This document shows positions 1 through 64,000 of a stretch of DNA of 64,000 bases, in pieces. Every line of letters starts with the position of its first letter. The stretch's first letter is position 1. Origin of the DNA: Rhodohalobacter barkolensis (lineage in GTDB: Bacteria > Bacteroidota > Rhodothermia > Balneolales > Balneolaceae); assembly GCF_002834295.1 (NCBI RefSeq), contig NZ_PISP01000002.1:186001-250000 (forward strand), in the 5' to 3' direction. Below the pieces are notes generated by a model. It made no database searches and was not told the origin of the DNA. It saw only the letters and a program-made list of their open reading frames with translations. The translations under genes were made by a program, and so were the position numbers.

Positions 1-1156
1 TCACACGGCCGCTGATGCAGGGTATGTACTTGTTATTCCGTTGGGTGGTGTGATTTTCTATGCTGCCGGCAGACATCCGCTGGCCGGTATTGCCGCGGCA
101 TTTGCCGGGGTGAGCGGTGGTTTTTCGGCAAACTTTATTCCGTCGGCGATCGATCCCCTCTTGATGAGCTTTACCCTTGAAGCAGCAAGAATTTTGGATC
201 CCGAAATTATGCTGAATCCGCTCAATAACATTTATTTTACTGCTCTCTCAAGTATTTTGATTGTCTCTGTCGGTTGGTATATCACCGATAAAATTGTGGA
301 ACCGCGCCTTCAAAGCGTTGAAGTTGATGGCGACGAGGAAGACATGCCACAAATGGAAGAGGTTTCTGATAGAGAGAGCCGTGCATTCTGGTTTGGTTTT
401 GGTGCCATGATTCTTGGTTTTATAGGCCTGTTTATTTGGGCGTGGCCGGAAGGTTCCTCACTGCGTGATCCAAGCTGGGATAATCCGGAAGTGAGTTCAC
501 TCTTCTCTTTTAATGCACCGCTGATGCAGGCGATTGTACCACTCATTTTTATTCTGCTGCTGATCCCGGGTGTTGTCTACGGGTACGCTTCAGGGAAGTA
601 TAAGTCATCGAAGGACATGATTGATAACATGACCAAGTCGATGGAAAGCATGGGCTATTATGTTGTGATGGCGTTCTTCTGTGCACTCTTTATTGATGCG
701 TTCGCCAAATCAAACATCGGTCTCTTGATTGCTTTAAAAGGTGCAAATTTCCTTCAGGCACTCGCACTGCCGGGACAGATTACGATTGTTGGAATTGTCT
801 TCTTAAGTGCATTTGTGAACATTCTTGTGGGATCAGCTTCGGCCAAGTGGGCACTGATAGCACCAATTTTCGTACCGATGCTCATGCAATTGGGAATTTC
901 TCCAGATTTAACTCAGGCAGCGTATCGAGTAGGTGATTCTGTATCAAACATTATCACACCGCTTCTTCCTTACTTCCCGCTCGTGGTTGTTTTCTGTCAG
1001 CGATATGCCAAGAAAACAGGAATTGGTACACTTATTTCGATGATGCTCCCGTATTCAATCATCTTCCTGGTTACCTGGACCATCTTCTTGCTGATCTACT
1101 GGTGGATAGGAATTCCGCTCAGTTTTGAAGCGAATTATGTGTATCCCGCAAATTAG
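1..1156 (+). CDS. AbgT family transporter (5' end outside window)
   Basis: Inner-membrane transporter of the AbgT family, whose members move p-aminobenzoyl-glutamate or export sulfonamide-type compounds. The frame is open from base 2, so this is the C-terminal part of about 385 residues. A TTG at 41 is only an internal codon. The family signature is clear: H-T-A-A-D-A-G-Y near the edge, then GRHPLAGIAAAFAGVSGGFSAN. Many hydrophobic segments follow, with the conserved late stretch VGSASAKWALIAPIFVPM and the end motif YRVGDSVSNIITPLLPYFPL. The substrate cannot be told from sequence. It converges on the his operon, with a hairpin-forming spacer between them. Confidence 0.93.
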   Translation, partial: HTAADAGYVLVIPLGGVIFYAAGRHPLAGIAAAFAGVSGGFSANFIPSAIDPLLMSFTLEAARILDPEIMLNPLNNIYFTALSSILIVSVGWYITDKIVEPRLQSVEVDGDEEDMPQMEEVSDRESRAFWFGFGAMILGFIGLFIWAWPEGSSLRDPSWDNPEVSSLFSFNAPLMQAIVPLIFILLLIPGVVYGYASGKYKSSKDMIDNMTKSMESMGYYVVMAFFCALFIDAFAKSNIGLLIALKGANFLQALALPGQITIVGIVFLSAFVNILVGSASAKWALIAPIFVPMLMQLGISPDLTQAAYRVGDSVSNIITPLLPYFPLVVVFCQRYAKKTGIGTLISMMLPYSIIFLVTWTIFLLIYWWIGIPLSFEANYVYPAN

Positions 1157-1247
1157 TAGCAGGTAGAAAGTATCAAGTATTGAGACAGTTGAATTGTAAA
1201 TGAAAACTGTCTCAATACTTACTACCTGATACTTAATACATATAAAA
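1157..1247. repeat. Convergent spacer with heptad repeats and a 16-bp inverted repeat
   Basis: Arms AAGTATTGAGACAGTT (1175-1190) and its exact complement (1205-1220) enclose a 14-nt loop. Both flanks keep a 7-base period: TAGCAGG, TAGAAAG, TATCAAG, TATTGAG from 1157 to 1184, and, read on the minus strand from 1238 down to 1211, TATTAAG, TATCAGG, TAGTAAG, TATTGAG. It lies between the ends of two convergent genes, so it could act as a bidirectional terminator, but there is no T-run. The units belong to the same heptamer family seen at 7148 and 13257. Confidence 0.75.
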
Positions 1248-1544
1248 CTATTTTTTACTTCTTACAATCAGTTCTTGAAATACTGAATCTAGTGGAATAT
1301 TGCGCTCTACTAGTAAAACCATCAAGTGGTAGATGAGGTCTGCAGATTCGTAAATCACTTCGGAATCTTTCTTGTTTTTTGAAGCGATGATTGTTTCAAT
1401 AGCTTCCTCACCCAGCTTCTGGGCTATTTTATCAATTCCTTTTTTGAAAAGTCGAGTTGAATAGGATCCTTTCGGCAAATCCTTTTTTCGATCAATCAGT
1501 ACACGTTCGAGGTCGTATAGAAATTCTATTTCTTGCTTAGCCAT
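1248..1544 (-). CDS. hisE: Phosphoribosyl-ATP pyrophosphatase (HisE, stand-alone)
   Basis: Second step of histidine synthesis: hydrolyses phosphoribosyl-ATP to phosphoribosyl-AMP in the cytoplasm. It has 98 residues, the size of a lone MazG-like HisE domain. The all-alpha signature is visible: EFLYDLERVL, then SYSTRLFKKGIDKIAQKLGEEAIETIIA (the EExxE-type metal site), then ESADLIYHLMVLL. Many Bacteroidota carry a HisI-HisE fusion of about 200 residues. Here the HisI cyclohydrolase half is missing, and the start sits 22 bases after hisF. It is the last gene of the operon. Confidence 0.95.
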   Translation of the reverse strand: MAKQEIEFLYDLERVLIDRKKDLPKGSYSTRLFKKGIDKIAQKLGEEAIETIIASKNKKDSEVIYESADLIYHLMVLLVERNIPLDSVFQELIVRSKK

Positions 1545-1566
1545 TCTTTTAAATACGTTTATATAG

Positions 1567-2328
1567 TCAATTCAATATTCTAACTTCAATTCCATTTTCT
1601 GCCATCTCCTTTTTCAAATCAGAGATCTCAATTTCTCTGAAATGGAAGATACTGGCAGCGAGTACAGCGTCTGCATTTCCCTTTGTTACAGCTTCTATAC
1701 AGTGCTGAATTGTTCCTGCGCCACCACTGGCAATTACCGGAATTGTTACCTGTTCATTTACAATTTTCAATAACTCGTTATCAAAACCGGACTTTGTTCC
1801 ATCGCGGTCCATACTGGTCAACAGTATTTCGCCGGCTCCAAGTTGTTCTGTTTTTTTGATCCACTCAATGGCGTCCAGTCCTGTCGGTTCTGATCCGCCC
1901 TTTACAAAGACTTCCCAATGATCACCAACTTTTTTGGCGTCAACAGCGGCCACAATTGCTTGCGAACCGAATGCGTCGGAAGCTCGGGTAATTAAATCGG
2001 GATCACGGACAATGGCACTGTTCAGAGATACCTTATCCGCACCGGCTTTTAATATCTCTTCAATTTCATCAACGGTTTTAATACCGCCTCCAACCGTAAA
2101 TGGGATGTTGATGTGAGCCGCAATCTCTTTTACCAAATGTACCAATGTGCGTCGTTTCTCTTTGGTTGCAGTGATATCGAGAAAAACCAGTTCATCGGCG
2201 CCTTCTTCCGTGTAGCGCTGAGCAAGCTCTACAGGATCACCGGCATCCCGCAACCCGACAAAGTTCACCCCTTTAACGGTACGGCCGTCTTTGATGTCCA
2301 GGCAGGGAATGATTCGTTTTGTAAGCAT
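1567..2328 (-). CDS. hisF: Imidazole glycerol phosphate synthase, cyclase subunit HisF
   Basis: Cyclase half of IGP synthase. It receives ammonia from HisH and converts PRFAR to IGP and AICAR. The length of 253 residues is standard. The (beta/alpha)8 half-barrel signatures are present: [20 protein letters not shown] with the catalytic Asp near residue 11, [19 protein letters not shown] with the second catalytic Asp near 130, and [11 protein letters not shown] for phosphate binding. It lies 62 bases after hisA and 22 before hisE. Its partner HisH is two genes upstream. Confidence 0.98.
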
Positions 2329-2390
2329 ATAAAGCGTAAAGAGTTAATCAGCTTTAAAAAATAGTGAAAATGATTGTCAATTCATTTTAT

Positions 2391-3116
2391 TTATGAATTA
2401 GAAGAATGGAGGTGAGCCAGATCTTCCAGGCCGATGTGACCTTCGTAGTAGGCTTTGCCAACCACAACTCCATGAATCTCAAGATTACTCAACCGGATAA
2501 GATCCTGTAAACTTGAAACTCCACCGGAGGCGATCCAATTGAGATTCGGGAATCGGTTTTGAAGATCTTTATACATGTCAAAATTAGGGCCGCTCAACAT
2601 TCCATCTCTTGAGATGTCTGTGCTCAAAACAGATTTCAAACCGGCCTCAATCATCGGATTCAAAAATTCTTCAATCGGTTTATCAGAAGTTTCCAGCCAT
2701 CCGCCGTATGCCATTTTCCCATCTTTCAGATCGAGTCCGAGAATAATCTCATCGGGATTATTTTGAATGGCTCCTAAGAATTCATCCGGCTTTTTTACTG
2801 CCATAGACGAGCAGATGATTCCACTTAGACCGGCATCCAAAAGTTGTTGAATATCGTTTTGAGATCGAACACCACCACCGGTTTGAACAGTGAGCCCAAG
2901 TTCGTTAATAATCGTTCTAATAATGGGAAGGTTTACAAAAGATCCGCTTTTCGCACCGTTCAGATCTACAACGTGAATGTGGGTAAAACCTGCCGTTTTA
3001 AATTTTGCGGCTTCCTCGATAGGATTGTGATTATAGACAGTTTTTTTGCTGTAATCTCCTTTTTGCAGTCGCACAACCTGTCCATCAAGCAGGTCAATTG
3101 CCGGGATGATGTTCAT
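2391..3116 (-). CDS. hisA: ProFAR isomerase HisA
   Basis: Isomerises ProFAR to PRFAR, the substrate of HisF-HisH. It has 241 residues, the family length. It begins MNIIPAIDLLDGQVVRLQKGDY with the catalytic Asp at residue 8. VQTGGGVRS follows, then the second acidic residue in STDISRDGM and the phosphate loop IASGGVSS. It is paralogous to HisF two positions away, as expected. It lies between hisH (96 bases upstream) and hisF in the operon. Confidence 0.98.
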   Translation of the reverse strand: MNIIPAIDLLDGQVVRLQKGDYSKKTVYNHNPIEEAAKFKTAGFTHIHVVDLNGAKSGSFVNLPIIRTIINELGLTVQTGGGVRSQNDIQQLLDAGLSGIICSSMAVKKPDEFLGAIQNNPDEIILGLDLKDGKMAYGGWLETSDKPIEEFLNPMIEAGLKSVLSTDISRDGMLSGPNFDMYKDLQNRFPNLNWIASGGVSSLQDLIRLSNLEIHGVVVGKAYYEGHIGLEDLAHLHSSNS

Positions 3117-3212
3117 AAAAAAAGTACCGTTGAATTAAATGATCAAGTGTGGGTAAAGGTAAGAAATTATGCAATTGCCTGAAGCAAGAAACCGACCGCT
3201 CCTTTATTTAAA

Positions 3213-3824
3213 TCAGGCCGTTTTTTTCGTTGAATTTTTTACAATATCTACAAAATTCTGAAGCAAAAGTGAACCCACTGTACCCGATTTCTCAGGATGA
3301 AATTGCACACCCATGAAATTATCTTTTGCCACTACTGCACAGAAATCCTTGATGTATTTACATGTTGCAAGGGTATACTCGTTGGCAGGAGCATAATAGC
3401 CGTGCACATAATAGAGAAATTGTTTGTTATCGATTCCCTTGATCAATGGATGATCTATTTGAGGTTCGAAACGATTCCATCCCATATGCGGAACCTTTGC
3501 TTTTGAGGCGTCAAATTTCTTCAATTTGCCGGGTATCAACCCAAGTGTGTCACTTTGTCCTTCTTCTGAAGACTCATAGAGTAACTGCATTCCAAGACAG
3601 ATACCCAGGACGGGTTTTTGTGTATTTTTTAACCATACATCAAGATCTCGTGAGCGAAGGTCATCCATAGCGGCTCCGGCATGCCCAACTCCCGGGAAAA
3701 TAATACCGTCTGCACTGTCCAATTCTTCAGAATTGTCTGAGATGAAATAGTCTGCATTAAGTCGTTCAAGTGCGTTTGCTACCGAAGCGAGATTTCCGGC
3801 CTGATATTTAATAATTCCTATCAA
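3213..3824 (-). CDS. hisH: Imidazole glycerol phosphate synthase, glutaminase subunit HisH
   Basis: Class I glutamine amidotransferase that makes ammonia for HisF. It has 203 residues. The triad is visible: Cys in LGICLGMQLLYE, then His and Glu in VQFHPEKSG. The oxyanion strand region reads FPGVGHAGAAM. The order hisH-hisA-hisF is the conserved core of his operons. The hisB stop is 33 bases upstream. Confidence 0.98.
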   Translation of the reverse strand: MIGIIKYQAGNLASVANALERLNADYFISDNSEELDSADGIIFPGVGHAGAAMDDLRSRDLDVWLKNTQKPVLGICLGMQLLYESSEEGQSDTLGLIPGKLKKFDASKAKVPHMGWNRFEPQIDHPLIKGIDNKQFLYYVHGYYAPANEYTLATCKYIKDFCAVVAKDNFMGVQFHPEKSGTVGSLLLQNFVDIVKNSTKKTA

Positions 3825-3857
3825 CGTTCTGGGTGCTTCTAAAAAGTTTAAATTGGG

Positions 3858-4745
3858 TTAAATAGTGCCTTTTGTTGAAGGGAGGATGCCCCTGGTACGC
3901 TCACTCCGGGTTATGGCAAAACGCAGGGCTCTGGCAAAACCTTTGAAAGTAGCTTCAATGATGTGGTGATCATTTTTTCCGTTAGCGGTAACATGCAGGG
4001 TTGCCTTTGCGTTCATGGCCAGGGTATAATAAAAGTGTTCTAACATTTCGGTAGGAAAATCACCTACGTATTCACGCTTTAAATCAACATTATACTGCAG
4101 GTAGGGTCGGTCGGAAAGGTCGATGGCGACCGTTGCCTGAGCTTCGTCCATTGGCAATACAAAGCCGTAGCGCTGAATCCCGGCTTTATTGGTCGACACA
4201 GCTTTGCTGATGGCTTGACCCAGTGCAATAGCGGTGTCTTCTATCGTGTGGTGTTCATCTACTTCCAGATCACCTTTGCAGGTAATTTCAAGATCAATCA
4301 AACCGTGTTTGGCAATTTGATCCAGCATATGATCGAAGAAATTCAGGCCCGTTTTAATTTCACTTTTCCCGCTTCCATCCAGGTTGATGTTTATATGGAT
4401 ATCCGTCTCTTTAGTGGTTCGATTAATCTCCGCTTTTCTGAATGGAAAAAGTATCCGGCGCACCAGTTCAGTCCATGATTCTGATTTGCTCAGAATCTCA
4501 TCATCCTTCTGGAACAGGTATAAATTTTCGGACCGTGTGATTTTAGCATCGGCATCTTTCCCGGTTTCAGTAGACTGAAAACCTTCATTTTCAAGCAGGG
4601 ATTTTTGGTGTTCAGATAACTCTGAATCAGTCCAGGCCATTTGGTGGCCATGCTCTTTTAAATATCCTAACCCGTAAATAACTCCCGGCGCAAGTAGGAA
4701 CTCATTTTTACCTTTAAGTGCCGATGATTCAATTTGAATGATCAT
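3858..4745 (-). CDS. hisB: Imidazoleglycerol-phosphate dehydratase with decayed HAD-type N-terminus
   Basis: Dehydrates IGP to imidazole acetol phosphate. Residues about 103-295 are a full IGPD domain with both metal-binding motifs, DEHHTIED (164-170) and DHHIIEATFKG (259-269), and RGILPSTKGTI at the end. The first ~100 residues are an extension. In bifunctional HisB this position holds histidinol-phosphatase of about 165 residues. The join WTELVRRILFPFRKAEINRTTKETDI and an upstream LLAPGVIYGLGYLKE look like remnants of that domain, but the catalytic DxDGT near the N-terminus is absent and the region is about 60 residues short. I infer a dehydratase-only enzyme derived from a bifunctional ancestor. 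Histidinol phosphatase must then be encoded elsewhere. Confidence 0.93.
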   Translation of the reverse strand: MIIQIESSALKGKNEFLLAPGVIYGLGYLKEHGHQMAWTDSELSEHQKSLLENEGFQSTETGKDADAKITRSENLYLFQKDDEILSKSESWTELVRRILFPFRKAEINRTTKETDIHININLDGSGKSEIKTGLNFFDHMLDQIAKHGLIDLEITCKGDLEVDEHHTIEDTAIALGQAISKAVSTNKAGIQRYGFVLPMDEAQATVAIDLSDRPYLQYNVDLKREYVGDFPTEMLEHFYYTLAMNAKATLHVTANGKNDHHIIEATFKGFARALRFAITRSERTRGILPSTKGTI

Positions 4746-4767
4746 AATATTGAGCAGTTTTAGAGTG

Positions 4768-5817
4768 TTAGCCTACAATTTCCCTGAGGGCCTTCAGGAA
4801 TTTTACGTTCTCATCGGGCATGCCAATCGTTACACGCAAACAATCCTCACAAAGCGGTTCATTTCCGCGATAGCGAACAATGACGCCGCGCTCGGCAAGT
4901 TGGCGGTAGACTTCTTTTGCATTTTTAATTTTGAATAGGATAAAATTAGCATTCGAAGGGTAAACCTTGGTCACGGCATTACTATGGCTCAACTGCTCAG
5001 CAACGTAGTCTCGTTCATCCTTGATTGCATTGATATTAAACTTCATCAATTCCATGTCATCAAACACTTTCAGAGCTGTATCCGCTGTCAATTTGTTGAT
5101 ATTGTAAGGAGCTTTCACGCGCAGCATGTAGTTGATGATATCGGGGTTAGAAATGGCAACTCCCAATCGAATTCCGGCCAGGCCAAATGCCTTTGAAAAC
5201 GTTTGAAGTACAACCAGATTCGGATACTGCCGTACCATTTGAGCCATCGATTCCTGCCGGCTGAAATCGATATAGGCTTCGTCCACTACTACGATTCCTT
5301 TAAATTTTGCTACCAATTTCAGCAGGTCGGTTCGCTTCAGATCATTTGCTGTAGGATTATTTGGAGAACAGAGAAATAACAGCTTACTGTTTTCATTCGC
5401 TTCTTCTATGATCTCATCCGTCCGCAGCTGAAATTTTTCAGTCAGTAAAACTTCCTGTACAGCTACGTTATTGATGTTTGCAGCAACTTTGTACATGCCA
5501 TAAGTGGGTGGAGTGATGAGAATTGAATCCTTGCCGGGTTCACAAAAAATCCTCATCAACAGATCAATCGGTTCATCGCTGCCCACGCCTAAAAAGATAT
5601 GTTCAAGATCCACACCCCGATAGTCGGCAATTTTCTGTCGCAGTGCATCCTGTGTGGGCGAAGGGTATCGATGGAGATCCAGTGAGTTTCGCAACGGTGC
5701 GCCATAGCTGTTTTCATTGGCATCCAATAGTGTGCCGCTGTCAAAATCATCGCGGGCACTGCGGTAAGGTGTTAATTTGCGAATGTTATCTCGAACAAAG
5801 CTATCGATATCAAACAT
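4768..5817 (-). CDS. hisC: Histidinol-phosphate aminotransferase
   Basis: PLP-dependent aminotransferase (fold I) converting imidazole acetol phosphate to histidinol phosphate with glutamate. It has 349 residues. Visible are DANENSYGAP at the N-terminus, FLCSPNNPTAND (PLP/substrate Asn), VVVDEAYIDFS (PLP Asp and Tyr), the Schiff-base Lys in QTFSKAFGLAGIRLG, and the C-terminal RVTIGMPDEN with its carboxylate-binding Arg. It sits 22 bases before hisB and 12 after hisD, so translation is probably coupled. Confidence 0.97.
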   Translation of the reverse strand: MFDIDSFVRDNIRKLTPYRSARDDFDSGTLLDANENSYGAPLRNSLDLHRYPSPTQDALRQKIADYRGVDLEHIFLGVGSDEPIDLLMRIFCEPGKDSILITPPTYGMYKVAANINNVAVQEVLLTEKFQLRTDEIIEEANENSKLLFLCSPNNPTANDLKRTDLLKLVAKFKGIVVVDEAYIDFSRQESMAQMVRQYPNLVVLQTFSKAFGLAGIRLGVAISNPDIINYMLRVKAPYNINKLTADTALKVFDDMELMKFNINAIKDERDYVAEQLSHSNAVTKVYPSNANFILFKIKNAKEVYRQLAERGVIVRYRGNEPLCEDCLRVTIGMPDENVKFLKALREIVG

Positions 5818-5829
5818 GGAAGTTCTGAC

Positions 5830-7125
5830 TCAGTGATTAGTTTTTAATTTTTTCAGACGAAGCGTTACTGCGTTTTTATGAGCCTGGAGCCCTTCAATTT
5901 CAGCAAGTGTTTCAACTGTTGGACCCAAATTTCGTAATCCCTCTTCAGAGATTTTCTGCATGGTGATAAACTTTTGAAAGCTATGCAGCGATACACCGCT
6001 ATACATTTTAGCATAGCCATACGTAGGCAGTGTGTGGTTGGTTCCGGATGCGTAATCACCCATGCTTTCAGGAGTCCAGGGACCGATAAATACAGATCCG
6101 GCATTTGTGACGTTCTCTGCCAGCTTTTCAGCGTCTGCAGTGTTTATGATAAGATGCTCCGGCGCATATAGGTTCGAAAACCGCATGGCATCTTGCGTAG
6201 TGTCTGCCGTGATTATGAAACTTTTACTCAGTGCTTTTTCAGCGAACTCTTTTCGGGGCAGTTCATTTAACTGCAATTCTACTTCTTGTTCAATGGCCCG
6301 GATATCGGCGTCTTCTGTGATGACTAACACGGACTGGCTGTCGGAGCCGTGTTCGGCCTGAGACAGCAGGTCCGATGCAATAAAAGCGGGGTCTGCGGTT
6401 TTGTCGGCAATGACCAATACTTCTGAAGGTCCTGCCGGCATATCGATGGAAACCATTGCTTCGCTATTCTGAAGAATCATTTTTGCGGCAGTCACATATT
6501 GATTTCCTGGACCAAAAAGTTTATCCACTTTTGGAATGGACTCAGTTCCGAATGCCATACCTGCAATAGCCTGAGCTCCACCTGCTTTCACAATTTTTTC
6601 GGCGCCAATTCTTTTTGCAATGTAGATAATCGACTCCGGAATATTTCCGTTTTTATCCGGCGGTGTGGCAATAACTATGGTTTTGCAGCCGGCTACCATG
6701 GCGGGAACGCCGAGCATCATGGCTGTTGACGGGAGCGGTGCAGTTCCTCCCGGTATGTAAAGGCCAACACGTTCAATCGGTTTAGCAACTCTCCTGCAAA
6801 CAACACCCGGCATGGTTTCCACTTCCAGGTCCATTGAGTTCTGATGCTTATGAAACAGAAAAATATTATTGAGTGCCTGATCGATCGCAGCCTGAACTTT
6901 TGGCTCAAGCTCAACGGTAGCTTCATCTGGATTGAGAGTGATCTCATCCAGGTCAACCCCATCAAACTTGCTGGTGTATTTCCGGATGGCTTCGTCACCG
7001 CCTTTTTCTACATCATCCAGGATCGGCTGAACCTGACCAAAGACCGAAGTAAAATCCATCTTAGGGCGCTTACAGAGCTTCTCAATATCTGTATCAGTCA
7101 GGTTTTTGAGTAAGTAATTTTTCAT
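5830..7125 (-). CDS. hisD: Histidinol dehydrogenase
   Basis: Zinc- and NAD-dependent oxidation of histidinol to histidine, the last step. From the ATG at 7125 the protein has 431 residues. A longer frame starts at a TTG at 7149, but that adds only eight residues and reaches into the heptad repeat, so ATG is preferred. Signatures: [20 protein letters not shown], the glycine-rich [27 protein letters not shown], the Zn ligands in [12 protein letters not shown], and the catalytic stretch YAPEHLII. The upstream gap to hisG holds the repeat at 7148-7196. Confidence 0.97.
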
Positions 7126-7147
7126 GATTTTAACATTCAGTTTTTTC

Positions 7148-7196
7148 AAGACTCAAGACTCAAGACTCAAGACTCATATCTCAAATCTCATATCTA
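7148..7196. repeat. Heptamer tandem repeat between hisG and hisD
   Basis: Four exact copies of AAGACTC (7148-7175) are followed by three drifting copies: ATATCTC, AAATCTC, ATATCTA. On the transcribed minus strand the units read TCTTGAG and relatives. It fills nearly all of the 75-base hisG-hisD gap. It would be part of the polycistronic mRNA and so could affect spacing, stability or polarity. This is one of three related arrays in the window. Confidence 0.85.
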
Positions 7197-7200
7197 TTCA

Positions 7201-8079
7201 TCAAGCAATCATCGATTCAATGGGCAAGACAACAATGCCGGTCGCGCCTGCATCTTTGAGGTTTTCCATCAGATCCCAAAAAGTAGTAATTGTAATTACG
7301 GTGTGAATGGCTACCATTCCGTTATCGGCCAGAGGCATTACAGTCGGGCTCTTTAAAGACGGAATAATGTCTTTGATCTCATCAACGGCTGATTCCGGTG
7401 CATTCATCATAATATACCGGCTTTTCTCAGCTTTTTGATACCCCTCAATCCTCTGCAGGAATTTCTCGATCAGCGCCTGTTTCCCTTCAGAAAGTGGCTT
7501 GTTAGTTTTAACTAATTGCGTTTCCGAATCAAATATCGTTTCAAGTTCCTGCAGCCCGTTTGCTTTTAATGTTCCGCCTGTGGAAACCAAATCAGTGATG
7601 ACATCGGCTATCTCAAGACGAGGGGCAATTTCAACAGAACCTGAGAGTGTAACGATATCAGCCGACAGCCCCTTGCTTTCAAGAAATTTACGGGTTAATA
7701 CCGGGTAGCTAGTTGCAATTCTTTTGCCATTCAGATCTGCTGCCGACTGAATGTCACCGGCTTTTGGAGCTGCAATAGATAGTCGGCAAACCCCGTAATC
7801 AAGACCACGCAAAATAGTGACGTCCGCTTCATCTTCGGCCACGGTATTCGCTCCAACAAAACCAAGATCACAAACTCCATCTTCTACATATTCGGGAATA
7901 TCGTCATCCCGGATCAACAGAAGTTCTACGTCAAAATTTCGGCATTTAACCAATAGGCTTCGTTTGTAGTCATCAAACTTTAATCCGATCCCTTCCAGCA
8001 GGTTAAGTGTTTTGTCGGTTAGCCGTCCGCTTTTTTGAACAGCAATGCGCAGTGAGGTGGATGAATCCAGGGTTCTCAT
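7201..8079 (-). CDS. hisG: ATP phosphoribosyltransferase, long form HisG
   Basis: First committed step: couples ATP and PRPP to phosphoribosyl-ATP. At 292 residues this is the long form, which needs no HisZ. It has two periplasmic-binding-like lobes (SGRLTDKTLNLLEGIGL near residue 17, then LGFVGANTVAE), the PRPP loop DLVSTGGTLKANGL near 160, and a C-terminal ACT-like domain (about 220-292, from YIMMNAPESAVDEI to GATGIVVLPIESMI). In this family that domain mediates histidine feedback inhibition. It is the first gene of the operon, 81 bases after the leader-peptide stop. Confidence 0.97.
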   Translation of the reverse strand: MRTLDSSTSLRIAVQKSGRLTDKTLNLLEGIGLKFDDYKRSLLVKCRNFDVELLLIRDDDIPEYVEDGVCDLGFVGANTVAEDEADVTILRGLDYGVCRLSIAAPKAGDIQSAADLNGKRIATSYPVLTRKFLESKGLSADIVTLSGSVEIAPRLEIADVITDLVSTGGTLKANGLQELETIFDSETQLVKTNKPLSEGKQALIEKFLQRIEGYQKAEKSRYIMMNAPESAVDEIKDIIPSLKSPTVMPLADNGMVAIHTVITITTFWDLMENLKDAGATGIVVLPIESMIA

Positions 8080-8160
8080 AGTGAAAGTATTAATGTTTAA
8101 AATTCAATTGGAAAATGTGAAAATGGGTTAGAACTGTGCGAAATCGTGAGAAGAAAACGG

Positions 8161-8244
8161 TTAGTGATGGTGATGCACAGAATGCCCGTGACTTCCGGTA
8201 TGGAAGTGGTGGTGGGAAGAGATATAGATAATTTGTTTTTTCAC
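8161..8244 (-). CDS. Histidine operon leader peptide (27 codons, 10 His)
   Basis: A short frame starts at GTG 8244, runs 27 codons and stops at TAA 8163-8161. It begins V-K-K-Q-I-I-Y-I-S-S and then carries His at codons 11-13, 15, 19, 21 and 24-27, ending in four consecutive His just before the stop. No other start (ATG) is in frame; a stop lies a few codons upstream. Ten His in 27 codons directly upstream of hisG is what attenuation leader peptides look like. Downstream, CTGTGC inside the leader can pair with GCACAG about 36 bases later, with flanking GGG/CCC pairing, looping out the four His codons. I see no classic terminator with a T-run, so the exact mechanism is open. Confidence 0.8.
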   Translation of the reverse strand: MKKQIIYISSHHHFHTGSHGHSVHHHH

Positions 8245-8248
8245 AGTC

Positions 8249-8280
8249 CAAAATTATGCATTTCAATGTTAGGATGCCAA
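8249..8280 (-). promoter_or_regulatory. Candidate his operon promoter, Bacteroidota type
   Basis: On the minus strand a TTG (8280-8278) is followed after 21 bases by TAATTTTG (8256-8249), an exact TAnnTTTG match with the usual spacing. Transcription would start around 8241-8245, practically at the GTG of the leader peptide, giving an almost leaderless leader mRNA. A weaker TATTCTTG lies further upstream. Confidence 0.5.
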
Positions 8281-8328
8281 GAATATTGTAAAACAGAAAA
8301 AATGTGGCTGATCATTCCTTGGGAAGCA

Positions 8329-8365
8329 TAAAAAAACCCGACCTCAATAAAGAGATCGGGTTTTA
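8329..8365. terminator. Rho-independent terminator after the DUF4382 gene
   Basis: Stem AAAACCCGACCTC/GAGATCGGGTTTT with a 6-base loop (one stem mismatch/wobble), and on the minus strand a following run of seven T. It lies just beyond the stop of the minus-strand lipoprotein gene and insulates it from the his promoter. Confidence 0.85.
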
Positions 8366-8388
8366 GAATTTTCAAGCTGATTTTGTAG

Positions 8389-9198
8389 TTACTCACCGCC
8401 GGCAGCTTCCAGAGATACAGTATCAATCACTGTTGTGTCTGGAGCGGATACTTCAATGTTTGAGATTACGGTCGAATTGAAATCTTCACTGCTTGGTTTC
8501 ACTGAAATCTGGTATGATCCGGATTGCAAACCGATGATAAGGAAGTCTCCTTCGTCGGAAGCCTGGGTACCGCCTAATGTGTCATCATCAGATATGGCAT
8601 AAACCCACGGAAGAGCTTCTGCAGGCTCTATGGCCCCACCGATTGCCCCTGTTTGTGCAAGGTTAACGGCTTTGATCACTGGTTTTAAGTTGAATCTTCC
8701 GGAGTTCCCCGCTTTCACAATCGATCGCGAAGCATCAAAATCAAGCAGAAGTGTGTAGGAGCTGCCGCCCTCTATCTCTGCATCGAGTTGTAATTTTAGT
8801 CCGGATTGCTGAGCACTTGGTGTAGATAAGTGGTGAGTTTCGCCATTGATAACCAACTCATTTTGATCGCCCAGAATGAGCCGCATTTGGTTATAGGAGC
8901 CGGGTTCCAGTTCAGCCTCACCCAATATTTCATAGTTTCCATTTGTGAGTTCAAGCAGGTTTAAACGAACAGGCTGATCATTAATGGTTCTCCATCCATT
9001 ATCTTCTTCTTCGGCATCGGACTGTTTGTGCACGCGCACTTCCTGAACATCAATCCAAACCTCTTCATAATCACCCGGTGCATCGGTTAACAGCACTTTC
9101 ATTGTGCCTGGCTCGTTCGATAGATCGCTGGATAAATCGCAGGATGCGAACAGAAATATTCCCGCAATTATCATAGATATTGTACTTAGTAATCTCAT
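8389..9198 (-). CDS. DUF4382 lipoprotein with carboxypeptidase-regulatory-like tail
   Basis: Predicted lipoprotein of 269 residues. The signal peptide MRLLSTISMIIAGIFLFASC ends in a lipobox with Cys20. Residues about 30-165 match the DUF4382 pattern: GTMKVLLTDAPGDYEEVWIDVQEVRVH, then LLELTNGNYEILGEAELEPGSYNQMRLIL. The C-terminal ~85 residues (GGAIEPAEALPWVYAISDD ... GDFLIIGLQSGSYQISVKPS) look like a carboxypeptidase regulatory-like beta-sandwich. The function of DUF4382 is not established; surface or periplasmic binding is a guess. It is transcribed alone, with its own terminator. Confidence 0.85.
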   Translation of the reverse strand: MRLLSTISMIIAGIFLFASCDLSSDLSNEPGTMKVLLTDAPGDYEEVWIDVQEVRVHKQSDAEEEDNGWRTINDQPVRLNLLELTNGNYEILGEAELEPGSYNQMRLILGDQNELVINGETHHLSTPSAQQSGLKLQLDAEIEGGSSYTLLLDFDASRSIVKAGNSGRFNLKPVIKAVNLAQTGAIGGAIEPAEALPWVYAISDDDTLGGTQASDEGDFLIIGLQSGSYQISVKPSSEDFNSTVISNIEVSAPDTTVIDTVSLEAAGGE

Positions 9199-9330
9199 CT
9201 TTTTACTCTCAATTTTGTTTGTATTTTGACGTCGGTTCAGTCTATTTTAGGTTCTCTTTATAAAAAATGTTCCATTTGTCGATATAGTTTCATCGTTTGA
9301 AACTGAAATTTAATCTTGAAAAACAATAAA

Positions 9331-9576
9331 ATGAAGACGATAGCTCAATTAACGTATATACCTCTTTACTCTGAACATCCAAAAGAACAGGTTCAGGATT
9401 TACTCGAATTTGTAGCTCAGCATGATGTTGAGGTAGATGTAAACTATCTGTCAACAAGTATAAAAGGCGATACCGACATTGTATTTGAAGTGATTCGTGA
9501 AGTATACGATTCAATGACGCTCGAAGGCCAGAAGTTCAGATTTCATGTTGAGCTATTAAGTCCTACGGCTGAATAG
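9331..9576 (+). CDS. Thiamine-binding-like protein (MTH1187/YkoF fold)
   Basis: Small cytoplasmic protein of 81 residues from ATG 9331 (a TTG at 9316 would add five). The pattern of a hydrophobic strand ending in IPLYS, a helix, VDVNYLSTSIKGDTDIVFEVIREVYDSM, then a last strand FRFHVELLS resembles the MTH1187/YkoF ferredoxin-like family. In that family the conserved T-x-I-x-G-D-x-D-x-V-F-E core contacts thiamine-like ligands. No TPP riboswitch is visible upstream and no thiamine genes are nearby, so the ligand is inferred by family only. Confidence 0.7.
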   Translation: MKTIAQLTYIPLYSEHPKEQVQDLLEFVAQHDVEVDVNYLSTSIKGDTDIVFEVIREVYDSMTLEGQKFRFHVELLSPTAE

Positions 9577-9623
9577 ATAATTTTCGGTAGTAGTAGGTTT
9601 TTTTAGCCATCAAACCAAAGCCG

Positions 9624-9653
9624 TTTCAGGGTTCATGTCTTAGGTTATATTTG
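9624..9653 (+). promoter_or_regulatory. Possible lepA promoter
   Basis: TATATTTG (9646-9653) fits TAnnTTTG exactly. The -33 position has TTT rather than TTG. It is the only such match in the 185-base gap before lepA and would give a 5' leader of about 100 bases. Tentative. Confidence 0.3.
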
Positions 9654-9761
9654 TTGTATGTTCAAAATGCCGGAGAGAGACATATAACAATTAAATGCAA
9701 TGACCGTTTAAGCTTTGTATATTTAGGGCTGATTAATTTTTAGCATTTTCTATCCATCTGT

Positions 9762-11561
9762 ATGAATAACATTCGCAATTTTTGCATTATCGCACACATT
9801 GATCACGGTAAATCCACGCTGGCCGACCGTCTGCTTGAACGGACAGGAACTATCAGCGAAAGAGAGATGCAGGAGCAGGTTCTGGATGATATGGATCTGG
9901 AACGTGAGCGTGGCATTACGATTAAAAGTCATGCCATACGAATGGATTATATACGGCCGAATGATGAGGTCTATACATTCAATTTAATTGATACTCCCGG
10001 TCACGTGGATTTCGCTTATGAGGTATCCCGTGCGCTCAAGGCATGTGAAGGTGCACTTCTTGTAGTAGATGCGGCCCAGGGGATTGAAGCTCAAACAATT
10101 TCTAATCTCTATCAGGCGATTGATCAAAATCTGGAAATTGTACCCGTTCTGAATAAAATTGATTTACCCGGTGCCGATCCCGAAGGAGTAGGGCAGCAAA
10201 TTGTAGACCTGATCGGTTGTGATCCGGATGAAATTATTAAAGTATCCGGCAAGACAGGTGAGGGAGTTGATGGACTTCTTGAGGCCATAGTTGAACGGAT
10301 TCCGGGTCCTACCCGGGAAGAAGACAAACCATTGAAAGCCCTTATTTTCGACTCAATATTTAACACCTACAGGGGATCCATTGCCTACGTTAGGGTGATG
10401 GAAGGCACGCTCAAAAAAGGTGATCCTATTCTTTTCATGGCAACCGGAAAAGAGTATGATGCTGAAGAGATTGGCTATCTGAAATTGAAAAAAGAGCCGG
10501 TGAAAGAGCTGAAGGCCGGAGACGTGGGATATGTAATTGGGAGTGTGAAATCTCTGCAGGATGCAAAGGTGGGTGATACCATTACTCATCAGAAGAAGCG
10601 GGCCGAGAAAGCCATTCCGGGTTATAAAGAAGTGAAGCCAATGGTTTTTAGCGGAATTTTCCCAACCAGTTCCGAAGATTTTGAAGATCTGCGAGCTGCA
10701 CTTGAGAAATTACAACTAAATGATGCGTCGCTGACCTATCAACCGGAGACATCTAAAGCGCTTGGATTTGGGTTCCGTGCAGGATTCCTCGGATTGCTTC
10801 ATATGGAAATTGTTCAGGAGCGTCTCGACAGAGAATTCAATATCGATATCATCACCACCGTACCCAACGTTCAGTACGAAGTAGATACCGAGGAAGGAAA
10901 TCGTATTGAGGTGGATAACCCAAGTGATATGCCGGCCGCCGGAGATATCGAAAAAGTTTGGGAGCCATACATTAAAGCAAGTATAATAACACCGGCTGAG
11001 TTTATCGGGCCGATAATGAAGCTATGCCAGGAGCGTCGCGGTGTGTATGTGAATCAACACTTTATGCAAAATAACCGTGTTGAGATTACCTATGAACTTC
11101 CAATGGCCGAAGTGGTATTTGATTTTTACGATAAGCTCAAGAGCGGAACCCGCGGATATGCATCTTTAGACTATGAATTTATTGAATACCGTAAAGGTGA
11201 CTTGGTGCGTTTAGATATTTTATTAAACGGGGAACCTGTGGATGCACTCTCAAGTATAACCCACAGAGATAAAGCCTATTATCAAGGCAGAAAAGTGTGC
11301 GCTAAGCTGAAGGAGTTGATACCCCGGCAACAGTTTGAAGTGGCTGTACAAGCTGCCATCGGTTCGCGCGTTATAGCCCGTGATACAATCCGTGCACTGC
11401 GTAAAGATGTTACGGCTAAATGCTATGGCGGTGACATCTCCCGTAAACGAAAATTGATTGAAAAACAGAAGGAAGGTAAAAAGCGAATGAAGCAGGTTGG
11501 TTCTGTGGATATTCCTCAGGAAGCCTTTCTTGCCGTTTTATCTATGGACGACGAAGATTAA
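9762..11561 (+). CDS. lepA: Elongation factor 4 (LepA)
   Basis: Ribosome-associated GTPase that back-translocates or remodels stalled ribosomes. It has 599 residues, full length. G motifs: [14 protein letters not shown] (G1), RGITIK (G2), DTPGHVDF (G3), NKIDLPGA (G4). The LepA-specific C-terminal domain ends [22 protein letters not shown]. It heads a tight run with the secreted protein at 11573 and lepB at 12157, with gaps of 11 and 14 bases, so the three are probably cotranscribed. LepA next to lepB is a classic arrangement. Confidence 0.98.
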
Positions 11562-11572
11562 CACAGATTTCT

Positions 11573-12142
11573 ATGAAAAAAATTATTTTAGTTCTTTTCC
11601 TCGCACTTCTTAGTGTTGACGTTTATGCTCAATTTGAGGATCCTGAAATCCGGAAGGTAGATCACTCCGAAAGAGCTCAGTTCGAGGATCGTTTTGCTGA
11701 TATCAGCTGGACCGGACAGGGGCTTTACAATCCTATCACAATCGACAGAATTCCTACAGTAGAACTACGCTCAAGATTGCAGGCTGTATTTGGCGACCCG
11801 ACACAGAAGATCGGAGATTTGATAAACGAGCGAAACTTCAGACCGGCAAAAGCTGTACAGTTCGAGTATTGGTTTATTATTGACGGAGAGATGCCGTTGA
11901 TGATTCTGGATCTGGATGGCCCATTTGAGAATGGGTTGGTTTATGTAGGGGCGAGTCGCTACATCGATATGATGCCTCAGGTGAAGCGAATATTAAACCG
12001 AATGCTCATGAATGAAGCAGGCGATTTAGAATCTTTCAGTGATTATTTTTACTCTCCTGAAAGGGATCAATGGTATCTGGTGGAGTATCAGGATGGTGAA
12101 TTTGCGCACGAAGCTATAGACAGACCAAGTAATTTCAATTAA
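11573..12142 (+). CDS. Secreted protein of unknown function between lepA and lepB
   Basis: 189 residues with a clear signal peptide (MKKIILVLFLALLSVDVYAQ, cleavage after Ala-Gln-type site near residue 19). I do not recognise the mature domain. It is acidic and single-domain, with a strand-rich middle (VQFEYWFIIDGEMPLMILDLDGP, then LVYVGASRYIDMMPQVKRIL) and no repeats or cysteines. The start lies 11 bases after the lepA stop, and lepB starts 14 bases after its own stop. Its export and its place in the lepA-lepB unit suggest a role in the envelope, but nothing shows what. It may be lineage-specific. Confidence 0.85.
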   Translation: MKKIILVLFLALLSVDVYAQFEDPEIRKVDHSERAQFEDRFADISWTGQGLYNPITIDRIPTVELRSRLQAVFGDPTQKIGDLINERNFRPAKAVQFEYWFIIDGEMPLMILDLDGPFENGLVYVGASRYIDMMPQVKRILNRMLMNEAGDLESFSDYFYSPERDQWYLVEYQDGEFAHEAIDRPSNFN

Positions 12143-12156
12143 TACAGTAAAAACCG

Positions 12157-13254
12157 TTGGCAAGAAGAAAAGAATCTAAAAAAAAATCCCGTTTTTGGGA
12201 AAGTTCAAAAAAATCCGATAAAGAAAACCCAATGGACGCGAAAGCCAAACATTGGGCAAGAGAGTGGCTGGATGCATTCCTATGGGCGGCAATTGCAGCG
12301 ATTATTTTACGAACGTTTTTCTTTGGGGCGTACAGAATTCCTACTCCGAGTATGGAGAAAACCCTTCTAACCGGTGATTTTTTGATCGTGACCAAACTTG
12401 CCTACGGTCCGCGTACACCGATGACTCTGTCGATCCCGTTTACGGATATCTATCTGCCGGGAGTCAATTTGCCATGGACTCGAATTCCGGGTTATTCCGA
12501 GATTGATCGTAATGATATTGTCGTTTTCAACTATCCGGTGGATATTGGTCCGGTTTCAACGAAAACCAATTATATCAAACGGGCTGTCGGGGTTCCGGGC
12601 GACAGGCTGAAAATTGAGGAAAAGCTTCTTTATGTAAATGGTGAGCCGGCAGAGTCGTACGATACATTAATGTACAACTACAGGGTTCAAACCCGCGAAA
12701 GGATCAGGCTGAGCCCTGCTAAAGTTCGGGAAGCCGGAGGTGATATACTTCAGTCCAACAATGGTACTTCCATCATAAATATGACGCCGGATGTAGCAGA
12801 TGAGATGAGTAACTGGTCAGAAATTCAAAATGTTGAGTTCTTTATTTTACCTGACGATTACGATGAATTCAGTCGTCGTCCCTTCAGCTTTTCAGATGGG
12901 TTTGTCAATCATGATAATATGGAGGAGTTTACAATTCCGTATGAGGGACAGGAGATTGAGCTTACTTCTGAAAACTGGCATCTTTACAAAGATGTGATGG
13001 AGCGTTACGAGCGAAATGATATCCAGAAAAACGGAGACCAATTTGTCATCAACGGAGAGGAAACCAATCGGTATACCATCAAAAAAGATTACTATTTCAT
13101 GATGGGCGACAATCGGGATGACAGTGAGGATAGTCGTTACTGGGGTTTTGTCCCGGAAGATCATGTGATCGGAAAAGCCGGAATGATCTACTTCTCGTGG
13201 GACGGTGAACGATGGTTGCCAAGATTCAGCCGCCTGTTCAATTTGATTCACTAA
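12157..13254 (+). CDS. lepB: Signal peptidase I
   Basis: Membrane-bound S26 peptidase that removes signal peptides at the inner membrane. It has 365 residues from TTG 12157; the alternative ATG at 12232 would drop a basic N-terminal tail of 25 residues. One membrane segment spans about 38-55. The catalytic dyad is Ser65 in RIPTPSMEKTLLTGDF and Lys141 in NYIKRAVGVPGD. The late box GDNRDDSEDSRYWGFVP is present. An insert of about 120 residues between Lys and this box is larger than in Proteobacteria and is common in Bacteroidota enzymes. Confidence 0.95.
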   Translation: MARRKESKKKSRFWESSKKSDKENPMDAKAKHWAREWLDAFLWAAIAAIILRTFFFGAYRIPTPSMEKTLLTGDFLIVTKLAYGPRTPMTLSIPFTDIYLPGVNLPWTRIPGYSEIDRNDIVVFNYPVDIGPVSTKTNYIKRAVGVPGDRLKIEEKLLYVNGEPAESYDTLMYNYRVQTRERIRLSPAKVREAGGDILQSNNGTSIINMTPDVADEMSNWSEIQNVEFFILPDDYDEFSRRPFSFSDGFVNHDNMEEFTIPYEGQEIELTSENWHLYKDVMERYERNDIQKNGDQFVINGEETNRYTIKKDYYFMMGDNRDDSEDSRYWGFVPEDHVIGKAGMIYFSWDGERWLPRFSRLFNLIH

Positions 13255-13256
13255 TT

Positions 13257-13305
13257 ATTAGGTATTAAGTATCGGGTATTGAGTAGTAGGTACTTGAGTT
13301 TCAGG
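13257..13305. repeat. Degenerate heptad repeat after lepB
   Basis: Seven consecutive 7-base units: ATTAGGT, ATTAAGT, ATCGGGT, ATTGAGT, AGTAGGT, ACTTGAG, TTTCAGG. Rephased they read TATTAAG, TATCGGG, TATTGAG and so on, the same units as at 1157-1238. The run starts two bases after the lepB stop and stops 18 bases before the perfect array. Confidence 0.7.
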
Positions 13306-13322
13306 GATAAAATCAAAAACTT

Positions 13323-13418
13323 ACCTGAGACCTGAGACCTGAGACCTGAGACCTGAGACCTGAGACCTGAGACCTGAGACCTGAGACCTGAGACCTGAGA
13401 CCTGAGACCTGAGACCTG
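13323..13418. repeat. 13-copy perfect heptamer array ACCTGAG after rlmN
   Basis: Thirteen uninterrupted ACCTGAG units (13323-13413) plus a partial one, ending directly against the rlmN stop codon (13419-13421). On the rlmN strand this is CTCAGGT, which rephases to TCTCAGG. There are no spacers, so it is not CRISPR. The copies are identical while the neighbouring array is diverged, which suggests recent expansion by slippage. Copy number probably varies between strains. Confidence 0.95.
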
Positions 13419-14534
13419 CTACGCCTTAGCAAGGCTCTTTCCTTTCTCTTGTCCTTCGCGAATTGCCAGCTGACCGCATCCGGCGTCAATATCATCACCA
13501 CGGCTTCTTCGAACGGTTGCTGTTACCCCTTGATCCGTTAATGTTTTCATGAACTTATTCAGCCGTTCTTCCCTGGCTCGCTTTAAAGCTACTCCTGCCA
13601 CATTGTTATACATGATGATATTTACCTTAGAAGGCACCCATCGTGCAATTTTCACCAGGTTGTGAGCGTCTTGCGGGGAATCATTAAACTCATCAAATAA
13701 TAGGTACTCGTAAGTAAGAGGCTGTTCAGTTTTCATGAAGTGATATTTTACAGCTTCTTCGAGTTTTTCCAGATTTAATGACTCATTGATCGGCATAATC
13801 TCATCCCGCTTTTTGTCGTCGGCGGCATGAAGAGAAATGGCTAGATTTGTTCCGATTTCTTCATCGGCAAGCTGTTTGATCTGCTTGGTAAGCCCAACGG
13901 TAGAAATAGTGATTCTACGCGGAGAGAGATCGATTCCGAGCGGATCAGAGATGATTCGTGCAGATTCAACAACGGCTTTGTAGTTATGAAGCGGTTCGCC
14001 CATCCCCATGTAAACAATGTTGGTGATCTTTTTATCAAAGCGCTCTTCCGTTAACTCATTGATAATCTGAACCTGATCTACGATCTCTCCGTGTGTTAAA
14101 CTCCGGAAGTATCCCATTTTACCTGTTGCGCAAAATGAACACCCAAACATACACCCCACCTGAGATGACACACAAACCGTTAAGCGGTTGGCCGCTCCAT
14201 CCGGATAAAAGTCGGGGATCATCACGGCCTCTACTTTGTAGGCATTTGGATCGTCGAGCTCAAAGAGGAATTTGATGGTTCCATCACTTGATTCCTGTTT
14301 ACTGTGAACTTTAATTTTTTTTACTTCGGCGATCTCATCCAGTTTTGCCCTGAGATCTTTGGACAGATTGGTCATCTCATCAAAGGAAGAAACACCCTTT
14401 TGGTAGAGCCACTGAAAAACCTGATCGGATCGGTATCCGGCCAGGCCAAGCTCTTCCAGAAACGTAGAGAGTTCTGCTTTTGTGAGAGATTTAAGATCTG
14501 TCTTTAACTGAGTATCGGTCTTCACTTTTGTCAT
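13419..14534 (-). CDS. rlmN: 23S rRNA/tRNA adenine-C2 methyltransferase RlmN
   Basis: Radical SAM enzyme that methylates C2 of A2503 in 23S rRNA and A37 of some tRNAs. It has 371 residues. The iron-sulfur cluster motif is CMFGCSFC (Cys128, 132, 135), preceded by the family CVSSQVG. MGMGEPLHNY and RRITISTVGL (SAM site) follow. The C-terminal GDDIDAGCGQLA carries the Cys of the methyl-transfer pair. The stop abuts the heptamer array. No partner genes are evident. Confidence 0.97.
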   Translation of the reverse strand: MTKVKTDTQLKTDLKSLTKAELSTFLEELGLAGYRSDQVFQWLYQKGVSSFDEMTNLSKDLRAKLDEIAEVKKIKVHSKQESSDGTIKFLFELDDPNAYKVEAVMIPDFYPDGAANRLTVCVSSQVGCMFGCSFCATGKMGYFRSLTHGEIVDQVQIINELTEERFDKKITNIVYMGMGEPLHNYKAVVESARIISDPLGIDLSPRRITISTVGLTKQIKQLADEEIGTNLAISLHAADDKKRDEIMPINESLNLEKLEEAVKYHFMKTEQPLTYEYLLFDEFNDSPQDAHNLVKIARWVPSKVNIIMYNNVAGVALKRAREERLNKFMKTLTDQGVTATVRRSRGDDIDAGCGQLAIREGQEKGKSLAKA

Positions 14535-14580
14535 AGCCTTAAAGGTACGAACAAAGTGATGGAAATGACACCCTGAGGGA

Positions 14581-15831
14581 TTAGAATCGTGGATTTACAA
14601 TATTATTGTAGATGGACCCAAAGGTGTAGGAGAGTCCAAAAGAGATACTGTAATCGAAAGAAGTTGGCCGCTGGCCGCCACTGATAATGTTGGTCGGATC
14701 ATCCGGGTCTATGGCCCCTTCAAGAGAAAGCTGGTCGTTTATGACACGATATCGGCCGGAAAGGCTTACAGAAAGTCCTCGCATAATTCTGATATTGAAT
14801 GAAGGATTGACTTCAAACCGGTTGATGGCAGTGTCGTGAAAGTAGTTCATGCCCGAGACCCGGATATCAATGCGGCCCCAACGTTGGTCATAGCGCAACC
14901 TGGTAGAGAGCTCATGAGACATGATTAACTCAGAATCTTTTCCAAAAACGGTTGTGTTGTAGTATCGACGATAACTGGGTGTTAACTGATATTGAACAAT
15001 AAACCGCCGTTCCTGAAATTCATTATAGGGAAAAAAGTTGTATTCAAAAGCCGGAGCTACATAGGCATGCAAGGCAATATTGTTCGTTCTGTTAAATTGA
15101 GCACTGGTAAAAAGAGCAATCGTTGAGTGATCACTGAGGCTGTATCCAGCCATTTGCCAGTAATTTCCCCAATCACGATTAATATTCAGGGTTCCGCTTG
15201 AAACATCCAGCGTTCTTCTTCGGATTTCACCTCGAGCCCGAGCTCTAATTTTCCAGGTATGCGTGGTTCGTTCTGCTTCAAGGCCTGTGTAAAATCCAAA
15301 ATTCGTTTCAGAAGATTGTCCGTTCAGGTTGGAGCGAACATTCACATCAAAAACCCAGCTGTTCCAGGGATCTTCGATCTCCTCGTCATCATCACTTACG
15401 TCCGTTTCCGGAGCTTCATAGAAAATATCCATAGAGCGTACTGCAACGGTGTTGGTGACATAAGGCATCAACCCAATTTTTATATACCGGTTGAGACCTA
15501 TCCTTCGTTCGTCATTCGAATCGGTGCTGGATGAAACATAGCGAAGTGTATCCATTCGTCCCTCTTCGGGACCAATTTCTGAAAAGATAAGTGTATATTC
15601 CCGTCCGCCTCCACCCGTAGGCAGATCGTTAATCAAAAGATAAATAGAAGCGTCATCCTGATCACGAACATAATTCACAAACGTGATGTTTGATCGTATA
15701 TAGGAGATATCACACGATCCACAATCCAGATAGACGTTGGGGATTGGAGCCAATCGGTCCGAACTTTGAGCCGAAAGGGAAGTCGTGAGCAATATCAATA
15801 AGCAGACGGCAGCAAATAAGTAGCGGAACAC
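14581..15831 (-). CDS. Outer-membrane beta-barrel-like protein, function unknown
   Basis: 416 residues with a signal peptide (MFRYLFAAVCLLILLTTSLSAQ). Residues about 25-140 form a soluble domain with a CGSC pair and a DQDDASIYLLINDLPTGGGGREYTLIF stretch. A short acidic linker (VSDDDEEIEDP) follows. The remaining ~260 residues alternate polar and hydrophobic residues with many Tyr/Arg and end in a terminal Phe (NPRF), as expected for a barrel. I do not recognise a named family. It is divergent from the potassium channel gene and 46 bases downstream of rlmN on the same strand. Confidence 0.75.
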   Translation of the reverse strand: MFRYLFAAVCLLILLTTSLSAQSSDRLAPIPNVYLDCGSCDISYIRSNITFVNYVRDQDDASIYLLINDLPTGGGGREYTLIFSEIGPEEGRMDTLRYVSSSTDSNDERRIGLNRYIKIGLMPYVTNTVAVRSMDIFYEAPETDVSDDDEEIEDPWNSWVFDVNVRSNLNGQSSETNFGFYTGLEAERTTHTWKIRARARGEIRRRTLDVSSGTLNINRDWGNYWQMAGYSLSDHSTIALFTSAQFNRTNNIALHAYVAPAFEYNFFPYNEFQERRFIVQYQLTPSYRRYYNTTVFGKDSELIMSHELSTRLRYDQRWGRIDIRVSGMNYFHDTAINRFEVNPSFNIRIMRGLSVSLSGRYRVINDQLSLEGAIDPDDPTNIISGGQRPTSFDYSISFGLSYTFGSIYNNIVNPRF

Positions 15832-15999
15832 AGAATTAGATTAAAATATTAGGCTTTCATTGAAGCACTCAAAAGTAATCATTTAAAGGGATGAATTTCC
15901 AATTAATTCAGAATTGATTTGCAAAAAGAGGTTATAGATTTAGCTGTATTTTCCTTTTTTTAAATAGATTAAAACAATCAATAACAAAAAAGACTCCAT

Positions 16000-17697
16000 T
16001 TGAAGTTTTTAGGATCTCAACTCTCTTACTTTTTTGCCAACAGGCGTACGAAGACAAACGTAAAGAAACTACTGAAGTTTGTGGGTGTTCTATTCCTGAT
16101 GTATGTAGCATACTCCATAACATTCCATTATGTGGCGATGTATGAGGGGCAGGATCATACGTGGTTAACCGGTTTCTATTGGGTGATTGTGACTATGTCT
16201 ACTCTCGGCTTTGGTGATATTGTATTTACCACAGATGTGGGGCGGGCCTTTTCTATGTTGGTGCTATTTTCCGGAGTACTTTTTTTGCTGGTGATGCTCC
16301 CTTTCACATTTATTGAGTTTTTCTATGCACCCTGGATGAAAGCTCAAAATCAGGCCCGTGCACCAAAAAGGTTGGAGGAGGAGACATTCGGCCATGTTGT
16401 GATTACGAATTTAAATGCTGTAACGGAAGCACTCATTGCGAAGTTGAAATCTTATAAAATAGATTATGTGCTACTGGAACCCGACCTCCAAAAAGCTCTG
16501 GATTTGTCAGATTTGGATTATAAAGTGGTGAATCTGGATCCAACAGATTACGATACCTATAACCGTCTTTTTATTAAGAATGCCTCGATGTTGGTTGCCG
16601 CAGATTCTGACACCATTAATACCAACGTCACTTTCACAGCGAGGGAGTTCAGCGATAACATCAATATTGTGGCAACTGCCAATTCCGAAGACTCTGTTGA
16701 TGTACTTAAACTGGCAGGTGCTAACAATGTGCTTCAGATGGGCGATATTTTGGGAAGAGCTCTCGCGCGAAGAACATTGGGAGGCAATGCAAGAGTGCAT
16801 GTAATTGGGCATATCGACAACCTTGTGATTGGCGAAGTTACCGTAAAGGAGACCCCGCTGATCGGCAAAACGCTAAAAGAAAGTAAGTTGCGCGAAAGCC
16901 TGGGAGTAAATGTTGTAGGGATTTGGGAAAGAGGGAAATTTATTCATCCCGAGCCGGATACGATGATTAAAAGTAAAAGTGTTTTGGTATTGGCGGGTAC
17001 TGTGGAGCACCTCAGAAAGTATGACGAAGTAATGAGTATTTATAACGTTTCGGACGCTCCGGTTGTAATTATTGGTGCGGGCAGAGTTGGCCGAGCCGCA
17101 GCCAGAAGTATGGACGACCGTCAGATTGACTACAGAATCATTGATAAGAATCCGGATCGAATACAAACACACGACAACGGTAAATATATTCTGGGAGACG
17201 CCGCCGATTTGAGTGTGTTGAAAAAAGCAGGACTTGAAAATGCCCACTCGGTATTGATTACGACTCACGATGATGATGTAAATATCTACCTGACGATTTA
17301 TTGCCGGCAGCTGAAACCCGACTTGGAAATCATCAGTAGAGCCACGTACGAAAGGAATGTGAATACCATGCATCGTGCGGGAGCAGATTTTGTGATGTCG
17401 TATGCCTCGATGGGAGCCGGGTCAATCTTTAATATACTCGAAGATAAGGATGTGATTATGCTGGCTGAAGGGTTGAATATTTTCAATTATCAAGTGGATA
17501 GTAAGCTCTCCGGAATATCACTACTTGAGTCAAACATCCGGCAAAAAACCGGATGTACAGTCATAGCGGTAAACTGCAAGAATGAGGAAATGTTGGTAAA
17601 TCCTCCACCTGAAAGAGTATTAGAAAAGGATGATGAAATAGTACTAATTGGTTCCAGTGAAGGTGAAAAACGGTTCACCAATAACTTTCTGGATTAA
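16000..17697 (+). CDS. Potassium channel protein with two RCK (TrkA-N/TrkA-C) modules
   Basis: Inner-membrane two-helix K+ channel fused to a double cytoplasmic gating region, 565 residues from TTG 16000. There is no nearby ATG; the next Met is inside TM1. TM1 spans about 24-42, then a pore helix and selectivity filter TLGFGD (68-73; GFG in place of the commoner GYG), then TM2 about 82-104. It is followed by TrkA-N (about 126-245), TrkA-C (about 255-345), a second TrkA-N with the glycine-rich IIGAGRVGRAAA (about 352) and a second TrkA-C to the end. It converges on trkH, 9 bases apart, making a potassium block. Confidence 0.9.
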   Translation: MKFLGSQLSYFFANRRTKTNVKKLLKFVGVLFLMYVAYSITFHYVAMYEGQDHTWLTGFYWVIVTMSTLGFGDIVFTTDVGRAFSMLVLFSGVLFLLVMLPFTFIEFFYAPWMKAQNQARAPKRLEEETFGHVVITNLNAVTEALIAKLKSYKIDYVLLEPDLQKALDLSDLDYKVVNLDPTDYDTYNRLFIKNASMLVAADSDTINTNVTFTAREFSDNINIVATANSEDSVDVLKLAGANNVLQMGDILGRALARRTLGGNARVHVIGHIDNLVIGEVTVKETPLIGKTLKESKLRESLGVNVVGIWERGKFIHPEPDTMIKSKSVLVLAGTVEHLRKYDEVMSIYNVSDAPVVIIGAGRVGRAAARSMDDRQIDYRIIDKNPDRIQTHDNGKYILGDAADLSVLKKAGLENAHSVLITTHDDDVNIYLTIYCRQLKPDLEIISRATYERNVNTMHRAGADFVMSYASMGAGSIFNILEDKDVIMLAEGLNIFNYQVDSKLSGISLLESNIRQKTGCTVIAVNCKNEEMLVNPPPERVLEKDDEIVLIGSSEGEKRFTNNFLD

Positions 17698-17706
17698 AAG
17701 TAATGG

Positions 17707-19221
17707 TTAATTTTTCCAGAACCACGGAGTGAAAATGACAAGAACGGTAAAGAGTTCTAATCGTCCGATCATCATCAACATTAACAGAACCCATTTCCCG
17801 ATGTAGGGAACTCCGGCATATTCATCCGTCGGGCCAAACTCTCCCCAGGCAGGTCCTATATTCCCAAGGCTGGCAATACTTGCTCCCATGGAAGACATGA
17901 AGTCGTAGCCCATTAAACTCATGATAAGGGCGCCAATTCCAAATATGATGAAGTAGACAACGAAGAATCCCAGAATATTTTTGAGTATAGATGACTCTAT
18001 AATTCGATTTCCCAGCCGGACCGGAAGTACTGCTTGAGGATGGATGATCTGACGAAACTCGCGGACAACATTTTTTAAAATAATTAGAATGCGAATCATT
18101 TTGATACCACCACCGGTTGAACCGGCTGTACCGCCGCTAAAAAAGAGAAGGAACAGTAGAAAAGATGCAAAAGGCATCCAGAGTGCATAGTCGTCAGTCC
18201 CAAATCCAGTTGTTGTAATAATAGAAACGACCTGAAAGGAACCGTAGCGTAGGGCATCTCCAAACTCATAGTTATCGATCAGCCAGAGACCGCCGGAAAC
18301 CAATACAGTAAAAAGGACAGTAAGCAGGGAGAAAAACCGAATTTCCCTGTTTTCGAAGAAGCTTTTGGTATCGCCGCTCAGTAATCTGAAATGCATCGCA
18401 AAGTTGATACCGGCCAGGAACATAAAAACAGTAATGACTACATCGATATAGACGGAGTCAAATCCCGCCACCGAACCGTTTTTAGTTGAGAATCCACCGG
18501 TTGCAAGAGTTGAAAAGGCGTGGTTGATCGCCTCAAACCAGTCCATGGACGGATGAACCCAAAGCAGGAGAAATTGGACACCGGTCATACCCACATAGAC
18601 AGACCATAGTAAAAATGCAGTTTCCTGAATTCTTGGGGTTAACTTATCGGAAGTGGAACCGGAATATTCTGCTTTGTAAAGCTGCATCCCGCCAATTCCC
18701 AAAAGTGGCAGCAGAGCAAGTGTGAGTACAATAATTCCCATTCCCCCCAGCCAGTGAGAGAGCGACCGCCAGAAAAGCAGACTTTTGTCGATATCCTCAA
18801 TCGCAGGATTTTGAATTCCGTCGCTGGTTACTCCGCCCAAAATAGTTGCTCCGGTGGTGCTAAGCCCACTCATCGTTTCAAAAACGGCGTCTGTATAGCT
18901 ATGCAGCGTTCCGGAAAGTGTAAAAGGAAAAGCACCGATTAAAGAGCCCAAGAGCCAGGTTAGGGAAACGATGAGAAATGCTTCCCTCATGCGAAGCTCA
19001 TACTGCGGTTTGAAAATATAAAAAAGAGAAGCCCCTAAAATCATTGCGGGAACCGCCGTAAATAAAAAAGCCTGCCAGGAGGACTCGTTATAGATTAAAG
19101 CTACTCCCAATGGAGCAAGCAGTGAGAGGCCTAAAAAGAAAGTCAGCCCTCCAAGAATCCCGATAACAATTTTGAAATCAATTCGGGGTCGGTTTGTGCC
19201 TTGCTCAAGCAGATCAATCAT
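17707..19221 (-). CDS. trkH: Trk potassium uptake, membrane subunit TrkH
   Basis: K+ translocating subunit of a Trk/Ktr system, 504 residues with about ten membrane segments. Pore-loop signatures: FETMSGLSTTGATIL, INHAFSTLATGGFSTKNG, ITTTGFGTDDYALW, and MGASIASLGNIGPAWG. The TrkH/KtrB GGTAGSTGGGIKMIR is also present. The start overlaps the trkA stop by 8 bases, so translation is coupled with its regulatory partner. Confidence 0.97.
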   Translation of the reverse strand: MIDLLEQGTNRPRIDFKIVIGILGGLTFFLGLSLLAPLGVALIYNESSWQAFLFTAVPAMILGASLFYIFKPQYELRMREAFLIVSLTWLLGSLIGAFPFTLSGTLHSYTDAVFETMSGLSTTGATILGGVTSDGIQNPAIEDIDKSLLFWRSLSHWLGGMGIIVLTLALLPLLGIGGMQLYKAEYSGSTSDKLTPRIQETAFLLWSVYVGMTGVQFLLLWVHPSMDWFEAINHAFSTLATGGFSTKNGSVAGFDSVYIDVVITVFMFLAGINFAMHFRLLSGDTKSFFENREIRFFSLLTVLFTVLVSGGLWLIDNYEFGDALRYGSFQVVSIITTTGFGTDDYALWMPFASFLLFLLFFSGGTAGSTGGGIKMIRILIILKNVVREFRQIIHPQAVLPVRLGNRIIESSILKNILGFFVVYFIIFGIGALIMSLMGYDFMSSMGASIASLGNIGPAWGEFGPTDEYAGVPYIGKWVLLMLMMIGRLELFTVLVIFTPWFWKN

Positions 19222-20566
19222 TGAATAACTCTTCTACCTTTTGAATAACATGTGGCTGAACAAAGATAATAACCCGGTCTCCTTTCCTTATAACGGAGTC
19301 GCCGGTTGCCACTTCTACATCTCCGTCATTTATAATTGCCCCAATGATCATTCCGTGTGGAAAATGAACGGATTTAATAGTTTTATCGAGTATACTGCAA
19401 TTTTTGCCGGCAATAACTTCGATTATTTCAGCATCTATACCATGAAGTGCTTTTACCATGAGTATGGTACCTTGACGAATATTCCTGTGTATTTCGTCTG
19501 TAGCAGAGGCTTTCACATTCACAATGGAGTCGATGCCAATTGTTTGGCTAAGCGGTACATACTGAGATTTAGAAACGAGAGCAACAGTTTTCTTAACCTC
19601 TAAATGTTTTGCCATTAATGCAGAGATGATATTGGACTCTTCATCATCCGTAACAGAGATAAATGCGTCCATCTCCTGAATTCCCTCTACGGCAAGCAGG
19701 TTAGGATCTGTTGCATTTCCATGCAGTACCAAAATATTGCGAAGTTCATTAGCTGTTTCAGTAGCAGCTTCTTTATCCGGTTCTATGAGTTTAATATCCC
19801 ATTTTTGATCATCAGCGCTAAGCTTACGGGCCAGAATTCGCCCCACTTCATTCCCCCCCGCAATCATAATCCGGCGAATCTTCTCATTCGTATGACCGGT
19901 AGCCTTGGCCAAAATTTCAATTCCTTCCGTTTTTGTTAAAACAAAAATATGGTCGAGGGCCATGATTCGATTCTTGCCGGTAGGTAATATCGTTGTTCCC
20001 CTTCTTGAGATGGCAACGATACGATATGCGCTACCTCTATATTCCAGTGCAAGTTCGCGGAGTGTGCGGTTAATTACCGGCGCGCCTTTTTCAACCCTGA
20101 TACCTACAAGCTGCATTCTTCCTTCAGCCAAAGGCACAATGTCACTTGCCGAAGCTCTTTTGATGAGCTGATGAATCTCAGTGGCCGCACTCTCTTCCGG
20201 GTGAATGAGAACATCAATTCCGAGTTCAGAAGGAGTTATCGGAGCATCTTTTTGGGAAAGTTCGTCATTTCGCACACGGGCAATGGCGGTTTTTACTCCA
20301 AGCCGCTTAGCCATCATGCAGGCAATGATATTTACTTCATCCACACTGGTACAGGCCACCATCATATCTGCTTCTTTGGCACCGGCTTGTACGAGTGCAT
20401 TGGGCGAGGTTGCGTTGCCTTCTACAGTAAGAACATCGAGGTTATCAATGACTCTCTGCAGGCATTGTTGTCTTTCGTCCATGACTGTTACATCATGTCT
20501 TTCTTCGGAGAGCACTTTGCTCAGCTCAAAGCCAACTTCACCGGCACCTGCTATAAGTATTTTCAA
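19214..20566 (-). CDS. trkA: Trk potassium uptake, NAD-binding regulator TrkA
   Basis: Cytoplasmic RCK protein that gates TrkH in response to nucleotides. It has 450 residues: TrkA-N (MKILIAGAGEVGFELSKVL), TrkA-C, a second TrkA-N (RRIMIAGGNEVGRILARKL, about 231) and a second TrkA-C to 450. That matches the full-length duplicated form. It is the first gene of the trkA-trkH pair. A possible -7 element TAAGTTTG lies on the minus strand at 20608-20601, without a convincing -33 TTG. Confidence 0.97.
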   Translation of the reverse strand: MKILIAGAGEVGFELSKVLSEERHDVTVMDERQQCLQRVIDNLDVLTVEGNATSPNALVQAGAKEADMMVACTSVDEVNIIACMMAKRLGVKTAIARVRNDELSQKDAPITPSELGIDVLIHPEESAATEIHQLIKRASASDIVPLAEGRMQLVGIRVEKGAPVINRTLRELALEYRGSAYRIVAISRRGTTILPTGKNRIMALDHIFVLTKTEGIEILAKATGHTNEKIRRIMIAGGNEVGRILARKLSADDQKWDIKLIEPDKEAATETANELRNILVLHGNATDPNLLAVEGIQEMDAFISVTDDEESNIISALMAKHLEVKKTVALVSKSQYVPLSQTIGIDSIVNVKASATDEIHRNIRQGTILMVKALHGIDAEIIEVIAGKNCSILDKTIKSVHFPHGMIIGAIINDGDVEVATGDSVIRKGDRVIIFVQPHVIQKVEELFND

Positions 20567-20697
20567 AATGATAAATTCATTATTTGTACTTCAAACTTCC
20601 CAAACTTATGATTTTTTTCTGTAAAAGCAGAGTCTGTGCAATAAGTTAAATTGGAAATAAACCGGTTGATAAAGTTGCAATCCATGTCTTTGAAAGC

Positions 20698-21135
20698 TTA
20701 TGAGAAAAGTTGCAGTATCTCCATACATCTCTTTTCCAGAACTCCGCCTTGAATGGTTACATTGTGGAAGCTTTTTTTATTGATATCCCTGCTTCGTATA
20801 TCAATCTGGGGCATTTTTTCTGATATTGAGGGGATGTCGCAACCATAGTATATAACATCTATTTTGGCCCATATTGCAGCGCTCATACACATCGGGCAGG
20901 GTTCGCAAGTAGTGTAAAGAGTAAAGCCCGAAAGATCTGTTTTTTTGAGTTGACTGCATAGCTTCCGGATAACCAGCAGTTCTGCATGAGCGGTGGGATC
21001 GTGAAGTTCTCGGGTTTGATTGGCAGCTGTGGCAAAAATTTCATCCCCCATAGCTAATACGGCTCCAAATGGGGTTTGGTTTTTTTCAGCAATTTCAATT
21101 GCCGTATTCATTATTCGGGTATCAGGGGTGATCAT
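20698..21135 (-). CDS. Nucleoside deaminase, guanine-deaminase-like
   Basis: Zinc-dependent CDA-fold deaminase of 145 residues. Active site: PTAHAELLVIRK (Zn His and catalytic Glu) and TTCEPCPMCMSAAIWAKI (two Zn Cys). The HDPTAHAE form and WAKIDVIYYGC are closer to GuaD-like guanine deaminases than to TadA, which usually lacks the DPT. The C-terminal tail is divergent, so guanine, cytosine or another base is possible. It follows the DPP-IV gene by 24 bases on the same strand and may be cotranscribed. Confidence 0.8.
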   Translation of the reverse strand: MITPDTRIMNTAIEIAEKNQTPFGAVLAMGDEIFATAANQTRELHDPTAHAELLVIRKLCSQLKKTDLSGFTLYTTCEPCPMCMSAAIWAKIDVIYYGCDIPSISEKMPQIDIRSRDINKKSFHNVTIQGGVLEKRCMEILQLFS

Positions 21136-21159
21136 ATGATTTTCTGTTAAAAATATTTC

Positions 21160-23403
21160 TTACTTGAGGTGTTTTTCCAGGTAATCTGTGTAGACCTGGA
21201 AAAGAAGCAGGTAACTTTGCTCATTGTAATGTACCCCGTGTTTACCCTTTGGGTAGATCCTTAAATCGACATCTTTGCCGGCTTCGGCAAAAGCTGAAAG
21301 CATCTGCATGGTATTTTGAATATGAACATTATCATCCATGGAGGAGTGGGTGACCAACATTTTTGCTCTCAGTTTATGGGCGTGATACATAATAGAACTG
21401 TTGTTGTAGTTTTCGTCATTTTCATCCGGTAAACCCATATACCGTTCGGTGTAGATCGAGTCATAAAGTCGCCAGTCGGTAACCGGAGCTCCCACCAGGC
21501 TCAATTTGAAAATATTTGGATATAGAACAGCTGAAATGGCGGACATAAAACCGCCATAGCTGTGCCCACGTATGGCAATTCGGTTTTCATCTATCCAACT
21601 GCGTTGAGCAAGGTATGTGGCAGTAGCAGCATAATCCTGAGCTTCCAGAATCCCCAGTCTTTTATATACAGACTCTTTAAAATCCCGGCCGTAACCACTG
21701 CTGCCACGGTTGTTTATGTTGGCAATTACATAACCTTGCTGTGCCAGATACTGCACCCATGTTGATGACTCAAATTCATTGAATACTCCCTGATAGCCAG
21801 GCCCACCGTAGATCATCAATACCAATGGATAGGTTTTGTCGGGATCAAAATTGTTTGGGCGAATCAGGTATCCGTCCAGCTCCACGCCTTGTTCTGTTGT
21901 AAACGAAAAGAGTTCCCTGGGTTGATACGCATATCGATTGAGGTAAGTCTTTACCAATGAGTTGTCTGCAATAGTTTCAATTAAATCCCCACCTTTTTGA
22001 GTGGTTCTGAGCTCGATCAGGTGTGGAGTTTGCGTATTGGACCACTTATCGAAATAGTACTTTCCATTGGGGCTCATATTAAACTCATGTCGACCGGGTT
22101 TGTCTGAGTATTGAATTTTTGCAGTTCCGTTAAATCGAATGGAATAGAGATGCCTTTCTAATGGACTCTCTTCTGTCGATTCAAAATAGATTTTTTCTGT
22201 TTCCGGGTTTATTGCAACTATTTGAGTGACTTCCCAGTCTCCGGTTGTGACTCTGTTCACCAGGTTTCCATCATAATTATACCGGTAGATATGGTTGAAT
22301 CCATCTCTGTCAGACATCCAGAAAAATTCCTCGCGGTCAGTGGGGAAATAGAGGTAATCATCTGCTCCTGAAAAGGAACTAAAGATGTCGATCCATCCGT
22401 CATCTGATTTTTCCTCCATAACGAGTCGTTCATCTTGAGTGTCAACATTATAAAAATAGAGCTGCATGTGATTCTGCTCTCTATTCATCCATACCACGGC
22501 CAACTCCCCGGGGTTAGCGGTCCAGTAAATTCGGGGAATAAGGCCATTTTCTCCATCCACGTCGATCCAGTGATTTTCACCGGTTTCAATGTCCAGGACG
22601 CCTATTCTCACTTTCGGATTATTACCATCCGGTTTTGGATAGGGAATTGTTCGGTACTCCGGATAGACTCCTTCGTAGTCGGTTGATAGGAGTGTTTCTA
22701 CATCACGCTCATCGGTCTGCCAATAAGCGACATATCGGCTGTTGCGACTCCATTTCCATGCCTCAGTGATACCAAATTCCTCTTCGTAAACCCAGCTTAA
22801 TCGGCCGTTGTAGAAATGATCCTTTGCGGAGGTTGTAAGTTGTTTCTCGGATCCTGTTTTGAGGTCGTATATAAATATCTCCCCGTTTTTGTGATACCCA
22901 ACTTTCTTTCCATCAGGTGAATATTTTGCCGAGACAGCCGAATATACGATATGTGTGAGCTCTTCAGAGTTTATATCGTAATGGTAATAATCAAACGTAC
23001 CGGAGTATCGATAGGCAGGAGAAAAATTGGTTTGAAAGAGGATGCTCGATCCGTCATTAGACCATTGATAATCATCAAAGTGAAAAGGGACGTCCGTGCC
23101 GGGGAAGGTGTGCTGAGCCGGGTGGAAAAGAAGATAATCCTCTTCATTTGTGATATCGTGAATTCTGATCTCTGGTGAAAAATGCTGCAGATCTTTCTCT
23201 GTATAAGAGTATTGATCTCCACTGTGGCTCCACTGCACATCTTGTGGCCCTTGATCCCCGGCAAGCTGACCGCTTGAAAAAAGGGCGTGCTGAAGACTTT
23301 GGTACGTACCCTTTTCCTGGGCATTCGTTTGCTGAAAGCTGACTAAAAGCCAAAAAAAGGTAATTAACAGAATCTCAGAGCCTGAATTTCTCAACACCAT
23401 CAT
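21160..23403 (-). CDS. S9B dipeptidyl peptidase IV family protease
   Basis: Exported prolyl dipeptidyl aminopeptidase, 747 residues. It has a signal peptide (residues 1-28, ending in TNAQ), then an eight-bladed beta-propeller (about 50-480) with the substrate-anchoring VYEEEFGI (double Glu), then an alpha/beta hydrolase. The catalytic Ser is in RGHSYGGFMS, Asp in THSSMDDNVH and His in KGKHGV, and YGGPGYQ marks the oxyanion region. It probably cleaves Xaa-Pro dipeptides from exogenous peptides in the periplasm. It is first in a likely unit with the deaminase. Confidence 0.93.
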   Translation of the reverse strand: MMVLRNSGSEILLITFFWLLVSFQQTNAQEKGTYQSLQHALFSSGQLAGDQGPQDVQWSHSGDQYSYTEKDLQHFSPEIRIHDITNEEDYLLFHPAQHTFPGTDVPFHFDDYQWSNDGSSILFQTNFSPAYRYSGTFDYYHYDINSEELTHIVYSAVSAKYSPDGKKVGYHKNGEIFIYDLKTGSEKQLTTSAKDHFYNGRLSWVYEEEFGITEAWKWSRNSRYVAYWQTDERDVETLLSTDYEGVYPEYRTIPYPKPDGNNPKVRIGVLDIETGENHWIDVDGENGLIPRIYWTANPGELAVVWMNREQNHMQLYFYNVDTQDERLVMEEKSDDGWIDIFSSFSGADDYLYFPTDREEFFWMSDRDGFNHIYRYNYDGNLVNRVTTGDWEVTQIVAINPETEKIYFESTEESPLERHLYSIRFNGTAKIQYSDKPGRHEFNMSPNGKYYFDKWSNTQTPHLIELRTTQKGGDLIETIADNSLVKTYLNRYAYQPRELFSFTTEQGVELDGYLIRPNNFDPDKTYPLVLMIYGGPGYQGVFNEFESSTWVQYLAQQGYVIANINNRGSSGYGRDFKESVYKRLGILEAQDYAATATYLAQRSWIDENRIAIRGHSYGGFMSAISAVLYPNIFKLSLVGAPVTDWRLYDSIYTERYMGLPDENDENYNNSSIMYHAHKLRAKMLVTHSSMDDNVHIQNTMQMLSAFAEAGKDVDLRIYPKGKHGVHYNEQSYLLLFQVYTDYLEKHLK

Positions 23404-23673
23404 TACTCTATGTAATTTATTTCGGGGTCGAATCGTCTTTAATCGTACGTACCTTGCAAATAATCTTTATGGACTAAGAAAGTAAATAATCTACTGATAA
23501 GGAAAACTTTTAAACGGATTGATATACTGGAAGTAGTAACATATCACATTAAAGCTTTAATAGTATTATGCCTAAATAAAACAGAAAACAGCTCAAAATT
23601 AGCTTTAAGAAAATGTTTTGCTCAGACAAAAAATGATTTCCGCGAAGCAAAATTTCCGGATGAATAATCCGGT
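23404..23673. other. Intergenic region before the DPP-IV gene
   Basis: 270 AT-rich bases without an open frame worth calling. A 6-bp hairpin CCGGAT/ATCCGG (23656-23672) lies directly after the metal-ATPase stop and could be a weak terminator, but has only a short T-run. No exact TAnnTTTG promoter was found for the downstream gene. Confidence 0.5.
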
Positions 23674-25617
23674 TTAAGTTTCATCCGGTAACATATCTCC
23701 CCGTTTTAACAGGCGAAGTCCATTCAGTACAACTAGCAGTGTACTTCCCTCATGCCCGATGACTCCAAGCGTGAGTGGCAGGTCGATTAAAAACACACCA
23801 AACAATAGCATTACGATGACGGCAAGACTAAAGATGATATTCTGCCACACTACTTTTTTGGCTTTTCTGGAGAGTAACAGCAAATAGGGCAGTTTGCTGA
23901 GATCATCACCCATCAATACAATATCGGCAGTTTCGAGGGCAACATCGGTACCGGCTGCACCCATGGCAATACCTAAATGGCTGGTGGCCAGGGCAGGTGC
24001 ATCATTTACTCCATCACCAATCATGGCAACTGTCCCGGATTTTTTTAACTGCTCAATGACTTCCACCTTTTGTTCCGGGAGCAGATCGGCGTGAACTTCG
24101 TCAATACCAAGTTCTTTAGCGATCGCTTCGGCAACTCCGCGATTGTCGCCGGTAAGCATTGCTATTTTCTTAATTCCCGTCTTTTTAAGTTGTTCCAAAG
24201 TTTTTTTTGAATCAGGCCGGATCTGATCGGCGAGCGAAATTAATCCTGCAGGATGATGATCTATGGCTACAAAAACAACGGTTTTCCCCTCTTTTCGCAA
24301 TTCTGCAGCTTTATCCCGGATCTCTTTGTCCCATTGTTCGAGCTGAGACTCAAACATTTTAAGATTACCTACAGACACGGTTTTGTTATCCCATTTTGCC
24401 TCAACGCCTTGACCGGGTGTAGCCTGCATATCATCCACACTGTAGGGTTTTACATCAAGATCATTCGCTTTGTTTACAATGGCTTCAGCAAGGTGGTGCT
24501 CGGAGTGCATTTCTGATCCGGCTGCAAGTGCCAAAAGATTATTGACAGACTCTCCCTCAGTTTCGAATGATTTGGAGTCTGAATTGTAGGATATCACATC
24601 CACCACAGCGGGTTTCCCCTGAGTAAGGGTTCCTGTTTTGTCGAAAGCGATGGTATCAATTTCTACAGTTTGTTCTACGTGAACACCACCCTTAAAGAGA
24701 ATACCGCTCTTGGCACCGTTGGCAATTGCGGATATAATGGAAGCCGGGGTACTGATAATCAGTGCACAGGGTGAGGCCACAACCAGAACGGTCATTGCCC
24801 GGTAGAAAGTGGGATCAAAATCCTGACCAAACATTAGCCAGGGAATGAGAATGAGCAGAATAACGGCTGAAATCACCGTGATAGCGTAGCGGGGTTCAAA
24901 TTTTTCCAGAAAACGCTGCGTTTTTGCCTTGTTCTTCTGTGCGCTCTCCACCAGGTCAATAATTTTTGAAACGGTGGTATCTTTTGCCGGCTTGGTGACT
25001 TCCAGCTCAATAACACCATTTTCATTTAAAGTAGCTGCAAAGACGGAATCTCCAACTTCTTTTGCAACCGGAATACTCTCGCCTGTGATGGCAGCTTGAT
25101 CGACGGTAGTCTGACCTTTAACAACTTTTCCATCAATCGGGATATGCTCGCCCGGTTTGACGATAACAATGTCACCCACTTTCAATTCCTCTATGGGAAT
25201 GAGTTTTTCCGATCCATCTTCACTTCTTCGAAGGCCCTGCGAAGGACGAAGTTCAAGGAGTGAGTGAATGGCGTTCCGGCTTTTCCCAAGAGCGTAAGTT
25301 TCAAGGGCGCCACTGAGGGAGAAGAGGAAAAGAAGTGTAGCGCCTTCAATCCATTCACCAAGAATTGCAGCTCCCAACGCAGCGGCAATCATTAAAAAAT
25401 CGATGTTGAGCTCAAATCTTCGAAGACTTTCAAAAGTTTCTATCAAACCCTGATAGCCCCCGGAAGCATAGGATAAAAGATAGAAATAGATAGCAATGTT
25501 TCCCGGAAGCAGAGCTGTATGCTCAGAAAGTATGCCTAAAATGAGTGTGACAGCGCAGATAACTGTAAGCCAAATTTCTCTTGAACCATTGGAATGTGAG
25601 TGAGCCATCTGTTGCAA
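23674..25617 (-). CDS. Heavy-metal translocating P-type ATPase, P1B-4-like
   Basis: Inner-membrane metal exporter of 647 residues. The membrane metal site is SPC (282-284), not CPC, and the last helices carry HEGST (622-626). SPC with HEGGT-type TM8 is the hallmark of the P1B-4 subgroup (CoaT/CtpD; Co, Zn, Cd, Fe). There is no N-terminal HMA domain; the N-terminus has only an AHSHSNGS His pair. Other motifs: TGES (about 178), DKTGTLTQG with phosphorylated Asp326, TGDN and MIGDGVNDAPAL. It is divergent from a pair of porin genes. No metalloregulator gene is adjacent. Confidence 0.93.
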   Translation of the reverse strand: MQQMAHSHSNGSREIWLTVICAVTLILGILSEHTALLPGNIAIYFYLLSYASGGYQGLIETFESLRRFELNIDFLMIAAALGAAILGEWIEGATLLFLFSLSGALETYALGKSRNAIHSLLELRPSQGLRRSEDGSEKLIPIEELKVGDIVIVKPGEHIPIDGKVVKGQTTVDQAAITGESIPVAKEVGDSVFAATLNENGVIELEVTKPAKDTTVSKIIDLVESAQKNKAKTQRFLEKFEPRYAITVISAVILLILIPWLMFGQDFDPTFYRAMTVLVVASPCALIISTPASIISAIANGAKSGILFKGGVHVEQTVEIDTIAFDKTGTLTQGKPAVVDVISYNSDSKSFETEGESVNNLLALAAGSEMHSEHHLAEAIVNKANDLDVKPYSVDDMQATPGQGVEAKWDNKTVSVGNLKMFESQLEQWDKEIRDKAAELRKEGKTVVFVAIDHHPAGLISLADQIRPDSKKTLEQLKKTGIKKIAMLTGDNRGVAEAIAKELGIDEVHADLLPEQKVEVIEQLKKSGTVAMIGDGVNDAPALATSHLGIAMGAAGTDVALETADIVLMGDDLSKLPYLLLLSRKAKKVVWQNIIFSLAVIVMLLFGVFLIDLPLTLGVIGHEGSTLLVVLNGLRLLKRGDMLPDET

Positions 25618-25864
25618 TGATTTAACTATAAAAAACTACATTTCTGATAAAAATACAGAGTAGTTGTGAATGCAATGTAAGTTTCAAAAATCTATTTAAG
25701 AAATGATAAGTAGTAGAATGCTTCTTATTTTTAAGGAGAGTAAAAAAACAGACGATAACTAATATTAGCCCAAACAACTCCTGGTTTATAACAGGATTCA
25801 TCTTATTTGATATGTCGCTAACAATCGCTTGGGGCAATAAAAATATTCATCATAAAAACAGGTA

Positions 25865-26866
25865 ATGAAAAAAATAGTAACGCTCGTTCTATGTGTTCTT
25901 TTTTCCAGTTCAATATTAATGGCGCAAGATGAAAACACATCTCTGACTGACAAGTACGAAGATCGTTTTAAAACAGAAGAGTTCAACGTAATTATGCTAC
26001 TGCAGTCTACTGCAGATTTCTCATTCAAGGATGATGATTTTAATGGCGGTCGAGAATTTGGGATCGGGGTGCCACTGCTGGATTTTAAGGGATCTCTGCA
26101 AAATAATTTCATGTACCGGCTACAGTTACAGCTTACCCGGACACCATCTGTAATAGATGCATTTGTCGGTTATCGATTTTCAGAAAAATTCCGGTTGATT
26201 GCCGGTGAAAGGAAGCCATTTATGGTCTTGGAGCTGGATCCGAGTCCTGCCAAAACAGATATGATCAATCGCGCCAGGCTGGTTGGGGCTATGGTCAATG
26301 CAAGAGAGACAGGCTTGACTTTTCTTGGTGATTTTGACGGCTTTTACTATCGTGCGGGAATTTATAACGGTACCGGTTATAGCCGGGCCAACGATAATAG
26401 ATTTCTCTATACGGGTAGAATCGGTTATAAAACCGATGATTTTAATTTTGGTTTGAACGCTTCACTGAACAGGACCCGGGAAGAATTTGTTGGAAACACA
26501 GGTTTAGAGTCGGCTGGCGACAGGTCTATTTATGGCGCCTATATCAAATATGATGGTGAGACCTTTTTTGGAACTACCGAATTTCTGGAAAGCCAATTCG
26601 ACTTGAACAATACAGCTTTGGAAGAAAAAATCACCGGGTTTTATGGAACGGTTGGATATCATGCCACTGAGGAAAATGACTTTTTGATCCGGTGGGATCA
26701 CCTCTCGTTTGATGTTTCGGGAATTGAGGATTCAGATCGGATTCTGTTGGGCTGGACTCGCCAAATTACTGAATTGGTGAGTATTCAACTAAACGGACTC
26801 TATCAGGTAAATGAGGTTTCTGATAACCAATTAGGAGTTTCGGGTAACTTCCAATTCTACTACTAA
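25865..26866 (+). CDS. Porin O/P-type outer-membrane protein, copy 1
   Basis: Outer-membrane barrel of 333 residues, signal peptide MKKIVTLVLCVLFSSSILMAQ, and a final aromatic residue (NFQFYY). The pattern FNGGREFGIGVPLLDFKG, FRLIAGERKPFMVLELDPSP, INRARLVGAMVNARETGL and FYYRAGIYNGTG matches the phosphate-selective porin O/P family. The transported anion cannot be named from this. The neighbour at 27016 is a clear paralogue along the whole length. The upstream 247 bases are shared with the divergent metal ATPase. Confidence 0.85.
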   Translation: MKKIVTLVLCVLFSSSILMAQDENTSLTDKYEDRFKTEEFNVIMLLQSTADFSFKDDDFNGGREFGIGVPLLDFKGSLQNNFMYRLQLQLTRTPSVIDAFVGYRFSEKFRLIAGERKPFMVLELDPSPAKTDMINRARLVGAMVNARETGLTFLGDFDGFYYRAGIYNGTGYSRANDNRFLYTGRIGYKTDDFNFGLNASLNRTREEFVGNTGLESAGDRSIYGAYIKYDGETFFGTTEFLESQFDLNNTALEEKITGFYGTVGYHATEENDFLIRWDHLSFDVSGIEDSDRILLGWTRQITELVSIQLNGLYQVNEVSDNQLGVSGNFQFYY

Positions 26867-27015
26867 AGAATATTCCGATAATTTTTGACAGGAACAGACA
26901 ACACAGCTCAATATATACAAAACTGCAATGTGGCTGAAATATCTAAGACTTAAGTGGTTTGAGCAGACAGCCGATAAGATGTGTTATTACAGATAATTTA
27001 AATAGAAACGATCCA

Positions 27016-28029
27016 ATGAAAATATTACCGTTATTTATTGCTTTTTTACTATTGCCTCTTTCAATGGTTTATGGCCAGACTAATACAGATACCGTAGATG
27101 ATTTGGAAAACCGCCTCAAATCGGAAGAATTTAATGTAGGTCTGCTGCTTCAATCTGTGGGGGTGCTTTCCCTTGATGATGATAATTTTAACGGGGGCCG
27201 ACAATTTGAACTGGGTGCAACCCGACTGGACATCAAAGGCCAGTTGCCCAGTAATTTTATTTACAGAATGCAGCTCGATTTCAGGAGATCACCCAGTATC
27301 ATAGATGCGCAGGTGGGCTACTGGTTCTCCGATCAGTTCAGAATTGTAACCGGAATGTTTAAACCTTTTTTAAGTGCTGATCTGGATCCGAGTCCGGCCG
27401 CAACAGATTTTATTAACCGTGCCCGATTGGTGGGTTCTATGTTGAATTCGCGGGAATTGGGAATTACAGCTTTAGGAGAAACTGAGGGTTTCAACTATCG
27501 TTTTGGAATATATAATGGAAATGGGCGCCAGCTTGGAAACGATGATAATAATTTTCTCTACACTGCACGACTAGGCTATCAAGTAAATCTCGAAGATAAT
27601 GGTACAGTCGATTTTGGTTTGAATGGAGCTGTCAATACATCTGAAGGGGAATCAGTTGGCAATTCAGGCTTATTTTCAGCCGGTGATCGAACGATTTACG
27701 GAGCGTTTGTGAAATACGATAGCGACACGTTTTTTGGAACAATTGAATTTCTTCAAACGGATTTTGAAGTACAGGGAGTAGATTTGGATGAAACCATTAC
27801 AGGTTTCTATGCAACGGTAGGGAATAATATTTCCGAACAAAGCCAATTGCTGGCAAGGTGGGATCATCTATCTTACGATGTACTTGGTAATGACTCGAAC
27901 CGTATGGTGCTTGGATGGAACTATCAGGCAACGCAGCTGGTCAGTTTTCAGCTAAACGGCTTACTCCAATTCAACGATGGAGTTGATAATCAGGCCGGAA
28001 TTTCCGGGAATCTTCAGTTTCACTTCTAA
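27016..28029 (+). CDS. Porin O/P-type outer-membrane protein, copy 2
   Basis: Tandem paralogue, 337 residues from the ATG at 27016. A frame beginning at 26959 adds 19 polar residues before the signal peptide and is rejected. The signal peptide runs from MKILPLFIAFLLLPLSMVYGQ. It shares DDDNFNGGRQFELGATRLDIKG, DLDPSPAATDFINRARLVGSML, NYRFGIYNGNG, RTIYGAFVKYDSDTFFGTIEFL and WDHLSYDVLG with copy 1. It ends LQFHF. It is 149 bases after copy 1 and followed by a strong terminator. Confidence 0.85.
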   Translation: MKILPLFIAFLLLPLSMVYGQTNTDTVDDLENRLKSEEFNVGLLLQSVGVLSLDDDNFNGGRQFELGATRLDIKGQLPSNFIYRMQLDFRRSPSIIDAQVGYWFSDQFRIVTGMFKPFLSADLDPSPAATDFINRARLVGSMLNSRELGITALGETEGFNYRFGIYNGNGRQLGNDDNNFLYTARLGYQVNLEDNGTVDFGLNGAVNTSEGESVGNSGLFSAGDRTIYGAFVKYDSDTFFGTIEFLQTDFEVQGVDLDETITGFYATVGNNISEQSQLLARWDHLSYDVLGNDSNRMVLGWNYQATQLVSFQLNGLLQFNDGVDNQAGISGNLQFHF

Positions 28030-28045
28030 GCAACATCTTGAAAAC

Positions 28046-28086
28046 AAAAAAGGAGTGTCAGGTTAAACCCGGCACTCCTTTTTTTA
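28046..28086. terminator. Bidirectional terminator between porin 2 and lgt
   Basis: Imperfect 12-pair stem AGGAGTGTCAGG/CCCGGCACTCCT with loop TTAAA, an A-run before and a T-run after, so it can stop transcription from both convergent genes. Confidence 0.9.
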
Positions 28087-28103
28087 TTTCGGTTAAATAA
28101 ATT

Positions 28104-29126
28104 TTACCACTTCACTTTTTTCCATAGAATCCAGATTCCAATCAGTACAAAGGGGACACTCAGGAGCTGCCCCATGTCAAAAGCGGCACCGACCAGAAAA
28201 TCGGCCTGAGTCTCTTTTGTAAACTCGATTAAAAACCGGCCTGTAAAGAGCATGATTAAGAAAGCACCAAAAAGCGATCCTTCCGGTGGATTTTTCTTGT
28301 ATTTATTGTAGATCACAAAAAGTACACCAAGAACAATGACACATAAAATTGCTTCATAAAGCATAGATGGATGCCTTGGGATCAATCTTTCCGCTTCACT
28401 CAGTTGGTTTGAAGCTTTAAATATAATGGCCCATGGCAAATCGGTGGGTACACCCACAATTTCAGAGTTAAAGAAGTTGCCGGTCCGGATAAACATACCA
28501 CCAATGGCTACGCCGGGGACAACTCTGTCGGCCACCCACATGAACGATGTATTAGCCGTTCGCTTGGCGTAAAGATACATCGCAATGATGATGCCGATGG
28601 CCGCTCCGTGGCTGGCTAAGCCTCCCACCCAAACTTGAGGAATCAGATGGATATTGCGGAGATAAAACTCTGCCTCGTAAAAGAATACATGCCCCAGTCG
28701 AGCACCAATTACCGTTGCAACCAAAACATAGATTAATAGTCGATCCAGCTCCTCCTGACTTCTTCCGGCATCTTTGTACATCTTTAAACCGACGAAATAG
28801 CCCGACATAAACGCCATGGCGAACATCAATCCGTACCATCGGGGCTCGATGGGGCCGATAGAGCTGATAGACGGTGAATCGATCAACAGAAATGGAAGCT
28901 GGCCTACAATAAATGCTCCAATGATTAATCCTGCAGCTTTCCACCCTTCCGGTTCTGGCGCATCCTTTCCATTTTGAGCGGGGGGTTTGATTTTACTCCA
29001 GCCAAAATAGATGAGAGCTGCGGCAATTACGATTCCCCAGATAGAAATTGGAACGGGCAAACTGATTTCAGGAATACTGACTAAAACGGGATCAAAATCC
29101 CAGGTAATATAACTACTGTTGTTCAT
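28104..29126 (-). CDS. lgt: Prolipoprotein diacylglyceryl transferase
   Basis: Inner-membrane enzyme that transfers diacylglycerol from phosphatidylglycerol to the lipobox Cys of prolipoproteins. It has 340 residues and about seven membrane helices. Recognisable: RWYGLMFAMAFMSGYFVG, the ARLGHVFFYE strand, VGGLASHGAAIGI (the conserved His), IRTGNFFNSEIVG (the NxxNxE core) and HPSMLYEAI. The C-terminal LFTGRFLIEFTKE is also typical. It acts on the predicted lipoproteins at 8389 and 59709. It is 85 bases downstream of the AsmA-like gene. Confidence 0.96.
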   Translation of the reverse strand: MNNSSYITWDFDPVLVSIPEISLPVPISIWGIVIAAALIYFGWSKIKPPAQNGKDAPEPEGWKAAGLIIGAFIVGQLPFLLIDSPSISSIGPIEPRWYGLMFAMAFMSGYFVGLKMYKDAGRSQEELDRLLIYVLVATVIGARLGHVFFYEAEFYLRNIHLIPQVWVGGLASHGAAIGIIIAMYLYAKRTANTSFMWVADRVVPGVAIGGMFIRTGNFFNSEIVGVPTDLPWAIIFKASNQLSEAERLIPRHPSMLYEAILCVIVLGVLFVIYNKYKKNPPEGSLFGAFLIMLFTGRFLIEFTKETQADFLVGAAFDMGQLLSVPFVLIGIWILWKKVKW

Positions 29127-29211
29127 AAGATGATTTTAATTCAAGTGGCGCCGTCCAAAATACAAAAGAGTGAGGGAAGCTGCATTCAAATTATTGGCAG
29201 CTCCAAACTCA

Positions 29212-32200
29212 TCAATTTCCTCCAAAAATTCTGCGAAGGGCGTCTCCCGCACGATCGCGGAGAATATCCTGAATGACTGACGTATCGGGACGTACCTGTG
29301 GATCTTCCGATGTTCCGGTAATGAGGACCGGTACCGCAAGTGTACCGTCTTCCCGCTGTAGTGCCTCGGCCGCTTCGTTTGAAATGACTGTTGCAATGCC
29401 ACGTTTAAACCGTTCGGGAAGGAAAAGTGTGGCTTTGTAATTAATTGCATCGGTTACCAAGTGCTGCGTTCCTTCCAATTCCATGCCGATGTTGTCACTG
29501 GTTAGACTGAAATCTTCCAGCGTCATCACGGTATCTTTGATGGCAAAAGTTGACGTGAACTCATCCAGATTCATTCGGTTGAGTTCATCCGCGCGGAGGA
29601 ACTGAGCCAGACGCTGCTGTATCGGATGTCCTTCAATTCGTCCCTCGGCCAGCCCGAATGTTCCGGATGCATCTGTTGTAGTGATGTCCGGTGCGGCCGT
29701 TTCATCCAGTTCGGTATAATATTCAAATTCTGAACTGAATAGTCCGCTGATGTACTCATGAAACTTACTATCGCTCCCCATAAAACCGGTGTCACGGAAA
29801 AATGCCTTTGCCCGTAAATCTGTAAGAGATCCGTTAAACTGAACATTAGTGCGAAGCGGATCGGGCACTTTCCAGATCATTGTTCCTGTAGCGGCGCCTT
29901 CGAACATGCTGGCTTCAGATTCATCCAGAATCAGTTCGTCGGGGTTCATTCGTCCTGAACCGGTGATTGATGTGATCGGCAACCCAAATATTACGAGACT
30001 ATCAATATTTGCCGTTACATCTGCGGTCAGATTTGGCAGGTTGATGGGCAGCGGCTCTTCATCTGTTTCCTCTTCCCAGTCAATCATTTCATCCATGTTG
30101 AGGAATCGGCTGCGGTAGTTTCCGGTCATATTTGGCATCGTCGCTTCCGAATTATGGCTCTCTTCAAGGAAACCGAGATATCTGCGTAGTGAGCCCTCCA
30201 GCTCAAAGTCTGACGAGCCATAGTTCATGGAAAATTGTTCCAGCGTCATTACCTCAGGGGTTGTACTCAGTCTTCCCTGGAGATCCGTAACCGGCAGTGG
30301 GATGGAGTCTCCGATGGCATTGACGTTGCTTACCTCTAACGATCCATTCAGGGCAATTTGAGTCGGATCACCGGCCGGGCCCCGCGCATTCAGATTCATC
30401 ACTGCATTCCCGGTCAGTTCCTGAATCCAGGGTTCAAGCGGATAGTATGTGGAGATGTCATCAAAAAGAGCATTTCCATCGAATGTAAGATCGAATGTAG
30501 GATTTTCACTTAAATAGTTGGAAACAGTGCCGGTCATGACGAGGGCATTTTCGCCGGTTCGGAATCGTGAATTGCTGATTGTTAAGCGAGTTCCCGTCGC
30601 TTCGGCAACAAAGGTGATGTCTTCCAGCGGACGGGCCACACTGCTGTGCGAAATGTAGCCGTTTTGAAGTTCAATAGTACTGCTTTGAAGCAGGGCTTCA
30701 ATTTGATCCGGGTCAGGTTCTCCCTGAAGTTGAATTTGCGCATCCAGCTGTCCTCGCATCATCAATGTATCCTCATCAATTGGGTAGAACTCTTTTACAG
30801 TAGCCAGGTCGAAATTCAAATTGGCTGAAAGGTCAACCGATCGGGTGTTTTCATTCAGTGGGTTGAGAACAGATCCCGTCATAGTAAACTGATTAGACTC
30901 TGCTCTGAGTCCCGACTGATTGATCGTAATTCGATCTTGATTCGCTTCAATGTCGGCTTCAATATTTTCGATTGGCCGAGGAACATCCGCATATTTAATT
31001 CTGCCATCAGTAAGCTTGAAAATTCCAGAAAAGGTTGCCTCTTCGGGTTGATCCATCCGACCGTTTGCGTTGGCATTTGCTTCCAGGAGTCCGGCAAGTT
31101 CATCAACTCCAAACTCTTCGATAGGGTAAAATCGGCTCAGTGTCCCGAGATCCACATCGCCGTCCAGTTCAACAGAGAAAACCCCATCATCGTCAAGCGG
31201 ACGTTCGAGAGTACCTGTTGCCGTTATGGTATTGTCTCCGGCACGGGCACGAAAATCACGGATGGTAGCAAGGTCGTTACTAATATCTACCTGAATGATA
31301 ATATCCTCGATAGCGTCGGGAAGATCCGGATTTTGCAGGTATCCGTCGGCCACATCAATAACTAGATCGAACTGAGGCAGATCCTCCTCTGTTATTTGCC
31401 CCGAAACCGATCCTTCCAGGCGCATTGAGCCACGGGTTTCGAGTCCGGCAAGTACTTCATCATATTCCGGCGGTGCCAGTCGGAGAAGTTCACCAAAGTT
31501 ATCTGAACTGGATGAGAATTGGAGATCGACTGACGGTGCGTCAGAACTCCAGTTCGAGATGTTACCGGTAAGGTTCAGGGCCAGTTCACGAATGGAAAAA
31601 ACACCTTCGCTCAGGGTTAAAACTTCGTTTTCGAGATCAAGAGTGGAGGTTTGGTTTAGACTGAGGGATAAATTGCTGACGTAATTGGTTTCGTCAATAG
31701 TGGCACTCAGGGAGCCGAGTTGAGCATCCACAGTACTTTCAATCAAGTCGGCGAAACGGAGTGAAATGTCGGCATCCAGTTCCGACAGGTTGAACAGAGA
31801 ACGGGTGGTTTCATCTCTGTATGTGAGTTCTGCTTCACGGATCGTGAACCGGGAAATATCAATAGCCATACCTTCCTCTTCCTCGGCAGACTCTTCGTCA
31901 GCTAAATCGAGTAAGAAATCTATGTTCGATGTGGAATCCTCATAAATATGATACGAGATTGAAGGTCGATTAATCGAGAGCTTTGATATGGATAGCTCAC
32001 TTCTGATAAGAGGTAAGAGTTCAACACCAACAATAAGATCATCAACGGTTGCTAACGTATCTCCCTCCGGAGTTGGAAGTAGAAAATTCTCCAGCTCAAC
32101 ACCAAACTGTGGGAAGGTTCGGAAAAAGGTAAGCGACATATTTTCAACCTGAACATCGCTGCCGGTGATGGCCCGGACTTCGGGTAGAATCATTCCTTTT

Positions 32201-32292
32201 AGACGGTCATCAGTGAAATAGAGGTTCAGCGCTACAATGATAATGGTGAGCAGGATGATGAACCCTGCGAAGATCTTGAGAAAGGTTTTCAT
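29212..32292 (-). CDS. AsmA family protein
   Basis: Large envelope protein of 1026 residues. One N-terminal membrane anchor (about 5-25) is followed by a long beta-rich periplasmic region with repeated strand-turn units, such as the two FDGNALFDDISTYYPLEPW- and LSANLNFDLATVKEFYPIDE-like segments. The C-terminal AsmA domain is near FSSEFEYYTELDE to LEDFSLTSDNIGMELEGTQH. Related proteins (AsmA, TamB, YhdP) form lipid-conducting bridges between the membranes, so transport of phospholipids to the outer membrane is a reasonable inference. The frame overlapping its 3' end on the same strand is a shadow. Confidence 0.88.
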   Translation of the reverse strand: MKTFLKIFAGFIILLTIIIVALNLYFTDDRLKGMILPEVRAITGSDVQVENMSLTFFRTFPQFGVELENFLLPTPEGDTLATVDDLIVGVELLPLIRSELSISKLSINRPSISYHIYEDSTSNIDFLLDLADEESAEEEEGMAIDISRFTIREAELTYRDETTRSLFNLSELDADISLRFADLIESTVDAQLGSLSATIDETNYVSNLSLSLNQTSTLDLENEVLTLSEGVFSIRELALNLTGNISNWSSDAPSVDLQFSSSSDNFGELLRLAPPEYDEVLAGLETRGSMRLEGSVSGQITEEDLPQFDLVIDVADGYLQNPDLPDAIEDIIIQVDISNDLATIRDFRARAGDNTITATGTLERPLDDDGVFSVELDGDVDLGTLSRFYPIEEFGVDELAGLLEANANANGRMDQPEEATFSGIFKLTDGRIKYADVPRPIENIEADIEANQDRITINQSGLRAESNQFTMTGSVLNPLNENTRSVDLSANLNFDLATVKEFYPIDEDTLMMRGQLDAQIQLQGEPDPDQIEALLQSSTIELQNGYISHSSVARPLEDITFVAEATGTRLTISNSRFRTGENALVMTGTVSNYLSENPTFDLTFDGNALFDDISTYYPLEPWIQELTGNAVMNLNARGPAGDPTQIALNGSLEVSNVNAIGDSIPLPVTDLQGRLSTTPEVMTLEQFSMNYGSSDFELEGSLRRYLGFLEESHNSEATMPNMTGNYRSRFLNMDEMIDWEEETDEEPLPINLPNLTADVTANIDSLVIFGLPITSITGSGRMNPDELILDESEASMFEGAATGTMIWKVPDPLRTNVQFNGSLTDLRAKAFFRDTGFMGSDSKFHEYISGLFSSEFEYYTELDETAAPDITTTDASGTFGLAEGRIEGHPIQQRLAQFLRADELNRMNLDEFTSTFAIKDTVMTLEDFSLTSDNIGMELEGTQHLVTDAINYKATLFLPERFKRGIATVISNEAAEALQREDGTLAVPVLITGTSEDPQVRPDTSVIQDILRDRAGDALRRIFGGN

Positions 32293-32383
32293 GTGTCTCC
32301 GATTGTTATTGAACTGTTTCTAAAAAGATAACACGTTTTGATGAATAATCGAGTTAAGAAAAGATACTCGGTTACGGTAAGCT

Positions 32384-32430
32384 TAATAAAAAAAGCCTGT
32401 TTTGCTCATCAAATGAACAGAACAGGCTTT
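32384..32430 (-). terminator. Terminator after gltX
   Basis: Arms AAAGCCTGTT (32392-32401) and AACAGGCTTT (32421-32430) are exact complements. Read on the minus strand, the hairpin is followed by a run of about eight T (32391-32384). It lies just beyond the gltX stop. Confidence 0.88.
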
Positions 32431-32455
32431 GATACTCTTAAGTTTCTATTTTTAA

Positions 32456-33946
32456 CTAATCCAGCTTTTCCAGTGCAGTGTTTAAGCGTTTTAGCACGAT
32501 CTCCTTTCCAAGTAATTCCATGGATGCAAACAAGTCGGGCCCAAAACCCTGTCCTGTTACGGCAATACGAAGAGGCATCATTAATTTGCCAAAACCAACA
32601 TCATTTACATTGATCACATCCTCGAGATGACTCTTTAATGTGGCTGCTTTAAATTCGTCATCCTGAAGTCCACTAATTTTCTCTCTGTATTGAGAAACCA
32701 AGTCTGAGCTGTCCGATTTCCATTTTTTGAGAGCTTTTTCATCATACTCTTCAGGATCATCGAAAAAGAAACTTCCCATATCCAGAAGTTCATCAATTTT
32801 ACTGACGCGGTCTTTCAAAAGCGAAATTGCTTTCTGCAGATATTCATCATCCGGAAATTCAACACCTTTGGCTTTAGCGATTGGCCTTAATCGTTCGGCA
32901 ATGGCTTTGTCTGTTTGTTCTCGCAAGTAGTGCTCATTATACCACAGTAACTTTTTGTGGTTAAAGACCGCACCGCCTTTGCTTACCCGGTCTAATGAAA
33001 AGAGATGGCAGAGTTCATTCAGAGAGTGAATTTCACTATCGTCTCCCGGACTCCAACCTAGATACGCCAGGAAATTGACCAGTGCTTCCGGCTCATAATT
33101 TTGTTTGATATACTCTTTTGTGTTCACCGGAATTCCCTCTTCCTCCGCTTTTCGCTTGGAGAGTTTTCCACCGCTTGGTGACATGATCAAGGGCAGATGT
33201 GCCATTTGCGGGGGTTCCCAGCCAAATGCCTGATACAGAAGAATATGCTTTGGCGTACTGCTGAGCCACTCTTCTCCACGAATAACATGAGAGATCTCCA
33301 TCAAATGATCGTCCACAACGTTAGCAAGATGGTAGGTAGGCATCCCGTCAGATTTCAGCAGAACCTGATCGTCCAGTCCTTTTGATTCGAATGAAACATG
33401 TCCGCGAATGAGATCTTCAAAACGGATGGTTTCACGTCGCGGTACTTTCAGGCGAATTACATACTCTTCACCGGCTTCAAGCTTTTTCTCGACCTCATCC
33501 TGCGAAAGGGTCAGGCTGTTTTTCATCGACTGACGTGTGACGGCGTCATATTTTGGAGATGGATTCCCTGACTTTTTCAGGCGTTCACGCATCTGATCGA
33601 TTTCATCGGTAGTGTCGAACGCGTAGTAGGCTTTGTCATCCTCAATCAGCTGTTTAGCATATTTATGATAGATCTCCTGGCGTTCACTTTGTCGGTAAGG
33701 TCCAAAATCACCGCCTTCATTTGGGCCTTCGTCAATATCCATGCCGCACCAATTCAGAGAATCTACAATATCCTGTTCTGCCCCCTCTACATATCGGCTT
33801 TGATCGGTATCTTCAATTCGTAGAATAAATTTTCCACCCGAATGGGATTTTGCAAATAGATAGTTGTAAAGTGCGGTTCGGAGTCCGCCAATGTGCAAAA
33901 ATCCTGTGGGTGATGGTGCAAAACGCACGCGTACTGATCCTTCCAT
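32456..33946 (-). CDS. gltX: Glutamate-tRNA ligase
   Basis: Charges tRNA-Glu (class I aminoacyl-tRNA synthetase). It has 496 residues. The N-terminal RFAPSPTGFLHIGGLRTALYNYL holds the HIGH box, and the KLSKRKAE motif (KMSKS equivalent) is near residue 258. An all-alpha anticodon-binding domain follows from about 330. No GatCAB genes and no glnS are in the window, so whether it also charges tRNA-Gln is not decided here. The tRNA-Gln at 43773 is a natural test substrate. Confidence 0.97.
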   Translation of the reverse strand: MEGSVRVRFAPSPTGFLHIGGLRTALYNYLFAKSHSGGKFILRIEDTDQSRYVEGAEQDIVDSLNWCGMDIDEGPNEGGDFGPYRQSERQEIYHKYAKQLIEDDKAYYAFDTTDEIDQMRERLKKSGNPSPKYDAVTRQSMKNSLTLSQDEVEKKLEAGEEYVIRLKVPRRETIRFEDLIRGHVSFESKGLDDQVLLKSDGMPTYHLANVVDDHLMEISHVIRGEEWLSSTPKHILLYQAFGWEPPQMAHLPLIMSPSGGKLSKRKAEEEGIPVNTKEYIKQNYEPEALVNFLAYLGWSPGDDSEIHSLNELCHLFSLDRVSKGGAVFNHKKLLWYNEHYLREQTDKAIAERLRPIAKAKGVEFPDDEYLQKAISLLKDRVSKIDELLDMGSFFFDDPEEYDEKALKKWKSDSSDLVSQYREKISGLQDDEFKAATLKSHLEDVINVNDVGFGKLMMPLRIAVTGQGFGPDLFASMELLGKEIVLKRLNTALEKLD

Positions 33947-34073
33947 GAAACTTGTTTTATGATGAAATTTAATTAGCTTCTAAAAATACGGCGATTTATG
34001 AACGAAGGCTAATCAAATCCGATTGGTTGTTATGATCGACCAAATAGCCATCCACTAAATAATATTACTGATT

Positions 34074-34796
34074 ATGAAATTTGCCCGAATCTTACTCTAC
34101 TTCACCTTTTTTGTGGCTCTTGTATTCCTTATGTCCGGGTATGGATATCAATGGAATATCTGGGATTTGGGAACGGGGTTCACTCTGCTTAGATATGCGG
34201 CTTATGCATTGATCGGGATATTTGTAGTCAGTGCGGTGTCTCTTTGGTTTTTACGGAAGTCCGGGTTTAAGGCAACGTCATATCTCGTAATTATATTAAT
34301 TCTGTCGGGTGCGGCATCGGGTACAGCACTCTACTGGCAGCAAAGAGCACAGTCTGTGCCAGCAATACATGATATTTCTACAGATTTAGATTCACCTCCT
34401 GAGTTTAGCGCTATGGTAAGATTACGCGCTGACGCCCCGAATCCTCCGGAATATGCAGGTGAAGAAACTGCAAATGCTCAGCGTGAAGCCTACCCCGAAA
34501 TCCAGCCCTTGATTCTGGATGCAGATCTGCAAGATGTAATGGATGAAGCGGTAATGCTGGTTGTAAATCGCCGGTGGGAATTAGTTGCCATTAACCGGCA
34601 GCAAGGCAGGATTGAGGCCACAGAAAATCTGGCGTGGTTTGGATTTAAGGATGATGTTGTTTTGCGATTTTCTGAAACCAGCGAGGGAACCCGTGTGGAC
34701 ATGCGCTCTAAATCAAGAATTGGCCGAAGTGATGTTGGAGTGAATGCGAAACGAATCGAACAATTTTTGGGCGACCTTGAGAATAGATTTGAGTAA
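34074..34796 (+). CDS. DUF1499 membrane protein
   Basis: 240 residues. Three hydrophobic segments at the N-terminus (about 5-25, 38-58, 65-88) are followed by a soluble DUF1499 domain (about 95-240): IHDISTDLDSPPEF, then YPEIQPLILDADLQDVMDEAV, NRRWELVAINRQQGRIEATENLAWFGFKDDVVLR, and VDMRSKSRIGRSDVGVNAKRIEQFLGDL. The pattern resembles START/SRPBCC-like lipid-pocket proteins, but the family role is unknown. It is divergent from gltX. Confidence 0.88.
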   Translation: MKFARILLYFTFFVALVFLMSGYGYQWNIWDLGTGFTLLRYAAYALIGIFVVSAVSLWFLRKSGFKATSYLVIILILSGAASGTALYWQQRAQSVPAIHDISTDLDSPPEFSAMVRLRADAPNPPEYAGEETANAQREAYPEIQPLILDADLQDVMDEAVMLVVNRRWELVAINRQQGRIEATENLAWFGFKDDVVLRFSETSEGTRVDMRSKSRIGRSDVGVNAKRIEQFLGDLENRFE

Positions 34797-34905
34797 GCTT
34801 TTTCAGAAAGCACAAAGGGTTTGATTGGGTGAATCTTCGCAACCGGGTGTTTTACGATCAAATAATATTCAGTGGGTTTGTGTAACTATACGTATTAAGC
34901 GGATT

Positions 34906-34936
34906 TTGCTCATCAAAATTGCTGGACGTATATTTA
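34906..34936 (+). promoter_or_regulatory. Candidate promoter of the VOC gene
   Basis: TTG (34906-34908), 20 bases, then TATATTTA (34929-34936), one mismatch from TAnnTTTG. The predicted start is about 32 bases before the ATG at 34974. Confidence 0.4.
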
Positions 34937-34973
34937 TTGAAATTTCAACCACCAAATAAATGAACCAGTAATT

Positions 34974-35402
34974 ATGTCAGATTCTAAAATTCCCCGATTT
35001 CATCTTGCTTTTCCCGTTAAAGAGTTAGAAAAAACGATGACCTTTTACAGAGATCTTCTCGGTTGCAAAACCGGGCGCAGCTCCGAAAAATGGATCGATT
35101 TTGACTTTTGGGGTCATCAGGTTGTTGCCCATGTGAGCCCGGAAGATGCAGGGAAATCTGCATCAAACGAGGTGGATGGTCATGCCGTGCCGGCCAAACA
35201 TTTTGGGGTAATCCTTGAGTGGGATGAATTTCACGAGCTCGCAGATCGATTAAAGGAGCATGAGATCAACTTTGTGATCGAACCCTATGTTCGTTTTGAA
35301 GGAAAGCCGGGAGAGCAGGCTACCATGTTTCTGCTCGATCCAAGCGGAAACGCATTGGAATTCAAGTCATTTCGGGATGAGAGCCAGATCTTTGCTAAAT
35401 AA
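34974..35402 (+). CDS. VOC family protein (glyoxalase/dioxygenase fold)
   Basis: 142-residue vicinal oxygen chelate protein with two beta-alpha-beta-beta-beta modules. The N-terminal FHLAFPVKELEKTMTFYRDLLGCKTG carries a metal-type His, VVAHVSP follows, then HFGVILEWDEFHELADRL in the second module, and FLLDPSGNALEFKSF holds the final Glu. Possible activities are lactoylglutathione lyase, extradiol dioxygenase or drug binding; none can be chosen. It is convergent with the gene at 35405, separated by 2 bases. Confidence 0.85.
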   Translation: MSDSKIPRFHLAFPVKELEKTMTFYRDLLGCKTGRSSEKWIDFDFWGHQVVAHVSPEDAGKSASNEVDGHAVPAKHFGVILEWDEFHELADRLKEHEINFVIEPYVRFEGKPGEQATMFLLDPSGNALEFKSFRDESQIFAK

Positions 35403-35404
35403 AA

Positions 35405-35785
35405 TTAGTTTTCCAGTTCCTTTAATTTGAATTCTGAGAGTTCAAGCCGGGCTTTGCTTAATACGCGCTCGGCTATTTTTTTATCTTTTCGGCGAATATA
35501 AACTGTGGCAGTACCGTGATCGGCCCCCGGAAGTTCATTCATTACCTTCATAGACTTTCCTACAATTTCAATCTTGGCTCCAAACCATCCCGGTTTATAA
35601 TTTATCTCCTCAATATCCTCGAAAGAAATCTTAAGCTCTTTCAAATCGGACTTGATTAGGCCAACAACCGTGTCCTGGCTTTCAAATTCGAGTATCAATT
35701 CATCTTCGCCAATATGGAGTAAGCCCTTCGCTTCTGTCAGGCCGTAGTTTAGATTTTTAATACGAAAAGGAATTCGCCTGCTCAT
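35405..35785 (-). CDS. Small hypothetical protein, PH-like beta fold suspected
   Basis: 126 residues from the ATG at 35785 (MSRRIPFRIKNLNYGL). The frame extends 38 residues upstream, but that segment has no family character. Short strands such as GLLHIGEDELILEFESQD, KELKISFEDIEEINYKPGWFGAKIEIVGKSM and TATVYIRRKDKKIAERVLSKA look like a bacterial PH or GRAM-like sandwich with a C-terminal helix. I do not recognise a named family. It diverges from the lamin-tail gene. Confidence 0.65.
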   Translation of the reverse strand: MSRRIPFRIKNLNYGLTEAKGLLHIGEDELILEFESQDTVVGLIKSDLKELKISFEDIEEINYKPGWFGAKIEIVGKSMKVMNELPGADHGTATVYIRRKDKKIAERVLSKARLELSEFKLKELEN

Positions 35786-35926
35786 AGTATACTCAGATTG
35801 AAAATTCTGTTGGTTAAAGTATTGTATTTCTGAATGATTCAAAATATAGAATCTTTTGCAGTGGTCCTTTTCAAAATGTAAATTCAAAGTACTGTACAAA
35901 TAAAGCAGAGAGAAAATTGAATTGAA

Positions 35927-38900
35927 ATGGGGACAATTCTACGTAAAAAATTGGGGTTTGTTTTTTTAGTTGTTTTAGTAGCCCTTCCGGTCAGTGATGT
36001 TTTAGCACAACCATCCAAAATTGTTATCAATGAGTTTATGGTGGATCCTCCACCGGACTTTGTGCCGTATATAGAACTATATAACTCCGGCAATGAACCT
36101 GAAACTGTAAAGGATTGGGTGTTGTTGAGAAGATCCGGTACTGATAATACCGGAGGGTTGATTACGGATCAGGAAACTGAACTGCTGCCTGATGATTACC
36201 TGGTTATTACACCCGATTCGTCGGCCATTGAGTTGATTTACGGGGAGATCCATCAACTTGAAATGGATCAATTTCCCGGGTTTGAAAATCTGGATGAAAT
36301 TCGATTGATGACAGATTCAGGAGAAACGATAGATTCGCTGAGGTTTGATCTTTCCCTTTGGGGCGGATCCGGTGTGGCTTTAGAGAGACGGCGGGCAAAC
36401 TTCCCTTCAGAATACCGGGAGAACTGGGCTGAATCTCCGGCAGAACTATTTGGGACACCGGGTAGTGAAAATCTGGTTGATCCAGACTATCCCTTCACAA
36501 TCACCAGTATTCAGGTTAGCGGAGCGGGCGATCTGTTTTTGATCTTCAATTCTGCTATCAACCCAATGGATGTGAATGCAGATAAATTTGAAGTTGATGG
36601 TATCAATCCGGACTCAGCTGAGTTGACGGATCAGCATACGGTTCGATTAACCTTTAACAGGCCGTTGGGTACTGGTGAAAAAATTCTCCGTACAGGAGAA
36701 ATTAGAAGTATGCCGGGGTGGTCTATTAGTGATGGAGAACAATTCCATTTCATAATCTATGATGAATATAGTGCGGGTGATGTCGTGATCAATGAGTTTA
36801 TGTATGATCCGCCCGTGGATTATCCGGCCTATGTCGAACTTTATAACAGGAGTGATAAATTTTTAAATCTTATAAACTGGAGGTTGCAGCGAAAGGAGAT
36901 ATCATCGCAACCCGGTGGGGTCATTACAACCGGTACTTTAGCACTTCGGCCAAATGAGTATCTCGTCATTACAAACAGTTCTGAAGCTGCAGTAAATATT
37001 TTTGGGGATATCAAGCTTTTTGAAATGAGTAACTTTCCCGGCTTTACAGTTACAATACCGGAACAGATCAGGCTGTTTGATTCAGAGGGTGTCATAGCGG
37101 ATTCTTTGGAGTACACACCATCAACGTGGGGAGGAAAGGATGTGGCGCTTGAGCGTAAAAGCCCGGAGGTCGGATCTGAATATGTTGAAAACTGGGCTGA
37201 ATCAACATCCATGTTATTAGGAACTCCCGGCAGGGAAAATGAAGCACAACCGGACAGTGACAGGCCGATTTTAACAAACCTGACGTTTTTTGAGAATCGT
37301 GGATTTCTATTGGAATTCAACAAAACAGTAGAACCGGAAAGCGCAACGAAAGAGGGACACTACAGCTTCAACCCGGAGCTGACGATCCAGAAGATCGAAG
37401 TTGAAGGAAGTGAAGTTTTAATACTGTTTAGACAAGAGTTTCAAAACGGCAGAACCTATTCAGTAACGGCAGAAGGCATCACGGACCTTTTTGGAAATGA
37501 ACTGCTAAAAAGCACCCACGCTATAGATTTCTTGGAATTTGATGAGGTTACTCCGGGAGATGTTGTGATTAATGAAATACTGTATCGCAGAGAGAATGCG
37601 GGAAGCCCGGAGTTTGTCGAACTTTATAACAGAACGGATAAAACAATCGACTTGAGCGGGGCGATATTTTTTGCAGGATCAAACAGTACAACCATGCCCT
37701 CGAACACCGTTCTAAGATCGAATGAATACCTGGTAATCACAGATCAGCAGGATTTTGCAGGTGAATCAAAAGACATCATCTATCTGCCCGGCTTTCCCGG
37801 GTTGAGTAATTCAGGCAGTAATATTGGGTTCAAAAATCAGAATGGAGTAATCATCGACAGTCTCAAATATAGGCCTGATTGGGGAAGAAATAATCCGGGA
37901 ATTTCGCTTGAACGAAGAGATCCTTCGGCGCTATCCATTGATCCTGCAAACTGGATGGAAAGTTCAGATGAACGCGGGGCAACTCCTGCAGGACAAAACA
38001 GCCGATTCCAGATAGATTTAGCACCGCCGGAGATCTTATTTGCAAATTTGAGCCATCCGGATTCGCTTGAAGTTATTTTTAGTGAATTTGTGAACCTCAA
38101 AGTGAGCAGTAAAAATCAAGAATCCGATTTTTCGTCAACTCAAGACGGTTTTGGAACAATTTTTAAGATAAACGGCGAGGATGCGCGTGTAATCGATTAT
38201 TATGAAAGCCGGGCAAACAGAATTGTGTTGAGTACAGAGAAATTTCGTCCGGGAGAGGAAAATACGCTTAGTGCAGAGGGGTTGAAGGACTTTAAAGGAA
38301 ATCGAACAACGGCTAATCATCCTGTTACACAGCCTGTGAATACTGGCGACTTGGTGATCAATGAGATCATGTTTCATCCATTGACCGGAGGGGATGATGC
38401 AATACCTGAACAGTCTGAATATTTGGAAATCTATAACCGACAACCCTATTCAATTTCACTGGAAGGACTGTTTTTGCACGATGAACCGGATGAAAATGGA
38501 AATACTACACGTATTGAGCCTGTGTCGAGCAGAAATCGCCGGATACCTGCAAACGGTTATGCACTATTGTTCCCGGAACCTGAACCTGTGTCACTTTCGG
38601 GTAGCCGTACAGGGATCGTGTTTGATTTGTCAGATGAACTGGATCCGTTTGCATTGAGGGCAGAACGTGCCGGTTTAAGCCTAACTCTGTCCGGCCGTGC
38701 AATTTATCTGACAGACAGTACACAAACAGTTATTGATAAAGTTGATTATAGTCCGGACTGGCATAATCCCAATTTGATTACTACACAAGGGGTTTCGCTG
38801 GAGCGAATTCATCCAGGACGTGATTCAAATGACCCGGAAAATTGGGGTTCCAACACAACAATTATTGGAGGAACTCCCCTGACTCAAAATTCACTTCATC

Positions 38901-39244
38901 ATAATTTTGAGGGTGAAGCTTCTTCTGAAGGAATCGAACTGACACCAAATCCATTTGCCCCGGAAAGTGAAGGGGATGACCACGAACTCAGTATTAATTA
39001 TGAATTTGAGGATCCCGATTATCTTCTAAAGGTGAAGATATTCGATCGCTATGGGCGATTGGTTCGAAATCTTGCAAACAGTTATACGGCCGGTTATCGT
39101 GGTTCATTGGTGTGGGACGGTCGCACGGATGATGGAAAGAGAAATCGAATCGGGATCTATATTGTCTATGTTGAAGCCTACAATGGTTCAACCGGAGATA
39201 AAAAGATTTTCAGGGATACGGCTGTACTTGCAAGGCAGTTCTAA
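35927..39244 (+). CDS. Secreted lamin-tail-domain protein with FlgD-like C-terminal domain
   Basis: 1105 residues with an N-terminal signal peptide. Four lamin-tail (LTD) Ig-like domains start near 31, 283, 544 and 807, each opening with (V/I)VINE(F/I)(M/L) and an (Y/V/L)(I/V)E(L/I)YN strand, and carrying a D(Y)LVIT-type strand. The spacers have SbsA/Big_5-like sandwiches, e.g. LFLIFNSAINPMDVNADKFEV. The last ~100 residues (TPNPFAPES, then VKIFDRYGRLVRNL, SLVWDGRTDDGKRNRIGIYIVYVEA) are a FlgD-Ig/secretion-type C-terminal module. I infer a surface adhesin or matrix protein. Its stop overlaps the stop of the convergent decarboxylase by 4 bases. Confidence 0.87.
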   Translation: MGTILRKKLGFVFLVVLVALPVSDVLAQPSKIVINEFMVDPPPDFVPYIELYNSGNEPETVKDWVLLRRSGTDNTGGLITDQETELLPDDYLVITPDSSAIELIYGEIHQLEMDQFPGFENLDEIRLMTDSGETIDSLRFDLSLWGGSGVALERRRANFPSEYRENWAESPAELFGTPGSENLVDPDYPFTITSIQVSGAGDLFLIFNSAINPMDVNADKFEVDGINPDSAELTDQHTVRLTFNRPLGTGEKILRTGEIRSMPGWSISDGEQFHFIIYDEYSAGDVVINEFMYDPPVDYPAYVELYNRSDKFLNLINWRLQRKEISSQPGGVITTGTLALRPNEYLVITNSSEAAVNIFGDIKLFEMSNFPGFTVTIPEQIRLFDSEGVIADSLEYTPSTWGGKDVALERKSPEVGSEYVENWAESTSMLLGTPGRENEAQPDSDRPILTNLTFFENRGFLLEFNKTVEPESATKEGHYSFNPELTIQKIEVEGSEVLILFRQEFQNGRTYSVTAEGITDLFGNELLKSTHAIDFLEFDEVTPGDVVINEILYRRENAGSPEFVELYNRTDKTIDLSGAIFFAGSNSTTMPSNTVLRSNEYLVITDQQDFAGESKDIIYLPGFPGLSNSGSNIGFKNQNGVIIDSLKYRPDWGRNNPGISLERRDPSALSIDPANWMESSDERGATPAGQNSRFQIDLAPPEILFANLSHPDSLEVIFSEFVNLKVSSKNQESDFSSTQDGFGTIFKINGEDARVIDYYESRANRIVLSTEKFRPGEENTLSAEGLKDFKGNRTTANHPVTQPVNTGDLVINEIMFHPLTGGDDAIPEQSEYLEIYNRQPYSISLEGLFLHDEPDENGNTTRIEPVSSRNRRIPANGYALLFPEPEPVSLSGSRTGIVFDLSDELDPFALRAERAGLSLTLSGRAIYLTDSTQTVIDKVDYSPDWHNPNLITTQGVSLERIHPGRDSNDPENWGSNTTIIGGTPLTQNSLHHNFEGEASSEGIELTPNPFAPESEGDDHELSINYEFEDPDYLLKVKIFDRYGRLVRNLANSYTAGYRGSLVWDGRTDDGKRNRIGIYIVYVEAYNGSTGDKKIFRDTAVLARQF

Positions 39245-40584
39245 ATTCCAATTCGCTCAACCAAGGTTTTTACAAACTCTTCATGTTCCTCTTTCATAAA
39301 TACACTTCTCAGCAGAACTACGTGATCCGTTTCGGCTTGATAGTCGTGGAAGCGTGCTGTAAACTGACTTACAGGGATCTTATAGAGACTCAGATGAAAA
39401 CCTTCGGAGGGATTATTTGTATTCATTCCATGATTAAACACTTCTCTGCTCAATTTGTTGATTTCCGAGGTGCTTTTCTGTTCTGGAATTTTGAAATATC
39501 CGACAATATCAAGATCAGGTTCCTGATATAGATCGAATGTGGAGCTCTTTTTCAGTAAATCGGTAAAAATAAGGGCTGCCGATCGCGCTTTAAATAATAT
39601 TGACCCTAAACCGCTTGAAGAGAGAGGCAAGAGCTGAAGTGTTGCCCAAAAGGCTGCAGCTGAGGCCCCGGCGCGCGAGCACTCCAGACTGATTTCGCCC
39701 AGATGCAGATCATCGGATGTAAAATAGGTATAGGGGGAATCGTGCTTGTAAAACTTACCCACAGATGGATCTTTGTAAAGTACACTTCCACAGCCATAGG
39801 GTTGCAGGCCATGCTTATGAGGGTCGATGACGATACTGTCAGCCTGATACAAACACGGCCAATCCTCAGTTTTTGGAAGGCTCTCCTTAATCAGGGTAAA
39901 AAATCCACCATATGCGGCGTCAGCGTGTACCCGTATTCCATGGGTTTTTGAATACTCAAGAATTTTTGAAAGCGGTTCGGTTGTACCCAGGCCGGTTGTA
40001 CCCATGGTTACCACAATTGTACCGATCTCATCTGCATGGGTTTTGATGAATTCGAAGTCCGGATTGCCAAAATTATCAACAGGTATTTCCAGGAAATCGG
40101 TATTTAAGACCCTGCACATTCGTCTGTGCGTGTAATGTGCATTCGAAGTGGCCGCAATAGCTTTGCCAGGGTGGATTTCGCGGGAAACAAAAAGAGCTTC
40201 CAGGTTGGCAATAGTGCCGCCAGAAGTCAGGTGGCCTAAATATGTGTCGCCATATCCAACCATGTTAGCGAGTTCTTTGACGGCTTCTTTCTCCATTTCG
40301 GAGGTTGGAGGTCCGCCATCCAAAGCGTGATTGTTTGGGTTGATGGTTGCCGTTAACATATATGCAAGCCAAGCAATTGGGTGTGGCGGTTTAAGCATTT
40401 GTCCTGCATAAGAAGGGTGATGAAATGGGTAGTTCCCTTCAAGGCGTTCTTCCAGCTTATCCAGAATCGATTCGATCTCCGTTAGCTCAGTAATATCGTT
40501 CTGAGCTCCAAATTGGGAGCGCCACGCATCCAATTTACGCAGCGCTTTTTCTATAGCGGGTAGATAAGGGGTGAATTGGTTCAA
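39241..40584 (-). CDS. PLP-dependent group II-type decarboxylase
   Basis: 447 residues, fold-type I. Motifs: HLTSGGTIANLEALFVSRE, VVTMGTTGLGTTEP, HADAAYGGFFTL (Asp binding the pyridine N) and the Schiff-base Lys in IDPHKHGLQPYGCGSVLYKD. Relatives decarboxylate glutamate, tyrosine/tryptophan or aspartate (MfnA-like), and the substrate is not clear from these motifs. It is encoded alone, with a spacer holding two GC hairpins upstream. Confidence 0.88.
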   Translation of the reverse strand: MNQFTPYLPAIEKALRKLDAWRSQFGAQNDITELTEIESILDKLEERLEGNYPFHHPSYAGQMLKPPHPIAWLAYMLTATINPNNHALDGGPPTSEMEKEAVKELANMVGYGDTYLGHLTSGGTIANLEALFVSREIHPGKAIAATSNAHYTHRRMCRVLNTDFLEIPVDNFGNPDFEFIKTHADEIGTIVVTMGTTGLGTTEPLSKILEYSKTHGIRVHADAAYGGFFTLIKESLPKTEDWPCLYQADSIVIDPHKHGLQPYGCGSVLYKDPSVGKFYKHDSPYTYFTSDDLHLGEISLECSRAGASAAAFWATLQLLPLSSSGLGSILFKARSAALIFTDLLKKSSTFDLYQEPDLDIVGYFKIPEQKSTSEINKLSREVFNHGMNTNNPSEGFHLSLYKIPVSQFTARFHDYQAETDHVVLLRSVFMKEEHEEFVKTLVERIGI

Positions 40585-40632
40585 AGTTCCGGTTTAAATT
40601 AACTTGGGTTCAAGATAAAATTTTGAATTTTA

Positions 40633-40730
40633 AGTCTCCCTTAACAGTGGGGGACTGTGGAAATGTTCATCAAAAAATGATGAATAAAATAAATTTAGAC
40701 ACCCCTCTTAGTCTCCCCTTTTTAGGGGAG
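40633..40730. repeat. Two hairpins sharing an AGTCTCCC core
   Basis: AGTCTCCC/GGGGGACT (40633-40640 and 40649-40656, 8 pairs with one G-T) and CTCCCCT/AGGGGAG (40713-40719 and 40724-40730, TTTT loop). Both hairpins begin with the same AGTCTCCC sequence. The region lies in the 189-base gap between DUF3078 and the decarboxylase. Similar GGGGA-type hairpins occur as dispersed repeats in Bacteroidota. There is no T-run, so I do not call a terminator. Confidence 0.55.
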
Positions 40731-40773
40731 AATGAGTTTAATCCGTTATCAGTTTTCTTTTAATGAATTCACA

Positions 40774-41646
40774 TTAAATGAGAATAAATGAAACTCCTAC
40801 GGAAAGTACCTGTGCAACCTGCAGCTCTTTGGAGTAGTCATCATCATAAATGAAGTCCAGCCTAAGGGAGGCATTCATGAAATCATTGATTTTTCCGGTA
40901 AACTGATTTGTCACAAAAACATCTGTACTGCTAATTGCTGTATTCAAATTGGTGAACATCTCAAGTGATGAAGAGAGGCTCAGGTTAGTCCCAAGTTTTC
41001 TGTCGTATGCGACGGCAAAGGTTAAACCGGCCTCATTTCTAAAGGTATCGCCTTCGTCCAGGCCATAAAGAGTGGAAAGGGATTCATTCCTTACAAAGGT
41101 TTGCTGGAGACCTAAACCCGTTTCAAGAGAAAAATTATCAGAAGGGACATAAGCCAGACCGGCATTTTCACTCAAGTAACCGGGAGCCATGAACTCAGAA
41201 ATGAAGATGTCGCTGCCGTCGGGCGCTTCACCATATTCATATCCTTTAGCAAACTGTGTTCTAAAGTTAATGTTACCAAATAATTTAAAGTCGCTTTGTC
41301 GGTCTGCTCCCAGGTCATATAAAAACCGGTTGCGAACAGAAAGCCGATCGTCTGTTTTGCGAACACCTTCTCCTTCAATTTTAGTTTGGCCATAACGAGT
41401 GTTCAGTTCAAATATGTATGCGAATCGTTCTTTCTTATATGCTGCGGTGTAAGCAGAGTTTCCTGTAAATGCAAGATTATTGATACCACCTTGCGACCAG
41501 TTTGAGTAGGCAGCCTGAGAACCGTTTAATCCTGCAACCCAGCTTAAATCCCATCCATCTAAAGAATCGGGGATGGCAACGTCCTGAGCCTGGATTGTGA
41601 AAGTTGTAGAGAGAAGGAGTAATAGTAGCAGAGATAGTTTCTTCAT
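40774..41646 (-). CDS. DUF3078 outer-membrane protein
   Basis: 290 residues with a signal peptide (MKKLSLLLLLLLSTTFTIQAQ). DUF3078 hallmarks: LDGWDLSWVAGLNGSQAAYSNWSQGGINNLAFTG near 30-60, then alternating strands to a C-terminal hydrophobic residue (GVSFILI). It is a predicted small barrel, abundant in Bacteroidota, of unknown cargo. It starts 14 bases after the PyrR-like gene and is probably cotranscribed with it. Confidence 0.9.
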   Translation of the reverse strand: MKKLSLLLLLLLSTTFTIQAQDVAIPDSLDGWDLSWVAGLNGSQAAYSNWSQGGINNLAFTGNSAYTAAYKKERFAYIFELNTRYGQTKIEGEGVRKTDDRLSVRNRFLYDLGADRQSDFKLFGNINFRTQFAKGYEYGEAPDGSDIFISEFMAPGYLSENAGLAYVPSDNFSLETGLGLQQTFVRNESLSTLYGLDEGDTFRNEAGLTFAVAYDRKLGTNLSLSSSLEMFTNLNTAISSTDVFVTNQFTGKINDFMNASLRLDFIYDDDYSKELQVAQVLSVGVSFILI

Positions 41647-41660
41647 GGTTTTATTTAGAA

Positions 41661-42149
41661 TTATGAATTACTCTCGGTTAAAACAATAGAATCAGGAAGG
41701 CCATTTTTTAATCCTACTTCTATCTGCTCATTGAGTTTTGTTGGGATATTCATCCCAATAACAGCAGCCTGAATAGGGTATTTTCGATGCCCCCGATCTA
41801 CGAGTACAGAAACGAAAATTTTATTGAATCGTTCTCTGTCCGGGATTTTATCCAATCCTTTCAGGATGGTTTCACCGCTAAAGATCACATCATCAACAAT
41901 GACTAACACACTGTTTTCGTTAACCGTATCAGTGAAGCTGAATGATTCATCTGAATGGGCCCAGAGTTGCTCGGTTAGATATGAAGAGTCAGAATCTTTA
42001 TTTAGAAATTTTGATAATTGCTTTGAAAGGGCGTATCCGCGTTCGTTTAATCCAATGAGTCGAATTTCTTTGCCATGTGCCTCTTCAATAATTTGATAGG
42101 CCATGCGCTTGATGGTGCGTGTAATTCTGTTGCTGTCTGCAAGGATCAT
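41661..42149 (-). CDS. PyrR-like phosphoribosyltransferase
   Basis: 162 residues, type I PRTase fold. The PRPP loop is VLVIVDDVIFSGETILKGL. PyrR character is seen in IRLIGLNERGYALSKQL and VSVLVDRGHRKYPIQAAVIGMNIPT, the strand and loop that bind UMP/RNA in PyrR. It could be the uracil PRTase/attenuation regulator of pyrimidine genes, or a paralogue with lost RNA binding. No pyr attenuator is visible near pyrF at 50013. It is the first gene of a pair with DUF3078. Confidence 0.75.
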   Translation of the reverse strand: MILADSNRITRTIKRMAYQIIEEAHGKEIRLIGLNERGYALSKQLSKFLNKDSDSSYLTEQLWAHSDESFSFTDTVNENSVLVIVDDVIFSGETILKGLDKIPDRERFNKIFVSVLVDRGHRKYPIQAAVIGMNIPTKLNEQIEVGLKNGLPDSIVLTESNS

Positions 42150-42250
42150 AAATTTGAATAAATTATCAATAAACTAAACAGAAAGTATTCAATTTAGTAT
42201 ACTATATACAAATGCGGTTTCGACTAATTTAAAGATTAGAAGGGAGTATC

Positions 42251-42556
42251 ATGAATAGTTTAGTAAAACAATCAATTGTAGCAGGTGGGAGTTTCGCTGG
42301 CGGTTTGGTTGCCGGATACCTGTTGCGAATAAAGAAGTCTGAATTACAATCAACATACAGATCTGCAAAATCTCTTTCTTCAGAATTTGCCCAAACTGTG
42401 AAGATCCGGGGAGGTAAAATTGCCGATAAAGGTTTAGAACGTGTAAAAACGATTCGAACCGACATATCCCTAAATTTCAAAGATCCTATTCCAGATCTGT
42501 ATAAAGCGACAGAATCCCTCACGGTTGATGATTTAGATTTAAAACTTCCCCGGTAA
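42251..42556 (+). CDS. Small membrane-anchored protein (YtxH-like)
   Basis: 101 residues. One hydrophobic segment (SIVAGGSFAGGLVAGYLL, about 8-25) with glycine zippers is followed by a polar helical tail. It is reminiscent of YtxH-type proteins but without a diagnostic motif. It has one of the few clear Shine-Dalgarno sequences here, GGGAG seven bases before the ATG. DUF2851 begins one base after its stop, so the pair is cotranslated. Confidence 0.7.
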   Translation: MNSLVKQSIVAGGSFAGGLVAGYLLRIKKSELQSTYRSAKSLSSEFAQTVKIRGGKIADKGLERVKTIRTDISLNFKDPIPDLYKATESLTVDDLDLKLPR

Positions 42557-42557
42557 C

Positions 42558-43724
42558 ATGCTGCCCGATCGATATTCAGAGTCGCTGCTTCAGTGGATTT
42601 GGGAAAACCTGGAATTTAACGGTGCAAACCTTCAGTCGAATACCGGAGATGAGATCGAGATCTTTGATCCCGGTAAAAAAAATCACGGAGCCGGTCCCGA
42701 CTTTCTCCATGCCAACATAAAAATTGGAGGAATCCGGTTTTACGGGCATGTTGAAGTTCATAATCACGAAAAAGAATGGTTTGAGCACTGCCATCACAAA
42801 GATGAAAATTTCAATAGTGTTGTTCTGCATGTGGTGCTCGAGAGTGGAGATAAACCGACAGTTACTTCAGACGGTTACCGTCCGGCTCTACTTAACCTGA
42901 AAAGCTACCTGTCTAAGCCACTATTCGAACTACTTTTTCTAAAAGAAAATAACGGGCTTCCTTGTTCAAGCCGGGTCACAACAATTCATCAACGAGCATT
43001 TGAGCTGCAGATTGAAAAAGCCCACAGGGAGTACTTTAGATATAAAGTAAATGAACTGATGGAGTGTTATAATTCACACCTTACTCCATCTGATGCCTGG
43101 TTAAATTCATTTATTCAAAAAGTTTACAGCGCTTTAGGTATACCTTCCAATCGGGTTTCGATGGAGAAGTTGTTTCTGGATAATCGCGATAAGTTTTCAA
43201 GCCAAACAGACCGGGATTCTTTTGTTCAGGAAGTTCAGAGCATTGCATTTTCCAACATTGGAAAAGAAAAATACAACTGGAATGAGTCCGGGATGAGGCC
43301 TGGAAGTCAACCCCGGAAAAGAGTAGTGCAGGCTGCAACACTGCATTACGAAATCAGTAGTTACAGTGTTAGTAACTTTTTGTCTGATGGTACCGATGCC
43401 TGGGCGGGTATTATCAATTCTATACAGAATCAGGATCTTCCGGGCAGATCAAGAATGAACATCATTGGCCAAACCGTTTTTCTGCCGGCAATTTATTTAT
43501 TAGGAGATCTATTCCATTCTCAGGATCTCTGCTCTCAATCTTATAAGGAATGGAGCGAATCATCATCAGAGCTGCCAAAAGAAGTTCGGATGCCCTTCGA
43601 GAAATCAGGTTTTGAACTGTCGCAACCCGTGCAAAAGATGGGGTTGGCGCATCACTACAAACGGTTCTGCAAAGAGAGGAACTGTCATAGATGTGAGGTG
43701 TTTAAAAGTGCAATTAATTCTTGA
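42558..43724 (+). CDS. DUF2851 family protein
   Basis: 388-residue cytoplasmic protein of a family largely restricted to Bacteroidota and relatives. Hallmarks: LLQWIWENLEFN, IEIFDPGKKNHGAGPDFLHANIKIGG, YGHVEVHNHEKEWFEHCHHKDENFNSVVLHVV, and near the C-terminus GLAHHYKRFCKERNCHRCEVFK, which has a Cys-rich zinc-like cluster. The D(F)xxA, E(V)H and His motifs suggest a nuclease-like metal site, but the function is unproven. Confidence 0.9.
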   Translation: MLPDRYSESLLQWIWENLEFNGANLQSNTGDEIEIFDPGKKNHGAGPDFLHANIKIGGIRFYGHVEVHNHEKEWFEHCHHKDENFNSVVLHVVLESGDKPTVTSDGYRPALLNLKSYLSKPLFELLFLKENNGLPCSSRVTTIHQRAFELQIEKAHREYFRYKVNELMECYNSHLTPSDAWLNSFIQKVYSALGIPSNRVSMEKLFLDNRDKFSSQTDRDSFVQEVQSIAFSNIGKEKYNWNESGMRPGSQPRKRVVQAATLHYEISSYSVSNFLSDGTDAWAGIINSIQNQDLPGRSRMNIIGQTVFLPAIYLLGDLFHSQDLCSQSYKEWSESSSELPKEVRMPFEKSGFELSQPVQKMGLAHHYKRFCKERNCHRCEVFKSAINS

Positions 43725-43751
43725 CACATAAAAATCTTGTTTCTATCTTTG
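43722..43751 (+). promoter_or_regulatory. tRNA-Gln promoter, Bacteroidota consensus
   Basis: TTG (43722-43724), 20 bases, then TATCTTTG (43744-43751), exact to TTG-N20-TAnnTTTG. Start expected near 43757, about 16 bases before the tRNA. This is the clearest promoter in the window and sets the rule used for the others. Confidence 0.8.
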
Positions 43752-43772
43752 AATTCTGTCAATTCGATGAAT

Positions 43773-43843
43773 TGCCCGGTCGTCTAATGGCAGGACAGCT
43801 GGTTTTGGTCCAGTCAGTGGGGGTTCGAATCCTCCCCGGGCAA
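43773..43843 (+). tRNA. tRNA-Gln (anticodon TTG)
   Basis: 71 bases: acceptor TGCCCGG paired with CCGGGCA, D-arm, anticodon stem CTGG/CCAG around the loop TTTTGGT giving anticodon TTG, and T-arm with TTCGAAT. The discriminator A is followed by CATG, so CCA is not encoded. A hairpin with a T-run follows. Confidence 0.95.
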
Positions 43844-43854
43844 CATGTCATTAT

Positions 43855-43890
43855 AAAAGGATGCCAGAGAGGTACTCCTTTTTCTTTTTT
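43855..43890 (+). terminator. Terminator-like hairpin between tRNA-Gln and prs
   Basis: Stem AAAAGGA/TCCTTTT with inner CC/GG pairs around AGAGA, followed by TCTTTTTT. It lies 12 bases after the tRNA and 24 before the prs start. Confidence 0.7.
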
Positions 43891-43913
43891 AACAACCTTT
43901 ACCTGTCAATCCG

Positions 43914-44846
43914 TTGGATACGCCACTAGCCATATTTGCCGGTCGAAGTAATCTTGCACTGGCCCGTGCCATTGCCGAGAGTTATGGCACTGATTTGGGC
44001 GAAGTAACGATCAAGTCTTTTTCTGACGGCGAGCTGTATGTGAAGTATGAGCAGAGTATCCGTGGAGAAGATATTTTTGTTATACAATCGACACCTCCAC
44101 CGGGCGACAACATTATTGAGCTGTTACTTTTATTGGATGCTGCAAAAAGGGCATCCGTTAAGCGAGTGACAGCAGTGATACCATATTTTGGTTACGCCCG
44201 GCAGGACAGGAAAGATCAACCCAGGGTTTCCATTGCTTCTAAAATGATGGCGAATTTACTGGTTGAGGCCGGGGCGGATCGAATTTTGACAATGGACTTG
44301 CACGCTTCTCAGATACAGGGATTTTTTGATATCCCGCTGGATCATCTATACGCGAGCCGGATTTTTATCGAGCATTTTACTGAAAATCCTATTGAGAACC
44401 TCGTCGTTGTGGCTCCGGATGTGGGTAGTTTGAAAATGGCACGCGCCTATTCAAAAAAGCTGGGTGCGAGTCTTGCTTTTATCGATAAAAGAAGGCCGAA
44501 GCAGAATGTTGCAGAGGTGATGAACATTATCGGTGAAGTAGAAGGAAAAAACGTTTTGATCGTAGATGATTTAATTGATACTGCGGGAACCATAACCAAT
44601 GCTGCCGTTGCTCTAAAAGAGAGAGGTGCTTTGAATATTGTTACCACATGTACGCATCCGATTTTATCAGGCCCTGCTTATCAAAGAATTGAAGATTCAC
44701 CGATCGATCAACTGTTAGTTACGGATACGGTTCCATTGAGGAAGCCATCCGATAAAATTAAAGTATTAAGTGTTGCGGGTATTTTTGCAGAAGCGATTCA
44801 GCGGATCCATACCAACGACACTATTAGTGCACTTTTTGATGATTAA
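43914..44846 (+). CDS. prs: Ribose-phosphate pyrophosphokinase
   Basis: Makes PRPP from ribose-5-phosphate and ATP; feeds HisG, PyrF and purine synthesis. It has 310 residues from TTG 43914. No ATG/GTG precedes the essential IFAGRSNLALA, so TTG is the start. Motifs: KSFSDGELYVKYEQSIRGEDIFVIQST, PYFGYARQDRKDQPRVSI (ATP loop), TMDLHASQIQGFF, and the PRPP loop NVLIVDDLIDTAGTI. It lies directly after the tRNA-Gln terminator with little room for its own promoter. Confidence 0.96.
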   Translation: MDTPLAIFAGRSNLALARAIAESYGTDLGEVTIKSFSDGELYVKYEQSIRGEDIFVIQSTPPPGDNIIELLLLLDAAKRASVKRVTAVIPYFGYARQDRKDQPRVSIASKMMANLLVEAGADRILTMDLHASQIQGFFDIPLDHLYASRIFIEHFTENPIENLVVVAPDVGSLKMARAYSKKLGASLAFIDKRRPKQNVAEVMNIIGEVEGKNVLIVDDLIDTAGTITNAAVALKERGALNIVTTCTHPILSGPAYQRIEDSPIDQLLVTDTVPLRKPSDKIKVLSVAGIFAEAIQRIHTNDTISALFDD

Positions 44847-44864
44847 TCAATAATTGAAAAAACC

Positions 44865-45569
44865 ATGAAGCAACCGGAAATATATAAACTGGAAGGCGAG
44901 AAAAGAGATTTAGGGAAAAAATCAGTAGCTCAATTGAGAGACGATCTGAAAGTACCTGCTGTTCTTTACGGTCCTAAAGTAGAAGAGAACGTTCACTTTT
45001 CCATTTCGGAAGTGGATATTGAGAAGATTCTCTCATCATCTGAAACCAAACTGCAAGAGTTGACCGTCGACGGGACAACCTATAAAACTCTTCTGAAGAA
45101 TGTTGAGTTTGATCCGGTTACCGATCGGGTTCTGCATGCCGATTTCTACGTATTGGATGAATCACAGCGTGTGAAACTGAAGATTCCAATTCGACTTACC
45201 GGAACGGCTATCGGTGTTCGCGACGGTGGTGGACGTGTATTCCAAACTATGCGTATTGTACGTGTTAAGGTAATGCCTGACAAAATTCCTGCAGAATTTG
45301 AATTGGATATTACTGATCTTGGAATAGGTGATTCTTTACACGTAAGCGAGCTGGACATGGAAGGAATTGATCCGCTTGATGATCCGCGCCGTACAATCGT
45401 TACCATTGCTCCTCCAAAATCTGAAGCACTGTTTACAACCTCTATTGAACCTGACGAAGAAGAACTTCTTGAAGGTGAAGAGGCTGAAGAGCTTGCTGAA
45501 GGAGAAGAGGCACCTGAAGGTGAAGAAGCAGCTGAAGGCGAAGAAGGAAAAGAAAGCAAAGAAGAATAA
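44865..45569 (+). CDS. rplY: Ribosomal protein bL25, Ctc form with acidic tail
   Basis: 5S rRNA-binding large-subunit protein, 234 residues. L25 core (about 1-95: KLEGEKRDLGKKSVAQLRDDLKVPAVLYG) plus the Ctc beta domain (to about 185: LKIPIRLTGTAIGVRDGGGRVFQTMR). The last ~45 residues are a run of Glu/Gly/Ala repeats of the EGEEA type, made of imperfect DNA repeats. The tail is far more acidic than in short L25 and is probably disordered. It lies 19 bases after prs and 16 before pth, a conserved order. Confidence 0.94.
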   Translation: MKQPEIYKLEGEKRDLGKKSVAQLRDDLKVPAVLYGPKVEENVHFSISEVDIEKILSSSETKLQELTVDGTTYKTLLKNVEFDPVTDRVLHADFYVLDESQRVKLKIPIRLTGTAIGVRDGGGRVFQTMRIVRVKVMPDKIPAEFELDITDLGIGDSLHVSELDMEGIDPLDDPRRTIVTIAPPKSEALFTTSIEPDEEELLEGEEAEELAEGEEAPEGEEAAEGEEGKESKEE

Positions 45570-45584
45570 AATAAACTCTTTGTT

Positions 45585-46142
45585 ATGGCACTGATTGTTG
45601 GCCTGGGGAATCCGGGTTCTGATTATAAAAGTACGCGCCATAACGTAGGTTTTGAGGTGATCGATAACCTCGCCGAAAAACTATCCATCTCTTTTGATCC
45701 CGATAACGGCCTTTACCAAAAAGGTGAAGGCCGTTTTAAGGGACAATCCGTAGTTCTGATAAAGCCCACCACATTTATGAACAGAAGCGGAAAAGCTATT
45801 ACGAAAGCACTGGCAGAAACCGGTTTTGATAAATCAGAATGTTTAGTCTGTTACGATGATATCAATCTTGAACCCGGGCAAATTCGACTGAGGCCTGGAG
45901 GGAGTGCCGGCGGCCACAACGGTATTTCAGATATCATAGAAAAACTGCAGACAAAATCTTTCCCCCGACTGCGTGTGGGCATTGGCAAAGAGTTTTCACG
46001 GGGCAAACAGGCCGAGTATGTGCTTGATCCATTTACAGCAGAACAGCGAGAGGAGATTGATAAATCGATTGATCTTGCATCAGATGCAATTTTGACGTTT
46101 CTTCGTGGTGGAATTGACATTGCAATGAATGAATTTAACTAA
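45585..46142 (+). CDS. pth: Peptidyl-tRNA hydrolase
   Basis: Recycles tRNAs from peptidyl-tRNA drop-off. 185 residues. ALIVGLGNPGSDYKSTRHNVGFEVID carries the catalytic His and Asn region, and KPTTFMNRSGKA, CYDDINLEPG (Asp) and GSAGGHNGISDIIEKL are the other conserved boxes. It overlaps nothing but sits 16 bases after rplY, in the frequent rplY-pth pair. Confidence 0.97.
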   Translation: MALIVGLGNPGSDYKSTRHNVGFEVIDNLAEKLSISFDPDNGLYQKGEGRFKGQSVVLIKPTTFMNRSGKAITKALAETGFDKSECLVCYDDINLEPGQIRLRPGGSAGGHNGISDIIEKLQTKSFPRLRVGIGKEFSRGKQAEYVLDPFTAEQREEIDKSIDLASDAILTFLRGGIDIAMNEFN

Positions 46143-46178
46143 TTCGATACTATCGCTAACTGAAAACCAATAAAAACT

Positions 46179-48407
46179 ATGGTTAATACAATACTCTACT
46201 TAATACCGGTGGCTGGGGTAATTGCCCTTCTTTACACCTATTTTAAATCTGCCTGGGTAACTAAACAAGAAATTGGAACCGAACGAATGGAGCGCATCAG
46301 CAAAAGTATTGCGAGCGGTGCCATGGCATTCCTGAAAGCTGAATATCGGGTACTTGCCGTATTTGTACTGGTAGTTGCTGTAATACTTGGCGTCAGTGCT
46401 GACCCTACCACCTCAAGCTGGATGGTAGCGATCTCTTTTGTGGTTGGTGCTATCTGTTCAGGTTTGGCTGGATTCATAGGAATGAAAGTTGCTACCAAAG
46501 CCAATGTCAGAACTACTCATGCTGCACGAACGAGCCTTGGAAGAGGACTTGAAGTAGCATTTGCCGGTGGTTCCGTTATGGGACTTGGTGTAGTTGGACT
46601 TGGTGTACTTGGACTTAGTTTATTATTCATCATTTTTGGTAATGTTTTTGGCCTTGAAGGTGGAGAAGCCGTAAATAAAGTATTGGCTATTGTAACCGGA
46701 TTTTCCTTTGGCGCTTCTTCTATTGCACTTTTTGCGCGTGTTGGCGGTGGTATTTATACCAAGGCTGCTGATGTTGGAGCCGACCTTGTAGGTAAAGTTG
46801 AAGCCGGAATTCCCGAAGATCACCCATTAAACCCTGCAACGATTGCAGATAACGTTGGTGATAACGTAGGTGATGTTGCCGGAATGGGTGCTGACCTTTT
46901 TGAATCTTATGTGGGTTCTATAATTGGTACTATGGTGCTGGGTGCAGCTTTTATTGCAGGTGCCACAATTGATGGAGCTGTTTGGGCAGATGCCTTTAAC
47001 GGACTTTCTGCCGTGATGCTTCCGCTTGTTCTTGCTGGTGTTGGAATTCTGACTTCTATTCTTGGAACATTCTTTGTACGTGTGAAAGAAGGTGGCGATC
47101 CCCAGAAAGCATTGAATATGGGTGAATTTATATCAGCTTTCGTAATGCTTGTAGCTTCTTTCTTTATTATTACCTGGATGCTACCTGAAACATGGACATT
47201 CAACGGTGAAGTTTACAGTAGCATGGGAGTTTTCTGGGCCACTATCTTCGGTCTTGCTGCCGGACTTGGAATTGGCTTGATCACTGAGCACTACACCGGA
47301 ACCGGAACTAAGCCGGTTTGGTCGATTGTGAAGCAGTCTGTTACAGGATCTGCAACAAATATTATCGCCGGACTTGGTGTAGGTATGATCTCAACTGCGA
47401 TCCCTATTCTTATTATCGCTGTTGCAATTATCGGTGCTTATGAATTTGCCGGACTGTACGGTATCGCAATCGCCGCTGTTGGAATGCTTTCAAACACAGG
47501 TATTCAGTTAGCTGTTGATGCATACGGACCAATATCTGATAATGCCGGTGGTATTGCAGAGATGGCCGAGCTTCCCGGTGAAGTTCGTGAGCGTACCGAC
47601 AAGCTTGATGCTGTAGGTAACACTACCGCTGCTATTGGGAAAGGTTTTGCGATCGGTTCTGCCGCACTTACTGCACTTGCTCTTTTTGCCGCTTTCATTA
47701 CAGCTTTTGAGGCTGTAAACCCGGGAGTAGAGGTAATTATCAGTGTAACCAATCCTTCTGTGATGGCTGCACTGTTTGTAGGAGCAATGTTACCATTCTT
47801 ATTCTCTGCTCTTTCTATGAATGCAGTAGGACGTGCTGCAATGAGCATGATCGAAGAAGTGCGTCGTCAGTTCCGTGATATTCCAGAATTGACCAAAGCA
47901 CTTGCTGCCATGAACCGTAACGAAGGAAAGAAATTAGCAGACTGGTCAGATGAAGATCGTACTACTTTTGAAGATGCTGACGGTAAAGCCGAATACGAAA
48001 AATGTGTTGAGATCTCAACTCAGGCTTCTATTCGTGAAATGGTAGTTCCCGGCCTTTTAGCCGTGATCGTTCCCGTTCTTTTCGGCTTTGTACCAGGATT
48101 TATCAGCGACAGCCCAACTCTCGGTGCTGAAATGCTTGGTGGTCTTCTTGCAGGTGTAACTTCTGCCGGTGTTCTTATGGCACTCTTCCAGTCTAACGCT
48201 GGTGGTGCATGGGATAACGCCAAAAAGATGATCGAAGAAGGCGTGACTATTGACGGTGTTGAATACGGAAAAGGCTCTGAGCCTCACAAAGCCGGTGTTG
48301 TTGGAGACACTGTTGGTGATCCATTCAAGGACACTTCAGGCCCATCTCTGAACATCTTGCTTAAGTTGATGTCAGTTGTTGCACTTGTGATTGCAACAAT
48401 GATTTAA
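46179..48407 (+). CDS. hppA: K+-dependent membrane pyrophosphatase
   Basis: Inner-membrane pump using PPi hydrolysis to export H+ or Na+, 742 residues, about 16 helices. PPi site: [32 protein letters not shown] and the late [14 protein letters not shown]. The [24 protein letters not shown] stretch has Ala where K+-independent enzymes have Lys, so K+ dependence is expected. I cannot decide Na+ versus H+ by eye. Last of the tRNA-Gln/prs/rplY/pth run, followed by a terminator. Confidence 0.96.
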
Positions 48408-48435
48408 CTTCAACTTAGATAGTTTACTAAGTTTT

Positions 48436-48467
48436 AAAACCCCGGCGAGAAATTGTCGGGGTTTTTT
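48436..48467 (+). terminator. Terminator after hppA
   Basis: Stem AAAACCCCGGC/GTCGGGGTTTT with an 8-base loop and a run of six T. It ends the prs-rplY-pth-hppA unit. Confidence 0.9.
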
Positions 48468-48509
48468 ATTTGTTTTCAATTGAAACTCAATTCAAAATGA
48501 ACGTGATCT

Positions 48510-49172
48510 ATGACTGACATTTTTAAACTTATTTATGAACACGATTTACGCCTCGATCAGCTTAGAGAACGACAACTGGACCGTAATAAGCAGGAGGTGT
48601 CAGGCAGCATTGAAGACTTTCTGAAACCCGACCCGACCTATTCTAAGTTTTACTTTTCAGGCAGTCTGCTCAGTAAAAATGAGTTTGGGTTGAGTTGCAT
48701 GGTTCACTTCGATGAATTTTTAGATCGATTTTCCTCAGCTCTATCTGACTATCAGGTTTACCGGCGGGATCAAAGGGTTAGCCTAAAAGAAGCCGTAGCA
48801 GATACAGAACTTGGAATACCACTCATTCTTACGAAGAGTGAGAGTAACGCCTGGACGGATTTAGATTTAAACCTGGACATAGATAGCAACGTAGGTCACA
48901 AGAAAGAGGGTCTGTCTGAAGTGTTGAAGAGTGAAGACTTGGTACTCTACAAAGAACCGGCTCATAATGGGTTTGATCTTCATCTGTTTTCCCGAGTAAA
49001 CATATACAACTCCTTTTTTGAACAGTTTCAAAAAATGGTCTCTGAAAACTTTCGGTTTTTCAGCATTAATGGAAAGAGAGTACGTTCAGAGCGTAAATTC
49101 TATTTTGAAACGTGGACACTGGATCGTCCGCCACACGGCGTAGAAGAGGTGTTTAAGGAAACGGTTCTTTAA
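48510..49172 (+). CDS. Hypothetical protein, no recognised family
   Basis: 220 residues, no signal peptide or membrane segment, acidic and mostly soluble. The N-terminus is helical (MTDIFKLIYEHDLRLDQLRERQLDRN), followed by mixed strands, e.g. YSKFYFSGSLLSKNEFGLSCMVHFDEFLDRF and VYRRDQRVSLKEAVADTELGIPLIL. It ends KFYFETWTLDRPPHGVEEVFKETVL. I recognise no motif. Convergent with the methyltransferase gene, 7 bases apart. Confidence 0.75.
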   Translation: MTDIFKLIYEHDLRLDQLRERQLDRNKQEVSGSIEDFLKPDPTYSKFYFSGSLLSKNEFGLSCMVHFDEFLDRFSSALSDYQVYRRDQRVSLKEAVADTELGIPLILTKSESNAWTDLDLNLDIDSNVGHKKEGLSEVLKSEDLVLYKEPAHNGFDLHLFSRVNIYNSFFEQFQKMVSENFRFFSINGKRVRSERKFYFETWTLDRPPHGVEEVFKETVL

Positions 49173-49179
49173 TAAGTCA

Positions 49180-49917
49180 TTACTGTAGTTTTGCGATCAT
49201 AATCATGCGTGGAGAGTCTGACTGAAATACCCCGCCCTCATAATCACCATAGGTTTTAGTGATTTCATATCCGGAACGATTGAGCTCAGATTTAAACCAA
49301 TCCAGATCATAGAGTTTTACTCTCTCTATATATTTTACGGGTTTATCCAATGATTCTCCTTTAAATTGAATGGATTTAAATACCATCTCATCTTCAATTT
49401 TCCGGGTAACCTGATAGGCAAGATTTTCATAAACTCCGCTTTCGGACGGTACTAAATTTTTCTCCACATACTCGGGGTTCAGATAGTCGATAAAAAGTAT
49501 TCCGTCCTTTCTGAGATTTTTAGCAGTTGTTCTCAAGATGCGTTTGTTCTCTTCATCTTCCAGAAAATAACCAAATGTCGTGAACAGGTTCACAATCGCA
49601 TCAAACTGTTTGGGAATGGGATCTCTCATGTCCCTGATATAAAAATCAACGTTTTTAAGGTTTTTCTCTTTTGCATTGGATTTGGCCTTTTGGATGGCCT
49701 TTTTCGAAAGATCAATACCAGTAACATGATAGCCCCTTTTTGCCAATGCTAAAGAATTACGCCCCCGTCCGCATCCCAAATCAAGGATATTTTTATAGTC
49801 CGAAACAGGGATTTCTTTCTCAATCAAATCAGCTATTCTGGAAGCTTCCTTTTCGTCACGTTTCGAGTATAATTTTTCGTAAAGGGGGCTGTCAAACCAA
49901 TCCTCAAACCAGCTCAT
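49180..49917 (-). CDS. Class I SAM-dependent methyltransferase
   Basis: 245 residues. Rossmann-like methyltransferase: motif I ILDLGCGRGRNSLALAKRG, motif II VTGIDLSKKAIQKAKSNA, then VDFYIRDMRDPIP and FDAIVNLFTTFGYF (motif IV), GILFIDYLNPEYVEKNL (V-VI). The C-terminal third resembles small-molecule methyltransferases of the UbiE/Tam type with a lid. Substrate unknown. Divergent from pyrF. Confidence 0.9.
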   Translation of the reverse strand: MSWFEDWFDSPLYEKLYSKRDEKEASRIADLIEKEIPVSDYKNILDLGCGRGRNSLALAKRGYHVTGIDLSKKAIQKAKSNAKEKNLKNVDFYIRDMRDPIPKQFDAIVNLFTTFGYFLEDEENKRILRTTAKNLRKDGILFIDYLNPEYVEKNLVPSESGVYENLAYQVTRKIEDEMVFKSIQFKGESLDKPVKYIERVKLYDLDWFKSELNRSGYEITKTYGDYEGGVFQSDSPRMIMIAKLQ

Positions 49918-50012
49918 AGCTTATTTACCTGTCTGTTTATAATTGCTTGAATACGGGCTCAATCTTAGGCTTTTAATTATTATCTTCCAAAAGTTTAGAA
50001 TTAAAACCATTT

Positions 50013-50852
50013 ATGAATTACACAGAAAAACTAAAGCGTTCAGTAAAATCTTCAAATTCTATTCTTTGTGTGGGGCTGGATCCGGTTCCTGAAAATATAC
50101 CGCAAACATTGCGGAACCAATATAAAGATGACGCTGAACTGATTTTCGAATTTTGCAGAAGAGTAGTTGAGTCTACTAAAGTTCATGCTTGTGCTTTTAA
50201 ACCAAATGTCGCTTTTTTTGAGGCATTGGGCGTGCCCGGCTGGGAAGCATTTGAAAAGCTTTTGGATGTAATACCCTCCAACCGAATTGTGATAGCGGAT
50301 GCTAAACGGGGCGACATTGGAAATACGGCATCGATGTATAAACGAACATACTTCGATCGCTATCAGAATGATGCTATAACACTGAATCCATTAATGGGTC
50401 TGGATACATTAGATCCGTTTATGAATGACTCTTCAAAAGGGGTTTATGTTTTAGCGTTGACTTCAAATTCCGGTTCAGCAGACTTTCTGCAACGCCGGTT
50501 CCAGGGGCGATTGTCGCTCGGGGAGTATATTTCGGAGGAACTGTCAAAAAAGCAGTCCGTTTGTTCAACACACATTGGAATGGTTGTTGGTGCCACACAA
50601 ATCGAATCCATTGCGCCCGTGTTAAATGCTTTTCCGCAATCAAATTTATTGATTCCCGGCATTGGAGCTCAGGGGGGATCCATTGTGGAATTAGATAAAG
50701 CGCTGGACAGGCATACCGGTATTCCGGTTGTTAACTCATCTCGAGGTATTATTTATGCAGGAGGAGATGAGGAAAACTGGTCGGAGTTGGTTTCTGAAAA
50801 AGCATCTGAATTAAAAGAAAACTTAAATAGAATTACCGTCAGATATGTCTGA
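50013..50852 (+). CDS. pyrF: Orotidine 5'-phosphate decarboxylase (type 2)
   Basis: Last step of UMP synthesis. 279 residues, the long type-2 form. The catalytic motif is VIADAKRGDIGNTA, with Lys in the DxKxxDI box. SILCVGLDPVPENIP and ACAFKPNVAFFEALG contact the ribose-phosphate, and LIPGIGAQGG and VNSSRGIIYAG close the barrel. The rnhA start overlaps the pyrF end by 8 bases, so the two are translationally coupled. Confidence 0.96.
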   Translation: MNYTEKLKRSVKSSNSILCVGLDPVPENIPQTLRNQYKDDAELIFEFCRRVVESTKVHACAFKPNVAFFEALGVPGWEAFEKLLDVIPSNRIVIADAKRGDIGNTASMYKRTYFDRYQNDAITLNPLMGLDTLDPFMNDSSKGVYVLALTSNSGSADFLQRRFQGRLSLGEYISEELSKKQSVCSTHIGMVVGATQIESIAPVLNAFPQSNLLIPGIGAQGGSIVELDKALDRHTGIPVVNSSRGIIYAGGDEENWSELVSEKASELKENLNRITVRYV

Positions 50853-51294
50853 TAAATTACCCGAAGTTATCCTCTATACAGATGGAGCATGCAGTGGAAA
50901 TCCCGGACCGGGAGGGTGGGGAGCACTGCTGATGTGGAATGGAAAGCGCAAGGAGCTCAGCGGAGGCGCGCCCGAGACGACCAACAATCGTATGGAGATG
51001 AGAGCAGTTATTGAGGGTCTTAAAGCCCTGAACAAAAGATGTCATGTAAAGATACATAGCGACAGTGCTCTGATTATCAATGCATTTACACATGGCTGGA
51101 TAGAAAACTGGCAAAAACGTGGTTGGAAAAAATCGAATAAAAAGCCGGTTGAGAACAAAGAGCTTTGGCAGGAAATGTTGAAAGCAGCTCAGCCGCATAA
51201 GGTCAGCTGGATCAAAGTGAAAGGACATTCCGACAATGAGCTCAATAACCATGTGGATGCTTTGGCGGTTGCAGAATCACAAAAGTATCTCTAA
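50845..51294 (+). CDS. rnhA: Ribonuclease HI
   Basis: Removes RNA in RNA-DNA hybrids. 149 residues, single domain. The catalytic acids are visible: Asp in ILYTDGACSGNPGPGGWGALL, Glu in NNRMEMRAVIEGL, Asp in IHSDSALIINAF, and Asp in HSDNELNNHVDALA. The GWKKSNKKPVENKELW basic handle is present. Starts inside the pyrF 3' end. Confidence 0.97.
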   Translation: MSDKLPEVILYTDGACSGNPGPGGWGALLMWNGKRKELSGGAPETTNNRMEMRAVIEGLKALNKRCHVKIHSDSALIINAFTHGWIENWQKRGWKKSNKKPVENKELWQEMLKAAQPHKVSWIKVKGHSDNELNNHVDALAVAESQKYL

Positions 51295-51331
51295 ACAGAG
51301 TAGTTGCCAATAACAATGATATCTCGACAGA

Positions 51332-52681
51332 ATGAGAAGAGCCCGTAAAGAAACCCCTCGTGCATCCAATAAAGAAATATTTGGGTGGGCAATGTTTGAT
51401 TTTGCAAATCAGGCATACACGCTGCTTATCATCACAGTGATTTTCCCTGTACTGTTTACCACCGTAATTGTGGGCGATGCTGATAATGATTTCCGGCTGG
51501 GGAATTTGCTGTGGAGTATTGCGCTTTCTGTCAGCTACTTTTTGGTTGTGCTTTCAGGGCCCATTTTTGGTGCAATCATGGATTATTCGGCGTTAAAGAA
51601 AAAGTTTCTTTTTTATAGCTACTTGCTAACGATTTTTGCTACGGCCTTACTCTATTTTGTTGAACCCGGCCTGGTTGTTCTTGGAGTGATTTTAATTATT
51701 ATCTCTAATTTTGCCTACTCCATTGGGGAAAACTTTATTGCATCATTTCTTCCCAGTCTCGGACCGCCACGCGACCTTGGGAAAATTTCAGGATTTGGCT
51801 GGGCGCTGGGATATATAGGCGGATTGGTAGCTGCCGGGTTTGTAATTGTTTACCTGGGAGATGCTACTGCAGAAAATTTTGAGCGTATACGATGGGTTGG
51901 CCCGTATGCAGCTCTGTTTTTTATGCTAACGGCCATCCCTACATTTCTTTGGGTTAAAGAGCCCGGAGCCCGAAAGGAGTTGCCTGCCGGTGAGACTTTC
52001 GTTTCGATGGGTTTTAAACGGTTAGGAGATACCATGAAAGAGATCGGCGAATTTCGCGATCTGGCCATCTTCCTTATCTCGGTTTTTTTTGCAATGGCAG
52101 GAATATATATCGTTATCTCGTTTGCATTTATTTACGGTGATCAGGTTGTGAAATGGAATGAAACCGTTCGGGTTTTAATGTTTGTAGTAGTACAGATCAC
52201 TGCGGCAATCGGAGCATTCTCCTTTGGTTTCTTACAAGATCGTATAGGCGCAAAAACAACGTACAATATCACACTGCTGCTCTGGTTTTTGGGGGTTTTA
52301 GGAATATGGGCAGTAACAGACATTACCGATTGGATAAATCTGACATTTAGCACGGAATTCGAAGCACAATATGTTTTTCTCTATATCGGTATTATAGCGG
52401 GATTGAGCCTGGGTTCTAGTCAATCAGCCAGCCGGGCATTGGTTGGATTGTTTAGCCCGGAACAGAAATCAGCAGAATTTTTTGGCTTTTGGGGACTCTC
52501 AAATAAGATTGCCGGTGTATTCGGGATTATTGGTTTAGGACTTTTACAGGCCGAATTTGGACTCCAGCAATCTGTACTCTTTTGCGCATTTCTTTTCCTC
52601 ATTGCTATTGTGGTTTGTCTGTTTGTAGACCAACACAGAGGCGAAAAGGCAGCGGACTGGTATCACGATAACAGGGAGTGA
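51332..52681 (+). CDS. MFS transporter, UMF1 (Atg22-like) family
   Basis: 449 residues with twelve predicted helices. The family start EIFGWAMFDFANQAYTLLIITVIFPVLFT matches UMF1 proteins related to the fungal vacuolar amino-acid effluxer Atg22. The central GFGWALGYIGGLVAAGFVIVYL and the late FFGFWGLSNKIAGVFG fit. Substrate unknown; amino acid or small metabolite export is inferred from the family. 37 bases after rnhA on the same strand. Confidence 0.9.
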   Translation: MRRARKETPRASNKEIFGWAMFDFANQAYTLLIITVIFPVLFTTVIVGDADNDFRLGNLLWSIALSVSYFLVVLSGPIFGAIMDYSALKKKFLFYSYLLTIFATALLYFVEPGLVVLGVILIIISNFAYSIGENFIASFLPSLGPPRDLGKISGFGWALGYIGGLVAAGFVIVYLGDATAENFERIRWVGPYAALFFMLTAIPTFLWVKEPGARKELPAGETFVSMGFKRLGDTMKEIGEFRDLAIFLISVFFAMAGIYIVISFAFIYGDQVVKWNETVRVLMFVVVQITAAIGAFSFGFLQDRIGAKTTYNITLLLWFLGVLGIWAVTDITDWINLTFSTEFEAQYVFLYIGIIAGLSLGSSQSASRALVGLFSPEQKSAEFFGFWGLSNKIAGVFGIIGLGLLQAEFGLQQSVLFCAFLFLIAIVVCLFVDQHRGEKAADWYHDNRE

Positions 52682-52859
52682 AAATTTAACAGCAGATTTT
52701 CCGCCATTTTTCTTAGAAAATTTGAAAAAAAGGTAGGTTTTATCCCCTAATATGTTAAATTAAGCCGATTACAGTACAGGGATGGAAAAAAAGTCTTTGC
52801 ACTTAAAAACAAGATGGGAAATCTCATCAGATTAATTACTAACTAAATGGAATATTGAT

Positions 52860-53036
52860 ATGAGCAGAATGGACGAAATCAAAAACCTGACAGCAGAGTT
52901 GGAAGGCGATCTTGACAAGTTTTATAACAAAGGTAATAAGGCTGCAGGTACTCGTGCCCGTAAACAACTGCAAGACCTGAAAAAGCTCTCTCAGGAAATC
53001 CGACTTGAGATCCAGGATATAAAAAACAAAGACTGA
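52860..53036 (+). CDS. Histone H1/Hc1-like small DNA-binding protein
   Basis: 58 residues, below usual length cut-offs, ATG 52860 to TGA 53034-53036. It begins MSRMDEIKNLTAELEGDLDK and continues FYNKGNKAAGTRARKQLQDLKKLSQEIR. This is the compact Bacteroidota histone-H1-like (Hc1-type) form: a helix, the conserved GNKAAGTRARK DNA-contact core, and a second amphipathic helix. It probably binds and condenses DNA in the nucleoid. A strong terminator follows, and the 178 bases before it leave room for its own promoter, so it is likely monocistronic. Confidence 0.88.
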   Translation: MSRMDEIKNLTAELEGDLDKFYNKGNKAAGTRARKQLQDLKKLSQEIRLEIQDIKNKD

Positions 53037-53059
53037 TAAAGTCTACCACACTATTTTAG

Positions 53060-53093
53060 AGCCATCCCGATAGTATCGGCGGTGGCTTTTTTT
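53060..53093 (+). terminator. Terminator after the histone-like gene
   Basis: Stem AGCCA-CCCGAT/ATCGG-TGGCT with small internal mismatches and loop AGT, followed by seven T. Confidence 0.88.
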
Positions 53094-53195
53094 ATGCGAT
53101 CGAGATTCGAAATACCCGCATCAAACCGGTATTAAAAATCCTGTTATATCTCTCGATAATCGTGTAGTTTTAGTGCTCACATAACAGCAAGTTTT

Positions 53196-53675
53196 ATGAA
53201 GAATACTCCATTTCACAAATTACCTCCCCGGGCTATCAGAGTCTGGCAATTGGGAAGCTCTATCGGGAATCTGTTTTTCTTTGGTATCCCGGCAGTTTAT
53301 GCGGCTGTGTTTGGAATGGAATCATTTCACTTTTGGATAGTTGTTACTTCATCTGTAATCATCGCTTTAATATGGGTTTTTTCAGTTGCTGTGCTGCCAT
53401 ATTTAAGTTGGAAGAACTGGCGCTATGCTGTAGATGCAAAGGAGATTGACTTAAAGAGAGGAGTATTGATAAAAAACCGAACGCTGATACCGCTAAGTCG
53501 AGTCCAGCATGTGGATACCCGTCAAGGACCTCTATTACGCTGGTATAACCTTGCCTCGGTTACAATTTCAACGGCAGCTACAACGCATGAGATTCCTGCA
53601 TTGGATGAGGTTATTGCCGATCGTGTTCGGGATCAGATTTCCAAATATGCACGTCTGGCTGAAGAAGATGTTTGA
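53196..53675 (+). CDS. bPH2 membrane protein (YdbS-like)
   Basis: 159 residues. Two N-terminal hydrophobic hairpin helices (about 17-75) precede a bPH2 domain: NWRYAVDAKEIDLKRGVLIKNRTLIPLSRVQHVDTRQGPLLRWYNLASVTISTAATTHEIPALD. This is the smaller partner of the YdbS-YdbT pair. In Bacillus the pair affects resistance to some antimicrobials, the mechanism being unclear. The partner starts within its last codons (ATG 53668), an 8-base overlap, so translation is coupled. Confidence 0.9.
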   Translation: MKNTPFHKLPPRAIRVWQLGSSIGNLFFFGIPAVYAAVFGMESFHFWIVVTSSVIIALIWVFSVAVLPYLSWKNWRYAVDAKEIDLKRGVLIKNRTLIPLSRVQHVDTRQGPLLRWYNLASVTISTAATTHEIPALDEVIADRVRDQISKYARLAEEDV

Positions 53676-55167
53676 ATTTCAGAGACAGCACCCGGTAGCA
53701 GCGGTTAGCAGGGCTCTCAGTTTAATTAGAGGAAACCTGATTACCATTATTGTCTTTCTGGTCGTGGGTGCCCGAAGTGAAAGTTTTCCTTTTCTATGGT
53801 GGATAGGCGGAGGTTTTGCATTTCTGCTTATAGTGGGAGTGGCCAATTGGTGGAGATTTCTGTTTAAAGTTGAAAATGGTGAATTGCATATCAAAAGTGG
53901 AGTATTTGTAAGGAAAAACCTCTATCTGTCAAAAGACAGGGTGCAGGTTATTGATATTACATCCGGTGTACTGCAAAGAATGTTCGGTCTGGTAAGAGTT
54001 GATATCCAGACGGCCGGTTCAACATCCCGGGAAGCTGCAATTGACGCAATCACAATTCAAAAAGCGCAGGAAATTAACCGCTTGCTTCGGGCCGACGAGT
54101 ATGCTGATGAATCAGAGGATCAACAATTCAAGCCGGAAGAGAAGCCCCATAAAGAGTTTAAATTACCCGCTAAGGAGTTGCTTATTGCTGCCTCCACCTC
54201 AGGAAGTTTTGGAATTGCTCTCTCAATTTTAGCTACAGTTTTTTCACAAATCGAACCTCTGATCAGTGAATCTGAACTTTTTGAGTATCTATTTGAAACC
54301 CTGCCTTCCCAAACCGATTTCATTTTTTTCCTGACTGTTATCGTCATATTTGTAGTATTTGCATGGCTGCTTTCATTCTTTAGCACACTGTTTAGTTATG
54401 GGAATTTCAACCTTACAGTTAAGGAGAATGAAATGGTTATTACACGGGGGGTTTTTGAGAAGAAAAGAGTGACGGTGCCATATAATCGAATTCAGGCTAT
54501 TCATGTTGCAGAGGGGATGATACGTCAACCCTTGGGCTATGCATCGGTTCATCTGGAAAGTGCAGGTTACGGAGACGAGGCAGGTACCGGTTCAATTGTA
54601 CTGTTTCCTCTGGTGAAAAAATCTGAGGTACTTTCTCTACTGGATGAGGTGGTTCCCTCTTATCAGAAAGAGATGTCCGGGCTTGCACTGCCTAAACGAT
54701 CATTGAGACGTTATCTGTTTCGATCTACATTTCTCGTAACAGCAGCTACTGCGGTGTTATACTTCTGGCTTGAATTGAATAACTGGATATGGATTATTCC
54801 TCTGCTGGCACTATTCTGGGGATGGTTAAAATACAGAGCTGCCGCAGTTGCATGGGCAAAAGGAGCATTTATCTTCAGGAGCAGAACTCTATCCAAGTCT
54901 ACAGCTTTTATTAATAGGAATAGAGTACAGAACCTTACCATTAGTCAGAGTCCATTTCAGCGTTGGCGTAAATTGTGTACGGCAGAGATCTATGTAGCAT
55001 CCGGCGACCGGGGAAAGTCATTTTCAGTTCGGGATATAGAGGCAGAAACCGGTATTTGGCTGCTGAATGAGATGCAAAGAAGAAAAGGTTCAGAGACTAA
55101 ATCTGAACCTTTAGAAAAAGATGATCGAATAATTGAGTTGCCGGGTTGGAATCAGGCTGCAAACTGA
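53668..55167 (+). CDS. Multi-domain bPH2 membrane protein (YdbT-like)
   Basis: 499 residues from ATG 53668 (MFEFQRQHPVAAVSRALSLI); an in-frame extension to 53509 only reads through the YdbS gene in another frame and is rejected. Three bPH2 domains, each following a pair of hydrophobic helices: about 75-145 (LYLSKDRVQVIDITSGVLQRMFG), about 255-330 (VTVPYNRIQAIHVAEGMIRQPLG), and about 400-470 (FINRNRVQNLTISQSPFQRW). The C-terminus overlaps the convergent receiver gene by 16 bases. Confidence 0.9.
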   Translation: MFEFQRQHPVAAVSRALSLIRGNLITIIVFLVVGARSESFPFLWWIGGGFAFLLIVGVANWWRFLFKVENGELHIKSGVFVRKNLYLSKDRVQVIDITSGVLQRMFGLVRVDIQTAGSTSREAAIDAITIQKAQEINRLLRADEYADESEDQQFKPEEKPHKEFKLPAKELLIAASTSGSFGIALSILATVFSQIEPLISESELFEYLFETLPSQTDFIFFLTVIVIFVVFAWLLSFFSTLFSYGNFNLTVKENEMVITRGVFEKKRVTVPYNRIQAIHVAEGMIRQPLGYASVHLESAGYGDEAGTGSIVLFPLVKKSEVLSLLDEVVPSYQKEMSGLALPKRSLRRYLFRSTFLVTAATAVLYFWLELNNWIWIIPLLALFWGWLKYRAAAVAWAKGAFIFRSRTLSKSTAFINRNRVQNLTISQSPFQRWRKLCTAEIYVASGDRGKSFSVRDIEAETGIWLLNEMQRRKGSETKSEPLEKDDRIIELPGWNQAAN

Positions 55168-55520
55168 ACCGTTTGAATAGCTTCCTGCAGTTGATTAACC
55201 TTTACCGGTTTTAGCAGGTATGCAGAATTGGTGACCGTTACGGCTTCCTGTCTGATTCGCGCATCATTTTGAGCCGTGATATAAACAACCGGCACATTCG
55301 AATGAGTTCGAATAGACTTCATCGCTTCAATACCGGATACGTTATCTGCCAGCATGATATCCATGATAACAAGATCAGGATTCATTTTTTCAACAGTTTC
55401 AATCGCATTACGCCCACCGGGACATGTTGCAAGTACATCATAGCCTATCGAATTGGCCATTTTCTTTAAAACAATGGAGAGCAAACGATCGTCTTCAACG
55501 ATGACAACTTTTTTATTCAT
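55152..55520 (-). CDS. Stand-alone response-regulator receiver
   Basis: 122 residues, CheY-like receiver only, no output domain. Acidic pocket in IVEDDRLLS, phospho-acceptor Asp in DLVIMDIMLADNVSG, Thr in VVYITAQND and Lys in YLLKPVKVNQ are all present, so phosphorylation is expected. No histidine kinase is adjacent; a distant or orphan partner is implied. Its 3' end overlaps the YdbT-like gene antisense by 16 bases. Confidence 0.92.
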   Translation of the reverse strand: MNKKVVIVEDDRLLSIVLKKMANSIGYDVLATCPGGRNAIETVEKMNPDLVIMDIMLADNVSGIEAMKSIRTHSNVPVVYITAQNDARIRQEAVTVTNSAYLLKPVKVNQLQEAIQTVQFAA

Positions 55521-55625
55521 AATGATTAATCACCTAAGAGTATTTTTTATAAAAGTACATGAAAAGCTACTCAGGTTCAGTTAGCATTGCATAAATTAGC
55601 TGATCATTGATGAGAATTTGTTAAT

Positions 55626-55657
55626 AAAAGGGCTCAACTCTTATTGAGCCCTTTAAA
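55626..55657 (-). terminator. Terminator after gcvP
   Basis: Perfect 11-bp arms AAAGGGCTCAA/TTGAGCCCTTT with a 6-base loop. On the minus strand the T-run TTTTATT follows. Ten bases from the gcvP stop. Confidence 0.9.
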
Positions 55658-55667
55658 ATTAGACGAT

Positions 55668-58577
55668 TCAGACTGCTGCCGGTTCCTGGCCCTCAGCATA
55701 TTCTTCAATAGGCAGACACGAACAAACAAGATTTCGGTCGCCATAGGCATCGTCAACCCGACTAACGGCCGGCCAGAACTTATTGAAACGCAGCTGAGGC
55801 AGAGGAAAGACTGCTTCCTCACGCGTGTATGGATGAGTCCACTCGCCTGATGCGATAACGCGCATGGTGTGAGGTGCATTTTTCAGAACATTATCTTCAG
55901 AATCGGCCCTGCCTTCTTCGATATCTTTAATTTCATTTCTGATTCCGATCATCGCATCACAGAATCGGTCCAATTCCTCTTTTGACTCACTTTCTGTAGG
56001 CTCTATCATCAGTGTGCCGGGAACAGGGAAAGACATCGTCGGAGCATGGAATCCGTAATCCATCAAACGTTTGGCTACATCAGGTGCGTCAATTCCCGCA
56101 CTCTGCTTAAATCCGCGAACATCAATGATAAACTCATGAGCTGAACGTCCGCTTTTTCCGGTATAGAGAACCGGATAGTGATCTTTGAGCCGATCCTTGA
56201 GATAGTTCGCATTCAGTATGGCAGCTTCGGTAGCTTTTGTCAGTCCGTCTGCTCCCATCATTCGAATGTAGGCGTGTGAAATTGTAAGAATACTTGCACT
56301 TCCCCAGGCAGCGGCTGCAACAGCCGGAATAGACTGATCTGAACCGGCTTGAACCACATCATGCCCCGGAAGGAACGGCTTGAGTTTTTCTACAACTCCG
56401 ATTGGCCCCATGCCGGGTCCGCCGCCACCGTGTGGAATGGTAAATGTTTTGTGCAGATTGAGGTGGCATACATCCGCACCGATTTGAGCGGGTGAGGTGT
56501 AACCCACTTGGGCATTCATATTGGCTCCGTCCATATACACGAGCCCGCCATGATTATGAATGACATCACAAATCTCTTTGATGTCCTCCTCAAACACGCC
56601 GTGTGTGGATGGGTAGGTAACCATTAAGGCAGAGAGTCTGTCGCTGTATTTTTCAGCTTTCTCACGGAGATCAACCAGATCAATGTTACCATTTTCATCG
56701 CACTTGGTAACAACAACATCCATTCCTGCCATAACTGCACTTGCAGGATTCGTCCCATGTGCTGAAGAAGGGACAATCGTTACGTTGCGCTTAAGATCAC
56801 CATTGGCATGATGATATCCGCGAATAGTCATCAAGCCGGCATACTCGCCTTGAGCACCGGAGTTAGGCTGAAGGGATACGGCGTCAAAACCGGTAATTTC
56901 TGACAACCAATCTTCCAGTTCCTCAAATAATTGATGATATCCCTTGGCTTGATCAAACGGAACAAATGGATGAATTTTACCAAATTCCGGCCAGGTTAAA
57001 GGGATCATTTCAGCCGTTGCATTGAGCTTCATAGTGCAAGAACCCAGAGAGATCATCGAATGTGTTAAATCCAGGTCACGGTTTTCCAGTTCTTTCAAAT
57101 AGCGCAGCATCTCATGTTCGGAGTGATACTGATTAAATACCGGATGTTCGAGATAGGATGAAGTTCTACTTAGATTTTCAGGATAATTTACTTCTACATT
57201 TTCGGCCTCTTTTCGAAGGTCGAAGGAAAGTACATTATCACTTGCTTCTTCAAAGATTTTCAAAACTTCTTCAGCATCTTCAAGATGTTTGGTTTCATCA
57301 AATGAGATACCGATCAAACCATTTGCATAGCGAAAGTTTACCTTTTTCTGCAGAGCCAGCTGTTTAATCTTTTCAATTGTGGATGAGTCGATACCTGATA
57401 AAGTGATGGTATCGAAGTAGTGATTATTTACAATAGAAAAGCCGAGGTTTTTCAACCCTTTGGCAGTCAATTTTGTAAGACCGTGAATTTTTGAAGCAAT
57501 TCTTTTCAATCCTTGTGGTCCGTGGTATACGGCATAAAACCCGGCGATAACAGCAAGGAGTACCTGGGCCGTACAAATATTGGAGGTCGCTTTTTCACGT
57601 CGGATATGCTGTTCCCGGGTTTGAAGCGCCATTCTGTAAGCTACATTTCCTTCAGTATCCTGAGAAACCCCGATAATCCGTCCCGGAATCTGTCGTTTGA
57701 ATTCCTCTCGGGTTGCGAAAAATGCGGCATGTGGTCCCCCGTAACCCATGGGGACACCAAATCGCTGTGTGGATCCAACAACCACATCGGCTCCCATTTC
57801 ACCGGGAGGAGTGAGAAGTGTTAGCGACATCAAGTCTGCGGCAACAGCTACGTACACACTATTTTCGTGAGCAGCTTCAATCAGGGATGAAAAATCGTTA
57901 ACAGATCCAAAGGTGTCAGGATATTGTAATAAGATTGCAAATAAGTTTGGATCCGTTACATCCAGATCTTCAGGTTTACCAACCTTGATGGCAATTTCTA
58001 ACGGTTCCATTCTGTTTTTTAGAACGGAGAGCGTTTGAGGATGGCAATTTTCTGAAACAAACAGTGTATTTGCGGATTTCCGCTTTTTCCCTTTTCTGCG
58101 ACCGTGAAGCATTGAAGCTGCTTCAGCTGCAGCTGTGCCTTCGTCAAGCAGAGAGGCGTTAGCCAATTCCATTCCGGTCAGATCAGAAACCATTGTCTGA
58201 AAGTTGATTAGAGCTTCAAGTCTGCCCTGGGCAATTTCTGCTTGGTAAGGAGTATAAGCCGTGTACCATCCCGGATTTTCCAAAACATTTCTCAGGATGA
58301 CATGAGGGGTTACAGTATCATAATACCCCATCCCAATGTAGGATTTGAAAATCTTGTTCTTGGAGGCTGTCTCTTTGATGTGCTCGATGTAGTCTACTTC
58401 ACTCAGAGGTTCAGGTAAATCCAGCGGTTGCTCGAGTCTAATATTTTGAGGAATAGTTTCGTCTAATAGCTGTTTAACAGATTCCGCTCCGGAAACCTCC
58501 AGCATCTCTTTTATTTGATGATCGTCAGGACCGATGTGGCGATTTGCAAAACGCTCTTTATCAAATGAAATCTTCAT
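55668..58577 (-). CDS. gcvP: Glycine dehydrogenase (decarboxylating), P protein
   Basis: 969 residues, single-chain P protein of the glycine cleavage system, decarboxylates glycine onto the lipoyl-H protein. N-half: [54 protein letters not shown]-half: [42 protein letters not shown], and the PLP Lys in [24 protein letters not shown]. Neither gcvT nor gcvH is in the window. Confidence 0.97.
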
Positions 58578-58860
58578 GAAATGGGAATAATTTTATAGCT
58601 TAAAAATGATTTATTGAGCAAACAATGTTTTTTGAAAAACGGTTCAGTTGCACGTTAAAAAAAGCATAAAACAGACCGTTTAAACTCCAAATACTCATAT
58701 CTAATAAAGATACGATTTTTTAGGGCTCATTACATCCCCGGAACTTTTCTTTTTAAAACAGATGAAGAAGTTTTTGTATTATCCCTGATAAGGCATTTTG
58801 ATAAAAAGTTTATATATTTAGTCAAGGCTAAATAATTGTATATTCAAATCAAAAAGAGTT
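58578..58860. other. Intergenic region, gcvP to ZIP transporter
   Basis: 283 AT-rich bases upstream of two divergent genes, no coding frame. It holds the 20-base palindrome described separately at 58815-58834 and A/T-rich stretches before gcvP, but no exact TTG-N20-TAnnTTTG promoter in either direction. Confidence 0.6.
58815..58834. promoter_or_regulatory. Candidate metalloregulator operator upstream of the ZIP gene
   Basis: Inverted repeat TATTTAG-N6-CTAAATA, perfect 7-bp arms, 26 bases before the ZIP ATG. TTAG/CTAA arms with a short centre are the shape of DtxR/MntR-family operators. It overlaps a near-consensus -7 element TATATTTA (58813-58820), a place where a repressor would block transcription. 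No regulator gene is in the window. Confidence 0.45.
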
Positions 58861-59691
58861 ATGGAACTAATTCCCAAATGGTTTTTTGAACTAAACCCTA
58901 TGATTCAAGCCCTCATTGGAGGACTTTTTACATGGGGAATGACAGCATTGGGCGCTGCCGTTGTATTTATGACAAAAAATGTTGGCCAAAAAACTTTGGA
59001 CAGCATGCTAGGATTTGCAGCCGGGGTTATGATTGCCGCCAGTGTTTGGTCGCTAATCATTCCTGCCATTGAAATGACGGAAGCAATGGGAGGAATTGGC
59101 TGGATTCCTGCTGCAACAGGATTTTTAGTAGGAGGCCTTTTCCTGAGAGTTTGTGATGCTTATTTGCCTCACCTCCACATTGGCTTGCCAAGATCTGATG
59201 CAGAAGGTGTAAGTACAAGTTGGAGGAGATCTACTCTTTTGGTCCTTGCGATCACACTGCATAATATTCCCGAAGGACTGGCAATCGGTGTGCTTTTCGG
59301 TGCAGCGGCTACGGGAATTGATCCAACTGGAACAGCCACTATAGCCGGCGCAATTGTATTGGCAATGGGTATAGGAATTCAGAATCTACCTGAAGGAACA
59401 GCCGTTTCTGTCCCACTGAGGCGAGAAGGTGTGGGAACGGGGAAAAGCTTTTTTTATGGACAACTCTCCGGTGCGGTTGAACCGGCTTTTGCCGTCTTAG
59501 GTGCACTTGCAGTTATATTTGTCCAACCCATTTTGCCTTTTGCCTTGGCATTCGCTGCCGGCGCCATGATCTATGTTGTTGTAGAGGAGTTGGTCCCGGA
59601 ATCTCAACTGCATGGGAATACGGATTTGGCAACCCTGGGTACCATGGTTGGATTTGTATTAATGATGACGCTGGATGTTGCTTTGGGATAA
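58861..59691 (+). CDS. ZIP family divalent metal transporter
   Basis: 276 residues, eight predicted helices, GufA/ZupT-type. Metal-binding helices carry ITLHNIPEGLAIGVLFGAA and GIQNLPEGTAVSVPL, the paired H/Q-N-x-P-E-G motifs. A short cytoplasmic His-containing loop (AYLPHLHIGLP) sits between TM3 and TM4. It probably imports Zn, Mn or Fe. Its gene stands alone downstream of a palindromic operator candidate and converges on the DUF2459 gene. Confidence 0.93.
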   Translation: MELIPKWFFELNPMIQALIGGLFTWGMTALGAAVVFMTKNVGQKTLDSMLGFAAGVMIAASVWSLIIPAIEMTEAMGGIGWIPAATGFLVGGLFLRVCDAYLPHLHIGLPRSDAEGVSTSWRRSTLLVLAITLHNIPEGLAIGVLFGAAATGIDPTGTATIAGAIVLAMGIGIQNLPEGTAVSVPLRREGVGTGKSFFYGQLSGAVEPAFAVLGALAVIFVQPILPFALAFAAGAMIYVVVEELVPESQLHGNTDLATLGTMVGFVLMMTLDVALG

Positions 59692-59708
59692 AATTTAAAT
59701 TCTGCGAT

Positions 59709-60359
59709 TTACTCCTGGATGACAGTCCCCTCCTTGGAGGCCTGTTGAATGACGTTGTCTGAAGTAAATGCATAAAAAGGCGAAATGGGGTAGCCGGTTT
59801 TTCGCAAAGCTTTTGCCGTCCATTTGTTGGATGTTCTTGGTAGGATATAGGTTCGGTCCGATTCAAAAAACAGACTATTCCGGTAGAGGCCCTCACCGTA
59901 AAATATGGGTTGATCGTTATCATCTACTTTAATGGACTCCCGAACAAATTTACCAAGTTCGGATGCTCCCTCTTCAGTGATTTTAATCTTAACGACTTTA
60001 CTGCCCGAAAAATAGTGCTCTACCGGACTATCAAAACCCACGATGTGTACTGCGCTTTTTGTTGGCAGTAACGCTGCACGCATCATCAGCCAAAAGCCAG
60101 CCTCAAGATCGGAGTAGTATCTGGCATCTCCCCATCCAAATTTTAAATAATTAGTATCAGGCATATCCGGATGATCGGGAATCTGGTTGACGATATATTC
60201 CGATTCAATTGCAATTCCTGCATGCCATCCATGGCTCACAATGTAAACCGGAATGGATCGAAGGTCCGGATCTTCAGGGTATAGATCGTGTGTAGACTTC
60301 AGACAACCGCTGAAAATCACCACAGCTAATAATAAAAGTAAAGATTGATTCAGCTTCAT
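59709..60359 (-). CDS. DUF2459 lipoprotein
   Basis: 216 residues. Lipoprotein signal peptide ending SGC (Cys19). DUF2459 (TIGR02117) pattern: IPVYIVSHGWHAGIAIES, LKFGWGDARYYSDL, HIVGFDSPVEHYFSGSKVVKI, and ILPRTSNKWTAKALRKTGYPISPFYAFTSDNV. The conserved HGWHAG His and the Asn-Trp/Thr block resemble a papain-like/amidase fold, but the activity is unproven. Last gene of the amidoligase-containing minus-strand group. Confidence 0.88.
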   Translation of the reverse strand: MKLNQSLLLLLAVVIFSGCLKSTHDLYPEDPDLRSIPVYIVSHGWHAGIAIESEYIVNQIPDHPDMPDTNYLKFGWGDARYYSDLEAGFWLMMRAALLPTKSAVHIVGFDSPVEHYFSGSKVVKIKITEEGASELGKFVRESIKVDDNDQPIFYGEGLYRNSLFFESDRTYILPRTSNKWTAKALRKTGYPISPFYAFTSDNVIQQASKEGTVIQE

Positions 60360-60421
60360 CGGAGTTGGATTTCTTATCCGGAAAGTAACGGATAAAGAAC
60401 AAATCTCAGAATGATTGGTGA

Positions 60422-61198
60422 TTAGCGGGCATGTTTAACGAGTTCTTTAAAAACATTTCTTTGCCTCTTGATTTGAATCAAATACTCCGGATGCCACTGA
60501 ACGCCGATTACAAATGGATAATCGGAATGTTCCAATCCCTGGGTTATCCCTGTATGAAGCTCTTTTGCCACCAATTGAACTCCCTGTCCGGGTTCATGAA
60601 TGGCCTGGTTGTGAAGTGCATTAACATTGCAGATATCCGTGCCAAGTATGTTATTCAGCTTTGAATTCTTCTTAATCCGGACTCTTTTTTTAGGAAAAAT
60701 AGAAGCGATTTGAGGTCTTTCTGTATAAAATCCACTGATATCCTGATGCAGCGTACCCATAAAATGAACGTTCATCAGTTGCATTCCGCGGCAAATTCCA
60801 AGTACCGGTTTATTAAGCTGAAGAGCTTGTTCAAGCAGAGTGAGCTCAAGCTTGTCTCTTTTAATATCGATCGGGGCTGTTTTAGTGGAACGGAAATATC
60901 GACCGATCCAATAGATTGGGAATAGGATAATCGATAGTATCCATTCAAAAATGGTTCGTCTATCTTTAACTAAAACGGATCTTTCTATCCGTTCCTGGCC
61001 ATATTTTTTGGGTTCAACATCGGCGCCGCCTCCTAAAATGAGTCCGTCAATTTGGTCTATTTTAGCGGGCTTACTCGGTGTAATCCGAAGTGGAGAACCG
61101 CCTGCAAGACGCACGGATAGTGAGGTAAAAAACCACGCTGCTCCGCCCCCATGATCCGGTCCGGTTATTCCAATTTTGGGCCTTTTTTTATTGAACAT
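60422..61198 (-). CDS. Class I glutaminase-like hydrolase (peptidase C26) with hydrophobic insert
   Basis: 258 residues. GATase1-type hydrolase similar to PuuD gamma-glutamyl-GABA hydrolase: GLILGGGADVEP, catalytic Cys136 in LGICRGMQLMNVHFMGTLHQD, His236/Glu238 in GVQWHPEYL. HNQAI around 196-200 is also conserved. Odd: residues about 70-110 are an insertion with a strongly hydrophobic stretch (FEWILSIILFPIYWIGRYF, 84-102) where relatives have a short polar loop. This could anchor it to the membrane. Its start overlaps the amidoligase stop by 11 bases. Confidence 0.88.
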   Translation of the reverse strand: MFNKKRPKIGITGPDHGGGAAWFFTSLSVRLAGGSPLRITPSKPAKIDQIDGLILGGGADVEPKKYGQERIERSVLVKDRRTIFEWILSIILFPIYWIGRYFRSTKTAPIDIKRDKLELTLLEQALQLNKPVLGICRGMQLMNVHFMGTLHQDISGFYTERPQIASIFPKKRVRIKKNSKLNNILGTDICNVNALHNQAIHEPGQGVQLVAKELHTGITQGLEHSDYPFVIGVQWHPEYLIQIKRQRNVFKELVKHAR

Positions 61199-62195
61199 CT
61201 TTTACCCATCGATCCATTAGTTTAATCCATTTATTTTCAAAACGGATCAGAGTATCTCGCTTCATTTTTAAATAGGCTCTTGCATACTGATTGAGTGATT
61301 TTTTATCTGATGCCAATTTTTCAACCAATACCCATCGATTCCACTCTTGAGCCAAAAACCAATTCTCATCTTCAAGAGAGCAGTTTGGCAGTCTGTAGTG
61401 ATAAGTAGGGCGCGATGAGGTTAATGTATCTTTGATGAGCGAGGAGGTCAGATTTTTGTTCAAATACATGAAAAGCGGCAGCAGATCAAGAGGTCGATTG
61501 CGGGAATTTCCAAACTCAAAGTAGTCACGAATAAACTGCTCAAGATCAGGCTTATAATCAGGATTTAGAATGTGCTGGATATAATTTTCTTCATACTCAT
61601 TGATAAAAGGTGTAAGCCTGCGACTAAGATTGATTTTTGAATCTTTTCGAATCCAATTATCGAGCAGTATATAGGCTTTCAGGTGATTTAAAATACTACT
61701 GACGGAGTAATCAGGAACTTCAGGATTCAGATGAAGGCCAAATGCATAAACAAACGAACTTCCGGTTCCCTTTGCTTCGTGCTTGCGAAGTTTATCTACC
61801 ATTTTGGTAAGCCGGCCCATTTTTGAAAGTGGGATAGGTGGTGTAATGATTTCAAACGGCACTACAGAGGATGCCATATCTTTTAATGAGTCCTCGAGGG
61901 ATTCTTTACGTTTATAGGAACTGAGATCAATTCCGATTTTTTGGAAAAACTCCTCATACTTTTTTTCTCTCAGTAGCTGGGCGTCAAGCTCGAGCTTAAA
62001 TGTGCCGAGTGAAGTGTCTGTTATGGAGTACTCATAAGTTGAAATTTGATGAACGTCTCCTCCATATAATTCCTGCAGCATATGAGCTACAGTTTCCATG
62101 GAAACTCCGGTAAACTCAAACTCATACCCAACTTTTCGCTCCTCACCCTCAGGATTATTCCTTACCGGTGGCGATTTGAATTCTATATCATCCAT
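61188..62195 (-). CDS. Amidoligase (COOH-NH2 ligase) family protein
   Basis: 335 residues. Putative amidoligase_2 enzyme, related to glutamate-cysteine ligase: KVGYEFEFTG (22-30), KLELDAQLL (68-76), FEIITPPIPL (113-122) and YAFGLHLNPEV (150-160) make up the usual set of ATP/substrate residues. The C-terminal half is helical. Families like this form amide bonds between amino acids or small molecules and are often next to hydrolases of the C26 class. Overlaps the C26 gene by 11 bases. The substrate cannot be read from sequence. Confidence 0.8.
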   Translation of the reverse strand: MDDIEFKSPPVRNNPEGEERKVGYEFEFTGVSMETVAHMLQELYGGDVHQISTYEYSITDTSLGTFKLELDAQLLREKKYEEFFQKIGIDLSSYKRKESLEDSLKDMASSVVPFEIITPPIPLSKMGRLTKMVDKLRKHEAKGTGSSFVYAFGLHLNPEVPDYSVSSILNHLKAYILLDNWIRKDSKINLSRRLTPFINEYEENYIQHILNPDYKPDLEQFIRDYFEFGNSRNRPLDLLPLFMYLNKNLTSSLIKDTLTSSRPTYHYRLPNCSLEDENWFLAQEWNRWVLVEKLASDKKSLNQYARAYLKMKRDTLIRFENKWIKLMDRWVKDVQ

Positions 62196-62273
62196 GAATT
62201 AGCTTTAGGGAAATCATCAACTGTATGTATAGAAAGCATTTGGAAGATGATAAGTTTCATACGGCCGGAAAAT

Positions 62274-64000
62274 TCAAGAGTCACCAAAACGAATGACCAG
62301 TGGGTAATTTTCACTGTCAGAAGGAATTTCTGGCAGGAAATTAAGCTCAAATAGTTCACCGGTTGTCCAAGACTCAACAAAAGCGTCATAAGATTTTGAG
62401 CCCGGATTACCACTCTGTCCGCCCGGATAGACACCGTAGCCTCGAACTCCGTTTGGATCGAGTTCAACCACCATTCTCCATGACGGGCCGTGACTCCCCC
62501 AAACTGCATTGACCGACTCATTACTTCCGTCGGTGAATAAGTCGTAAACTCCCATGCCGGGAATTTGGCCCAGATGGTTCAAATTTGTGTTGTTGTAATG
62601 TCCCCACATCCACTCGTCCGGTTCAACACCGAATCGTTCTTTTAAATTCTGAACAGCTTGTTGAAATGCGGGATATACAAGGTCATTAAACTCTTCTGTT
62701 TGATCCGTTTCCGGATTATCAAACCAGGACGACTGTGGATTGCTGACAAGCAAATCTACTGTTACGTCGCGTTCGGGAGTCCGCATTGGGATATCTGAAT
62801 CAAATTTGTTTGACCAGATAGCACTGTAGAGTTCACGCCACCACTCCCTGAAAACAGTGGGAGCAACCAGTTCACCTTTGTTGAGGTAATCCCAGCCGTT
62901 GAGTTTATCAATAAGATTTGTCTCAGTTTCATCGAGCTGTTGATTATTCAGAGCTGCGAGCATGGGAGGCAGGGCGCGCTCAGCATGATAGCTGTAGGAG
63001 TCCATCAACAAGTCGCTGAAATCTTCAACTGTAATGTTTCCCACTTCGGCCAGCCGATCGTTAATTCTTCTGCCTCGTTCGAAAGGTGCAAAAGATTCAC
63101 CCAGATAGTATGGATAGTTTTCATCGACGGGGTACTGGTTTGCTGCACTCAGATATCCACGGTCGGGATTGAGTGAAAATGGATTGTGATCATAGGGAAT
63201 GTACTCATTCCAATCGTACCTGGAGTCGGAACCGTCGCTTACAGTTCTGCCCTGAAACTCCCATTTCAGCGGAAATTTCCCACCGGTTTGAATAGCTATG
63301 TTTCCATCTGTTCCGGCATAGTTCATATTCTGAGCGGGCGCTTTATACGTTTTAAAGGCTTCTTTAAAATCTTCGTAGTTTTCTCCGCGATTCAGTTTGT
63401 AGAAGGTCAGGAGTTCGTTCGAAGGTTCGTGTCCGATCCATTTAAGTGCATGGTCTTGCTGAATGGTTTGGCTGATCGGAGTCTCTTCACGTGTTTCATA
63501 TACAGGTCCGTGATGTGTAAAAAGAATCGTATCCTGTACGGCGTGACCCGATTTTGATTGAATAACCTCAATTCGCTCAGTAGTTGGGAGCCATTCACCA
63601 TCATGGAGATAATGCGTTCTATCCTCATCCTGGAATGTAATTTCATACCAGTCCATTACATCTGCACCGGTATTTGTTGATCCCCAGGCAATATGATCAT
63701 TGAAACCTACGATAATGGTGGGCGTGCCCTGAAGACTGACACCATACGCATTCTGATCCGGTGTGTGAAGCTGAACTTCATACCAGATAGAGGGCATACT
63801 CATATTCAGGTGCATGTCGTTAGAGAGAATCGGATAGCCGCCTTGAGTTTTGCTTCCATCCACAACCCAGTTGTTACTTCCATTAAATGGGTGTGGCTGC
63901 CAAAGTTCAATCTGATCTGTAAATGAAGGTTGATGCAGTTCATCCGGACTTTGTACTGCCATCGGTTCAAAATTCCATTCACTGCCTTCCGGTACAATTG
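62274..64000 (-). CDS. Penicillin acylase family (S45) hydrolase, N-terminus outside window
   Basis: Ntn-hydrolase of the penicillin/acyl-homoserine-lactone acylase type. The frame is open through base 64000 (IVPEGSEWNFEP precedes the Met at 63962), so the alpha chain and signal peptide are beyond the edge. The catalytic beta-chain Ser is visible as NGSNNWVVDG, Ser codon 63876-63878. Typical blocks follow: GGYPILSNDMHL, IVGFNDHIAWGSTNT, and DRGYLSAANQYPV. A 78-base gap separates it from the amidoligase. Substrate (N-acyl amide, lactone or peptide) unknown. Confidence 0.92.
   Translation of the reverse strand, partial: IVPEGSEWNFEPMAVQSPDELHQPSFTDQIELWQPHPFNGSNNWVVDGSKTQGGYPILSNDMHLNMSMPSIWYEVQLHTPDQNAYGVSLQGTPTIIVGFNDHIAWGSTNTGADVMDWYEITFQDEDRTHYLHDGEWLPTTERIEVIQSKSGHAVQDTILFTHHGPVYETREETPISQTIQQDHALKWIGHEPSNELLTFYKLNRGENYEDFKEAFKTYKAPAQNMNYAGTDGNIAIQTGGKFPLKWEFQGRTVSDGSDSRYDWNEYIPYDHNPFSLNPDRGYLSAANQYPVDENYPYYLGESFAPFERGRRINDRLAEVGNITVEDFSDLLMDSYSYHAERALPPMLAALNNQQLDETETNLIDKLNGWDYLNKGELVAPTVFREWWRELYSAIWSNKFDSDIPMRTPERDVTVDLLVSNPQSSWFDNPETDQTEEFNDLVYPAFQQAVQNLKERFGVEPDEWMWGHYNNTNLNHLGQIPGMGVYDLFTDGSNESVNAVWGSHGPSWRMVVELDPNGVRGYGVYPGGQSGNPGSKSYDAFVESWTTGELFELNFLPEIPSDSENYPLVIRFGDS

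Follow-up and report, generated by a model that had tools for sequence, protein, structure and literature searches.

A conserved His-rich leader frame upstream of hisG in Rhodohalobacter barkolensis and other Balneolaceae, a probable his leader peptide that appears to work without a standard intrinsic terminator

The window, by which we mean the whole 64,000-nucleotide stretch of DNA from the salt-loving bacterium Rhodohalobacter barkolensis analyzed here, contains a histidine biosynthesis cluster in the order hisG-D-C-B-H-A-F. Every gene lies on the minus strand, and a short His-rich frame stands ahead of hisG. The principal features are as follows.

8333..8364, minus strand: intrinsic terminator of the preceding gene (DUF4382 protein, 9198-8389), from the terminator scan
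8161..8244, minus strand: his leader ORF of 27 codons plus stop, GTG start at 8244, TAA ending at 8161, 10 His
8080..8160, minus strand: spacer between the leader stop codon and hisG, containing 21 C and 5 G, rut-like in composition, no intrinsic terminator
7201..8079, minus strand: hisG (TIGR00070)
5830..7149, minus strand: hisD (TIGR00069)
4768..5817, minus strand: hisC (TIGR01141)
3858..4745, minus strand: hisB, imidazoleglycerol-phosphate dehydratase (profile match)
3213..3824, minus strand: hisH (TIGR01855)
2391..3116, minus strand: hisA (TIGR00007)
1567..2328, minus strand: hisF (TIGR00735)

Since the terminator at 8364-8333 ends the preceding gene, the leader and the his genes look like a separate unit. 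Among the matches listed, the closest named relative by HisG is Rhodohalobacter halophilus (91%). HisB is 295 aa long, and the approximately 100 residues that precede its dehydratase domain match no Pfam family and give only a weak match in NCBIfam (E 0.17). The genome encodes rho (595 bits, over the cut-off; G000:C1:1134735-1136210), and a second Rho-like match (G000:C2:17183-18268, L233) scores 422.6 bits, under the family cut-off.

The leader frame is translated as VKKQIIYISSHHHFHTGSHGHSVHHHH followed by the stop codon (8244-8161), which lies 81 nt from hisG (start 8079). An earlier note on this DNA had described a GTG-initiated frame before hisG with 10 His in 27 codons, including HHH and a terminal HHHH; both statements are correct, and the frame, whose strand the note left unstated, is on the minus strand. 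The His codons comprise six CAC and four CAT, the first at codon 11, with Tyr at codon 7. No other stop-free 27-codon window among the 44,166 in the six frames of the 64 kb contains 10 His, and the binomial chance of at least 10 His in 26 residues is 1.7e-9 (His making up 0.0294 of six-frame residues). A comparison of NCBIfam models with the leader peptide returned no match.

We searched 92 Balneolaceae genomes, of which 87 have hisG and 84 were read upstream of it (G332, G422, and G431 were left out), and scored a frame as His-rich when it held at least four His within 20 codons. Such a frame precedes hisG in 79 of the 84 genomes. Two of the five misses lie at contig ends (L132 and L144) and the other three have divergent HisG proteins (L169-L171, 44-45% identity); L168, from the set with HisG 44-46% identical, has a frame with five His. 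His-rich frames were also found at 9 of 15 other Balneolales loci and at 40 of 52 loci from the wider class and phylum (L180-L231), these being database groupings of genomes from whose listed matches the loci were picked by hand and not as a random sample. Relatives without such a frame were what the earlier note had named as evidence against its reading, and the outcome on the whole favors that reading: retention is the rule in Balneolaceae. Against it, all five genomes of the Balneolales family f56 (L048, L050, L051, L178, and L179) have no His-rich frame before hisG. Family f56 may be a lineage that lost the his leader.

The 77 distinct family leaders together use 464 CAT and 166 CAC codons for His, and the peptides otherwise vary widely. 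This set omits L156 (TTG starts only) and L132 and L144, which yielded no leader; L168-L171 were excluded from most family sets, and L052-L131, which overlap other locus sets, were used in one comparison only. Varied leaders that retain His with changes at the third base match the expectation for selection on histidine decoding, and this is the pattern that the earlier note had predicted for relatives. The first His falls at codon 7 in 59/77 leaders, starts in this set having been picked with an eye to the promoter box. The absence of the frame throughout f56 would suit a functionless ORF, a relic or a product of chance, but such an ORF accords poorly with a 10-His stretch found once in 64 kb and kept in 79/84 relatives with third-base changes; we give that explanation almost no weight. 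The leader frame exists as described, is conserved, and almost certainly encodes a his leader peptide, which would almost certainly sense histidine.

Bacteroidota promoters carry TAnnTTTG at -12 to -5 (PMC9723704), and matching elements precede the leader.

8278..8280, minus strand: TTG of a -33 element, 21 nt upstream of the -7 box, a spacing shared by 31/77 family leaders
8249..8256, minus strand: -7 box TAATTTTG, its end 4 nt upstream of the leader GTG; predicted +1 at 8244

As TAATTTTG ends 4 nt before the GTG, the predicted +1 falls on that G. When starts were set independently of the box (5 of 6 matches or better, spacings 0 to 33), the distance from box end to start was 4 nt in 23/76 and 5 nt in 24/76 family leaders, and every other spacing occurred at most five times; when the choice of start was free, with ties favoring 4 nt, the box stood at 4-5 nt in 60/78. 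Spacing is scattered in the class and phylum his leaders. For the other Balneolales, the two procedures conflict, giving 6/9 at 4-5 nt with free start choice versus 0/10 without box bias (the latter including L168-L171, sorted there under other Balneolales); we claim the feature for Balneolaceae alone. The leader mRNA is probably leaderless in the window and in most Balneolaceae, judging from box position. Leaderless mRNAs make up 5.5% in Flavobacterium psychrophilum (PMC9723704), and 5′ UTRs shorter than 10 nt about 3.7% in Bacteroides thetaiotaomicron (PMC7366714).

Intrinsic terminators were sought as a stem of at least 6 pairs with at least 4 G-C, a loop of at most 10, and then at least 6 T in 8. 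The scan of 7900-8500 identified a sole site, 8364-8333, upstream of the leader promoter, and none between leader and hisG. The earlier note had already remarked on the missing T-run terminator, and its absence proves to be a clade-wide trait: the rule is passed by 1/77 family his leaders (L133, with the hit inside the leader ORF) and by 0/9 from other Balneolales, against 3/770 and 0/90 shuffled sequences, respectively. By comparison, 32/40 class and phylum his leaders pass (shuffles 4/400), as do all 30 Balneolaceae trp leaders upstream of trpE (L234-L263; shuffles 3/300), the trpE set being the best-scoring 30 of 89 genomes searched and all shuffles preserving base composition only. The trp leaders carry WWW, or WCW in L245. 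Balneolaceae thus use textbook attenuators, though not for his, and these sequences are most simply explained by a loss of the his terminator in Balneolales. The his leader very probably works without a standard intrinsic terminator.

Two side observations concern the other leaders of the family. In 22/30 trpE rows, a count in which three rows were read at the wrong place, 7 nt separate the -7 box from the start, and the predicted 5′ UTR is only 2-3 nt. At the Balneolaceae ilvB loci (L264-L293), many short Ile/Leu/Val-rich frames lie immediately upstream and often have an ending similar to SGILILNLIIR; at several loci the filter, a loose one, picked up no such frame. These are possible ilv leaders.

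Rfam models at the gathering threshold matched only a tRNA in the window, with no his leader and no T-box, and matches at E≤10 within 7900-8420 likewise included no his-leader family and no T-box. A classical attenuator of the enteric type, pairing a Rho-independent terminator with a competing antiterminator, would account for a His-rich leader before hisG and for a hairpin within the ORF. It is highly improbable here, given that the window has no U-tract terminator and the family only the one hit inside an ORF, that Rfam finds no his leader, and that inspection by eye found no conserved competing pairing. The earlier note's suggestion that the mechanism may differ from the enteric model is in keeping with the absence of a terminator between leader and hisG in both window and family.

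The spacer has a composition of its own. In the window it has a C:G ratio of 3.9 over 81 nt, of which 34 are T; family spacers have the same median, 3.9, with a ratio of at least 2 in 75/77, a value reached by 1/28 other upstream regions of the window. The distance from leader stop to hisG spans 56-101 nt in the family (every eighth value). Among the 40 class and phylum his spacers, the median C:G is 1.0, toward which a terminator stem alone pulls the ratio; the eight class and phylum leaders that have no terminator give 1.1-1.8. However, the nine other Balneolales spacers, also terminator-less, have a median of only 1.6, and this counts against a strict link between terminator loss and a C-rich spacer. 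Rut sites are recognized by being rich in C, poor in G, and largely unstructured (PMC5021804).

The minimum-energy fold of the window leader (-22.3 kcal/mol) contains three stems, P0, P1, and P2, with the leader stop codon in the loop of P2.

8238..8244, minus strand: P0 5′ arm, GUGAAAA, including the start codon (fold; pairing probability 0.999)
8117..8123, minus strand: P0 3′ arm, UUUUCAC, in the spacer (fold)
8202..8207, minus strand: P1 5′ arm, ACUUCC, within the ORF (fold, swap tests)
8191..8196, minus strand: P1 3′ arm, GGAAGU, within the ORF (fold, swap tests)
8185..8187, minus strand: P2 outer 5′ arm, GGG, within the ORF (fold)
8175..8180, minus strand: P2 inner 5′ arm, CUGUGC, in the final codons of the ORF (fold, swap tests)
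8134..8139, minus strand: P2 inner 3′ arm, GCACAG, in the spacer (fold, swap tests)
8125..8127, minus strand: P2 outer 3′ arm, CCC, in the spacer (fold)

RNAalifold gave no consensus structure for 33 Rhodohalobacter-group leaders aligned with MAFFT, and we therefore used alignment-free tests in which the arms of one species are scored against those of another, asking if true partners fit best. P2 passes this swap test in the Rhodohalobacter group (33 leaders, p<0.0005), in Gracilimonas/Balneola (24, p 0.004), and in Fodinibius (12, p 0.0015). Permutation of whole genera gives 0.0013 over 14 genera, 0.032 within the Rhodohalobacter group, and 0.10 within Gracilimonas/Balneola; tested one sequence at a time against shuffled spacers, 11/33, 5/25, 3/12, 5/5, and 0/2 leaders of five groups reach p≤0.05. 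The pairing of CTGTGC (8180-8175) with GCACAG (8139-8134) that the earlier note had pointed out is thus present in the minimum-energy fold, and pairing between leader end and spacer coevolves. Together with the conservation of the frame and the third-base changes, this coevolution argues for the note's reading of the locus as his leader-peptide attenuation. In genus g11 (L162-L166), a long stem joins leader end and spacer, GGGGATTTGTGC with GCGCAAATCCCC in 4/5 loci, with no T-run after it; it is the strongest P2-like structure that we saw (mean duplex energy -19.8, z -4.2).

For P1, the swap test in the Rhodohalobacter group gave p values of 0.80, 0.049, and <0.0005 over three choices of arm, of which the last is the one reported; the same three choices gave 0.16, 0.21, and 0.10 in Gracilimonas/Balneola and 0.27, 0.76, and 0.95 in Fodinibius, the first Fodinibius row having an invalid mean energy. 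Genus permutation gave 0/3000 over 14 genera. Synonymous-codon shuffles provided no support for P1, with a mean z of +0.34 to -0.46 in three large clades and -1.70 in g11. By eye, we looked for the classical competing alternative in which the P1 3′ arm pairs with the spacer; it was suggestive in L003-L005 and absent in L001, and was dropped.

P0 passes the swap test in Gracilimonas/Balneola (p<0.0005; 0.0003 by genus) and is not significant in the Rhodohalobacter group (0.40 and 0.51) or in Fodinibius (0.125). Its pairing probability, 0.999 in the window, is at least 0.99 in the near relatives L002 and L031; these share the P0 arm with the window, so that P0 in the three is a prediction and not a case of coevolution. 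The 5′ end pairs with the spacer at a probability above 0.5 in 22/25, 15/33, and 8/12 leaders of three clades. Complementarity of the 5′ end exceeds that of shuffled spacers at p≤0.05 in just 10/77 leaders, and P0 is therefore not a general feature, despite its coevolution in Gracilimonas/Balneola. By eye, in most of the Fodinibius (g7) loci L010-L018, L141, L142, L145, and L146, GATGC at the predicted RNA 5′ end complements GCATC directly after the leader stop, and a hairpin of the GTAGC/GCTAC type follows whose arms vary in step; the swap test for the 5′ end gave p 0.125.

With no intrinsic terminator, leader translation must be converted by other means into an effect on hisG. We propose, with somewhat more confidence than doubt, that the frame belongs to a leader-peptide attenuator that senses histidine for the his cluster, leaderless and terminator-less, in which P2 would act as a Rho-dependent switch. 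Comparison among genomes supports the elements on which this proposal draws: a His-rich leader kept in relatives, a recurrent distance from box to start, a missing terminator, a C-rich and G-poor spacer, and stems that coevolve. Transcription would start at the first base of the leader GTG, and a ribosome would initiate at the RNA 5′ end. When charged His-tRNA is plentiful, the ribosome would reach the stop codon and hold P2 open, the 5′ arm of P2 lying in the final codons; with P2 open and the C-rich, G-poor spacer emerging, Rho could load and terminate transcription before or early in hisG. When His-tRNA is scarce, the ribosome would stall earlier in the ORF, as a rule on the first His (codon 7 in most relatives, codon 11 here), the leader end would pair with the spacer to form P2 and mask it, and RNA polymerase would continue. 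P0 would re-pair the start codon with the spacer and may limit re-initiation, and it would be blocked while a ribosome occupies the 5′ end, as would be the case on stalling at codon 7, where the ribosome would extend over the start of the RNA. That stalling regulates, the direction in which P2 switches, and the role of P0 are what we infer.

Three features suit a Rho-dependent switch: the terminator is missing, the spacer is rich in C and poor in G, and P2 is placed where a ribosome finishing the leader would open it. We see an even chance that Rho would be the terminator. In the model, the unpaired fraction of the spacer was 0.69 with the ribosome stalled versus 0.79 with it at the stop in the Rhodohalobacter group, and 0.73 versus 0.79 in Gracilimonas/Balneola, the at-stop stretch omitting the first 9 nt so that the stretches compared are not quite identical; in Fodinibius, modeled accessibility was the same in either position. 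With the ribosome gone, the modeled spacer is about as closed as when the ribosome is stalled (0.68), and Rho would therefore have to load in the brief period of the ribosome at the stop. The modest gain in modeled accessibility is a weak point of the Rho proposal. Tentatively, and at less than even probability, we suggest that the family swapped an ancestral intrinsic terminator for a Rho-loading spacer and moved the transcription start to the first base of the leader, creating a one-shot gate: after a ribosome has departed, the start codon at the RNA 5′ end would re-pair with the spacer, and only the pioneer ribosome, loaded during transcription, would read the histidine level.

The same stems could instead stop RNA polymerase by a non-canonical intrinsic mechanism, in which P2, or a junction of P1 and P2 closed by P0, acts with a weak U-rich tail, perhaps aided by NusA or NusG, and the position of the ribosome decides if the structure forms. 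The coevolution of P2, the T-rich spacer (34/81), an ATTTTCC after the P0 3′ arm in L001, and the joint formation of P0, P1, and P2 in the L001 fold all point that way. We nevertheless consider it unlikely, as the one leader of 77 that passes the terminator rule does so inside the ORF, P2 is short with a long loop containing the stop codon, and the same genomes have textbook terminators before trpE (30/30).

Control could also be exerted on translation, the position of the leader ribosome opening or closing the hisG start. The terminator is absent, and leader-peptide control of translation exists in ermC (PMC2965389). However, modeled accessibility of the hisG start with versus without a stalled ribosome was 0.61/0.60 in the Rhodohalobacter group, 0.64/0.66 in Gracilimonas/Balneola, and 0.53/0.57 in the window, and a leader stop 56-101 nt from hisG is far for re-initiation; we regard translational control as quite unlikely. 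Masking of the hisG start in particular is unsupported, predicted accessibility barely changing on stalling. A further explanation places the effect on mRNA stability: by stalling close to the 5′ end, a ribosome would shield the leaderless mRNA from decay, and release would leave the RNA exposed or folded through P0. A first His at codon 7, as in 59/77 leaders (a set whose starts were picked with regard to the box), would hold the ribosome over the 5′ end, and P0 coevolves in Gracilimonas/Balneola. We think this improbable, for it leaves the C-rich, G-poor spacer and P2 unexplained, the first His of the window is at codon 11, and P0 would itself protect the 5′ end.

The enteric his attenuator of E. 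coli and Salmonella, as described in PMC3896937, shares with the Balneolaceae leader a short His-rich ORF before the first his gene and sensing by translation. Unlike it, the Balneolaceae leader has no Rho-independent terminator, is predicted to be leaderless, scatters its His over the ORF, and places a stem across the stop codon. A precedent for the proposed logic is provided by Salmonella mgtL, where stalling favors a stem that masks a Rho region and full translation exposes that region (PMC5021804); mgtL senses proline, and Rho dependence, inferred for our leader, was shown for mgtL. The attenuator RNA of Sinorhizobium meliloti trpL (rnTrpL; PMC7298713) likewise begins at the leader start codon, which is mapped there and predicted here, and responds to tryptophan. 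Within the phylum, the other Bacteroidota his loci (L180-L231) share the His-rich frame in 40/52 and differ in that 32 of these 40 have a terminator, in a median spacer C:G of 1.0, and in a scattered box spacing; the trp leaders of Balneolaceae share a short leader with cognate codons near the -7 box and differ by their textbook terminator.

For Flavobacterium psychrophilum, strong clues of leader-peptide attenuation before amino acid operons are given in PMC9723704, and PMC4833913 cites a 2010 comparative survey (Lopatovskaya and others) that may cover Bacteroidota his leaders. In the open-access PMC literature, subscription papers and preprints being outside that scope, no his attenuator was found described for Balneolota. 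Each part taken singly has a precedent; we did not find the combination of the parts, or its family-wide spread, in that literature.

Leader-peptide attenuators have been sought largely via intrinsic terminators, and the authors of PMC2965389 state that their own search misses Rho-dependent cases. The Balneolales offer a natural comparison, keeping a his sensor while lacking the terminator that most of the his leaders read across the wider phylum carry, with the trp leaders of the family as an internal control. The predicted leaderless start makes the coupling of a ribosome that initiates at the 5′ end to RNA polymerase a testable matter. If Rho acts at these leaders, terminator-less leader-peptide attenuators may outnumber the counts of surveys, and they could be searched for by cognate codons together with spacer composition.
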